Positions 1 to 64,000 of a stretch of DNA of 64,000 nucleotides are shown here, piece by piece. The first letter of the stretch is position 1; each line of letters begins with the position of its first letter. The notes beneath the pieces were generated by a model. It had not been told where the DNA came from. It saw only the letters and a program-made list of their open reading frames with translations, and made no database searches. The translations under genes were made by a program, and so were the position numbers. The stretch comes from Muricea muricata (lineage: Eukaryota > Cnidaria > Anthozoa > Malacalcyonacea > Plexauridae), in the NCBI GenBank assembly GCA_963855995.1, contig OY979717.1:51343140-51407139 (forward strand), written 5' to 3'.

Positions 1-456
1 TTAGTATCCATAGGCTTCCCTTGACAAGTAAAAGTAATAGCCTGTTATGTATAATTCAGTTATGTGTAATGAAGTAGTGGGACATGTTCAGTATTACCCT
101 CTATGAAACTAATTTTACTTGCCAAGGGAAATTTGTTGCTCAATGGCTTAGGCAAACTATAAAAAAGTTAACCAATTACACCCTAATACAATGTGACACA
201 TAGGTTCATTAATCATCTGATGTGCAAAACCCTGACCAGTTCCTGTGAAAACTTATAACTTGTTTGTATAATAACCTTATATAGGTGGGTAATAATATAG
301 TTAAAATCTACCAAATATCTGCTTGGGGGAGAGCACACTATGTCTGCAGTAATTATGATTTATGACTTGTCATGTCAGCTGATACAGGCAGGTGGAAACC
401 ATCTAAATAACACAAGCAGAATGTTAGTTTGGTCAGATGATAAATGTTATAGCATA
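1..456. other. Unannotated AT-rich DNA
   Basis: I see no coding exon, RNA gene or clear repeat here. It is the left flank of the Tc1-type palindrome. It could lie within the long 3' half of RIC1, which is not otherwise located, but I recognise no exon. Confidence 0.4.
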
Positions 457-458
457 TA

Positions 459-1631
459 CAGGGGGAGGACCGAAAAAAGTGGCCCCCTATGAAGATAGGG
501 TTTTTAGACTATAATTGTGTAAAGCGTGCGGAAAACGTAGAGAAATTCATAAACAGGAGTGTACAATTACCAAACATGACCGAAGGACTAACACTTTTGA
601 ACCTCAAGTGTAATTTTCATCACACAAACAGATAAATAATAGTATGTTTTGTGATTAAATTGAATAGTTCAAATGGCTTCCCATCAACCGTTGCTGCAGT
701 TGTTTGGCGGTATTAAAAACGTTTTCACGTAATGAACACGTTAACAACTCAACATTACGTCACATTTGTACAATTTACAATGCCATTGTCACATTAACTT
801 AATTTCTCGTTATCGTGTTGTGTCTTATTTTCAGTACTTTGTTGGCATTCCCTTCGATTTAATAACAGCTTTGCATCTACTACCCATGCTCTCCACAAGT
901 TTTTTCAAGTATTCGTCATTTATTTCGTTCCATGCAGTTTTAAGAATTTGGAAAAGTTCATCTTCATTCTTTGGTTTTCTATTTTTGGTCTTACGATTCA
1001 ATTCAGACCATAAATTTTCAATAGGGTTTAAATCTGGTGACTGAGCTGGCCATCGCATGACATCAATCTTCTTATTTGCAAGATATTTGGAAACAACTCC
1101 ACTTGTGTGTTTGGGATCGTTGCGATCGTTGAACTTTTCCAAATTCTTAAAACTGCATAGAACGAAATAAATGACGAATACTTGAAAAAACTTGTGGAGT
1201 GCATGGGTAGTAGATGCAAAGCTGTTATTAAATCGAAGGGAATGCCAACAAAGTACTGAAAATAAGACACAACACGATAACGAGAAATTAAGTTAATGTG
1301 ACAATGGCATTGTAAATTGTACAAATGTGACGTAATGTTGAGTTGTTAACGTGTTCATTACGTGAAAACGTTTTTAATACCGCCAAACAACTGCAGCAAC
1401 GGTTGATGGGAAGCCATTTGAACTATTCAATTTAATCACAAAACATACTATTATTTATCTGTTTGTGTGATGAAAATTACACTTGAGGTTCAAAAGTGTT
1501 AGTCCTTCGGTCATGTTTGGTAATTGTACAGTCCTGTTTATGAATTTCTCTACGTTTTCCGCACGCTTTACAAAATTATAGTCTAAAAACCCTATCTTCA
1601 TAGGGGGCCACTTTTTTCGGTCCTCCCCCTG
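459..1631. mobile_element. Palindromic (fold-back) Tc1/mariner element
   Basis: The element is flanked by TA (457-458 and 1632-1633), the Tc1/mariner target duplication. It starts CAGGGGGAGGACC and ends with the reverse complement. The arms 459-960 and 1130-1631 are each 502 bp and mirror each other about position 1045, with only about four mismatches noticed. The loop 961-1129 is the only single-copy part. Both arms hold the 3' end of a transposase gene, so the element looks like one transposon end copied in inverted orientation with loss of the 5' half. It cannot encode a full transposase but would form a long hairpin if transcribed. Confidence 0.93.
831..1142 (-). pseudogene. Tc1-type transposase, C-terminal fragment
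   Basis: This 103-residue open frame carries the end of a Tc1-family DDE transposase: NDPKHTS, then MRWPAQSPDLNPIENLW, then a basic tail ending near KGMPTKY. These are the motifs around the last two catalytic acidic residues of the family: the D of NDPKH and the final acidic residue of PIENLW. Full Tc1 transposases are about 340 residues, so the N-terminal DNA-binding domain and first catalytic Asp are missing. The apparent start lies in the arm-loop junction and is an artefact of the inversion. The opposite arm (about 1143-1255) holds an inverted copy of the last third of this coding segment. Confidence 0.9.
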
Positions 1632-1633
1632 TA

Positions 1634-2340
1634 TGTCACCAACCTATCAAATATATCATGTTTCAGGTGTTTTGTTCAACCCACTAAAATTTGGCAAAGA
1701 CAAGATGATTAGAAATCAGAACTTTAATCATATATTTTGAAAAGAAATTTGCTGTGCACAATTTTTCTTATAATTCTGGAATTACTAATTTGGCTCACAT
1801 AGCACAATGATATAAGAAATTGTATAAATAGCAGAAAAATATGATTAAATACCAATATATACAATGGTGCAGGCATAGCTGAATTCAAATATATTCTGTA
1901 CTATGTCAAGCTTTATACAAAATCACCTTTAATTGCTTACTATTAAACAGTCCTTTCAAATGCAGATGTCTAAAACAGGTGTACTATTAATAATAACTCT
2001 CAATAACTATATAGCCCATATTGTTCACTATTAACAAAATCTCTCCCGGCAATCATCAACCATCAATTTCTCTTTGCTAATAATCATCTATCAATTTATA
2101 ATAAATTCATTACTCTGGGTTGGGCCATGTAGTACTTATAGCTTGCCTGTCAAGTGGATTAGTGCAAAATATTATAGCCCTATAAATCACCAGCATAGCA
2201 CAAACATATCATAGCCAACTACATCTATTTTCATTTTCTTTCAGAAAGTTGTTAATTTTAGTCTGGCAGAAATTCTTAATGATCATTGACCTGGGCCATA
2301 TCATTGAGCTTGGTGTAGTGGTTATACTAAAACCCAATGT
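1634..2340. other. Unannotated AT-rich DNA
   Basis: No exon, RNA gene or structured repeat was recognised between the Tc1 palindrome and the TA-rich microsatellite. Confidence 0.4.
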
Positions 2341-2352
2341 GGCATATGAACA

Positions 2353-2412
2353 CTATATATATGTATATATATATTCATATATATATATATGCACAAAATA
2401 TAGCATTATATA
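2353..2412. repeat. TA-rich microsatellite
   Basis: An imperfect (TA)n tract with occasional TG and TC interruptions. It is low-complexity and prone to length change. The 61-residue frame across it is not a gene. Confidence 0.8.
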
Positions 2413-3360
2413 TATTAAATCTACCTTTAGATAGCAGATTTTCTGAACTGTAAACAAACTTAGGCACTTTAACAGGCGAAAATAAATTCATCAACACAAA
2501 AATATATGTGAGTTCTTTGATGAATAATATATTGTGATATGTTGACTTGAAATTTTATGGAAAGACAATAAATCAGAAACGTTATCACAAGCAATACAAA
2601 ATCTATAACATGTTTCCTACCTTTTAGAGCAATCGCTTAGGTTTTTGAGTTGTATTTTTTGCTTTTTGATCCTTCTCTTTAACCGTGAACGTGCCGAACC
2701 TTTTCTTGCGCCTTTATTCACACTTCAAAATTCGCCAAAATTCATGCCTTTGTAAAAGCCATTTTTTATGTTTTACTAACATTTCTCGAAAAACAAAAAA
2801 CATACAAACTTTTATAGATATCTTAACTTGTATAGGCAACAAAAATTAAATGAAAAGAAGCCGGAACGAAGGAGCCTATACAAGCCGAAGTTGTCACATT
2901 TTTACAACATTGTAGAAAAAGTCGCCATTGCGCGAAATGCCTCGAACAAGAAGCCTTCCCGTAGGAAAACATTGCATGTAACCATGGCAATATTGATATC
3001 ATTTTGATCCTCGAAAAACCCTCTATCTCCCTATTATCATCACATAACCCTCCAGGAAAACGCGCACGAGGAATAACTCGATGAATTTAAAGAATTTTTC
3101 AAGAATTAAATTCGCTACCAAGCTCTCGAATTTTGACGCGCGGTGGCAAAAAAATTGTTACACTTTAAACTAGCGTTTTCGCATGCAAAAATGCCAGGCG
3201 TGTACAGATTAAGTAAGTCTTTCCTATTGGCACCAACGGTAAATACAATTTATATCTTCATATGTGAAGATATCTCGAAAGAAATCGATATCCATACAAT
3301 AAATTTCCTTATAATATAAAGTACAGTGCTTTATAAGGATTTCGGGCACTGATAAAACTG

Positions 3361-3412
3361 ATAATCTCACATGTGAGATTATTTATGATAACTTCACATG
3401 TGAAAATTATCG
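3361..3412. repeat. Two adjacent CACATGTG palindromes
   Basis: A perfect palindrome centred on CACATGTG, with arms ATAATCT/AGATTAT, is followed about 30 bp later by a second one with arms GATAACTT and AAAATTATC. Similar CACATGTG-centred hairpins occur near 63440-63530, at the other end of the window, so this is probably a dispersed hairpin repeat and not a gene-specific site. Confidence 0.5.
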
Positions 3413-4769
3413 CTTTTTAAACAATCACCAATCATAGCTTCTGGACATTTTATATTGGTGGAAAACCTGTAGTTTATATAATAAACAGAAAAATATATGG
3501 TTGCTAGGAAGTACCAGATTTATTTCTCGTGTACCTGAAATAAATCTGTTATTTCCGCGCACCCATGTATTATTCTCCATAATATTTTATGCAGGTATAA
3601 GGAGTAGCGACTTATACTTAGAGACCAATAAACGAAATAGCAAAATATATTCTTACTTTCATTCCCGAAACACCACAGTTCAACCATAATGCTTCAACTA
3701 AATGCTGCTTGTCTGTTGAGGAAGTTTTTAAGGACGACCACACCCCTTCAACACACGATGCAAGGATGACTGGTGCTGAGAACTGCATCTAAAACAACAA
3801 TATAGAAACGTCGTCTTCCTTAACGGACATGATCATTTCTAAGCGCTTTATATCATCCAATAAGACTGTCGAAATGTTTTTGTTACCAACAGTACAGAGA
3901 TTATGATCTAAAGTGTCACGACGCCACCGACGGGATTTTAACACAAAAATGAATGTTAAATCATTTAGGCTCTCAAACAAGCGCTTCAATCTGTTTTAGA
4001 AAACCTTAAACACTGCTTAGAACCGTTGAAATGACTATTTATATAAAACACTCGACTTTACGAAATAGCTCCTAAGTCCCAACATTTTTTTCAACGACGA
4101 GAAGGTGCTCGCGCTTCCATTTGACTGTTTCGTCGACCTGGTAACGTCGTAGATCTTAAGCTATCTACTAATGTTTCTCTTTCGGTCTTGGAGATCGCAA
4201 TCCAAACTCGGTCCATGCTTAATTTTAGGTATTTAAAAATTGAAGCGAAAGGGATGCCTCTTTTCGTTAGCATCAATCCTCAGATAAAAACGCTAAAATC
4301 GTACATGCCATACCTTGGATCCAGTGTAATTAGTTGTGCAAAAAACGTGTTGGGAATTTCCGCCAGGCAGAAAGTGAAGAATCTAATTATTAACAAAACG
4401 CTGTACCTTCTTTCGTTTTTCATGTAGTCTCTGAAGCATCAACAACTTTCCACCGACATTCATTAACAAAGACTCGACCTTGCTTATGCCAGAGCTGACG
4501 CAACCTGTTTGGAACAGAACGTCACATTACTACGACAAAGAATGAATGAACATCAACGAGCAAGGTTTGGTTTCTGCACAAATCTTACATAGCTCAATCG
4601 GTATTTTCACAGAGGTGCACATCATATGAGTGGGGTAGGGCAGTGTATCTCTATTATATATAAATGTTTCAACACTAGTCTACACTATAGTAAAAAATGA
4701 AATGCATGTTCAGCTTTTAGATATGAAACCAAGTTAGTCACTTTGAATACAGTCGTGTACGTGTGATGC

Positions 4770-5209
4770 AATTAAAACTCTATCTCAAACTTAAAAATTT
4801 CCAATCTCGATTAGTTAATGTACGTTTGACTCACTCGCTCAAATTCCATAGATAACCTAATCCAGAGAAAGCTAAATGAGCAGAGTTTTAAACGAGACAT
4901 AAAAGGAAAAAATACTTTTATCTTTAGTGGGGCGCAGGCTTACAATATGCTCCCAGATTATGTGATGAATGTTGAGTCCATTCACACTTTCGCACGTCTT
5001 GTACGTACGAATTGTGTGAAATGAGCTGTCTTATTGATGTGGAACTTAGAAGTGACGGAACTGATTGCGATAATATTTTGTACTTACATATTATATTTTG
5101 TAATTTCTATATAGTATATATCTAGATACAGGGCCCCCATGGATACCAGCCTTCGTGCTGAAAGGGCCACCCTGTTTAAATAAAGTTTTTTCCATTCCAT
5201 TCCATTCCA
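4770..5209 (+). mobile_element. 5'-truncated LINE, 3' end with reverse-transcriptase tail
   Basis: A short plus-strand frame at 4923-5024 reads FSGAQAYNMLPDYVMNVES... and ends in a stop after NCVK. This is the usual C-terminal signature of CR1/L2/Rex-like LINE reverse transcriptases (W/YN-x-LP-x-x-V, then S-x-x-F). A 3' untranslated stretch follows, with GGGCCCCCATGGATACC, an AATAAA-like motif, and a terminal TTCCA tandem repeat (about 5190-5209) typical of such elements. The upstream reverse transcriptase and endonuclease are not recognisable, so this is a dead 5'-truncated insertion. The left border is a guess. Confidence 0.75.
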
Positions 5210-5366
5210 ACAATTGTTTTACGGCTTAATAGTAAACGAGTATTATTAATACTCGTTTAAAAGTTTAAATTTGAATGCACAATTTCGTTTTTTTGGACAC
5301 ACACTGAGACCTGTATAATTGGCTTATTCCTAAGTAAGGCGATGTCGACTTTAACTATTCACTTAC

Positions 5367-8300
5367 CTTCCTCAAAACAAGCCATACTTAAAGTGATTTC
5401 AATAACCGAGAGTGGATGAGGCACATGAGGAACCAAAGAAACATCTTGAATGCGAGATATCTGAAGACGATCTATGTAAACATTTTAAAACACACCTCAG
5501 AGACTGGTTATCTGAAAGTTGGTGAGTTTAAGCACAATGAATCAATGGTTTCCATTTTTTATTTAGTGTAGTCAGACAGATTCCCTTAAAACTACCCTTG
5601 AAATTACTGAATTAAATTGGTTTGGTATTGAAATTAATATTCTTGTCTCATGATGTCATATGAGACTGCGAGATGTTACACCATCATTAAATGTCATATA
5701 ACATGTTTTAGTACATTTTTGTACAGAATAGCCGCTGCTACCAACTCCATAAGTTCGTATACTGTACCCAACGGATACTTTACCCATTAAGGTTCATTTT
5801 CGTCAGTGATCAAACAATCAACAAGTAGTCCAATTATTGTACAACCGTTGATCGCCATTACCACAACATCAAGACACGTGCGCGCTGTAACAGCAATAAG
5901 AGAACATGCACAAACCTGATTCGCCCTCATTTGTGTCCAAAGCATAAAATATTAGTTTACAATCTGAACAGTAAACGAGTAAGATGTTATCCAAAATGTT
6001 GATCAGAAACGGTGAGCATACGAGGCGTATTTCGCTCGCAAAAGCATTGTCTAAATTGGATAAACGTGGATAAAAGCGGATCTAGAAAATGAAAATAATG
6101 TTCCCCCGTGATGAAATGTTTCCGAATACACCTTGTCGATAATTGCGCTTGGTCCGAGAGCCTTATTGTTATGATTCTACAGCCAGTCGCCTTTCGTCTA
6201 GGTATGTGGATGACAAGCTGAGTAAGTATTCATGCTTTAATGATAAGAAAGGTGTATTTGGATCTATCGCTGAAATCCTAGGGCAGAAACGCTTTTCGTT
6301 CACGCGGTTTGAACGACATTAACTTCCTTCAAATGAACTTTCTTTCGCATTAATTTGTTTCAAATGAACATTCTGATCCAAAGACTCCATTCCCTGTTTA
6401 CACAAGCCATCCCCCCACCCGATATATTTTCTCTTTTTCATGGATTTAAACGAGTGAACTAATTGGAATTGTTCAGAGGAGGAACGGAACACTCATGGAA
6501 CGGATCTCATCTATTAGAAGGAGAATTTGGAAATTGCACTATATTATATAATATACTTTGCTAAAATCACCTCGTCGCTATTTGAATGCAGGTTATAGCA
6601 AGCTACCACTAAGAATTCCTTCCACCAAAGTAAACCACCACGGCAATATATGCTTTGCTCCTAACGTTGATAAAGAAGCAAATTATTGACACTTCCCAAA
6701 TTTACTTGAGTTTGTAAGCTTAAAATCAAGGCAGGAAAAATTTCAGTAAACATTTCAAACAATTTCAGCAGTTTCCCATGTAGCTAAAACCATGCTGAAA
6801 AATACGATGAAATCGTTTCATGACAAGGGAATGGAATTGACTTAATTATTGAATGAATTGGCTTGAACACTGCGAGCTAAGCTAGTCTTCTAGTCGTTTT
6901 ATGTATTTCGAAGCAATTTTTACCTGTGATTCGTTGCCAAATAATTTCCATCTTCGACTGAGCAACGAATAATGAGCCACTCCCATGTGACCTGCAATTG
7001 CAAAATACATCCCAGATTCGTCAACAGCAACACTCTAAAAACAAGAAACGGAACACCGTTATTTGATGCGAAGCAATACAGTGGGGTACTGTAGATAGCT
7101 AAACTTATAAAATACGTGTACGATCTGCACAAAACAATTAAACTAATTTAAACAGTAGTTCAGGAATTATTATTGCAAAATATGAAGGGGAGCCGTTTGA
7201 AAGGAGAGACATTTATCGTTTTCATGCGACATCACGCAACAGCAATGTTAGTGTTTCAGGACAAAAGAATTTTAAACAGAGATTTTTTGTGACGTACATC
7301 AAAGTGGCAACCAACTTTGTTGTAATTCCCGGGGTCTGAGTGAAAACGACCCATACTTACCCTAATAGGCCAATTCTTTTCAATGTAGATTTGAGGATAC
7401 TAAATGAAAACAATTAAAGATGTGAGGTAATATAGAAGAAAGAGCAATGAAATAATCAAATCTGTTTCATACATTGATTGATACATTTCTGTAAAAAATT
7501 AGCGAAACATAAAAGTTTAAACTCAAGATAGCATTTTTGGTAAAAGGCAAATTTTTCTATTAATGTGTATTAGTAGCAAGAAGGAGTCTTTATAATAATG
7601 GATAGTGTTTGATGCTATTTATAATACTCGCACTTCGTGCTTTATCAGAGTAGAAAGCGCGTCTGATAAAGCACTCCAACTCGTATTTTAAATATTACTT
7701 AAAAGACCTAAATACTATATTGTTTCCATTCTTTAAACATTTGAAGACTGACCTCTCACGCAATTTGCACTACATACAATCGATTAATCGCCATTTTTTG
7801 TTTAATTTTCGCTTCTTTTTCTACTTCGAGTTTAAACGTTAATATACAGTATCTCGGCTAATATTTGAAATAAACGTTTCAGGTACACATCAAAACTTGC
7901 TTCATGTCGACATTGCAGTCGTATATTATTTCAAATTTTTGCAGAGTAACCACATTTCAAAGCAGTTTCAGAGTCATGTGTGAAAAAACATTCTAACAGC
8001 TCTACCTGTACAATCTGCCAATGTTTAGTACTCGATGGTGAGCTAGCGCCATCTTGACAGTCAAAACCTCCACCTTCAATACCAAATGCATCGTTGAGGT
8101 GCGTCCGAGTGTCTGATATAACATCCGCTGTACTCAAATACAGACATGTTTCACCCTGCAGAACTAAGTGGTGGTGATTCGCCTAGGGAAAACAAAACAT
8201 TTAAGTTTAAACATCAGAGATGAAGACAGCCAAGGCATGATCTCAGATCCATTCGAGAGATCGTATTCATTCTGGGACTAACAGTTCTGGAACTGGCTTG

Positions 8301-11300
8301 AATTTTTCAGAAATACTGTTCTCGTTTGAGGGTTTGCAGCGTCTTATCATTCTAAGATCCCAATGTGTGGTGGCTCTTGTTAAGTTGTGGTTTATAAATC
8401 TTTACTTACAACACATGTGTTAGCGGTTAAGACGCTCTTGACAAATGGGATATGCACAATTTCACCTATACAAATAATAAAACGAGGGCGTTACTACCTG
8501 TCACTAAGTGCAATGAACTCTGTTTAAATATACACTTGCTCGTCTTTGACTCGAGAATGATGTTCAATATTCAAGAGATTCACCTTTTGGAGAATAACTG
8601 TATTTCAAAGCATTTTCAGAGTACCAACGCACCAACAGCTCAGATTGTAAATATTACTTAATGTAATATTATTTATATATTATTTAGTTTGGACCGTAAT
8701 TTAATCCTTATAAAGTTTAACCTCAATTTAAACTAAATAAAACATGCAAAATGATTATACCTAAACAGCTAAAAACTCTCCTAATAAAATTATAGTCTAA
8801 TTCCGGTATGTGCATGTGCGAGATAAAAGATTCTAAGAAACTTTTTACAAACCAGTTCCTTTCCATTTATCTGCTGATGGTTTCTCTATTGCCAGCAACA
8901 AGTTGTAACCTTCAACACCCCATTCCTAAGAAAAAAAGAAAGAACTTTATTCCATTATATGTCGTGTATAATACAGAGTGTATAAAAAAAGTAATCGAAC
9001 TTTAAAATGCTCTGACGCGTTCATTATTTAATCTACAGAAATCGTTTTTTCACAGTCGGAAAGACCAGACTTTCAGCCTTCACGAGCGGTGACAATCAAA
9101 AGCTAAAAGCCTGGTCTTTCGAAATGCAAAAGAATTATTTCTTTATGTTAAACACTCAGCGCCCCAGAGCACTCCAAAATACGATTACCTTTTTTATACA
9201 AGAAAAAACATACTCCGAAAAACAACATCTTGTAAACTCAAGATTCGAGCTTTTAAAAACGGTTTGACAATGACTTTGAAATAGAGTCGAAATATCACAC
9301 CGCAAAATTGTTGTCTTGTTTTTATCTTGAGTTTACAAGATGTTGTTTTTCGGAGTATGTTTTTTCTTACATTTTATTAAATTGTCTGCTGGTAATGTTT
9401 TTTTATACATCCTGTTAAGGTGGCTCGATAGTCAGAATTCATTAGAAATTTTATGTCTCTACGATTAAATGTTTTGTCGTGAATGCTTGAGCTTCATTTT
9501 AGTTCATTGCACAGCTCTATAGCACTGTTTGCTGTATTTAAAAAAGAATTTCTTAAAAGTTTGCCTGAACATAGAAATCACGTTTCTTGTTGGAACTCGT
9601 TTCTAATTATAAGTTCATTTGCATTAACTCCACACCTTACCTATGACAACAATGTCTCTGGACATACGAAAGGTAGGAGTATAAAACTTTTCCAATTATG
9701 GAGACAACCAGCAGAGCTATGCAATGAACTAAACTAAGCTTTACACGCGCACTGTAAAAGATTCTATGGCGAAAGAAGTATTATATGCTATGAGTTAGAC
9801 TATCGAGCCACCTTAATGCTAGATTAGAAATTCTAGGGACTCGCTCAATGCCCTCGTTTTTATACCATCATGTTAATCTTTTCTATACCACATCATTTAT
9901 AAAGGATGCATGCTTCCTCTGTTTTCGTCTGTCCCACCAGAATCTATCCTGCGAGGCTGCGGCTAAATATCTACGACGAACGCATGGTTAAGGAGCTTAG
10001 CTCAGTTGACTCGCAAGTCTGATCTTTAAGTGACAAAAGCATTTCACAGACATTGAAAAATAAAAGGTTTTTCTTTGTTGAGAAAAATTACCAAGAAAAA
10101 AAAGGCGATTTTTCTGGTTAAACAACAGTATGGTTCTCTTGAAAATTATCCTACCATTTTGCAGGTATCGTTGAACATAACCTACCATTGCGCTGACATG
10201 CCATGGTTTACTAGTGAACACATCGCCTTGCAACCTGAAAAAAAAAACATACACACGAATGTTTATACTTGGATATATATATTACAGTCTTTTAATATTC
10301 CGGAGTGTTTTCTAATTCTTTTAAGGCTCGCAAGAGTCTATCTTAATTGATGGTTACTTTCCTAGTCTTCTTTGCCGTGATCATATAGTACATAAGCCAA
10401 GAAAAGATACCCATGAAATGTGGAATCCAGTGTAGAGAATAGCAGAGAACCAAACACAGTCCATACAGCGAGACCTCCACCAACCCACGATACGGCTAAG
10501 ACATGACCATCAGGACTAAAACAAAGGTTTTCTACAGCATCCACTGGATTTCTGGAATCTTTCGACAAATTAAGGAAAAAACTGCCAATACGACAAACAT
10601 TGCTCAACAAACTTTTGTATCGAAAGCCAAAGAGTCTTCGTATATTGTTTTGCACCCTAGCTTGTACATCGCCACACTCATTAGAACAGGATCAGGAACA
10701 GCTGAATAGGAACAGCTCTACTATATAATCTAGTGGAATCAAATTATTTACGTCATTTCTCTCTGAACTAAGCCCGTCTGAAAAATCTCACCCTTATTTT
10801 AGCACTTATAATGAACCTCAAAAATTACTTAAATGTTCTAATGTAACCTTAATTAAATAGGCTAATGTAAAAACACAATGATGCGATATGACTTGCATTA
10901 GGAAATACTGTATACAAAAAGATACTCAGCAAATGTTCGGTCTGTAGCTCAATCTTGTGTGAAAACTGTAAAGCTCCGGTGGCCTCATCAAAGGAGTACA
11001 ACATACAGCCACCACTAAAAATATCAAATATTAACACGAGTTAAAAAGTCTTCCACAAATGTTTAAAACTACACTATAACTTGCCCGAGGTACAGTTGGA
11101 TAAAAATTATCGCGAGCAAGTAAAAGTTTCTTCTCAGTTGCTCATGCAGGCAAGCAAAGAAAGGTTTGTCAGAAAAACGGTCCATTTTACAGCTGTATGC
11201 ACATATTAATACGATACCATAAAATTATATACTTCCCAAATATATACTAGACTGTATTAAGAAAGTGTGTGGAGTGGGAAACAAAATTGAGCCTGCATAT

Positions 11301-14300
11301 ACAGTATCGCTTAGTGCACAGGCTTTTCACGATCACCAATATTCCCTTCAACATCCTTTCCCTCTTCATTCTTAAGGAACAATAACCCACACCCGGTATC
11401 CATCCCACCTCTCGCATTACTTTTTTGTGGTAACAGTGGTCTTAGTTTTGTTTTTGAGAATTCTAGATAATGTAGGCCTTAATTAGCTGAATCGAATCAG
11501 TTCCCAGAACGAATCCAATGAGTACTTCTGTGGTAAGTGGTAACTAATATAAAACTGCTTATTAAAGAAGCCACAAAAAACTCCACACTACAAAAAAAAA
11601 CTTCCTAAAGCACTCACTGACTACAGCCATAGGCAATGATACGAAACTTGTGGTTCAATTTAGCACATGTTGCGTGGGTCAAATCTCGAGCCCAGATGGC
11701 AAGAACATCCTGGAAAAAGGAAACCAAAAATAAAAAACCGAGTGGAATTCCTCTATACAATTATCACACAATACAGTTGGTATCACCAGGCTGTTAGCTT
11801 AGTGTTGTAACCAATAGTACTTTTGCAAGTTTACAGTAGAGAGGTTAAGATTGATGTTTACGGCAGACCGGTAACCGCAAACGCCAAACTTCAAGTCGGA
11901 TTTGATGGTAAGTTCTACAAGTTCTCGAAGGTTTCGACAAGTTTTTAGTCAATCCATTCTTTAATAATAATGCGCAAATTATCCTAATTTCGAACAGCTA
12001 ACACTTCACCTGAAAATCCGACTTGAAGTTTGGCGTTTGCGGTTACCGGTCTGCCGTAAACATCAATCTTAACCTCTCTAGTATGTGACTATTGTCCTCG
12101 CCAGCAAGCCTCGTATTCACACAAACGCTCTCTTTACATCAAAGTAGATTTGGCGATGATAACCATAGATTTACAGAGGAAAACAATTTATTATTTCTGC
12201 AAAAAAACCCATCGATATCTTCCAGGTCAGTCTGAGATTTCAGTACCTGGGCAATTCAAGTGTTGTAAAATGTAGACTTAAATTATTTTAGTCTCGTGGA
12301 AAGCGCGAGTACCGAGTACATTGTGCAACAAAGAGGAAGCATTTGGGCTTGTACAATATTGTTCAACATTGCATTGAAGGGAATAGACTACATAACCACG
12401 ACTTGATAACCACGTCATTGTTTACAGCTAATTTAATTTTTGCATGCAAAAGTTACCTGCGGTTCAAACTTGGACGTCGAAGCAGATAAAAAACCACCAC
12501 GCCCATTTTCCAACACAATGGCAAAGCCTCCAAGTAAAGCGCTGTATTGCATGTCTCGGATATCACTCTCTGATGGCTTGAGGTATTGAGCTGACTCTAG
12601 AAAATCGAGAATCATCGCATCTTAATCAGTGCAAAACATTCAGGTAGTGTTCCCAAACAAAACTCATTACAACTAAATACCGCTGTGTTCAATTAAAAAA
12701 ACTAAATGATTAAAGATTCAAGCACAGCACCACCAAAAAACCAAACCACAAGTTTACGGTGGTTAGGGTGAAGTGAATACATGCACCTCCGCAGATTACG
12801 TCGTTGGCACTCTCCAATGGAAATCATATGTATACCCATTTCAAAATCCTAATTGGGGAAAATTCTAAATTCTGTAACTATAAAAAGAGAAAGGAAGCCA
12901 ACAAGACAAGAAAGGAATCAGACATTAGTTTCTCCTGCTAGCAAGACGAGCATAATGAAATCAATTATCTTTGCAGAAAATTGCACAGTTTTGAAAATTC
13001 TAACCAATCAACTCTGTCGTGTAAGTATCGCCAATGCTAAAAGCCATCGTAAGAAACGTCAAAATTCTGTTTATATCGATTAGGTAGTAAAAGATCATAA
13101 TTATGGTTTTGTGTGTTTAGAAAATATATGGCGATATTCTTGGGTTTCACTGGGGCATTTTGCAGTAAACCCGAGTGGGGGTCAATCCAGAATGTATTGA
13201 TGATTGTACTGAACTGGAGTGAACAAATCTCACGAAATTGGACACATTTGCTGCCCAACAAGACCAACACCACATACAGTGAAAAATTATTTCCCTCCAA
13301 TGACTGTGTATCGATTTTAAGTTGACCCCCAGCGGAATTTATGACGTTAAGTGAAAGCCAAGAATATTTTAGACCTATCGATAAGAAGCTTTAACGTGAT
13401 TGTAATGACGGTTGTAAAATTTTTGATAACATGCTTAGTTTCCCAAACATCAAAGGACAAAGAAGACCAAGATCCGCCCAGGTGTATATTAAAAACAGCT
13501 ATTGCAACACAAGCGGGGTTTTCTTCAAGAAGCCACGAGCAAATTAATGATATACAAAGAAATGTTTCTAGACTGTGATTGATTAATTTCAGTGCAGTTA
13601 ATCTGAAACAGGAGTGCAAAAATCTCTAACAACAGTGCAAAAATCTGTAACAAGCAAAACAATCAACAATCTAAAGACTGGGACACTCTGGCTACTTTAC
13701 ACGTATTTAGCGAGACGTTATCGGCGTAAATGTAAAGTTTTAAAGCAAAAAGTGAAGGGAGCGATCAGGATGTAAGTACATTTGTTTTGCTTGTATTCTT
13801 GTCTCTAACATTTCCTTTATATTATTAACAGGTAATAGCATGGTTTCTCGTGTAATTTGGAAATAACATGCACTCGTGAGTTTTTTAACGACACCAAATT
13901 GCACTCGTGCAATTTTGGCGTCGTTGAAAAATTCATTCGTGCATGTTATTTCCAAACTGCACTAGTAATCATACCTTGTTACCTACACATATTCAATGTT
14001 AAATTCCAGATGGATTTGCATGTATATACTTCTTGCGTAAATTGTAACGTATTCCCTATTGGACAGTAAGTTTAAGTTCTACTCCTGGTTGTGACGTCAT
14101 TAAAATAGGCCGAATTCTAAAACAAAATGGCGGTCGGCTAGTGTCATTTGTCGTTCAACAATCAAAAACAGAGATTTTGGAACATACAGCCAGCGTAGCG
14201 GTCCGCTCTTTAAAGAATATGTGGGTAGGGGACATATTACAACTACTCTAAAAGTTCTTACAGAACTTTGTTAAAAATTTGTGCCATATTTTATTTCTTT

Positions 14301-17300
14301 GAATTCGCTCCCTTGCTTGTTCCTTATGTAGCTTCTCTCAACCATGCATAATGTCTCCATAGTATCGGTTGTAAACCTGGACTACCTACCTCTACGGTTA
14401 TATGAATGTTCTGGTGATATGACTATCACAATAAGAATACTATTTTTATGCTTACACCTACCAATCGGCGTTTCCAAGTCAAGTGAAAAAGGAATAGAGG
14501 AGACTGGCAAAGAAAGTTCTTTGTCCACAGCGCCATTCCACTGAACGCGATGTAAGACTCCCAATCGACTTGCTACAAATATTTCATTCCGTTTGATCGA
14601 CAAACTTCGGTAGCAAAATTAATCAAAAAGAAAATGAAGAGCATATTAATACGTAATCTGGTTAATCTCGTCGTGGACGACATGACGAGTTCGTCAAATT
14701 ATTTTTTATGAACGTTATGGTTAGCGAAAGACAGCAAGATAAAAAAAGTTAATGAGGGAAGGGAGGTTGGAAATATCAAAACTCGGATAAAAAGGGATAG
14801 GGAATATTCCGATCAATATTTTTCTTCGTTGCGTTAACAATGCGATCGTTCTGAGCCCGCAGTGAATACTAGATCATTTTGGGTTGTAGTACACAGCATA
14901 TTCTTTCATTTTTATACTTAGAACCACAAGAACCCATAGGCATAACCATTTTCACCGCAAGTTTTGCACAAAGAAATACGTTCCAATGCTGTGAACCGGA
15001 AACGCCAATGGGCTTTGAAAAGCCACTTGTAAGCAAGCAGTCCTACTTCAATAAAAAACTATCATTCTCACCTTAAAGCTCCACCCACGATTGACACAGT
15101 CGTTGTTTCAGCCAATAGTATTGCCGGAACATTGTAGGATATTTTGTGGTTGGGATTTCCAACATTTCTGCAGTACAAACGCAACATAAAACAACATAAA
15201 ACTATGACCAGCAACGTTACTACAACAATTTGCCCAATGCCTTCGCGGTGTCAACAAATACGGTTGCTGTTATCCAAGAAGTGTCTAGACTACAGCGCTA
15301 TGCACCAAGCATATTTCAACCGATCCGAACGTTGTATTCCAATAGAATTACTGGTTAAAACGTTTGATAATTCCAACAGTTACTGGAATTGTCATTTCAT
15401 GCATATAAAATGAACCCTGACCCAAACCCCAGCCCCGACCCTAACCCTAACAATCTCAATAATTTATTGGAGACAATAATTTTATTGGGATACAACGTTC
15501 GGATCGGGTGCATGTTTAATTTGCTCATATATGTTTACCGAAACTTTATTATCCTAAGTGGAAAATATTGGCCAGTTCAGGTGTACACGACACGAAATTT
15601 TTGTTTCACAATCATGACATTACTTGTGCGGTGATTATCGCAGTAAAATTAAAATTGTCCCAGGTATGGAAAAGAATTTAAAGGAAAACGTCATCATATG
15701 TATCCCAAGCTAAATTCAGTCAATGAACAGAATATACAAATCATCACTGTCGTCATTTTGGAGCATTTCAGTTCCCAGGCATAGGTGCCTCACAGTTGCG
15801 TTTTTAAACGATAGAACCCTTAGCATCATGTTTTTCCAAAATACCATAATGAGTTGCACAACAAATTATATGATTCTGAAAGAAAAAAAAAATTGTGTCA
15901 TATGCACTTTAACGATGGCTTCTGAGCTCCACTCAAATACCAGGCGGCACCTGAGAGCAACGCAATTGATTATAGCTCAAACTGCATTTCACCGCGATCA
16001 CCTATCACCAGATAAATGCATTATGCATGACCATGGTCCTATTTCTGGTAAGTTCAGATTCAACCCTTTTAAAACGATTAAGATATTGACATCCGTACAA
16101 TTCTGCTTATTATATACAGTACTTTATACAGTGTTTATTTTGGGAACATGTTTCTGATCGCCACTTGGTGGTTTAATATGATTTTCATACCAAAGCTGAC
16201 AATGTTCAGTATATACTTCATCGCACTTTGTATAAATTTCTGTTACTAAGGTGGATGGTCTAAGGTGGATGGTCTTGGGATTGCAGGGACTCATCACTCA
16301 TGCCTCATTCATGTTTTTGGAACAAATGTTTTCAGTGGTTATCCGATCTTGCAAAATGGTATACTGTAGCTGTGACCAAGCCGAAACTCTGCATGCCTGC
16401 CAACACTCCGTCAATCAAAGAAATTTGTCGTTATCCAGAGTGTGCAAGGTAAAGCAATATTCGGACATGGTTTTGTTCTGCACATACAACAGGATACGTG
16501 AACCAACTTGCCGCATGATTTCGAGTTAACAAATCACGATATCATTAATGTTGCATGTGGAACGAGTTTACACGATGGTTGACATGATCAACTGAAGGCA
16601 ATTGGCAATTTGAAAGCAAGAAACGACTCCGTAACCAAGTACTTGCTGAGGACGAGGGAGAATTGCTGGCAACAATTCCTAATGACGATCAATTCTAACA
16701 GCATGAGCATCTTTAGAGCTAGAATGTACTGTATGACATCAACACTAACAAGTAAAACACCATACTTGCTTCATAGAGATTATGACTGCATGGTATCGTG
16801 GAGAGGTTAATACACGTGTATACAGCTCCGTGCCATAACTCTGCTTGCCCAAGCTTCATAAGCCAGAGAGTTCATGTCATCAAGATTGGACATCAATCTT
16901 TGGACGTAATCTTAATTTGGGCATGGGTAGTGGCAACATAGCAAAAAAAATCATACAGCAACCTTGGTCACACATATATTAATATGTGGGCCCAATTTGC
17001 TGCTTGATTTTTAATTGATGAATATTCAGATCGACATTGCATGTTGAGCAGGTTGTTACCTGTGATCAAAATCAATTCCTTTCCCTTCCTCTCTGCTTAC
17101 AAGAAATTACAGACAGTAAAGTTTTGGATAACTTCTTTTAGGAATAATAAAGCGTACAGATTCATTCCTGTTCACTACCTACAGGCACCAATGCTGCAAT
17201 GCTCGACACAACCCACTTCGGCACAAACTAAGAATGATAGAGGAAACTTGATCCCACATAAACTAGCTTCCGTCTGGATATTTCATACTGATATCGAGCT

Positions 17301-20300
17301 GCTTAAGTTTATGACAAATCCAACCAAAATGAATACTGACCAAATGTCGTTCCGTACCAGTTTCAGTAATTTGAGTATGTCACATTTTGACTTGTATAAT
17401 TATGAAGTACATGCAGGTGACAAACATTGCCAGGTTAATAAAGAAATATCGATAGCGTTAATACAACATGCATGGCCAAATCTCTGCCAACATAATACCA
17501 ACATATCAAGGCAATGCACTGCCCTCAATCGTTGCATCTTTAAAGGTTTGCATGGTAAAGAACAATATACAGTAAGTACAAGTTTTGTGAAAACGACAGG
17601 TATAAACTTTGCAGTTACGTGAAAAAACTAAATTGGAAATCTATCATGATCGATACGCGAACTGATCAAACGAGCAAAAAATGTTAAAAACCAAATGAGC
17701 CAAACGTTTGAAAATGCTAGCACTACCCTGCAATCGAGCAACCTCCATAATTTAGAGTTAAATATTTCCATCGCAATTCTTAGTGAAAACAGTAGGGTAT
17801 TTTGTATATAGTTATACATTATAAATACAAATCCACACAGCGACCATTTTGTCCCCAACTTTGCTGATGACGACCAACTGGAATCAGGTATGGTCATTTG
17901 TTTAATTAAAGGGCATTGGCAATAAAAATCGTTATTGTTTCATGTGAAAGAGCATGAAAAAGTACGCCGATTGGCCTTTATTGTAATAGGCTATCTCTTT
18001 TAGTTTCGAGGTTGTTTGCAAAAAAGTGCAAAATATAAACTGCTGACTCAGCAAAAGTTGTGACGTACTAGTTGAGTATGTAGGTTTAAATACATACATA
18101 AACGAGCACAGCTCAGTTATTATTCACTCAAACTCAATAAAATTTTGCACACAGATACTACATGACAAGATGCATCAAAAAGCATTTGTTGCCAAGGTAA
18201 CACTGTCGTCCCCACGCCCCTGATACGAAATTTCTATAACTTGTTATATTTATCCACGACTCCACGTGGACACTTATTTCGAACAATGATCATCCCATTG
18301 AACTTTAGGCATGCATATGTATATCAGACACACTTCTGATATTATGTTATCATAACCACTTCCAGTATACAGCTGTTTTATAAACACTGTGTGCAGGGCC
18401 TGGGGACGACAGTGCTCCCATAGCAACGACGTTAGAAATGTTTTTTGAGTGTCTTGCAATGTAGTATCTGTGTGCCAAATTTTATTGAGTTTGAGTTACT
18501 AATAACTGAGCTGCACTCGTTTATGTCTTTATTAAACCTACTTACCCAACTAGTGACGTCACAAATATTTTGTACATTTTTGCTAATAACTCGAGAACTA
18601 AAAGAGATAGTCTTTTACAGTAAACGGCCAATCGACTTCCTTTTTCATGCTCTTTCACATGAAACAATAATTTTTTTTATTGCCAATGTCCTTTAAAATC
18701 AACCATGCTCCAGTGCTGACATTAACTCCTCCAGAAGAAACCGCAAGATTCAACTAACTTAATCGTACATACTAACTACCCGCTGGGTATATAGAAATAT
18801 ATATCCAGCTAGAGGTTGATATGTGTGACTAAGTCAAGTAGCTGCTTGCATGAACAAACTTCATAATTCCTCACGTGGTGTACTGAAGTCTCCAACGACC
18901 TGATACGGTAGTTTTTCTCCAAATATGACCTCAATAATGCCGTACAGAGATAAAATTGAAAAATCGTGGGTACACATTACCTCACAGCTGTCAATAATTT
19001 CTGAAAAATGTCATGTCATTACCAGTATATACACAACTGTATTCTTCAATGTACAACAACGACGACGATCAATTCTAACAGCATGAGCATCTATCAACAG
19101 CATGAGCATATATCTGTTTGACATCAACACCAACAAATAAAACAATAAAATCTACCAGGCATAATGGCTTTTTATACTGGACATCATATAGTGTTCATAT
19201 CCACCTGGAGACGTTGATACGTGAGGACAAGAGAATTATAGCATACATGTATTTCTAATAACTATGATTATACAGAGCAGTATATTTACTTGAACAAACA
19301 CTGCAAGACAAGCAATAACTTCTAAATTCCAAAGAAAGGAAAAAAAAACCACTTCAGCGACTGAATTACCAAACCTAGATGAGAGACGAGCAAAAATTGG
19401 AAAAGCAAGGTAAAGCGTGTTAACACAAACATGTGTATATGAAACTAAAGAAGATGACATAGCGTAAATGCACCTGACTGAACGTGAGTTGCACTGCCTA
19501 CATATACTGTACACACAGAAACTAAATTGTAGCATTTCGTTGTCATTGCCTCTTTGCAGGACTACATGACAATAGCAACACCAGCCAAAAACCTTGGACA
19601 CCAGGAATGTCAGACCAAACATACTTCATAGAAATAATGACCGCATGGTATCGTGGAGAGGTTAATACATGAATACAACTCCGTACCAAAACTCTGCTTA
19701 CCCGAACTCTATAAGCCAGTGAGTCCATGTCATCAAGATGAGACATAGATCTTTGGAGGTAGTCTTGATTTAAAAATGCTACCACTACACTGTACTCAAG
19801 CTACCTCCATAACTTAGAGTTGAATATTTCTATTGCATTTCTTAGTAAGAACAGTAGGTACTTTGTATATAACCTAGTTATACATTATAAATCCAGACGA
19901 CCAACTGGAATCCGGCATGACCATTTGTTTAAAATTAACCACGTTCAAGTGTTGACATTAACTCCTCCAGAACAAACCGCAAGATTCAACTAACTTAATC
20001 GTACATACTAACTACCCGCTGGGTATATAGAAATATATATCCAGCTAGAGGTTGATATGTGTGACTAAGTCAAGTAGCTGCTTGCATGAACAAACTTCAT
20101 AATTCCTCACGTGGTGTACTTAAATCTCCAACGACCTGATACTGTAGTTTTTCCTCAAAAATGACCTCAATAATGCCGTACACAGATAAAATTGCAAAAT
20201 CGTGGGTACACAATACCTCACAACTGTCAATAATTTCTGAAAAATGTCATGTCATTACCAGTATATACACGACTGTATTCTTCAATGCACGACAACGACG

Positions 20301-23300
20301 ACGATCAATTCTAACAGCATGAGCATCTATTTTTAAGTAAACGCTTGAATGTACTGTTTGACATCAACACCAACAAATAAAACAATAAAATCTACCAGGC
20401 ATAATGGCTTTCTATTCTGAATATCATATAGTGTTCATATCTACCTGGAGAGGTTGATACGTGAGGACAAGAGAATTATAGCATATTTCTAATAACTATG
20501 TTTATACAGAGCAGTATATCTACTTGAACAAACACTGCAAGACAAGCAATAACGTCTAAATTCCAGAGAAAGAAAAATAAACATTTCAGCTACTGAATTA
20601 CCAAGCCTAGATGAGACGAGCAAAAATTGGAAAAGGAAGGTAAAGAGTGTTAACACGAACTTGATCACATGTGTACACGAATTTAAAGAAGATTGCACAG
20701 CGCAAATGCACCTGACTCAGCGTACCCGAACTCTATAAGCCAGTGGGTCCATGTCATCAAGATGGGACATCAATCTTTGGAGTTAGTTTTGATTTAAAAA
20801 TTCTACCACTACCCTGTGCTCGACCTAGCTCCATAATTCAGAGTTGAATATTTCTATCGCATTTCTTAGTAAAAACAGTAGGGTATTTTGTATATAGTTA
20901 TACATTATAAATGCAAATGCACACAGCGACCATTTTGTCCCCAACTTTGCTGATGACGACCAACTGGAATCCGGCATGGCATGCATTTGTTTAAAATCAA
21001 CCATGTTCCAGTGTTGACATTAACTCCTCCATGTAGAACAAACCGCAAGATTCAACTAACTTAATCGTACATACTAACTACCCGCTGGGTATATAGAAAT
21101 ATATATCCAGCTAGAGGTTGATATGTGTGACTAAGTCAAGTAGCTGCTTGCATGAACAAACTTCATAATTCCTCATGTGGTGTACTTAAATCTCCAACGA
21201 CCTGATACTGCAGTTTTTCTTTAAATATGACCTCGACAATGCCGTACAGAGATAAAATTAAAAAAAAACGTGGGCACACATTTTCTCACAGCTATTAATA
21301 ATTTCTAAGAAATGTCATGTCATTACCAGTATATATGCGACTGTATTGTTCAATGCACAACAACGAACTCCTACAAGCCTGCACTGACCACAAAGAATGC
21401 ACTAATGAACTTGGTCATACATACTAACTACTGTCTTGATATAAATATATTCATGTCCAGGCGGTGGTTGGTATGTGTAATCAAGTCAATTCTGCATGTA
21501 AGGCAATGCTTGCAATGAAATTTCAATTGACAGGAACCATGAAAATGGATGGAAGCTCAACGGTTATTTCAATCAAAAACTCGTAAATTTGTTTACAAAG
21601 GTAGATTTTAATGCTAAACTTTAACACTGACGTACTGTAACTATACTTCCCATGTTATCTATTGATAAATTACTATGAATAGTGCATGTTGTATTCAAGG
21701 TTTATGATGCTTAAAACTCCATCAGATGCAACTTTTGCTATAGTTTATATATGGGCTTTTGTTAAAAGTTATATTATGTGTTTATGCAATACATGTATGC
21801 TGAAAACATTTTATACTGTAGCGCATTTTTTCTGCAAATATGATAGGACAGATGATTGTGATAGGACAGCATGTCGACTGCTGCAAAAATAATTCGTACA
21901 GTACCTTTGGTTTTTGAGAACATACAGTTGTCCAGAGTCCCCTTTAGAGAGTTGTAATTCATAAAAAATCAGCCGTCCATTTGATGTCTGGAAAATTGTG
22001 TGATTACAGATGAATATCTCGAGTTGAAGTCGAGTGGAAAGATGGATGTTCTAATTACATTATCCACTGATACTGAATAATTGTTTTAACGTATAATAAA
22101 ATCAAACAAAAAATAGAGCTCATAATAACGTCATTGGTGAATGACTAGCAAAATGTTTAATTGGACCAGAAGGTCAATTTAATTGTATTGCTTCATCGTA
22201 CACATTATGAGGCAGATTAAATAGCATTTAATAAAGCAGAATAAATATCAAATGTGTACAAGTGAACAAAATCCCATTGGGTGTCATTTATGTATTAGTG
22301 GAAGATACTACCAGCAGTGAAGCCAGCCCGACAATATGGTCGTGCTATGCAAATTTAAATCATTATCATTATTCCTTTCTTTAGGAATTGATTCCTTATA
22401 CGGTCTATAAACACAGAAAAATTTGCATTTGCATGACCAAATGTCAGGCTGGCTTTGCCACTGGATACTCCATCTGATCCTCAATCATGATGCCATAATC
22501 AAGACTTTTCGTGTTTAGGGGAACGTGTTTGTCAACATATTAATAAACTCAAAACAGAGATTTGATGTTGAATTTTGTATATACCGGTATTGCAAAAAAG
22601 CTCCATTCACCTCGGGATATTGACACTTTTGTTCCCTTTTAAATTCTACTGTAGTAACAGGCATGCAAACACCAAAACAATAACATATTTTCTATACCTT
22701 TATCACAATGGCTGATGAGTCATACTTCCATGCAAAATCCTCATTTCCACCATACTCGTCCACAGATGTTCTTGATCGACGATATGATACTATTACGACA
22801 AACGGCTAAAATAATGCATAAATTATGGTATTATAGGTATTACTACATAATGTTGAAGGATACCAACCGTTAATAGCTTGCTATAATCTCAGGCTTTGGA
22901 ATAAATATTTTCAGCTGATGGATACTTTATGCCGCAGCATATTGGTGCGCAGATTCCGGACATTACACCTACATGTATTGGCAATCTTATGGATCAATGG
23001 TTGATCCGCTATGTTTTAATGAGATCATGCAGCATAGAATAGGGGGAAAATAATTAAATTAGATATGCAGACATTCGAAGTAGGGATATATAAAATTTAA
23101 ATAAGTGTATTTTAATATATTTTCTTTCAAATTATGGCAATCTTGATGAGATATGCTCCATTGCTATGAAATTTGCTCAAAAACAATGTAGTTTCATTGC
23201 TGCATAAGTCATGGAACAATGGTGACCCAAATTTTTTTAAAAAATTCTGGAAAAATGCTGTTTTCTTAAAAAAAATTTCCACATTGATTACAGAATTTGT

Positions 23301-24855
23301 TTTTGTGCAAAATTTGAAGATAGTTCACCATGAAAAACAAGGTGATTTGGCACATTCATTTAAAGAAATTGAATTTTTTAATGACATCAGCAATTAGAAA
23401 ATCTGAATGCAGTTTGCCTTTTTAGGCACACTATGGCCAGACCTTCCAACTATGTGAATTGAAAATGAATGAGATTCTGCTTTTGCTGTCATGAGGCATG
23501 TCCCCTCCCCAGCATGTTAGAGACATGCCCCCCCCGAATTTCTCTAAAACTAAAATGTTATTTGCTACATTTTCATGGAAGATTCACATATGCTATATAC
23601 TACAGCGTACGCACTCACTACTAACTGTGCAATTAAGAATCTCAGTTCTATATATACTATCACACCGTGTGACCTTACACATGAACATTTTACAGTATTT
23701 CACACTATAGACATAATGGGCACATTCATAAAATTGGGAAACTACATACATGACAGTATTTTACCGAGATATACACTATGCTACCATTGATAACTAAGTA
23801 AAACATCATGTACAAATACATCATGAAAGTGTTGTCTGGGGAAATCCCTTAAGTGTCAATTTACTAATTTGCGCAACAGTCCAACTTGCGTAATACTACC
23901 AGTGAGAATACGACATAGTTAACACGCATTACATAGCTGCTGTATAAAATAATAAAAGTACTTTGTTTTATAGTAATAGCTATTGATTCAGCTAAATACA
24001 AATATTGACTTGCTAAGAGACCCGTTAAAACAAAAAATAGCAAGATTATATTTATTTTTTTGCTTTTGCATGAGAAAATAGAGTCAATGCGTGTGAGCGT
24101 GAGAAATAGTTCAAATGCATGTGTCTCACGCAAAATGTGTGAGAGTTGGAAGGTCTGCTATGGCTTCAGCATCTAACTTGCAATATTCAATGTTTTACAT
24201 ACATATCCATTTGTTTTAAACATGATCAGATAGGGGATTTGGGTAAATAAGATTAAATTTATCTTTCTTTGTGAGAATTACTATATCGAGCCACCCTAAG
24301 CAATTTCGAAGGACAACCTAAATGGAAATAGCTGTATATCAAACACAGAAAAAACATACAACTGATAACTAACGTGAACAATACAATGCCTGTGAACCCA
24401 AAATGTTCCCACGTATGCTGGAATCAATTTAATACGCACGAAATCCACTTACATATTCCTCCAGTCGCCCTCCCCCCCCCCCCCCCAAACAACACAAATA
24501 GTATAACTTAAAAAGAACAAATGAAGGTTCTTCAATAGGTAATATTTGAACATTTTATCGATATTAACGTCATTAAAAAATTTATACAAACATACACATC
24601 GTCCTCTAGATGGCCAGCGTGACGTCCTGTGGTCTATTTATGCCCCTTCCCATTTTAACTTGATGGGTGCAATCTAATTCTGATCATAATTGTAATTCCA
24701 AAAAGCATACTTACGTGATAATGCCAAAGCGTCAACCTATCTTCTGTTAACACGGCAAGAATAGACCGATCTCTGTTAAACTTGTATCCACATGGCTGAC
24801 CAGTCGGCGCATCATTGATACCATAATATTTAGGCCAGCCAACGGCAAAATACAT
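5367..24855 (-). CDS. RIC1: RIC1, RAB6A-GEF complex partner 1 (5' part, 16 exons placed)
   Basis: RIC1 with RGP1 is the guanine-nucleotide exchange factor for RAB6 at the Golgi (known for the family). Exons on the minus strand, all with GT-AG borders and matching phases: 24855-24715 (start [12 protein letters not shown]), 22805-22698, 21987-21905, 14604-14462, 12620-12457, 11709-11618, 11014-10926, 10543-10411, 10234-10186, 8925-8853, 8465-8410, 8182-8006, 7399-7361, 7034-6924, 6660-6571, 5460-5367. They give about 547 of some 1400 residues and follow animal RIC1 in order. Landmarks are [65 protein letters not shown] and [16 protein letters not shown]. Two expected exons were not found: about 40 residues between 21905 and 14604, and about 50 between 6571 and 5460. 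The 3' half is not seen and probably lies beyond position 1. Exon 3 to exon 5 splicing keeps frame. Confidence 0.92.
7615..7700. repeat. Hairpin repeat with TTCGTGCTTTATCAG arms
   Basis: An inverted repeat in a RIC1 intron: CTTCGTGCTTTATCAGA is mirrored by TCTGATAAAGCAC about 30 bp later. A related, longer copy lies at about 41690-42020 in the UMP-CMP kinase gene, so it is a dispersed MITE-like repeat. Confidence 0.55.
8974..9414. mobile_element. MITE with nested 170-bp hairpin
   Basis: The ends CAGAGTGTATAAAAAAAG and its near inverse CTTTTTTTATACATCCTG form terminal repeats of a mariner-like non-autonomous element. A TA precedes the left end; the right flank shows no clear TA. Inside, 9199-9370 is a fold-back whose arms (about 48 bp, containing AAAACATACTCCG) are nearly perfect. 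A smaller stem at 9059-9121 uses AAAGACCAG/CTGGTCTTT. It lies between two RIC1 exons. Confidence 0.6.
9419..9812. mobile_element. MITE with TTAA target duplication
   Basis: TTAA (9415-9418 and 9813-9816) flanks terminal inverted repeats GGTGGCTCGATAGTC / GACTATCGAGCCACC. TTAA duplications are typical of piggyBac and Kolobok families, so this 394-bp element is probably a non-autonomous derivative of one of them. It sits immediately next to the previous MITE in a RIC1 intron. A lone related end (TATCGAGCCACCCTAA) occurs near 24281-24300. Confidence 0.75.
11839..12078. mobile_element. Fold-back MITE, about 65-bp inverted repeats
   Basis: The arms begin GAGAGGTTAAGATTG and run through GGCAGACCGGTAACCGC; the second arm is their reverse complement. 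TA flanks both ends. The 240-bp element is in a RIC1 intron between the exons at 12457 and 11709. No coding sequence. Confidence 0.78.
13826..13985. repeat. Near-palindromic hairpin
   Basis: TTTGGAAATAACATGCACTC near 13856 is mirrored by GCATGTTATTTCCAAA near 13950, with an inner stem around CAAATTGCACTCGTGCAAT. A fold-back repeat within a RIC1 intron; target duplications are unclear. Confidence 0.6.
14080..14180. repeat. Dispersed repeat shared with 60400-60500
   Basis: This stretch (TTGTGACGTCATTAAAATAG, then AAACAAAATGGCGG and TAGTGTCATT) recurs with mismatches at about 60400-60500 inside IFT74 (CTTGTGACGTGATAAAATAG, ACAAGATGGCGG, TAGTGTCATT). It is probably a repeat-family relic, not a conserved regulatory site. 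Confidence 0.5.
15415..15450. repeat. Degenerate CCCTAA-like tract
   Basis: A short run of CCCTRAC/CCNAACC hexamer-like units (ACCCTAACCCTAAC). Similar short runs occur near 49233-49262 and 53644-53670. They resemble degenerate interstitial telomeric repeats or simple repeats and are too short to say more. Confidence 0.45.
16684..21310. repeat. Tandem segmental repeats of about 1.1 kb in a RIC1 intron
   Basis: The same block recurs at 18697, 19932 and 20994 (CGTACATACTAACTACCCGC, GGTTGATATGTGTGACTAAG, CTGCTTGCATGAACAAAC). Unit lengths are about 1235 and 1062 bp, with the third copy truncated near 21310. An older, diverged copy covers about 16684-17905 (GACGATCAATTCTAACAGC, then ACAGTAGGGTATTTTG), with extra sequence at 16925-17680. 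The 17906-18696 fold-back sits exactly at a copy boundary. No gene is recognised in the repeats. Confidence 0.8.
17906..18696. mobile_element. Fold-back element with about 317-bp arms
   Basis: The ends TTAAAGGGCATTGGCAATAA and its inverse (ending TTGCCAATGTCCTTTAA) lead into long diverged arms, 17906-18222 and 18381-18696. Shared arm motifs include TTTCATGTGAAAGAGCATG and AGCTCAGTTATTA. Comparison with neighbouring repeat copies, which read TTTGTTTAAAATCAACC without interruption, shows it inserted at that TTTAA site. No coding potential. Confidence 0.75.
22312..22463. mobile_element. hAT-like MITE
   Basis: The ends CAGCAGTGAAGCCAGCCCGA and CAGTGGCAAAGCCAGCCTGA (reverse complement of the right end) are flanked by GATACTAC and GATACTCC, an 8-bp target duplication with one mismatch. 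CAGTG-like ends plus 8-bp duplications point to the hAT superfamily. It is 152 bp long, in a RIC1 intron. Confidence 0.7.
23438..24157. mobile_element. Non-autonomous element, CAGACCTTCCAACT ends
   Basis: Terminal repeats CAGACCTTCCAACT / AGTTGGAAGGTCTG are flanked by direct copies of CTATGGC (23431-23437 and 24158-24164). The 7-8 bp duplication and CAG-start are hAT-like. About 720 bp, no recognisable transposase. In a RIC1 intron. Confidence 0.65.
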
Positions 24856-24964
24856 GCCTCAATTCATTCAAAATTGTCATGCATAACTTCGATCAAATGT
24901 GGTCCCTACATGCCATGATTGGGCTTTAAATCGGGGAAAATGTTAGGAAACACTTTCCCACTTC

Positions 24965-25207
24965 CTACTTACACCTGGAACCAAAAATATCTGAATGAAA
25001 TGCAAAGATAATATAACTTTGTTTCGGTTTCTCGAACATCACCTTACCAGTGTTAATATCATCCAAGAATTCCTTACACTCGCTTGCAAATTCCTTAAAA
25101 TGAAAAACAGGTCTACAATCAAATGTCAACACTTTCGTTTGGCATGGCTGTTTGGCAACTTTGATATTATCAAGGTTGTACTGACAAGACCGACATAGCC
25201 ATGACAT
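24965..25207 (-). CDS. Small Cys-containing ORF upstream of RIC1 (uncertain)
   Basis: The 80-residue frame begins MSWLCRSCQYNLDN and contains CKEFLDDINTGK, then GTGATG, a possible splice donor. Codon use looks less random than nearby frames and there is a CxxC pair, but I do not recognise a family. It lies only about 110 bp upstream of the RIC1 start codon on the same strand, so it could be part of the RIC1 leader, a small gene, or chance. Confidence 0.22.
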   Translation of the reverse strand: MSWLCRSCQYNLDNIKVAKQPCQTKVLTFDCRPVFHFKEFASECKEFLDDINTGKVMFEKPKQSYIIFAFHSDIFGSRCK

Positions 25208-25269
25208 AGTAATTCTCTTGTAATTGTTATATCGCGATTTGCGACTGTCTTTATCAGAGTTGTTAGAAC

Positions 25270-25564
25270 TAGTGGCGTCGCCAGGGTGAAAACTGGGGGG
25301 GGGGTATTGAGATTTTTCTAAATCTGAAGTAAAAGGTGCAGGGGGTACGATTAATGCTTAAATTTCTAACGGGCACAAAAATCACGGATGTGTGGCTTTT
25401 ACATTATCAATAAACTTGCCTAAAAATGCTGCAAATAGAGTTTTAGAGACCCTAGAAATAAAAAAAATTCTCGGGGAAGCATGCTTCCAGCCCCCCTCCC
25501 CCCTTGGAATCTCGCGCTGTCCACTTATTCTGTCTCCCTCAGTATCACCCTGGCGACCCCACTG
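25270..25564. mobile_element. hAT-like MITE with perfect 8-bp duplication
   Basis: GTTAGAAC is duplicated at 25262-25269 and 25565-25572. The ends are TAGTGGCGTCGCCAGGGTGA and, on the other strand, CAGTGGGGTCGCCAGGGTGA, which is the hAT-type CAGTGG start. The 295-bp interior includes a G9-10 run and a C-rich stretch and codes for nothing recognisable. Confidence 0.88.
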
Positions 25565-25572
25565 GTTAGAAC

Positions 25573-26829
25573 AGCATTGTACATGCGCTGCAAAGCCAGC
25601 TCGTGGGCTACGGTGGGTGCTTTAGCCCCGCCTGAATTTTGTCTCAATTGTGCTGTAAGCATAGCGCAAATGCTATTTGAGATACCCAAATTTAAAAAAA
25701 TTCTTATCTAGTTGGCGTGCGAACACTGAAAAATTAGCAAACTGTCAAGCCCCTCGCCCACTTTTAAGTATATAGCTTTGTTGCGATGGCCATTTGCTAA
25801 TTGATTCTAAACTTTTACAATAAACTGGAAGCCAGAAGGAACACAACTTATTGACACCTGGCGATGTATAAATTGATTTGAAATTGTAACACTGAACTAG
25901 TTTGCAGATTTGTAATAACTCTCTGAAGATCTTGTGCGTTTCAGTTAATACGTAATGATATTAGCCATCCTTTTTTTAAATATTTTAATGTCTACATCCT
26001 CTCAAATATATAATCTTGTATACAATTTTAATTTTTATGAGGTGCAAAGCACCTTGTACCGCCTAGTCCTAGGGAGAAAATGAAAAACATGCAGACATGA
26101 GACAGAATCTTGATATATGTATATAGTCATAAATATTTGCCTTCACGGCCAAAATTATATGTTGTTGAAAATTGTTGGGTATTGTTACACTTGATCGCTG
26201 GTTGTTGGCATTCAGGCTCAATAATATTGACAGCATCCAGAAAATATGTTGTCCCCGCCCCGCTCTCAACAGGCAATATGTCATTGTTGCATCCTTGTTT
26301 TAACAACTCATAGTCTCATAAATTTTTGTGCTTGTCTACCACAGCCTGAAATCTCTCTGTGAAAGCTTACAGTGTCATGACTAGCGTATAGCAGGGGTGA
26401 GAATCAGGATATGCATTTTAGTCTGTTCTGTAAAACACCACTCTCATCTGGCAAACCTCCCTCGCGCCTTCCCTTCAAGGCTTTAGGAGGCTACGCAGGG
26501 GTTCTCTGGCCCCTGGTAAGTTTCACAGTCTGAAAAAGTGACGCATGAATTTTGGATATTAAGGCGTCACACAAGATATATGTGTCACAAAACACGAAGA
26601 ATTATTTTTAGAAATGACATTTCTCACTTTATCGGTGAAGAGGTTGGGTAAAAAATGCAGTTTCATCTGTAAGTTTGCTTAACACAGTTACAGATCTGTA
26701 TCATGTTCCTTTAGATAGATTAGACCTTATTTCTTACAATATGTATAATACCCTTTACCACCCTCGCTAAATGAAATTATTTATGACCTTGGAAATATTT
26801 CTGCATAAATAGAGGTGGGTGTAGAAATA
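25573..26829. other. Intergenic DNA without recognised genes
   Basis: I see no exon, RNA gene or clear element between the two MITEs. Several 60-75 residue frames here look random. Confidence 0.4.
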
Positions 26830-27441
26830 CAGTTGAACCCCTAATAGCGGACACCCCTTTTAAGCGGACACCCCTTTTAAGCGGACACCAAATTCAGGTC
26901 CCAAACGTTTCTTTAATCAAATACTAGTAAGGAAACCTTTATTTGGCGGACACCCCTATTTAGCGGAAGCGGACACTTCACTGGAGGTCCCAATGAACAA
27001 ATCAACCCCTTTTAAGCGGACAGTAACGTAACGAAACGTAGCGTATTGCATTGCTTCGTGAACACTCGGGCAGTTAAATGATATGGACTCCATATATCGA
27101 ATACGCTACGTTTCGCCGTTCACGATTGAAGTGAAATATGGCCTTTATAAATGATTATTCTCAGCTTTGTTATGTTTTATTTTGTATTATGAGCTTTCGC
27201 GAAAGACTCGAGCGCAAATGTTCCTAGGCTTTTTGAACGCTGATTTTAAATACAAAAGTTTCTGAACGTAGATATTTTGGTAGACTTTTATATATCATAT
27301 ATTATTAAGATAGGTAAATAAATAACATACGAAAAATTACCCCCTGTTGTGATTTTGCGAGACCCCTTTTAGGCGGACACCCCTCTTAAGCGGACACCTT
27401 GGCGAGGTCCCAATGGTGTCCGCTTAATAGGGGTTCAACTG
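26830..27441. mobile_element. TA-flanked MITE with GCGGACACC tandem motifs
   Basis: TA lies at 26828-26829 and 27442-27443. The ends are CAGTTGAACCCCTAATAGCG and its near inverse. Near both ends the motif CCCCTTTTAAGCGGACAC repeats, with several copies at 26855-26960 and inverted or direct copies at 27360-27430. TA duplication and a CAG-start suggest a Tc1/mariner/pogo-type non-autonomous element of 612 bp. The subterminal repeats may be transposase-binding sites (inference). Confidence 0.8.
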
Positions 27442-27649
27442 TACAGTGAGAAATGCAGAAACCAAAAACTCGGGCTTTTGAAAACTCCTCTACTGAGGAA
27501 TTTTAAAAATTTCCGTAAAGGTAAGGTCTGAGCCGTCGTGGTATGTACTTTATCTTATGCGACTGGAATGGATCCGCGTTACAATTCTATGACATATAGG
27601 CGCCAGTCCACATAGGTCAATAAACGATGTATCTATAAATACCATAACC

Positions 27650-30290
27650 AATATACACACTATAGGTTCTATAGGTACTATTATTATAGGTTTTATAGGT
27701 ACTATAGGTTTTATAGGTACTATAGGTTTTATAGGTACTATAGGTACTATAGGTTTTATAGGTGCTATAGGTTTTATAGGTTTTATAGGTGCTATAGGTT
27801 TTATAGGTACTATAGGTTTTATAGGTACTATAGGTTTTATAGGTTCTATAGGTACTATAGGTTTTATAGGTACTATAGGTTTTATAGGTTTTATAGGTGC
27901 TATAGGTTTTATAGGTACTATAGGTTTTATAGGTTCTATAGGTACTATAGGTTTTATAGGTACTATAGGTTTTATAGGTTTTATAGGTGCTATAGGTTTT
28001 ATAGGTACTATAGGTTTTATAGGTACTATAGGTTTTATAGGTTCTATAGGTACTATAGGTTTTATAGGTGCTATAGGTTTTATAGGTACTATGGGTACTA
28101 TAGGTTTTATAGGTACTATAGGTTTTATAGGTACTATAGGTTTTATAGGTACTATAGGTTTTATAGGTACTATAGGTTTTATAGGTTCTATAGGTACTAT
28201 AGGTTCTATAGGTACTATAGGTTTTATAGGTACTATACTGTAGGTACTATAGGTTTTATAGGTTTTATAGGTACTATAGGTACTATAGGTACTATAGGTT
28301 TTATAGGTACTATAGGTTTTATAGGTTCTATAGGTACTATAGGTTTTATAGGTACTATAGGTTTTATAGGTTTTATAGGTGCTATAGGTTTTATAGGTAC
28401 TATAGGTTTTATAGGTACTATAGGTTTTATAGGTTCTATAGGTACTATAGGTTTTATAGGTGCTATAGGTTTTATAGGTACTATGGGTACTATAGGTTTT
28501 ATAGGTACTATAGGTTTTATAGGTACTATAGGTTTTATAGGTACTATAGGTTTTATAGGTACTATAGGTTTTATAGGTTCTACAGGTACTATAGGTTCTA
28601 TAGGTACTATAGGTTTTATAGGTACTATAGGTACTATAGGTTTTATAGGTTTTATAGGTACTATAGGTACTATAGGTACTATAGGTTTTATAGGTACTAT
28701 AGGTTTTATAGGTACTATAGGTACTATAGGTTTTATAGGTACTATAGGTACTATAGGTACTATAGGTTTTATAGGTACTATAGGTACTATAGGTTTTATA
28801 GGTACTATAGGTACTATAGGTACTATAGGTTTTATAGGTACTATAGGTACTATAGGTTTTATAGGTACTATAGGTACTATAGGTACTATAGGTTTTATAG
28901 GTACTATAGGTACTATAGGTTTTATAGGTACTATAGGTACTATAGGTACTATAGGTTTTATAGGTACTATAGGTACTATAGGTTTTATAGGTACTATAGG
29001 TACTATAGGTTTTATAGGTACTATAGGTTTTATAGGTACTATAGGTACTATAGGTACTATAGGTTTTATAGGTACTATAGGTACTATATGTTTTATAGGT
29101 ACTATAGGTACTATAGGTTTTATAGGTACTATAGGTTTTATAGGTACTATAGCTTTTATAGGTACTATAGGTTTTATAGGTACTATAGGTTTTATAGGTT
29201 CTATAGGTACTATAGGTTTTATAGGTACTATAGGTTTTATAGGTTTTATAGGTGCTATAGGTTTTATAGGTACTATAGGTTTTATAGGTACTATAGGTTT
29301 TATAGGTTCTATAGGTTTTATAGGTACTATAGGTTTTATAGGTACTATAGGTTTTATAGGTGCTATAGGTTTTATAGGTAGTATAGGTTTTATAGGTGCT
29401 ACAGGTACTATAGGTTTTATAGGTACTATAGGTTTTATAGGTGCTATAGGTTTTATAGGTACTATAGGTTTTATAGGTACTACAGGTTTTATAGGTTCTA
29501 TAGGTACTATAGGTTTTATAGGTGCTATAGGTTTTATAGGTACTATGGGTACTATAGGTTTTATAGGTACTATAGGTTTTATAGGTACTATAGGTTTTAT
29601 AGGTACTATAGGTTTTATAGGTACTATAGGTTTTATAGGTTCTATAGGTACTATAGGTTCTATAGGTACTATAGGTTTTATAGGTACTATAGGTACTATA
29701 GGTTTTATAGGTTTTATAGGTACTATAGGTACTATAGGTACTATAGGTTTTATAGGTACTATAGGTTTTATAGGTTTTATAGGTGCTATAGGTTTTATAG
29801 GTACTATAGGTTTTATAGGTTTTATAGGTACTATAGGTTTTATAGGTGCTATAGGTTTTATAGGTTTTACAGGTTTTATAGGTGCTATAGGTTTTATAGG
29901 TGCTATAGGTTTTATAGGTACTATAGGTACTATAGGTTTTATAGGTACTATAGGTTTTATAGGTACTATGGGTTTTATAGGTACTATAGGTACTATAGGT
30001 TTTATAGGTACTATAGGTTTTATAGGTACTATAGGTTTTTTAGGTACTATAGGTTTTTTAGGTACTATAGGTACTATAGGTTTTATAGGTACTATAGGTT
30101 TTATAGGTACTATAGGTTTTTTAGGTACTATAGGTTTTTTAGGTACTATAGGTACTATAGGTTTCATAGGTACTATAGGTTTTATAGGTACTATAGGTTT
30201 TATAGGTACTATAGGTCTTATAGGTGCTATAGGTTTTATTGGTACTCTAGGTACTATTGGAACAATAGGTTTTATAGCCAATATATTTGC
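27650..30290. repeat. Left 9-bp satellite array (GGTNYTATA)n
   Basis: About 290 head-to-tail 9-bp units of four main types: GGTACTATA, GGTTTTATA, GGTTCTATA and GGTGCTATA. They are arranged in higher-order blocks, so motifs of 45-60 bp recur. Because 9 is a multiple of 3 and no unit type contains a stop, both strands stay open for hundreds of codons. The resulting G-F-I / K-P-I-V-P frames are a by-product and not evidence of protein. Near 30020-30150 some units change to GGTTTTTTA. Confidence 0.95.
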
Positions 30291-30468
30291 TAAATAGGTT
30301 AAGGTATTTGTTAAATAGGTTATTCCCCACTGATCAATACGCATACAGTCAACCTAGATCAATTAGTCTGCCTCGTTCCCAGAAAAGGCCCTGGGGGCGA
30401 GGATGGTATACAATCAATTTATGGTAATAAGTCAGGTAATAAGTTGTATAGCTTGCTATAAACAGTGT

Positions 30469-30510
30469 ATGTACTTCTCTTATGGGACTGGAATGGATCC
30501 GTGTGACCAG
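30469..30510 (+). repeat. Internal copy of the terminal repeat (left)
   Basis: GTATGTACTTCTCTTATGGG followed by ACTGGAATGGATCCGTG repeats the outer left terminus (27541 onward) in direct orientation with few mismatches. The inverted partner is at about 34460-34503. The transposase part is therefore bracketed by its own pair of ends inside the larger element. Confidence 0.85.
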
Positions 30511-30564
30511 TGCTAACATATACAGTAGTGATATCTGTTTAGTAGTGATATCTGTTTAGTAGTT

Positions 30565-30853
30565 ATTGCCGTTATGGCGTCATTCCTGTTATTGGTGTTA
30601 TTGCCGTTACTGGTGTTAATGGCGTTATTGGCGTTATTGCTGTTATTGGCGTTGTTGCCGTTATTGGTGTTGTTAGTGTTGTTGCCGTTATTGCTGTTAT
30701 TGGTGTTATTGCCGTTATTAGTGTTATTGCTGTTATTGCCGTTATTGCTGTTATTGCCGTTCTTGGTGTTATTAGAGTTATTGCCGTTCTCGCTGTTATT
30801 GGCGTTATTGCTGTTATTGGTGTTATTGCCGTTATTAGCGTTATTGCTGTTCG
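30565..30853. repeat. Second 9-bp array (GTTATTGNN)n, left arm
   Basis: About 32 units of GTTATTGCC, GTTATTGGT, GTTATTGCT and variants. The period is again 9 bp but the sequence is unrelated to the outer array. The leucine/valine-rich and Thr-Ile-rich frames over it are repeat artefacts. The inverted copy is at about 34133-34420. Confidence 0.92.
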
Positions 30854-31211
30854 AAATTTTCCGTGTTTACATCGAGTTATATCAACACGGCTCTTAGCCA
30901 ATCAGTGTTCAGGATTTACAAATGCTATATTATAAAATTGTACAACGGGCTTGTAAATAAAATTGTATTGAGTCGAATTGCTCATTTGTTTTTACTGTAC
31001 GACGGGCTTCAAGATGCTTCACTACATGCTTGTGCTGTCACAACTAATTACTCTTACTAAGGGAGTGTATATTGATGAAAAAGCCGAGAATATCCTGCAT
31101 CAATTGCTCGCAGAATATGAAAAGATCCTGCTGATGGTAAATACGATAACATCATATTAACTTCGAAAAGTTTTTATTTGGTGCCCGATTAGTCATTTTA
31201 CACTACCATTA

Positions 31212-32036
31212 ATGTGTCCCATCCATAATGTGCAACTAGTTTGTAAAAAATGGCAATCCGTGCTTTCTAAAGAAAATTATTTAAATCCACGTATGGTATA
31301 TGATACTGGTGGAAATGTTGTATTCATTCAGAGATATTACGAATGTGCTTCGTCTGGAAGTTCAACGTGGCTGAAACACACCTTTCTTTCAGCATCAAAA
31401 TCCATTATGGATGCTATTCCACGAAATTTGGCAAATAAGCTCCCAATTATTTTACATTACAAAAGTGCATTGACACATGACCTGCTTGATAATCTCTGGA
31501 CAAGCATTGAAATAGGACAAAATTTTGTTAAAATTACCGAGCGCTTGGCATCGTTAAACTACCGCTATTTTCAGCGAAGAAAGTTAATTCTTGGAGAGCA
31601 TACTAGTAATGCAGCTGACCTACAGTCGTTTTATGGAAATGTCTTATATTCTTTTCCTAGTAACGATAAACTGATGCACATATTCCTATGCCATTATGAA
31701 GAAACTAAACACATTTTTCATGCTGAAATGCAGAAGTTGACTGGCACCGTAATGTCATTTGACCACACTTTTAAAGTCAGCAAGCATATCGGAATTGTAA
31801 GAAATGACAATTCTTTTGTTAAACAATTTGATGGATGTTTTTTCGGGATGAATGGATATGGCGAGGTGGTTGCATGGCGTTTGACAAAGACAACGGGTTT
31901 TAAGGAAAATTACCATCTCCGATCACAGTATCCACAATACTGTGAAAACAGCAATTACCATCTCCGATCACAGTATCCACAATACTGTGAAAACAGCAAT
32001 TACCATCTCCGATCACAGTATCCACATCCAAATTGA
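31212..32036 (+). pseudogene. Truncated transposase copy in the left arm
   Basis: The first 232 residues match the right-arm transposase (MCPIHNVQLVCKKW... to KTTGFKE). At 31908/31909 the inverted-repeat homology ends, and the frame runs into reverse-strand sequence of the OTU-motif repeats (NYHLRSQYPQYCENS twice). It keeps the first catalytic Asp (SFDHTF, about residue 184) but lacks the second Asp, the Glu and everything after. It is a by-product of palindrome formation and cannot be active alone. Confidence 0.9.
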
Positions 32037-33774
32037 AAGAGTTTAAGTTTCTTTTTAGGGTTTCTTTGTTTTTGCCCTCCTCAACTGATGCAAATTTGTC
32101 TACATCTAAATTATTTATATTGTCGTAGTCAGAGCATCGTATTAGAGAGGCGTGCTCTTTAAAACCTGATAATAAGGGAAAGTCAAGGAGATTCAAGCTA
32201 CGTATTGCACATTGATTGTTTATCTTTTGAACAGTCTCGTACAGTTGCAAAGTTCTTTCGATGATATACATCACAGTTGAGCTGTTAAGCAAGTCATCAA
32301 GAACAGTAACGTGCAGAAAGGTGTTACCACACTGATCAGCATCTTGTTCAGTTGGTCCCATGGCAAGTCTTTCCTTGGTTTTATCTGCAAAAGGTGGTGG
32401 AATTTCTTTGGACGCGTCATTGTTCACTTTGAACGGCAGGGCTGTTGAAGAAGCGCAGTTATTAGAAATATCTTCTGAATATTCAGCTGGAATAATAGGT
32501 ACAACTCTCTGATTTTTTATGTGTTCGACACTTTTTTTCCTGTTATTCCATACGTATAATGCTAATGTGAGGCATGCAATAGCTAGTTCAGGGGAAATTG
32601 TATTAGCTCCAACCAACAGCGACTTTCGCAAATGTCGGTGTAAACGCTCATTTTTTTCTGTTCCCTCCCCCGGCAAAATTCCTGACAAGCATCCTTTATT
32701 TATGTGCCTTCTAAGATCATCAACCGATTTCAGCGTTTTTGCATTGAGTTGACCTTGCCAACGACAAAGGAGTTGTTCAAGATTTGCAATTATTACTTCA
32801 GGCTCTGGTGTGGTCATTTCTCTTTCTTCGCCAACGTCACCATCCACTCTAAATATCAAACCGAACTCTCTTGAAAATTGATTTTTTATTCCATCATGAT
32901 CTAATGTTTGTATAACGCGTTGACACGCGTGAAAAAGATCAAGTTTAATTTTTACGTTACCGCCGAAAACGTTTTGATAGCTATTGCGCATTTTACAACA
33001 GTCGTCGAGAATTATAACTTCCAAATTAATGCCGCTGTTTAGCATTCGTTCTTTTAAGTCAAACAATAAGTCTTCTATTTCCTTAAAACCCGTTGTCTTT
33101 GTCAAACGCCATGCAACCACCTCGCCATATCCATTCATCCCGAAAAAACATCCATCAAATTGTTTAACAAAAGAATTGTCATTTCTTACAATTCCGATAT
33201 GCTTGCTGACTTTAAAAGTGTGGTCAAATGACATTACGGTGCCAGTCAACTTCTGCATTTCAGCATGAAAAATGTGTTTAGTTTCTTCATAATGGCATAG
33301 GAATATGTGCATCAGTTTATCGTTACTAGGAAAAGAATATAAGACATTTCCATAAAACGACTGTAGGTCAGCTGCATTACTAGTATGCTCTCCAAGAATT
33401 AACTTTCTTCGCTGAAAATAGCGGTAGTTTAACGATGCCAAGCGCTCGGTAATTTTAACAAAATTTTGTCCTATTTCAATGCTTGTCCAGAGATTATCAA
33501 GCAGGTCATGTGTCAATGCACTTTTGTAATGTAAAATAATTGGGAGCTTATTTGCCAAATTTCGTGGAATAGCATCCATAATGGATTTTGATGCTGAAAG
33601 AAAGGTGTGTTTCAGCCACGTTGAACTTCCAGACGAAGCACATTCGTAATATCTCTGAATGAATACAACATTTCCACCAGTATCATATACCATACGTGGA
33701 TTTAAATAATTTTCTTTAGAAAGCACGGATTGCCATTTTTTACAAACTAGTTGCACATTATGGATGGGACACAT
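31900..33774 (-). CDS. DDE-type transposase with C-terminal OTU-like motif (transposon gene)
   Basis: This 624-residue frame would cut and join the element's ends (inferred role). Visible motifs: SFDHTFKV (Asp 184), VIILDDCCKMRN (Asp 257/258), KLDLFHACQR (Asp 279) and GEGTEKNERLHRHLRK (Glu 376), an RNase-H-like D-D-E layout. I recall similar proteins with DNCC, LDxFHAxQR and GTxxNExLHRH from cnidarian and sponge genomes, but cannot name the family firmly. The C-terminus carries IGDGNCCFHSI, the catalytic Cys loop of OTU deubiquitinases (D-G-N-C-x-F), repeated three times (15 aa, 45 bp). The frame then breaks at the palindrome junction, so the rest of an OTU domain with its His is missing. The start is the first Met; an upstream exon is possible (frame MLHYMLVLSQLITLTKG near 33826-33970). 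Confidence 0.85.
   Translation of the reverse strand: MCPIHNVQLVCKKWQSVLSKENYLNPRMVYDTGGNVVFIQRYYECASSGSSTWLKHTFLSASKSIMDAIPRNLANKLPIILHYKSALTHDLLDNLWTSIEIGQNFVKITERLASLNYRYFQRRKLILGEHTSNAADLQSFYGNVLYSFPSNDKLMHIFLCHYEETKHIFHAEMQKLTGTVMSFDHTFKVSKHIGIVRNDNSFVKQFDGCFFGMNGYGEVVAWRLTKTTGFKEIEDLLFDLKERMLNSGINLEVIILDDCCKMRNSYQNVFGGNVKIKLDLFHACQRVIQTLDHDGIKNQFSREFGLIFRVDGDVGEEREMTTPEPEVIIANLEQLLCRWQGQLNAKTLKSVDDLRRHINKGCLSGILPGEGTEKNERLHRHLRKSLLVGANTISPELAIACLTLALYVWNNRKKSVEHIKNQRVVPIIPAEYSEDISNNCASSTALPFKVNNDASKEIPPPFADKTKERLAMGPTEQDADQCGNTFLHVTVLDDLLNSSTVMYIIERTLQLYETVQKINNQCAIRSLNLLDFPLLSGFKEHASLIRCSDYDNINNLDVDKFASVEEGKNKETLKRNLNSFNLDVDTVIGDGNCCFHSIVDTVIGDGNCCFHSIVDTVIGDGNFP
31911..32031. repeat. 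45-bp tandem repeat encoding the OTU Cys loop
   Basis: The unit TACCATCTCCGATCACAGTA... through ACTGTGAAAACAGCAAT occurs twice in full plus a third partial copy. On the minus strand it encodes D-T-V-I-G-D-G-N-C-C-F-H-S-I-V per unit. It sits exactly beside the arm-loop junction of the 11-kb element. Confidence 0.92.
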
Positions 33775-34132
33775 TAATGGTAGTGTAAAATGACTAATCG
33801 GGCACCAAATAAAAACTTTTCGAAGTTAATATGATGTTATCGTATTTACCATCAGCAGGATCTTTTCATATTCTGCGAGCAATTGATGCAGGATATTCTC
33901 GGCTTTTTCATCAATATACACTCCCTTAGTAAGAGTAATTAGTTGTGACAGCACAAGCATGTAGTGAAGCATCTTGAAGCCCGTCGTACAGTAAAAACAA
34001 ATGAGCAATTCGACTCAATACAATTTTATTTACAAGCCCGTTGTACAATTTTATAATATAGCATTTGTAAATCCTGAACACTGATTGGCTAAGAGCCGTG
34101 TTGATATAACTCGATGTAAACACGGAAAATTT

Positions 34133-34420
34133 CGAACAGCAATAACGCTAATAACGGCAATAACACCAATAACAGCAATAACGCCAATAACAGCGAGAAC
34201 GGCAATAACTCTAATAACACCAAGAACGGCAATAACAGCAATAACGGCAATAACACTAATAACGGCAATAACACCAATAACAGCAATAACGGCAACAACA
34301 CTAACAACACCAATAACGGCAACAACGCCAATAACAGCAATAACGCCAATAACGCCAATAACGCCATTAACACCAGTAACGGCAATAACACCAATAACAG
34401 GAATGACGCCATAACGGCAA
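34133..34420. repeat. Second 9-bp array, right arm (inverted copy)
   Basis: The CAATAACGG/CAATAACAC/CAATAACAG units are the reverse complement of the 30565-30853 array. Copy order differs slightly by insertion or loss of single 9-bp units, so the arms have begun to drift in repeat number. Confidence 0.9.
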
Positions 34421-34459
34421 TAACTACTAAACAGATATCACTACTGTATATATTAGCAC

Positions 34460-34503
34460 TGGTCACACGGATCCATTCCAGTCCCATAAGAGAAGTACAT
34501 ACA
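34460..34503 (-). repeat. Internal copy of the terminal repeat (right)
   Basis: The reverse complement of the 30469 copy: CACGGATCCATTCCAGTCCC followed by ATAAGAGAAGTACATAC. It pairs with the left internal copy to bracket about 4.0 kb that contains both transposase copies. Confidence 0.85.
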
Positions 34504-34679
34504 CTGTTTATAGCAAGCTATACAACTTATTACCTGACTTATTACCATAAATTGATTGTATACCATCCTCGCCCCCAGGGCCTTTTCTGGGAACGAGGCA
34601 GACTAATTGATCTAGGTTGACTGTATGCGTATTGATCAGTGGGGAATAACCTATTTAACAAATACCTTAACCTATTTAG

Positions 34680-37600
34680 CAAATATATTGGCTATAAAAC
34701 CTATTGTTCCAATAGTACCTAGAGTACCAATAAAACCTATAGCACCTATAAGACCTATAGTACCTATAAAACCTATAGTACCTATAAAACCTATAGTACC
34801 TATGAAACCTATAGTATCTATAGTACCTAAAAAACCTATAGTACCTAAAAAACCTATAGTACCTATAAAACCTATAGTACCTATAAAACCTATAGTACCT
34901 ATAGTACCTAAAAAACCTATAGTACCTAAAAAACCTATAGTACCTATAAAACCTATAGTACCTATAAAACCTATAGTACCTATAGTACCTATAAAACCCA
35001 TAGTACCTATAAAACCTATAGTACCTATAAAACCTATAGTACCTATAGTACCTATAAAACCTATAGTACCTATAGTACCTATAAAACCCATAGTACCTAT
35101 AAAACCTATAGTACCTATAAAACCTATAGTACCTATAAAACCTATAGTACCTATAAAACCTATAGTACCTATAGTACCTATAAAACCTATAGTACCTATA
35201 AAACCTATAGTACCTATAAAACCTATAGCACCTATAAAACCTATAGCACCTATAAAACCTATAGTACCTATAAAACCTATAGTACCTATAAAACCTATAG
35301 TACCTATAGTACCTATAAAACCTATAGTACCTATAAAACCTATAGCACCTATAAAACCTATAGCACCTATAAAACCTATAGCACCTATAAAACCTATAGA
35401 ACCTATAAAACCTATAGTACCTATAAAACCTATAGTACCTATAAAACCTATAGCACCTATAAAACCTATAAAAGACTAAGGCAGACTAATTGATCTAGGT
35501 TGACTGTATGCGTATTGATCAGTGGGGAATAACCTATTTAACAAATACCTTAACCTATTTAGCAAATATATTGGCTATAAAACCTATTGTTCCAATAGTA
35601 CCTAGAGTACCAATAAAACCTATAGCACCTATAAGACCTATAGTACCTATAAAACCTATAGTACCTATAAAACCTATAGTACCTATGAAACCTATAGTAT
35701 CTATAGTACCTAAAAAACCTATAGTACCTAAAAAACCTATAGTACCTATAAAACCTATAGTACCTATAAAACCTATAGTACCTATAGTACCTAAAAAACC
35801 TATAGTACCTAAAAAACCTATAGTACCTATAAAACCTATAGTACCTATAAAACCTATAGTACCTATAGTACCTATAAAACCCATAGTACCTATAAAACCT
35901 ATAGTACCTATAAAACCTATAGTACCTATAGTACCTATAAAACCTATAGTACCTATAGTACCTATAAAACCCATAGTACCTATAAAACCTATAGTACCTA
36001 TAAAACCTATAGTACCTATAAAACCTATAGTACCTATAAAACCTATAGTACCTATAGTACCTATAAAACCTATAGTACCTATAAAACCTATAGTACCTAT
36101 AAAACCTATAGCACCTATAAAACCTATAGCACCTATAAAACCTATAGTACCTATAAAACCTATAGTACCTATAAAACCTATAGTACCTATAGTACCTATA
36201 AAACCTATAGTACCTATAAAACCTATAGCACCTATAAAACCTATAGCACCTATAAAACCTATAGCACCTATAAAACCTATAGAACCTATAAAACCTATAG
36301 TACCTATAAAACCTATAGTACCTATAAAACCTATAGCACCTATAAAACCTATAAAACCTATAGTGCCTATAAAACCTATAGCACCTATAAAACCTATAGC
36401 ACCTATAAAACCTATAGCACCTATAAAACCTATAGTACCTATAAAACCTATAGTACCTATAAAACCTATAGTACCTATAAAACCTATAGTACCTATAAAA
36501 CCTATAGTACCTATAGTACCTATAAAACCTATAGTACCTATAAAACCTATAGTACCTATAGTACCTATAGTACCTATAAAACCTATAGTACCTATAGTAC
36601 CTATAAAACCTATAGTACCTATAGTACCTATAAAACCTATAGTACCTATAGTACCTATAAAACCTATAGTACCTATAGTACCTATAAAACCTATAGTACC
36701 TATAGTACCTATAAAACCTATAGTACCTATAGTACCTATAAAACCTATAGTACCTATAGTACCTATAAAACCTATAGTACCTATAAAACCTATAGTACCT
36801 ATAGTACCTATAAAACCTATAGTACCTATAAAACCTATAGTACCTATAGTATCTATAAAACCTATAGTACCTATAAAACCTATAGTACCTATAGTACCTA
36901 TAAAACCTATAGTACCTATAAAACCTATAGTACCTATAGTACCTATAGTACCTATAAAACCTATAGTACCTATAAAACCTATAGTACCTATAGTACCTAT
37001 AAAACCTATAGTACCTATAGAACCTATAGTACCTATAGAACCTATAAAACCTATAGTACCTATAGTACCTATAAAACCTATAGTACCTATAAAACCTATA
37101 GTACCTATAAAACCTATAGTACCTATAAAACCTATAGTACCTATAGTACCTATAAAACCTATAGTACCTATAAAACCTATAGTACCTATAGAACCTATAA
37201 AACCTATAGTACCTATAAAACCTATAGTACCTATAAAACCTATAGCACCTATAAAACCTATAAAACCTATAGTACCTATAAAACCTATAGTACCTATAGA
37301 ACCTATAAAACCTATAGTACCTATAAAACCTATAGTACCTATAAAACCTATAGCACCTATAAAACCTATAGCACCTATAAAACCTATAGAACCTATAAAA
37401 CCTATAGAACCTATAAAACCTATAAAACCTATAGTACCTATAAAACCTATAGTACCTATAAAACCTATAGCACCTATAAAACCTATAGCACCTATAAAAC
37501 CTTTAAAACCTATAAAACCTATAGCACCTATAAAACCTATAGTACCTATAAAACCTATAAAACCTATAGTACCTATAAAACCTATAGCACCTATAAAACC

Positions 37601-38420
37601 TATAGCACCTATAAAACCTATAAAACCTATAGTACCTATAAAACCTATAGTACCTATAGAACCTATAAAACCTATAGTACCTATAAAACCTATAGTACCT
37701 ATAAAACCTATAGCACCTATAAAACCTATAGCACCTATAAAACCTATAGTACCTATAAAACCTATAGAACCTATAAAACCTATAGTACCTATAGTACCTA
37801 TAAAACCTATAGTACCTATAAAACCTATAGTACCTATAGTACCTATAAAACCTATAGTACCTATAGTACCTATAAAACCTATAGTACCTATAAAACCTAT
37901 AGTACTTATAAAACCTATAGTACCTATAAAACCTATAGTACCTATAGTACCTATAAAACCTATAGTACCTATAAAACCTATAGTACCTATAGAACCTATA
38001 AAACCTATAAAACCTATAGTACCTATAAAACCTACAGTACCTATAAAACCTATAGCACCTATAAAACCTATAAAACCTATAGTACCTATAAAACCTATAG
38101 TACCTATAGAACCTATAAAACCTATAGTACCTATAAAACCTATAGTACCTATAAAACCTATAGCACCTATAAAACCTATAAAACCTATAGCACCTATAAA
38201 ACCTATAGTACCTATAGTACCTATAAAACCTATAGTACCTATAAAACCTATAGTACCTATAAAACCTATAATACCTATAGAACCTATAAAACCTATAGTA
38301 CCTATAAAACCTATAGCACCTATAAATCCTATAGTACCTATAGTACCTATAAAACCTATAGTACCTATAAAACCTATAGTACCTATAAAACCTATAATAA
38401 TAGTACCTATAGAACCTATA
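34680..38420. repeat. Right 9-bp satellite array (CCTATARNA)n with 883-bp duplication
   Basis: About 400 units of CCTATAGTA, CCTATAAAA, CCTATAGCA and CCTATAGAA, the inverse of the left array but over 1 kb longer. A tandem duplication of 883 bp is evident: the unique leader (from GGCAGACTAATTGATCTAGG, with ATGCGTATTGATCAGTGGGG) at about 34600-34680 reappears at 35480-35563, followed by the same array order. The long open frames (284 and 1007 codons) are artefacts of the 9-bp period. Confidence 0.93.
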
Positions 38421-38694
38421 GTGTGTATATTGGTTATGGTATTTATAGATACATCGTTTATTGACCTATGTGGACTGGCGCCTATATGTCATGGAATTGT
38501 AACGCGGATCCATTCCAGTCGCATAAGATAAAGTACATACCGCCGTCGTTCTGCAACCGCTGATATGGTCAAATTCCTTAGCTTTGAACTTTCATGTTTG
38601 TGCATATATGTGACTGTTTACATGAAAATTTTGGGTATAAACTTTGCTGTTCTTTATTTGTCATAACCTTATATTGTTAATTTGGTAAGATTGA

Positions 38695-45931
<7,237 letters not shown>

Positions 45932-46318
45932 TCAAAATTTAATTCGATGAACAATTAGGTGCCTATTTTTAATCTGTATGTCTGTCAAACAGTTTTTCTA
46001 GAGACAATAAATAAATTTGTTATATTCAATAGAAATGATGCAGTCACATCAATAGTTCCTGATTCGCCCACTTGTTTCCAATAACAGTTGTTCGGTATAT
46101 TGATTTTTAATCAACTTTACCACGCCACCCTCTCCTTGTTGCTATTAGGGAAATTAAAGCCCCTTTTAACACAACCAAATTTGCTTTGAAAATAACACGT
46201 GTAAAAATGTTTTTGACCGTGTAAATTAGAAATTTTTTGACAAATTCTCAAAAATTCCTAATTCACATTGACACATGAAATTTGTCAAACAAAATGTGGT
46301 TTTGTAACAGGCCTCAAG

Positions 46319-46547
46319 GCTGCTTTCCAGTTACGCGTTTTCACACGTACGTACACGCACGTAAAAGTGTAAATCAATTTTAATATTGCATTTGAAATGA
46401 ACAAATGTTGCGATGAAGAGAATTCAGCATTCGCTACGAGTTAGCATACTTTAGTGATCCTATTTGTTAAATACAAACTACATGGAAGAGTTTAGACTTT
46501 TATGTGCGTGTACGTACGTGTGAAAAATGCGTAACTGGAAAGCAGCC
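46319..46547. mobile_element. MITE with GGCTGCTTTCCAGTTACGC ends
   Basis: The arms GGCTGCTTTCCAGTTACGCG / GCGTAACTGGAAAGCAGCC continue into CACACGTACGTACACGCACG-like sequence. TCAAG occurs at both outer flanks and may be the target duplication. It lies just downstream of the kinase gene. Confidence 0.7.
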
Positions 46548-46629
46548 TTCAAGCTGTACGACGTCTACGATAAAAGTTTACTGACTCATATGCATTGTAT
46601 AAAAGGCTTGTCGTTTGTTATAGATGATA

Positions 46630-46995
46630 TGAATTGACAATTCCCCTTTTAAACAAACTTTTGAATTAGCACAGCTTGAAAGAGCATCCTAAATTTAGTA
46701 AAATGGTCAAGTTTGGTTGAGAAATATTGTAAAATGTGGAAATATAGTCTTGTGAAGTTTGCATATTTTGTATACTTTTGTATTATGCGCGGAAAAGTGT
46801 AATCACATTTCGAAATCTGATTACACTTTTCCGCGCATATACAAAATATGCAAAATTTACAGGCCTATATTTTCCACATTTTACAATGTTTTGCCACCAA
46901 ACTTTACAATTTTACTAAATTTTGGATGCTCTTTTCAGCCGTGCTAATGACTATTCCTAATTCAAAAGTTTGTCTAAAACGGGAATCGTCCATTG
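46630..46995. repeat. Fold-back, nearly loopless
   Basis: Arms of about 165 bp (AAACAAACTTTTGAATTAG, AAGAGCATCC, AATTTAGTAAAAT) meet at a tight centre, GGAAAAGTGTAATCACATTT / GATTACACTTTTCC, around 46806. A perfect stem at the centre with drifted outer arms suggests an older palindrome. Confidence 0.75.
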
Positions 46996-47550
46996 AATAT
47001 CGCTTGAAATGATAAAATCCGGTGTTTTCCTGTTAAGAAAAACTCCAATTTAGGGGCTAAGAATTTGATCCTGCTTACCCTGTTACCCAGGATTAAATGA
47101 AGCGTAAAGTGATCTTGAGGTATTGAAATAAGTCATTTTATGTATAATTTCTTTTGTAAATAATGGTTTTCAAGCATTTTGATTGGTTGCCTGACCAGTA
47201 AATATGAGACATTATTTACTAGTTCGCATTTTTTTTAAATAGCCACCAATGAAAGTCGTTTTGATGTTTTATACTTTTGCCAAAATTAATAGAAGGAGAA
47301 AAATGCATTAATACAAAGTCAAAGAATATAAACAAACTTTGATGTTAAACTATCTTAAGGTAATAGGTTTTCTGCAAATAATGTTTTATATATATGGTGC
47401 TACTGAAGAAGCTATACTCAAACAATTATGGTGAATAATCACTTCGCCTATTTTCAGCTCCACTGAACATATTTTGAACTTCATTGATAGACTGAAGCAT
47501 CAACTGTTCTAGGCTAAAGTTGTCTTACATTTTTAAACCATTATATATAA

Positions 47551-48004
47551 ATCGATGCTCTGTTCTACTGTGTACTATTCGAGCGAAATATTACTATTTA
47601 ACATTAAAATATTAAAACGACACAGTTTGTTATTCCAACACGTTGTGTGCGCGATCGCTCGACGCATTATTTGTCGCGCATAAATTAACTACATAAAGAT
47701 GCTCCCGACCATCAAGGATGCTTCCGACTGTCCACAAAACAGCAAAAGTTGAAATGCTTTCAGTATTGATCCATAAGAAGGATATATTTTACAAAATTGA
47801 TGGCCAATGCCGTTTTGTTTAATTTTCCATTTTGTTTAATTTTCCATTTTGTCTATTTCATATTTAGGTAAAAAAATCTAATTAAATTTAATGATTTCGG
47901 CTCCCTTGTCGTAATATATAATTAAAACGCGTTTAATTGTACAGTATTGTTGAATAAATATTAATATTTCGCTCGAATAGCCCACTGCAGAACACGGCAT
48001 CGAT
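47551..48004. repeat. Inverted-repeat element upstream of the PAN-EGF-GON gene
   Basis: The ends ATCGATGC / GCATCGAT lead to arms with CTATTCGAGCGAAATATTA and its inverse. Inside is a short tandem TTTAATTTTCCATTTTG. The right end is only about 65 bp from the start codon of the gene at 48071, so the element occupies its proximal promoter. Confidence 0.65.
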
Positions 48005-48070
48005 TCAAAAGTGGGCGAATTTGTGCTAGTACAATTGTGCTAGTTTTTTGTGCTGTTGAAATTTATAACG

Positions 48071-51000
48071 ATGCAAAGAAATATAGTAATTCCTGTCCTA
48101 TTTCACCATTTTATAATTTCTATTGGAGCGACAGTTACCGACCTTGTTGCAGATAATAATAACACAGTGGTCTCTCAAAGGTTTTATGTTGTCAAGAAAA
48201 CAGGTGAATTCAGTTTGTATCTATTATTTTTTGGACATAGTTCTAAAATAGAATTACTCAAGACCTCGCAAGCTATATGCAACGCTATATTGCAACTAAT
48301 TTTACTGGTGTCCCTAACACAGATCAAAATTGACAAATATGATTTAAAAAAATATATACCCGAGTATTTGTGTATACAAACTGAAAGCCGCAAAGTTAGA
48401 ACATGTTTTATGTTAAAAGGAACCTAAAAATAATGTATCAACTATTTATTATATTATACGTACAGTGCGTTAGGTTAAAAGATGTCAATTCCACTTTAGA
48501 GCCTGCGGTTGCTGTCGTTTAGCCTATCTCAAGCCTATCTTTCATTAAATACACATTAAGCATGACGCTGAGAGTTAGCAAGAGCTTAAACGAAGCGTAA
48601 TTGCATGATCTTAAGATAATGAAATAAGTTATGGTTCATGATATGAAAAACATTTAATTCCTGATTTCTTGAGATTTTTAGTGCTTTGCCAGTCTGCCGA
48701 AATATGAAGTGGACAAAATGGTGTTAATAGACATTAATAAGTACTGAAAGCATTCTAACTTCTTTTGTTTCGTTTCATAAAATAACTTGTTTCAATACTC
48801 AACATTATTTTACGCTTCATTTAACCCAGCATGAGTGTGTGTTTTTTAATTTAAGAGGAAACGGCAAAAAGCAAAAATAACATAAATTTGTGTATGTGAG
48901 CTTCTGGCGTAGCCATCGTTGGTAATTTGGCCGTTCATATATTCGTGTTTATAGACGATCGAAAGACAATCAATTTCAAAAGAAAATATTTGTGCAGAAC
49001 ATGAATGTATGAATATGGACACAAATAATAGCTCTCTTTCGCGACAGGCTTAAAACGTATTATTAACCTTTATTTATCTTACGCCGACGCAAATTCCGAA
49101 ACCGTAGACAGTCAGTCGCATCATTGATGGTTAGTCGCATCATTAATGGTCGGTGGCATTATTGTCTCGATCGTAGGCGTTTGTGTCTGATAAAACTAAT
49201 AGATTTTTCTTTTTAAAATTTTAAATAATCCAGTCCCTAACCTAAACCCTAAACCTAACCCTTACAAAAATCGTATAAAAGTGAAAAAATATAAGAAAAA
49301 AGGTTTGACGAACTTAAAAAATAAAATAGCCTCGCATGGGATTCGAACCCCTGCCCTATCTATTTCGAGTCGCAAGCTCATTCAGACGACTGAGTTAACA
49401 ACGAGCTTGCTGGAAACAATTTCTATTTATAGTGAAACTTCGTCTAATGGACACGAGAGGAATCTGGGAAGAAGATCAATGATGCGACTGACCATCAATG
49501 ATGCGACTGACTGTCTACGGTTTACGCCTATGAGGGGTAGAATGGGACAAAAATATTAATTGACAATGTCTCATGTTTTCGGGCGACGTCTCATGTTTTC
49601 GGGTGATGTCTCATGTTTTCGGGCAATTTCTTATGTTTTCGGGCGATGTCTCATGTTTTCGGGTGATGTCCAATGTTTTCGGGCAATGCCTCATGTTTTC
49701 GGGCAATGTCTCATGTTTTCGGGCAATGTCTCATGTTTTCGGGCAATGTCTCATGTTTTCGGACAATGTCTCGTGTTTTCGGGCAATATCGTGTGTGTAA
49801 TTATTCGGGTAAAAAACAGGTTACATCCGGGTCACTAATAATTTGGCGCCTTTTTCCACGAGGACGTCTAATTTCCAATATGGCGTAAGTTGTTTTGGAA
49901 ATGTGCTACATTGATTATTGCTTATCTAATGTATGGAGACTCATGACGTCAGACAAGTAAGTATCAACTTGAATTCATTAATTCTCTTTTAGTTCCTAAC
50001 AATCTTTGCAAGGGCGACAATCCGTTCCTAAAGGTGAGAAGGAGGCAGACCTCAAAGTAGGTAGAATGTGAAACAAACTTTCGTCGAAAATTGGGGGGAT
50101 AATTGGGTGTGGATACAAGCCGGACGCGGACAGCGGACGGTGAGCCGCGGACGGCGGACCGCGGACGGTGAACCGCGGAGAATTCGACGAGATGGAAATG
50201 GCGCACGTGGTTTTTTTTAAGCGCAATTAAAATGAACATTTCAGAAATTGGGGGCCAGCTTTTCCAGGAGTTTTATTTACGTTTTAAACTGTTCTCATAG
50301 TAACCGAGATTTAATCCACACAAAGGGTTTCTTCACAATAAGTCGCAATAACAGTGCAAAATAACCATGAATTTGTTACTCACAACAATGTCCATGCTGT
50401 TAATTAACTAGCGCCACCATGTATAAGTTACTGTCGCTCTTGCAGGAACGTATTAATCTACATGCAAAGTACTGAGTACAGTGCTTATTAAAGGACATTC
50501 TCGTATATTTACTGTCGCGGTAATACTATGAGAACAAAAAATTAACGAAAATGTACGTAAATGGTTGATCGTTGTTAGATTTTTTCCTCAGATAATGACT
50601 ATTTGTAAACTCATTGGTGTAACGAAAAACTGTAAATTGTTTCAACGTTTGTTAAATTATATCATAAAAACAAAAAATTCTTTCTGAGTTTCTCTACAGT
50701 TATAGAAACACTAGTCGTATGATAGTTTAATATAACTCAAAATAACGTGGTAAACTCACTCTTCCTTTTCCCACTCACATTGTCGCTCGTTCTATATCTT
50801 CTTTCTCTCGTCCTTCTCTCATTAGATATCAAATGTCTTTCGTTGTGTTCAAGATTTTATATTCTAGTCCAAATTCTCTGACAAAGAGATAGTGAGCTGG
50901 TGTCATCATATCTTTGATCACAGATGGTATTTGCACCTGTGATGCCATAAAATATGCTTGGTGTTTTTTCATACACCCGGCGTTTACATGGTAGTACACA

Positions 51001-54000
51001 TTTCCCGGTCTCTCTTGCAATTGTCCTGACCTGTCATAATAGGACCTTTTTGCATTTGAAACAATAACCAAATCATATGGTGGTTTTCCAATTTGGCCTC
51101 CTGGTTTCAGTGTCTGGCCACAACCAAAAATTGTTTTCACTTGGGGCGGACAATGTTTCAGGAAGTATAACATATATGTCCCAAAAAGTGGATTAGGTTA
51201 TCCAGGAGATAATGGTGCAAAAACGAGCACAACAGCGGCAAGACGGGCAACAGCAACAACGCTCAACAGCATTAACACCACAACAGCAAAAACAACAACA
51301 TCAACCACATGTACAACAGCGACAACAACAAATGTGGCAGCAGGAACAAGAGCAACAGAGACTTCGACAACAACAACAACAACAACAACTGCAACAACAA
51401 CAACAACAACAACTGCAGCAGCAACAACAACAGCAAAAAACAACCGCAACAACAACAGCAACAACAACAACAACATGTTCAATACCAACATCAGGTCCAA
51501 CAAACACTTTGTAGTGCGACCTCACAAAAATCAACAGTTGCTGCAATGTAGCACCGCCTAATACGCTCCATTATCTCCTGGATACCCTAATCCACTTTTT
51601 GGGACATATATGTTATACTTCGTGAAACATTGTCCGCCCCAAGTGAAAACATGTTTTGGTTGCGACCAGACACTGAACCAGGAGGCCAAATTGGAGAACC
51701 ACCGTATGATTTGGTTATTGTCTCAAATAAATGCAAAAAGGTCCTATTATGACAGGGCAGGACAATTGCAAGAGAGACCGGGAAATGTGTACTACCATGT
51801 AAAAACACGTGCATGAAAAAACACCAAGCATATTTTATGGCATCACAGGTGCAAATACCATATGTGATCAAAGATATGATGACACCAGCTCACTATCTCT
51901 TTGTCAGAGAATTTGGACTAGAAATATAAAATCTTGAACACAACGAAAGACATTTGATATCTAAGGAGAGAAGGACGAGAGAAAGAAGATATAGAACGAG
52001 CGAAAATGTGAGTGGGAAAAGGAAGAGTGAGTTTACCACGTTATTTTGAGTTATATTAAACTATCATACGACTAGTGTTTCTATAACTGTAAAGAAACTC
52101 AGAAAGAATTTTTTGCTTTTATGATATAATTTAATAAACGTTGAAACAATTTACAGTATTTCGTTACACCAATGAATTTACAAATTGTCATCATCTGAGG
52201 ATAAAATCTAGCAACGATCGACCATTTACGTACATTTTCGCAACTCTTTATCTAATATAATTCATTTTACATTTCATTAAACCAAGAATTGGCTTTTAAG
52301 TTCATCTCTTTTTATTTTTTTTTTGTGTCGTTAATTTTTCGTTCTCATGGTATTACCGCGACGGTAAATATACGAGAATGTCCTTTAATAAGCACTGTAC
52401 TCAGTACTTTGCATGTAGATTAATACGTTCCTGCAAGAGAGACAGTAACTTATACATGGTGGCGCTATAGTTAAAACAGCATGGACATTGTTGTGAGTAA
52501 CAAATTCATGGTTATTTTGCACTGTTATTGCGACTTATTGTGAAGAAACCCTTTGTGTGGATTAAATCTCGGTTACTATGAGAACAGTTTAAAACGTAAA
52601 TAAAACTCCTGGAAAAGCTGGCCCCCAATTTCTGAAATGTTCATTTTAATTGCGCTTAAAAAAACCCACGTGCGCCATTTCCATCTCGTCGAATTCTCCG
52701 CGGTTCTCCGTCCGCGGTCCGCGGTCCTCCGTCCGCCGTCAACCGTCCGCGTTCCCCTGTCTGCGTCCGGCTTATATCCACACCCAATTATCCCCCCAAT
52801 TTTCGATGAAAGTTTGTTTCACATTCTACCTACTTTGGGGTCTGCCTCCTTCTCACCTTTAGGAACGGATTGTCGCCCTTGCAAAGATTGTTAGGAGCTA
52901 AAAGAGAATTAATGAATTCAAGTTGATAGTTACTTGTCTGACGTCATGAGTCTCCATACATTAGATAAGCAATAATCAATGTAGCACATTTCCAAAACAA
53001 CTTACGCCATATTGGAAATTAGACGTCCTCGTGGAAAAAGGCGCCAAATTATCAGTGACCCGGATGTAACCTGTTTTTTTACCCAAATAATTACACACAC
53101 ACGATATTGCCCGAAAACACGAGACATTGTCCGAAAACATTAGACATCACCCGAAAACATGAGACATTGCCCGAAAACATGAGACATTGCCCGAAAACAC
53201 TGGACATCGCCCGAAAACATGAGACATCAATTGAGACATCGCCCGAAAACATGAGAACTTGCCCGAAAACATGAGACATCGCCCGAAAACATGAGACATT
53301 GTCAATTGATATTTTTGTCCTATTCCACCCCTCATAGCGAAGTGCAGTCGAATGCTTATTTGAATGCTAATTTCAGAAGTCGCATTTGTTCATAGTGTTA
53401 AATAATTCTATTCATGGTTGCGTCGTTCTCGGTTGCCAAATAAGAAAAATGTGCTGAAATGGGCATGCTTTTCTGGCTGTTCTTGACTGATGTTGTTCCG
53501 CGTTCCGCGTTTTATACTATGCCGAGGAATGAATTTGATGTGCACTAATTGTAAACTAATTGCATCATGATAAAAAATGTTCGACGCAATTCGAAAGACG
53601 TTGGGTAATAATAATTCCGTGTTCTCATATAAATCTTACTTCAAGCCCCAACCCAAACCCTAATCCTAACCAACGTTTGTCATGTTTTTGATTAGATCTA
53701 GGGCTTGGATTAAAACTTAATTTCGCGTACTGAGAACGCGGAATTATTACCAGACGTTCAGGACATTTTGACAAACCAACTCACTGGTACTGACGACATT
53801 TTGTACTAGGCTTGTTATATGAGATATGAACTACACAATATACTGAATATAGAATATATCTCGGTGCATGAAGTCATATGATAAAATTCAAATTACAAGT
53901 AAATCATACGATCAGTTGGAGTAACAATAATGGTGCAATTGACGACAGAGCAACGAGTATTTGTGGCAACACAATTTACCCTAATATCAAATGTAACCGG

Positions 54001-56906
54001 ACGAAGCGAAAACGTTTTAAAATGCTTGAATGTAAATACAGTTTCATTAAATTCCTAGACTTGTAATCACGCGCGTTTAAGAGCGGTTTAAGAACAATGA
54101 GATAATTTCTATAGTGTCACTTTTTTCTGGGACACTCTGCATAGCAAAGAATTATACATTATTGTGCTCATTAGGGAGTTAAAACATATTCGAACGCTCG
54201 GCACAGCTGGTTCTTGACATCAAAGGGTAGCCTCTTTTTGGGACACATTATTGCATGAGTAAAAGTTTTGCACAGTGCCACTAGCAGCACTACTTGCGGA
54301 CTGAATTTTGGATCGAAAGACTTGAGTTCGTATTGTTTATTGCTAACTAGGATTTCGTTATGTGCACAATATCCTAACTCGCCTGCAAGTTTCAAACATG
54401 ATGGAATGTGCTTTTCAATGTACCAGCGCCAAATGTACCAATTTCAACTATCGCCATGTAACACAATCATCTACCGACACATGGAATTGTGAAATCATTG
54501 GAAACAAGCCAGATATCGATTCAACTGTATATTTTCTGGAAAGAAACTTCGAGTACATGTTTTATGAAGCTATTGAGGTAACATTGCTCAAATATTTCTA
54601 ATAACCGTTAACCCACGTATATGAATCAGTTCACGCTCATTAAACGTGGAATAAACACCTCAAAAACTTGCCACTACAGTATGTTTCATCCAGGGGGAAT
54701 CTTCAGGTGGTAACAATCTTTATGTGGTGTGTCTACCACCTGAAGGTTCCCTTTCTACTGGTAATTTGTAATTATATACCGCCAATTGAAAAAAAATGTT
54801 GAGAAAATTACTGGTATATAACTTAAATACTGGGCGTCAAGAGTGGAGGTTAGTAAAGTAGGGATTAGTAAATAAAATTGAAAATTAAACATTCTAGTTA
54901 TTTTTTCAGTGTATTTTGTCATATTATTATGATAAATGGTTTGTTTTAGACTAAATGCCTCAATGGTGGTCAATGTGAAGCTAGTTCATCCAGTAGTTTT
55001 CGTTGCAATTGTGTATGTCCATGTCTCTTTGTTGGCGCAAGATGTGAAAAATACAAAGGTAAAAATAAGCTGTGCCAGGAGTAACACATGAGGATACATG
55101 CATACACCACACCGACCAGGAGTAGTATGGAGAGAAGTACAGAGACTTTTTGCATAATTCAAACCTCTTGCACATTTTTTTAGCATTTAAGTCATGTAAA
55201 GAAGTTTTGCAGTGCGGGTCTAAAGATGGCGAATACTATCTGCAGTTACAATCGCCTACATGTAACAAATCAGTTCGTGTGTACTGTGCTGATATGGACA
55301 CGACTGATCCCAAGGAATATGTTACATTACGTTCAGGTGAAGACGAAAATTTTTCACATGTCAACAATACAATGTCACCGCAAGACATTAACCATTTTGG
55401 ATCTACCACAAAATATTCTAGGGTAGGTATTCCTATTGTTATTCAGTTCCAATACTTATCCCATATGTGTCATGAAAGCGGGCTTCTGATTGGTTCTCAG
55501 CAGGTAAGTTTTTTTCGAACTAACCTGCTTTTTCCGAACTTACCCGCTTTTCTCTTTATCGATAAAACCGGCTTTCTGATTGGTTACAAAAACCCGAACT
55601 TACCTGCTTGCTGCTTACGCTGCCGTCCGCCTCAAACTGCTCAACAACAATGGCGAACAAAATTTAGCTGATGATTAAACCTACACTTTAAAGAACATTT
55701 TTGGGCTAAAGACGTCACAGAAACCAAGCAAAAAGAAACGGAAAATTGTAAACTAAAGACAATAGAGAGCCTGATAAAGAAATATTAAGAGACCAATAAG
55801 TTTAAGAAGAGAAAATGTTGACAAAATACATCGGCGACTCGGCGAGAATCGGAAAACAACACAAGAAGATAAGTCTAGTATGGGATAAAAACCCAACTTA
55901 CTTGCAGGTTCGGTTGGTTCGGGATTAACGCACCGAGGGGTCTGACAGCTGTCCGAACCTACCTCGCTTCGCTCGGTAGGTTCGAACAGCTGTCAGACCC
56001 CTCGGTGCGTTAATCCCGAACCAACCTCCCTGCAAGTAAGTTTGTTATAAAACTCTTCAAAACTTATTAGAATTTATCCATGCAATTGCTGCTGCTATTA
56101 CAGAAATTGTGTTGCTGTAAACATGCATTCAGCCTTGTGATACGACAGTATACTTTCTTTTTGGCTTATCGATAAGAACTTTCAGTTGAGTATAAACCAC
56201 GTGTAACACCCGTTGTAGATATTTTTATCACATGCTTAGAACCTACCTTAGCTATTGAAGACGATGAACAGCGATCGTTTTTGAGTCGCGATAGGCAGAG
56301 CATTTTTGCTGTCAGAAAAGCCTGGTTAATTCCCATTTCGCCGATGGTTGGTGACTCACCAGCGGTAATATTTCGAGAAGATAATCACCGACAATGGACG
56401 TCGGTGACAGTAAATGTCCTGGACATAAGGCATCGCTCACGAATTGCGGTTAATGAGGATTAGGCTTTAGTAGACGACGTGTCGTTTATTTCGTCGGTTC
56501 TATTTTCGTGTTCTATAGCCTGTAATTACATTCTGTCAATTATGCTTACATCTAGATTCGTCTAACTACAGATCTTCAGGTCATTGTAGCAGACCATCGC
56601 TTTGCTCGCATAACATGGAATGATACAACGACCCAGTTTCTGCAGTATGGTGAGGCTGGAGATTGCATTTCAAGGAACTGCACATCCAGCAAATTTGGCA
56701 ACTTCAAAATGGATATACGACATACAGGCCTGAATTTTGTCACTCCCTTCAACTGGGATCAACACGGCTGGCCAAGTTCTTGTGGGCAGCATCAGCCATT
56801 GAACTACGTTATCAGTGACGAAAAACAAGTCGTATCCGGAAATTGTGGTGCGAGATGTGGTGGTTGTAGGGTGAAAGACTTGCACTTAAAAATAGAAGAA
56901 TGTTGA
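48071..56906 (+). CDS. Secreted PAN/apple-EGF-GON domain protein, five exons
   Basis: Exons 48071-48203, 54351-54577, 54950-55058, 55184-55426, 56572-56906 join in matching phases to about 348 residues. The start MQRNIVIPVL opens a hydrophobic N-terminus that looks like a signal peptide. Residues about 37-120 form a PAN/apple-like domain (GFRYVHNIL, CAFQCTSAKCTNFNY). Residues 121-156 are EGF-like (CLNGGQC, FRCNC, GARCEKY). Residues 157-348 match the GON domain known from ADAMTS9/20: CKEVLQCGSKDGEYYL, VRVYCADM, DPKEYVTLRSGEDENFSHV, AGDCISRNCTSSKFGNFKMD, VVSGNCGARCGGC. There is no protease domain, so this is not an ADAMTS enzyme; an extracellular adhesion or matrix role is inference. Intron 1 (6.1 kb) contains the 3.8-kb palindrome. 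Exon 1 assignment rests on phase and PAN fit. Confidence 0.85.
49093..49527. mobile_element. Small inverted-repeat element with a tRNA-like core
   Basis: ACCGTAGACAGTCAGTCGCA (from about 49101) is mirrored by TGCGACTGACTGTCTACGGT (to about 49521), with a second GATGCGACTGACCATCAATG pair. Between them lies a tRNA-like segment on the minus strand (see next entry). It abuts the left end of the 3.8-kb palindrome. Confidence 0.6.
49327..49412 (-). repeat. tRNA-like relic (SINE-type)
   Basis: On the minus strand TTAACTCAGTCGTC resembles an A box, and GGGGTTCGAATCCC about 45 bases later is a good B box/T-arm. Acceptor-like ends AGCTCG and CGAGGCT pair only with a bulge. I therefore call it a tRNA-derived repeat or decayed tRNA and not a functional tRNA gene. 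Confidence 0.45.
49566..49790. repeat. 20-bp [13 protein letters not shown], left arm
   Basis: About 12 copies of a 20-bp unit close to ATGTTTTCGGGCAATGTCTC, varying at GCAA/GCGA/GTGA. The inverted counterpart in the right arm (53104-53300) has about ten, with one disrupted unit. It lies next to the terminus and could be a subterminal binding array (inference). Confidence 0.92.
50829..51173 (-). CDS. Cys/His-rich C-terminal domain of a transposon protein (left arm)
   Basis: The 114-residue frame reads HCPPQVKTIFGCGQTLKPGG, then YDLVIVSNAKRSYYD, RPGNVYYHVNAGCMKK and ends after FVREFGLEYK. The C...CGxC...H...C spacing suggests a zinc-binding fold. I recall similar C-terminal domains in uncharacterised transposon-like proteins of invertebrates but cannot name the family. 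Upstream codons (PLSPG, then in-frame stop TAA before PNPLFGTYM) connect it to the polyglutamine-encoding loop, so the frame is probably the broken tail of a longer protein. Confidence 0.6.
   Translation of the reverse strand: MLYFLKHCPPQVKTIFGCGQTLKPGGQIGKPPYDLVIVSNAKRSYYDRSGQLQERPGNVYYHVNAGCMKKHQAYFMASQVQIPSVIKDMMTPAHYLFVREFGLEYKILNTTKDI
51212..51514 (+). repeat. CAA/CAG-rich loop (polyglutamine-like)
   Basis: The single-copy loop of the palindrome is a run of CAA and CAG triplets, giving long Gln-, Asn- or Thr-rich frames. In the frame leading to the right-arm zinc domain it would be a Gln-rich linker. It is low-complexity and expandable; I do not claim an independent gene. Confidence 0.75.
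51571..51930 (+). pseudogene. Right-arm copy of the Cys/His domain, frameshifted
   Basis: It mirrors the left-arm gene: PLSPGYPNPLFGTYMLYFVKH, CPPQVKTCFGCDQTL, then frame changes near 51690-51730 and after NVYYHV that remove the His-Cys part from the first frame. The last segment (KKHQAYF..., IKDMMTPAHYLFVREFGL) continues in another frame to about 51930. It is inactive as read. Confidence 0.75.
53104..53300. repeat. 20-bp [13 protein letters not shown], right arm (inverted)
   Basis: The reverse complement of the 49566-49790 array: units close to GAGACATTGCCCGAAAACAT, with one short disrupted unit near 53222-53232. Confidence 0.9.
53338..54350. other. Intron 1 remainder of the GON gene
   Basis: No gene recognised apart from a short CCCTAA-like run near 53644. 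The stretch ends with a pyrimidine-containing acceptor (TTTATTGCTAACTAG) before the PAN exon. Confidence 0.5.
55895..56042. repeat. Near-perfect hairpin in the last intron of the GON gene
   Basis: AACTTACTTGCAGG and TTCGGGATTAACGCACCG, then TCTGACAGCTGTCC, are mirrored about a short TCGCTTCGCTC centre (about 55969), ending CCTGCAAGTAAGTT. About 68 bp of each arm pairs with very few mismatches. Related ACTTACCTGC motifs lie at 55498-55610, so this may be the core of a larger hairpin element spanning about 55430-56050. Confidence 0.8.
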
Positions 56907-57578
56907 AAAATAGAAAGAAGTGGTTTATTCAGATTTGTCACAGGTCAGGTTTTGCGTGTTATCCAATTCTGACTCATCAAAATGTATATACCTTGTTAAA
57001 CAGTTTATTGGGTTTCCCTAAACCTATAATGGTTTTTATTGGTTGTATCAGCATATACAAACTCGAGCCGAAGGCGAGAGTTGTATATTTGATACAACAC
57101 GGACGCGAATTTTGTAAATAGCTTGTGAAACTCTCCAATTTTATAGATCAGTTTGCAAAGTAATTTTGAAAATGCATCTTATATAAGACGAGAAAATCAA
57201 AGTTAAAAGTTCTGGAAATCAACAGAATTCTGTATCAGAGTATACAGACTCCTTCACGCTCATGATTTCTTTTGTGTTTTCTTTATGAATTATTAATGAG
57301 TTTCACAAATATATATACTGGTCATGGAGAATTTTGGGGAATACAGTATTTAAGGAATACTCTCTTTAATTAAGGGGGGGGGGGTTATCATATGTGTTTA
57401 GCCACTCAGTCAACTACCTGGATTGTTCTTTTAATGTTTATATACAGTATTAAATTACAAGATTTACTATTTATTAAGTAAACTGAATAATTGGTTACAA
57501 TATGAATAGACAACAGGGAAAAAACAATAAAGAATATACATGCACAATAAATAATTATTTAAAATAAGCTCATCTTGT
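56907..57578. other. Convergent intergenic region between the GON gene and IFT74
   Basis: Holds the 3' ends of both genes. An AATAAA on the minus strand at 57470-57475 could serve IFT74. A short G9 run lies near 57375. A hairpin-like TTGTATCAGCATATACAA...TTGTATATTTGATACAAC lies at 57043-57100. No coding exon seen. Confidence 0.5.
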
Positions 57579-60500
57579 CTATTTTTTCAGATTTCCGACG
57601 ATGATTTTGTTAATTTCATCAAGTTGACTCGTCACTTTTTCTTTCAGTGGTCTGTAGTCACTTTCCACGCTCTTTGTAGCAATAACTACATTGTGTCAAG
57701 GCTGTAACGATGCATGATGATGAAAACAATAGCTACCACTAAAATCACAACAGTTAATTAAGAAATATAAAACATTTTCCGTGTTGATATACAGTTATAT
57801 CAACACGAGTGGAAATTGGAAAAACGAGAAATTGTGTGGAAACACGACGCCCGCAGGGCGGAGAAAATGTTTTATATTTCTTTTATAATATAGCACAAAG
57901 AACTTTAACAGAAGAGTGGCGGGAAATTTTCCGTGTTGACATAGAGTTATATCAACACGGCTCTTAGCCTATCAGCGTTTAGAATTTACAAATGCTATTT
58001 TATAATACTGATCATGACGACAAAAACAACGCATCCACGAGCACTGCATAGCGAGAACGACAATACCATTATATAACAAGACTACCACCAACGATGGCAA
58101 ACAGGAAAATATAAGCAAACATAGTGCACTAATGACGGATAATCGGCATCAGGGCAATTTTTGCCTTATTGGTAGACAGTGCGTTTCGAAGTGTTATATG
58201 TATTTCCAAATTGTCCAAAACTGATTGTTGAGAAAATTTACTCAGCAAAAATTACGTAAACCGCGCGGTGAAGCCCGTACGACGAGGAATTGACTGAAAT
58301 ATGTACCTTCGGATAATGTTTGCCAAAAGTCTATTTAGAGTCATATCTACAGTAAGTCTGTTAGTGGTCTGTTACAGGCTTTAATAAGAAATGTCTATAT
58401 AGACAAACTTTAAGTTCTTCAGTAAAATCAGATGATCAAAAATGAATGACGTAACTTTTCAATCAACTGATCATATTATCAAAAATCTGGTAAGACTGAT
58501 GCATGAATAATTATAGTAAACGGTACTTTGCATGGTCGATCAATAAACACAACAACACCATTAACAAAATATTGACAATAATTGGACAAAGGATACACTC
58601 TTTCATCACAAAGTTATTCTGTTCAAGATGCTGCCACTTTCGTTCCAGATTTGAAAGCTGAAAGATATTGAAACATTGTATACAACGTGCTAAATTAAAG
58701 AAATCACATCATTTTTTTGTCGCTGCATGGTCTTAAAACTATGCTTTACACAAACTTTGCCTTCACAAAAATGAAACAAAAATTGATGTAGAGGGTAATT
58801 AAAGGACATAGAGACGTCTGTGTAGCAAATGTCGCCCATTCCAAGTGACTTTTTTTATAAATTTTAGTGCTACATGTATTCTACGATTTTACTGTATCCA
58901 TTGTCATTAGGCACCTTTTCTCCAGGGTTGTTTCATGTTTTAGAGAAAGATGCAAGTCAACTACGAAAAATCTATATTTAACATGTACAGTTAAGGTGTG
59001 TTTTAACAAAAATGTTTAGCCATTTTACAACTTTATGAATTATGACTAAATTTACCTGAGAGTAAGTTTCATTTTCATTCAGTTTGTTCTTCAAAGCCTC
59101 GTATTTTGTACTCATGCTAAGAACACCTTTGAAAAAATACAATAATGTCAAACCTCTTAATCTACTCGTGAATAGCTAAAAACCTTCAACGTACGTCCTT
59201 TTAATGACTCCTTTCTTGACTCCAGTGCTTCTTGTTCCTCATTCAATTGCTGCAAAAATAGAAATCACAAACCCGAATATCAAGCGATTGATGTGTATTG
59301 TTTCATGTACAGTATATATACCTGTAGGTTCACTAGCTTACAAAGGTTGTAAATGCATGATCACTTATATGCACAAGTACTTGGCTAACATTTGCATACA
59401 CGCTGGTCTTTACACGTTTGCATGAATTAAATTCTAGGTTGCATGCCTGTATATTTTAGTTTTTTGCAGGTAGCCAAAAAATTGCAGTTAGCCATGTTTG
59501 TTTCACACAAACTTGTCCACTTTGCTTAAATTAGTCAAACCACACAACACTTAGTTGTAACCAAGGATTTCAGTTAGCTTCAGTCAAATGCAGGTAGTAC
59601 TGCTACTTAGGATTAACTAGGGTTAAGCCAATCGATTCATGAACAACCGGCCCCCAAAACCTTACATTTACCGCTCCAGATAACAGTAATGAAGACACAA
59701 GTGAAAGTTAACAGCAGGACTAAAACACTCACCACTCTCCTGTCCTCAGCGTTTTCTTTGAGCGAGTCCAAGTCATTAAACGTCACTAATTCCTACACAA
59801 CAAAAATTGTTCAAATTTTCACATCTATAGGATGTCCCAAAAAAGCGGAACCATTAAGAAATTAGTTGTGTATTCTTTACAAATTCCTAATTATTCTTCA
59901 TCATTTTGAACTATTAACATGTAAATGGTTCCGCTTTTTTGCGACATCCTGTCTACCTATCTTGTGGAAATTCTTGAAGTACTGAAAGGCATATAGAGCA
60001 GAGGACAAAAATACTATCATATTTTTATGTACCAAATCTTACATAAAAAAATTAAACTGGGGCAGGACTTTTAAAAGGTAAGTAAACTAGACTTTTCAGT
60101 AGATTTTCTTTTTGGCTTATCGATAAGAATTTTTAAAGTAACTGTAATATCTCTGTTAAATTTTGATAACATGCAGCTATGTTTTTTAAAAAAATAATGA
60201 ACAAAGAATGACAAAAACACTAGCTATAAAAAATCCATGTTACATACACAGAAGAGTTACTTTCCTCAAGAAGTAAGTAGCAAATATGATCAAAGAAATC
60301 CAACTGGATGTTTATGACTGTGTATACTTATATGCGTAAATTGTGAGGTGTAGAAAAAAAAATTTCGTTGGGATTTAACTAATCGACAGTTATTATACCC
60401 TGCTTGTGACGTGATAAAATAGACCTAATTATAAAACAAGATGGCGGATAACTAGTGTCATTCTTCCTTCAATAAACAATCAAAACATGCTAGAAAAATT

Positions 60501-63500
60501 TAACAACGGATATTACAATTACTTCAAACGTTCTTATCGATAAGCCAAGAAGAAAATATATTTCCTGCCATTTCAAATAAAACAGGTAGTTAAAATGTAT
60601 TTACACCTAAGAGTTTTAAACCAGCCCCAGGTACTTGTATACATTACATATAATTATGTACTTCCCACGCGAAATAATTCAACTGACCTCTTGCATGGAA
60701 GCAATTTTAGTCTTCAATACTTCTAACTCTGAACTTATCTTGTTCTCAAGCTGCAATACAAAGTTAATTTCATTAAATCACGATTTAAATAAGTCATTTA
60801 TCGAGAACAAAAATTAAGATCGATAGGAATTTCCGGCTAAAGCATTGCAAATACGACTGAAAGCTAGCCTGGCGAGCAAGTGAGAGTTAAATACCGAGAA
60901 GGAGGGCTGTATGTCATATACAGCCCGCGAGGACGCGCAGCGTCCGAGGGCTGTATATGACATACAGTCCGACTTTCGAGGCATTTAACCAACTTATTTT
61001 ATTTTTGAGGAGGTTTTCTAACAGAATCCTTCGACTTTAAACAATTTAAGTCGAAATTCGTCGAGATTTTTCCACAAGTTTGATCTAATTATTTATTCAA
61101 GGGCTGTATCTGAGATACAGCCCGCGGTACATCAAAGAAAACCGACTCAAATATAAAATAAGTGGAATTAATGGTCACACGAGGTTCCCCTCTTTTTGCT
61201 GTCAATAGGTCCAGCACTTTGATAGAGCAAGAAAAAGCAAAATGGTTGACAACAGCAGACTCTTGAGACTGCGTGTGCATTGTTTTCTCTCTTTCTCTAA
61301 AATAATATGTTTCTGCTTTCTAGCTAACAGTACAGATTAATAGGTGAGTACAGAAACTCATCAGAGCTATTCCTCATCGATTCATCCCTCATCAAGTGCC
61401 CTAAAAGAGGTAGCTCCCCCCCCCCCCTGGAGTGATTAAAACAGTGTTGCGTGCGAGAAAGTGTAAATATTGGAAAATATCAATGATAGATCCTAGAAAA
61501 GATAATGTTGGTTAAAGAACTTTGTTCTTTGTTAGTTTTCTGGAGACAGATTTCAGTATTCTTAGCCTTAATTAAAGTTCTTTCAAAAGGCATTATTTAC
61601 TAAATACTACTTACAGTACTAGTAAATTGGGTTCGATTTACTAGTAAAGTAGCCACATTACATGTGCCAACAAATTTCATTACAGTTCCAATCTGTACAC
61701 TACAATTCCTAAATCCTACCTGTTGGACCTTGTCTAAATCCATTTGCAGTCGTTCATGTTCTAAAAAATTGAGTAGAGCAATATTTCTATAGTTTGGAAA
61801 TCTGATGCAATATACAATGAATTTCAGAACTTAGGCCTCAAAGATATGAAAAACTTGATTAATAAAACTAGATTAAAACACTGCGCGTTCTATAAGACAA
61901 GCGTTAAGTCGCCACGAAAATATTTCATACACTTATATTACATAAGACTCGATACCAACTGCGGTTGGCTAGAACTCAATTGGCAGAGCGGCAGTTTAGA
62001 ACCCAAAGGATCAAACATCATGTCAATATAAACCAAAGGCGATTTTAGCTCCTCCATATCTTTGTCATTCTGTAGTGAGAGGTGAGGTATAAGAACGCCT
62101 GGTTGATATTTCTCCAGATATCAACTGCTTTAAAATGAAAATACTTTGTCATGTCATCTACTCACGAAAAACACCCAACAAAACGAGAAATATCTTTTGA
62201 AGTGACAAACAGAAATTATTACTTTGCACGAGTATATAGTAATGCAGGATGGGTACATAGTCAAAGTTTATGACACGAAGTTTTTTTACTCCCTGCTTGG
62301 AAAAATCTTTATTAAAATTTCTTTTGACGTTTTTCATTTCGTTTCTTCCAACTTGAAATATTTTAGTTTGTTTAAATTTTTCAATGCAACAAATGTGGCG
62401 ACGGTACGATGCAGAATGATTTTCAAAACAATCATCTTATAGCATCTGTTAGGTAGTTAAAACAACCCAAAGTGAGCTATGTGGGCGTGAAACATAATAT
62501 TTACATGCATGTTTATTTTAGCATGGTCTTCAGTTTAATAAAACGGTTACACGACAAATCATTATGCATTGTGACGCAAAAGTTCAAACAAACTAAAGTA
62601 TCTCAAGTTAGAAGAAAGGAAATGAAAAACGTGAGAAATGGAGAAAGAAATGACGAAATTGCTATACAGTTTTAAAAGATTTTTCCAACTAGGGAATAAA
62701 AATCGTGTCACATGCACTAAAAGGCAAAAATTGCCTTAGTTACCTATACTGTTTAGTAATTCTCACTTTGAATGTGCGAGTAGATTACATCAGAAAGCAT
62801 GATTAATTTGCATGTTTTAAAGATGCAAGAACGTCTTGAAAATAAGACAAGACATGTGTGGTGATAATTTCTTTTCGAACGATACTGGACTGAGACCAAA
62901 AGTAGATGGATTCATGACACTGACCCTCACGATCGTCACAAAACATATGGCGTGGTAAAACATGGAAAACATAGAGTACCTGACTGCAACGAATCGGATG
63001 TATTTTGAGATCTGTGCATTTCATTTTCTTTGAAGCTTAAATCAGCCTAGTAATAAAACAGCACGATGGGAAGTTCCAGTGTGATATCAATGTATAAATT
63101 GTACGCGTACAGTAAATTGCCTAAGAAACATCATAGATATAGGAAACTAGTATTTGCTTACCTTCATTTGTTTCAACTCGCCAACACTCGGTAGATGCTT
63201 TGAACGGATCATTCTCTGTAGCGGAAACGGAAATAGTATTATACAACAATAATAGAATTGTACTCCATGCGAGCATTGATGGGCAAGTGCGAGAGAATGC
63301 ATTTTGCAATTCTTTCAACTATTGAGGTACACAGTAACAGTCGGCATAATATTGGTTATATGTTTGTGCTTCGTCTTTTATGAATGTTCGGCGGTTTACT
63401 AGACTTTATCTTACTGTTAAATCTCTCTTTGTAAAATTTTCAGTGACACATGTGTCTATAATTTTACGTGTGAAATTTCACATATAAAATATAAAAACTT

Positions 63501-63980
63501 CATATTTGAAAACTTTTCACATGTGATACGAGTCAGTTTATGCGTGAATGTTGATTTCTCCGGTGAAATTAAATGTGAAGTTTTCATAAGGGTCAATAGC
63601 ATGATCCAGCGAGAGATGGCTTTATTACTTCAATATATTCGCCTTAAATTCAGCGTTAAGCCTGGTTCACAACACGATGGAAACATTGTACTGTGTGGAA
63701 CTTCGAAATTTTAAGTACAGTTTTTCCCTTGAAGTTAAGTCGATGTCTCATGCAGTCGAGCACTTGACTTTATTCGTTGCATTAGCGTTCCCCTTTATAC
63801 TCATGCTAGAAGAAGCTTTGACACAGATGTAAACGTTCGGACAGAAATAATTCACAGGAAATTTCTTCATAGAATTGGTGCTTATCTCTCCATTTCTCCC
63901 TAATACTTAATAAAAAACATTACCCGGCTCATGTGTTCCAAAATTGACACAATATTTCCTTCCAGTTGTGATGTGCGTTC
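57579..63980 (-). CDS. IFT74: IFT74, intraflagellar transport protein (3' part, ten exons)
   Basis: IFT74 pairs with IFT81 in the IFT-B core and is needed to build cilia (known). Minus-strand exons: 63980-63924, 63215-63162, 63046-62980, 61760-61720, 60750-60688, 59792-59733, 59249-59195, 59126-59056, 58657-58597, 57685-57579 (stop). GT-AG borders and phases all agree, giving about 211 C-terminal residues of a protein usually near 600. Landmarks: [51 protein letters not shown], the strongly conserved [20 protein letters not shown], and [18 protein letters not shown]. The sequence is heptad-like coiled coil throughout. The 5' exons lie beyond 64000. The gene converges on the PAN-EGF-GON gene. 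Confidence 0.95.
57760..57882. repeat. Hairpin MITE in the last IFT74 intron
   Basis: AGAAATATAAAACATTTTCC is mirrored by GAGAAAATGTTTTATATTTC, with an inner stem GTGTTGATATACAGTTATAT/CAACAC and a GCCCGCAGGGCGG centre. It is adjacent to the next repeat, with which it shares the CCGTGTTGA...TATATCAACACG motif. Confidence 0.65.
57922..58012 (+). repeat. Solo fragment related to the 11-kb transposon
   Basis: About 90 bp (AATTTTCCGTGTTGACAT, TTATATCAACACGGCTCTTA, ATTTACAAATGCTAT) match 30855-30942 of the giant element with few differences. That part lies between the second 9-bp array and the transposase, so the fragment is either a remnant of a relative or a shared promoter-like segment. Confidence 0.75.
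59828..59951. mobile_element. 124-bp MITE in an IFT74 intron
   Basis: The ends TAGGATGTCCCAAAAAAGCG and, on the other strand, CAGGATGTCGCAAAAAAGCG enclose about 80 bp. TCTA is present at both flanks (59824-59827, 59952-59955). The AGGATGTCCCAAAA end recalls mariner-type MITEs. Confidence 0.72.
60100..60559. repeat. Inverted-repeat element with GGCTTATCGATAAG ends
   Basis: GATTTTCTTTTTGGCTTATC (60102) is mirrored by GATAAGCCAAGAAGAAAATA (to about 60558). A third copy of the same end (CTTTCTTTTTGGCTTATCGA) stands alone near 56153. It also holds the segment shared with 14080-14180. In an IFT74 intron. Confidence 0.6.
60886..60989. repeat. GC-rich hairpin in an IFT74 intron
   Basis: GGGCTGTATGTCATATACAG is followed, after a CCCGCGAGGACGCGCAGCGTCCG centre given here only by position (60943-60966), by CTGTATATGACATACAG. 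The outer arms GTTAAAT/ATTTAAC close it. A further GGGCTGTATCTGAGATACAG copy lies at 61100-61120. Confidence 0.65.
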
Positions 63981-64000
63981 CTAAAAATTACAATGATTTA

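What the first reader, a model, noticed from the sequence alone, without database searches (positions are those of the whole stretch)
27540..38541. An 11-kb palindromic transposon with satellite arms and an intact 8-bp target duplication
Seen: GCCGTCGT on both sides, matching ends starting GGTATGTACTTT, inner mirror symmetry about 32493, and arms built of hundreds of 9-bp units around a DDE-type gene. Known: 8-bp duplications occur in hAT, P and KDZ/Zisupton-like families. Inference: a very large, recently inserted element whose subterminal satellite may be a transposase-binding platform. I do not know a described element with this plan.
Basis: partly seen in the sequence, partly recalled or inferred. 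Interest (0 to 1): 0.92.

Follow-up and report, generated by a model that had tools for sequence, protein, structure and literature searches.

The report
Self-homogenising palindromic DNA transposon family
This is one damaged copy of a family of large jumping genes in a probable cnidarian genome, most of them built as a palindrome with two facing copies of the same transposase gene, whose two halves appear to swap and overwrite each other's sequence.

Summary
Observation confirmed. Element 27540-38541 has 121-bp ends (120 of 121 identical), an intact 8-bp target duplication, 9-bp-unit arrays and near-identical inverted arms. The window's own genome (453 Mb) holds relatives: 21 of 23 tested end pairs have perfect 8-bp duplications. 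Nine others read whole carry two convergent transposase gene copies around the same ~146-bp asymmetric centre; twelve more have facing gene matches, ten of them checked for the centre word (10 of 10). One pair has no listed gene match. The window copy lost about 1 kb of one arm beside the centre. The palindrome probably arose once and spread as a unit.

In a tree of 20 arms, arms of the same copy are sisters in 8 of 10 copies (window and C15_8886 share one clade). Yet 14 of 20 copies keep two end alleles, and the centre lies either way round relative to them (8 against 6). So the arms recombine within copies.

A relative's model has a Mutator/IS256-type fold plus an OTU domain, lost in the ten palindromes read; KDZ, hAT or P is not supported. 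A single-armed full-length version exists. The inner "second end" of each arm is the real end of 27-60 kb giant elements. The plan is foldback-like: a new variant of a known kind.

The parts
27532..27539 (.). left copy of the 8-bp target site duplication GCCGTCGT
38542..38549 (.). right copy of the 8-bp target site duplication
27540..27658 (+). outer end T1 (GGTATGTACTTTATCTTATGCGACTGG...), position 49 = T
   Evidence: genome copies
38423..38541 (-). outer end T1, position 49 = C
27659..30277 (+). outer array 1, 9-bp units TACTATAGG/TTTTATAGG, 2.6 kb
34692..38422 (-). outer array 1 of the other arm, 3.7 kb, including an exact ~877-bp tandem duplication (34601-35472 = 35479-36355) that reaches into the inner block
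30278..30523 (+). inner unique block holding the internal end T2 (from 30467), which is the true end of a separate set of 27-60 kb elements
34445..34691 (-). inner unique block of the other arm, with T2 (34459-34502)
30562..30851 (+). array 2, 9-bp units GTTATTGCC/GTTATTGGT
   Evidence: same array type next to the T2 ends of element C2_58199
34140..34424 (-). array 2 of the other arm
30853..31908 (+). left arm (B): gene 5' region and truncated first part of the transposase gene (open from 31161); identical to 33078-34133 reversed
   Evidence: 1056 of 1056
31903..33825 (-). transposase ORF (641 codons between stops, first Met at 33774): weak DUF6729 match, DDE core, first residues of an OTU domain; OTU otherwise lost
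31908..32026 (.). remnant of the palindrome centre: 45-bp unit x2.6 (OTU start; also present three times in copy C15_8886), ending at the junction of this copy's deletion (1-bp microhomology)

Best explanation
The element is a non-autonomous, palindromic (foldback-type) member of a Mutator/IS256-like transposon family. A single-armed progenitor (end T1, array 1, internal end T2, array 2, full-length transposase gene) was once copied into an inverted duplication that joined two arms tail to tail inside the OTU part of the gene, leaving a ~146-bp asymmetric loop with AT-rich filler (single origin inferred from the shared loop and filler). This palindrome then transposed as a unit, making 8-bp duplications (shown by copies with duplications). 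Its two arms recombine within each copy: conversion keeps the inner arms alike and crossover turns the centre round relative to the outer ends, while ends and arrays stay distinct (the pattern is shown; the recombination itself is inferred). The palindromes read lack the OTU domain and their genes show no sign of purifying selection, so a transposase made elsewhere, from the single-armed full-length copy or from the giant T2-ended elements, probably moves them in trans (inferred). The arrays may add transposase-binding sites, as shown for Galileo (analogy only). The window copy later lost about 1 kb of its left arm next to the centre.
Against: With the progenitor as outgroup the arms of C3_55307 are not sisters (the B arm lies next to the progenitor), window and C15_8886 remain one unresolved clade, and two pairs have support of only 78 and 83. 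The other array pairing is not clear-cut: window A scores 121 with C15 B and 122 with C15 A, although its longest identical run (43 units) is with C15 B. C4_12485 has no target duplication and C3_9167 has 7 of 8. The T1-ended pair C3_17278 has a perfect duplication but no gene match in the list (a lower bound), so not every T1 element need be such a palindrome. Only ten elements were read whole. No transposition, binding or excision was measured. Pfam matches to Mutator-type domains are weak.
Confidence: 0.83

Rival explanations
1. The palindrome is rebuilt at every transposition: only one arm is carried over and folded back, so arms start identical in each new copy.
For: Explains why both arms of a copy share private bases and why C15_8886 (0 of 2351) and C3_26401 (0 of 2195) have identical arms.
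Against: 14 of 20 copies keep two different end alleles, T and C, and window B and C15 A share an array that differs from the array of the other arm in each copy, so both outer arms pass through transposition.
Confidence: 0.08
2. Each palindrome formed independently from single-armed progenitors at the same spot, and arms have not recombined.
For: A single-armed full-length copy exists; independent births would make arms sisters.
Against: The same loop with the same AT-rich filler, absent from the progenitor, is in 9 of 9 copies read whole (differing mainly in TA-repeat length) and in 9 of 10 sampled centres (the tenth is rearranged).
Confidence: 0.05
3. The inverted duplication is an assembly artefact.
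For: Long palindromes and satellites are hard to assemble; reads were not available.
Against: The plan recurs at other loci with their own flanks, arrays of unequal length (1.6-14 kb, the longest with nested insertions), an asymmetric loop and perfect target duplications.
Confidence: 0.03
4. It is a KDZ (Zisupton-like), hAT or P element.
For: 8-bp duplications also occur there (Zisupton and hAT: PMC12730594 passages; P recalled); related proteins carry a CXC-type cysteine match and an OTU domain.
Against: 55 family members gave matches to DDE_Tnp_ISL3 (12), MULE (7) and Transposase_mut (4) but none named KDZ, hAT or P among the 24 families listed at E up to 0.1; the best solved-structure match is the IS256-family ISCth4 transposase.
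Confidence: 0.05

Closest known systems
Tm1, Mutator/foldback family of root-knot nematodes (PMC3169594; passages read)
   Same: Composite terminal inverted repeats made largely of short tandem units (13-15 bp) that differ in number between the two ends, target duplications (9 bp), a Mutator-type transposase in one member, many non-autonomous derivatives.
   Different: About 2.6 kb at most, one transposase gene, Phantom-type transposase with FLYWCH domain; no palindrome with two gene copies and no nested second end in the passages read.
Galileo of Drosophila (PMC3688188 abstract; PMC3573991 passages read)
   Same: Long repetitive inverted ends; tandem repeats in the ends hold binding sites for the transposase THAP domain; ends can grow by copying internal sequence to the other side.
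   Different: P superfamily; longest ends about 1.26 kb in the D. mojavensis passages; no whole-element palindrome with arm-to-arm homogenisation in what I read.
MuDR-6_HM clade of Mutator elements in Cnidaria (PMC6446971; table passage read)
   Same: Cnidarian Mutator-like elements with an ovarian tumour (OTU) domain behind the transposase.
ISCth4, IS256 family (PMC7780238; passages read)
   Same: Best solved fold for residues 53-493 of a full-length relative; most ISCth4 copies have 8-bp duplications; the paper states that IS256 transposases resemble those of Mutator-like elements.
   [quoted passage not shown] 31-bp ends.
Tetris, foldback of Drosophila virilis (PMC4079207; passages read)
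   Same: Foldback ends with tandem repeats, 8-10 bp duplications; its authors state that most foldbacks seem to belong to Mutator.
   Different: About 220-bp repeats, no apparent coding capacity.

Membership tests
Foldback-type transposon (structural class) | long terminal inverted repeats | tested here: met
   arms of several kb in 10 of 10 elements read whole
Foldback-type transposon (structural class) | tandem short repeats inside the inverted repeats, number differing between the ends | tested here: met
   282 against 393 parsed units in the window; lengths 1.6-14 kb over 20 arms
Foldback-type transposon (structural class) | target site duplications | tested here: met
   21 of 23 perfect
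Foldback-type transposon (structural class) | snap-back of denatured strands | not tested
   expected from sequence only
Mutator (MULE) superfamily | DDE catalytic domain of IS256/Mutator type | tested here: met
Mutator (MULE) superfamily | Pfam MULE or Transposase_mut match | tested here: inconclusive
   7 and 4 of 55 members at E up to 0.1, best E 0.0047 and 0.027; the one such match whose score was shown was below its cut-off
Mutator (MULE) superfamily | 8-11 bp target duplication | tested here: met
   8 bp; range from PMC6446971 passage
Mutator (MULE) superfamily | position inside the superfamily in a tree of catalytic domains | not tested
   no reference set built
KDZ (Kyakuja-Dileera-Zisupton) | KDZ-type transposase | tested here: inconclusive
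   no KDZ-named family among the 24 listed for 55 members; whether the library holds one was not checked
KDZ (Kyakuja-Dileera-Zisupton) | 8-bp duplication (Zisupton) | tested here: met
   length for Zisupton from PMC12730594 passages
hAT or P | hAT- or P-type transposase | tested here: inconclusive
   no such family among the 24 listed; the structural list does not exclude it

The most novel reading that the evidence does not exclude
A transposon lineage lives as a self-homogenising palindrome: its two arms, each with a gene copy, convert one another and turn the centre round while the outer ends and arrays stay apart, and it has grown a new pair of ends outside an older pair still shared with 27-60 kb giant elements, so that its mobility is borrowed from that larger family. 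This would be a mobile counterpart of recombining sex-chromosome palindromes.
Probability: 0.6. Interest if true: 0.85.

Novelty: new variant of a known kind. Interest (0 to 1): 0.74.

Why it matters
Long palindromes are usually seen as unstable (general knowledge). Here a family of 7-35 kb two-ended elements, 21 of 23 with two facing gene copies and one more (the window) with a damaged second copy, has spread with clean target duplications and leaves many copies in which arm-to-arm recombination can be read base by base. That makes the question of how palindromes recombine and persist testable outside sex chromosomes. The same genome suggests how a foldback forms from a coding element and how a transposon can gain a second, outer pair of ends, and it holds giant Mutator-like elements with intact target duplications.

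Tried and rejected
Terminus pattern in viral and prokaryote contig collections: no match. A protein search with a reading frame running out of the end through the array: 12 candidates, none at E up to 10. An end and duplication search for the second inverted-array region at 49.1-53.3 kb found nothing. My first reading, that the 45-bp repeat and the 1-bp microhomology marked the birth of the palindrome, was dropped: the 45-bp triplication is also in C15_8886 and the other copies have the centre, so the window junction is a later deletion. Regeneration of whole arms at each jump and independent birth of each palindrome were considered and rejected (see rivals). A genome-wide count of the loop junction did not complete. 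The pair 44708677/44727551 on C3 looked like an element without duplication; I read its ends as those of two nested elements. Two literature searches aimed at palindromic or giant Mutator elements listed 8 of 12 and 8 of 16 papers; no title or abstract start there describes such a family, and the library holds open-licence papers only.

Full report
The observation. The element runs from 27540 to 38541 (11,002 bp) between two copies of GCCGTCGT. Its ends (121 bp) differ at one base. From the outside in, each arm has: end T1 (119 bp); array 1 of 9-bp units (2.6 kb left, 3.7 kb right); a 246-247-bp block that contains a second, diverged end, T2; array 2 of a different 9-bp unit; and the 5' part of a transposase gene. 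Outside the arrays the two arms differ at 2 bases; in and beside array 2 by one 17-bp and two 9-bp units. The outer arrays of the two arms are related along their length (unit alignment score 116 after leaving out one duplicate block; 12 order-1 shuffles gave 38-59) but differ by many unit insertions and deletions.

The family. The window lies in a 453-Mb genome. The 32-base T1 end pattern with up to 3 mismatches gives 54 forward and 58 reverse matches, against none for the reversed control; the list of places was cut and includes T2 ends. Of 23 T1 end pairs tested, 21 have perfect 8-bp duplications (window; 9 of 9; 4 of 5; 7 of 8); C3_9167 has 7 of 8 bases and C4_12485 none. The mixed pair 44708677/44727551 on C3 is left out of this count because I read its ends as belonging to two elements. 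Sizes of these pairs are 7.2-35 kb (coordinates). Some T1 ends stayed unpaired (C12 3062087, C14 7296349).

The family is a palindrome. In all 9 other elements fetched whole, module order is T1, array 1, T2 block, array 2, gene forward, short centre, gene reverse, and so on mirrored. C3_57787 has nested insertions in one gene copy, C3_12304 in one array, and C3_26401 lacks about 141 bp of one arm at the centre. The protein census places facing forward and reverse gene matches in 12 further T1 pairs (C2_7771, C2_9212, C2_50021, C3_9167, C4_10152, C4_12485, C5_5972, C9_9473, C9_10770, C10_1245, C14_5851, C16_2296); the remaining pair, C3_17278, has no listed match. The centre is the same asymmetric loop of about 146 bp (longer in C15_8886 and C2_67499 through internal duplication), which starts as OTU coding sequence and ends in AT-rich filler. 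A 34-base word of the loop was found without mismatch in 10 of 10 further elements sampled at the centre; the filler followed by the inverted arm start is there in 9 of the 10 (two of them diverge soon after CATCCAAATTGAA), and C5_5972 is rearranged. Compared with the full-length gene, the loop departs after GACTCCGCG into filler and then the inverted arm. One shared filler points to one origin. The window copy lacks about 1 kb of its left arm next to the centre, at a junction with 1 bp of microhomology.

The arms recombine. Arm A is the arm whose gene reads into the OTU start of the loop. If arms never exchanged, A arms of different copies should be closer to each other than to B arms. In the unrooted FastTree of 20 arms (2351 columns without array 2), own partners are sisters in 8 of 10 copies; window and C15_8886 share one clade because they are nearly identical. 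Mean distance is 0.0020 within copies, 0.00465 between copies for the same arm class and 0.00468 for different classes; 0 of 10,000 random re-pairings is as small as observed. Private bases: 19 occur in both arms of one copy, 45 in one arm only, 6 in several copies, none of these confined to one arm class. Rooted with the progenitor, seven pairs are sisters with support 78-99, window and C15_8886 form one clade, and C3_55307 is an exception whose B arm lies near the progenitor.

The ends do not follow the inner arms. Base 49 of T1 is T at one end and C at the other in 14 of 20 copies, CC in 4 and TT in 2; among the 14, arm A carries C in 8 and T in 6. The window and C15_8886 have nearly identical inner arms (0 or 1 difference) but opposite linkage of centre and ends, and among the 20 arrays a rare 18-base unit occurs only in window B (3 times) and C15 A (4 times). 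The array evidence is clear for window B-C15 A (score 157; 84 for window B-C15 B) and weak for window A (121 and 122). The simplest reading is crossover between arms, which turns the centre, plus conversion inside. Whole-arm regeneration at each jump would have erased the T/C difference.

Progenitor and driver. A protein search of the genome gave 72 matches (69 of 166 candidates scored). Two, on C3 and C14, have an 846-aa open frame and match the window protein over residues 1-615; the C3 protein is identical at 612 of 615. The C3 locus, read directly, has T1, a 1.35-kb array 1, T2, array 2 and one gene with a whole OTU domain, with a cysteine-rich (CXC-like by eye) frame downstream. No second T1 end was seen there; the unit sits inside a giant element in place of about 4.9 kb of it. 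The C14 locus was not read beyond its T1 end. Variable sites in the palindrome genes fall 21, 12 and 12 at codon positions 1, 2 and 3 of 584, 583 and 583, no sign of purifying selection. So the palindromes are probably moved in trans.

The giants. T2, internal in the palindrome arms, is the true end of another set. Of 9 T2-ended pairs, 6 have perfect 8-bp duplications (27.3, 28.6, 33.7, 35.9, 39.9 and 60.2 kb), one 7 of 8, two none (the 35.9-kb pair read from the flanks L055 and L076). Two were read in full: 27,347 and 28,604 bp, the same 82-bp ends, inverted subterminal arrays of an 18-bp unit, 20,154 of 20,935 interior bases aligned in collinear blocks of 95-99.6% identity, different duplications. 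The first carries a 1012-codon frame with weak OTU-type and CXC matches below cut-off, 26% identical to the palindrome protein over 648 positions, and a DUF3987 frame (E 3e-20), which the second also has; there the transposase frame is shorter (879 codons). A smaller T2-ended element (C2_58199) has 3.1-kb arrays of the array-2 type and a stretch 66% similar to the DUF3987 region, but no perfect duplication and no palindrome. T1- and T2-ended elements hit the same site of one repeat (C9_9473 and C3_55812, joined flanks 97.8% identical over 92 bases), and three T1 elements hit one position of another repeat. This fits a shared or very similar integration machinery, which is inference.

Place among known things. 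Foldback elements with tandem repeats in their ends are known, and Tm1 (PMC3169594, passages) joins this plan with a Mutator transposase. Galileo gives the precedent for transposase-binding sites in such repeats (PMC3688188, abstract) and for ends growing by copying internal sequence to the other side (PMC3573991, passages). Mutator elements of Cnidaria with an OTU domain are listed (MuDR-6_HM, PMC6446971, passages), and OTU domains occur in other cut-and-paste transposases (Ginger1, PMC2836005, passages). In the capped listings of ten literature searches and the passages read I did not meet a transposon family that spreads as a whole palindrome with two facing gene copies and recombining arms; only one search was aimed at this. 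I file it as a new variant of a known kind.

Noticed in passing
49528-53337: Another inverted-array region: arms about 94% identical with 20-bp units (CAATGTCTCATGTTTTCGGG) at both sides; no target duplication found.
   Followed up: partly
456-1634: 505-bp inverted repeats, 99.2% identical, with a short spacer.
   Followed up: partly
42310-44090: About 540-bp inverted repeats, 89.8% identical; only self-complementary 6-bp matches at the edges.
   Followed up: partly
30853-30935 and 57923-58005: An 83-bp stretch upstream of the transposase frame recurs 91.6% identical elsewhere in the window.
   Followed up: no
L079-L081, L082-L084: Giant 27-29 kb T2-ended elements with a DUF3987 frame; the first one's transposase frame begins with a hydrophobic, signal-like stretch (by eye), as do several relatives from the protein search.
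   Followed up: partly
C15_8886, C9_10770, C16_2296 flanks (L009, L029, L051): Three insertions at the same position of one repeat, with duplications AGCACGGT, AGCACGGT and AGCACGTT; suggests target preference.
   Followed up: partly
34601-36355: Exact ~877-bp tandem duplication within the right arm (array 1 plus part of the inner block); recent, or possibly an assembly effect.
   Followed up: no
G000 C3:17278236-17295968: A T1-type end pair with a perfect 8-bp duplication but no listed transposase match; content not read.
   Followed up: no
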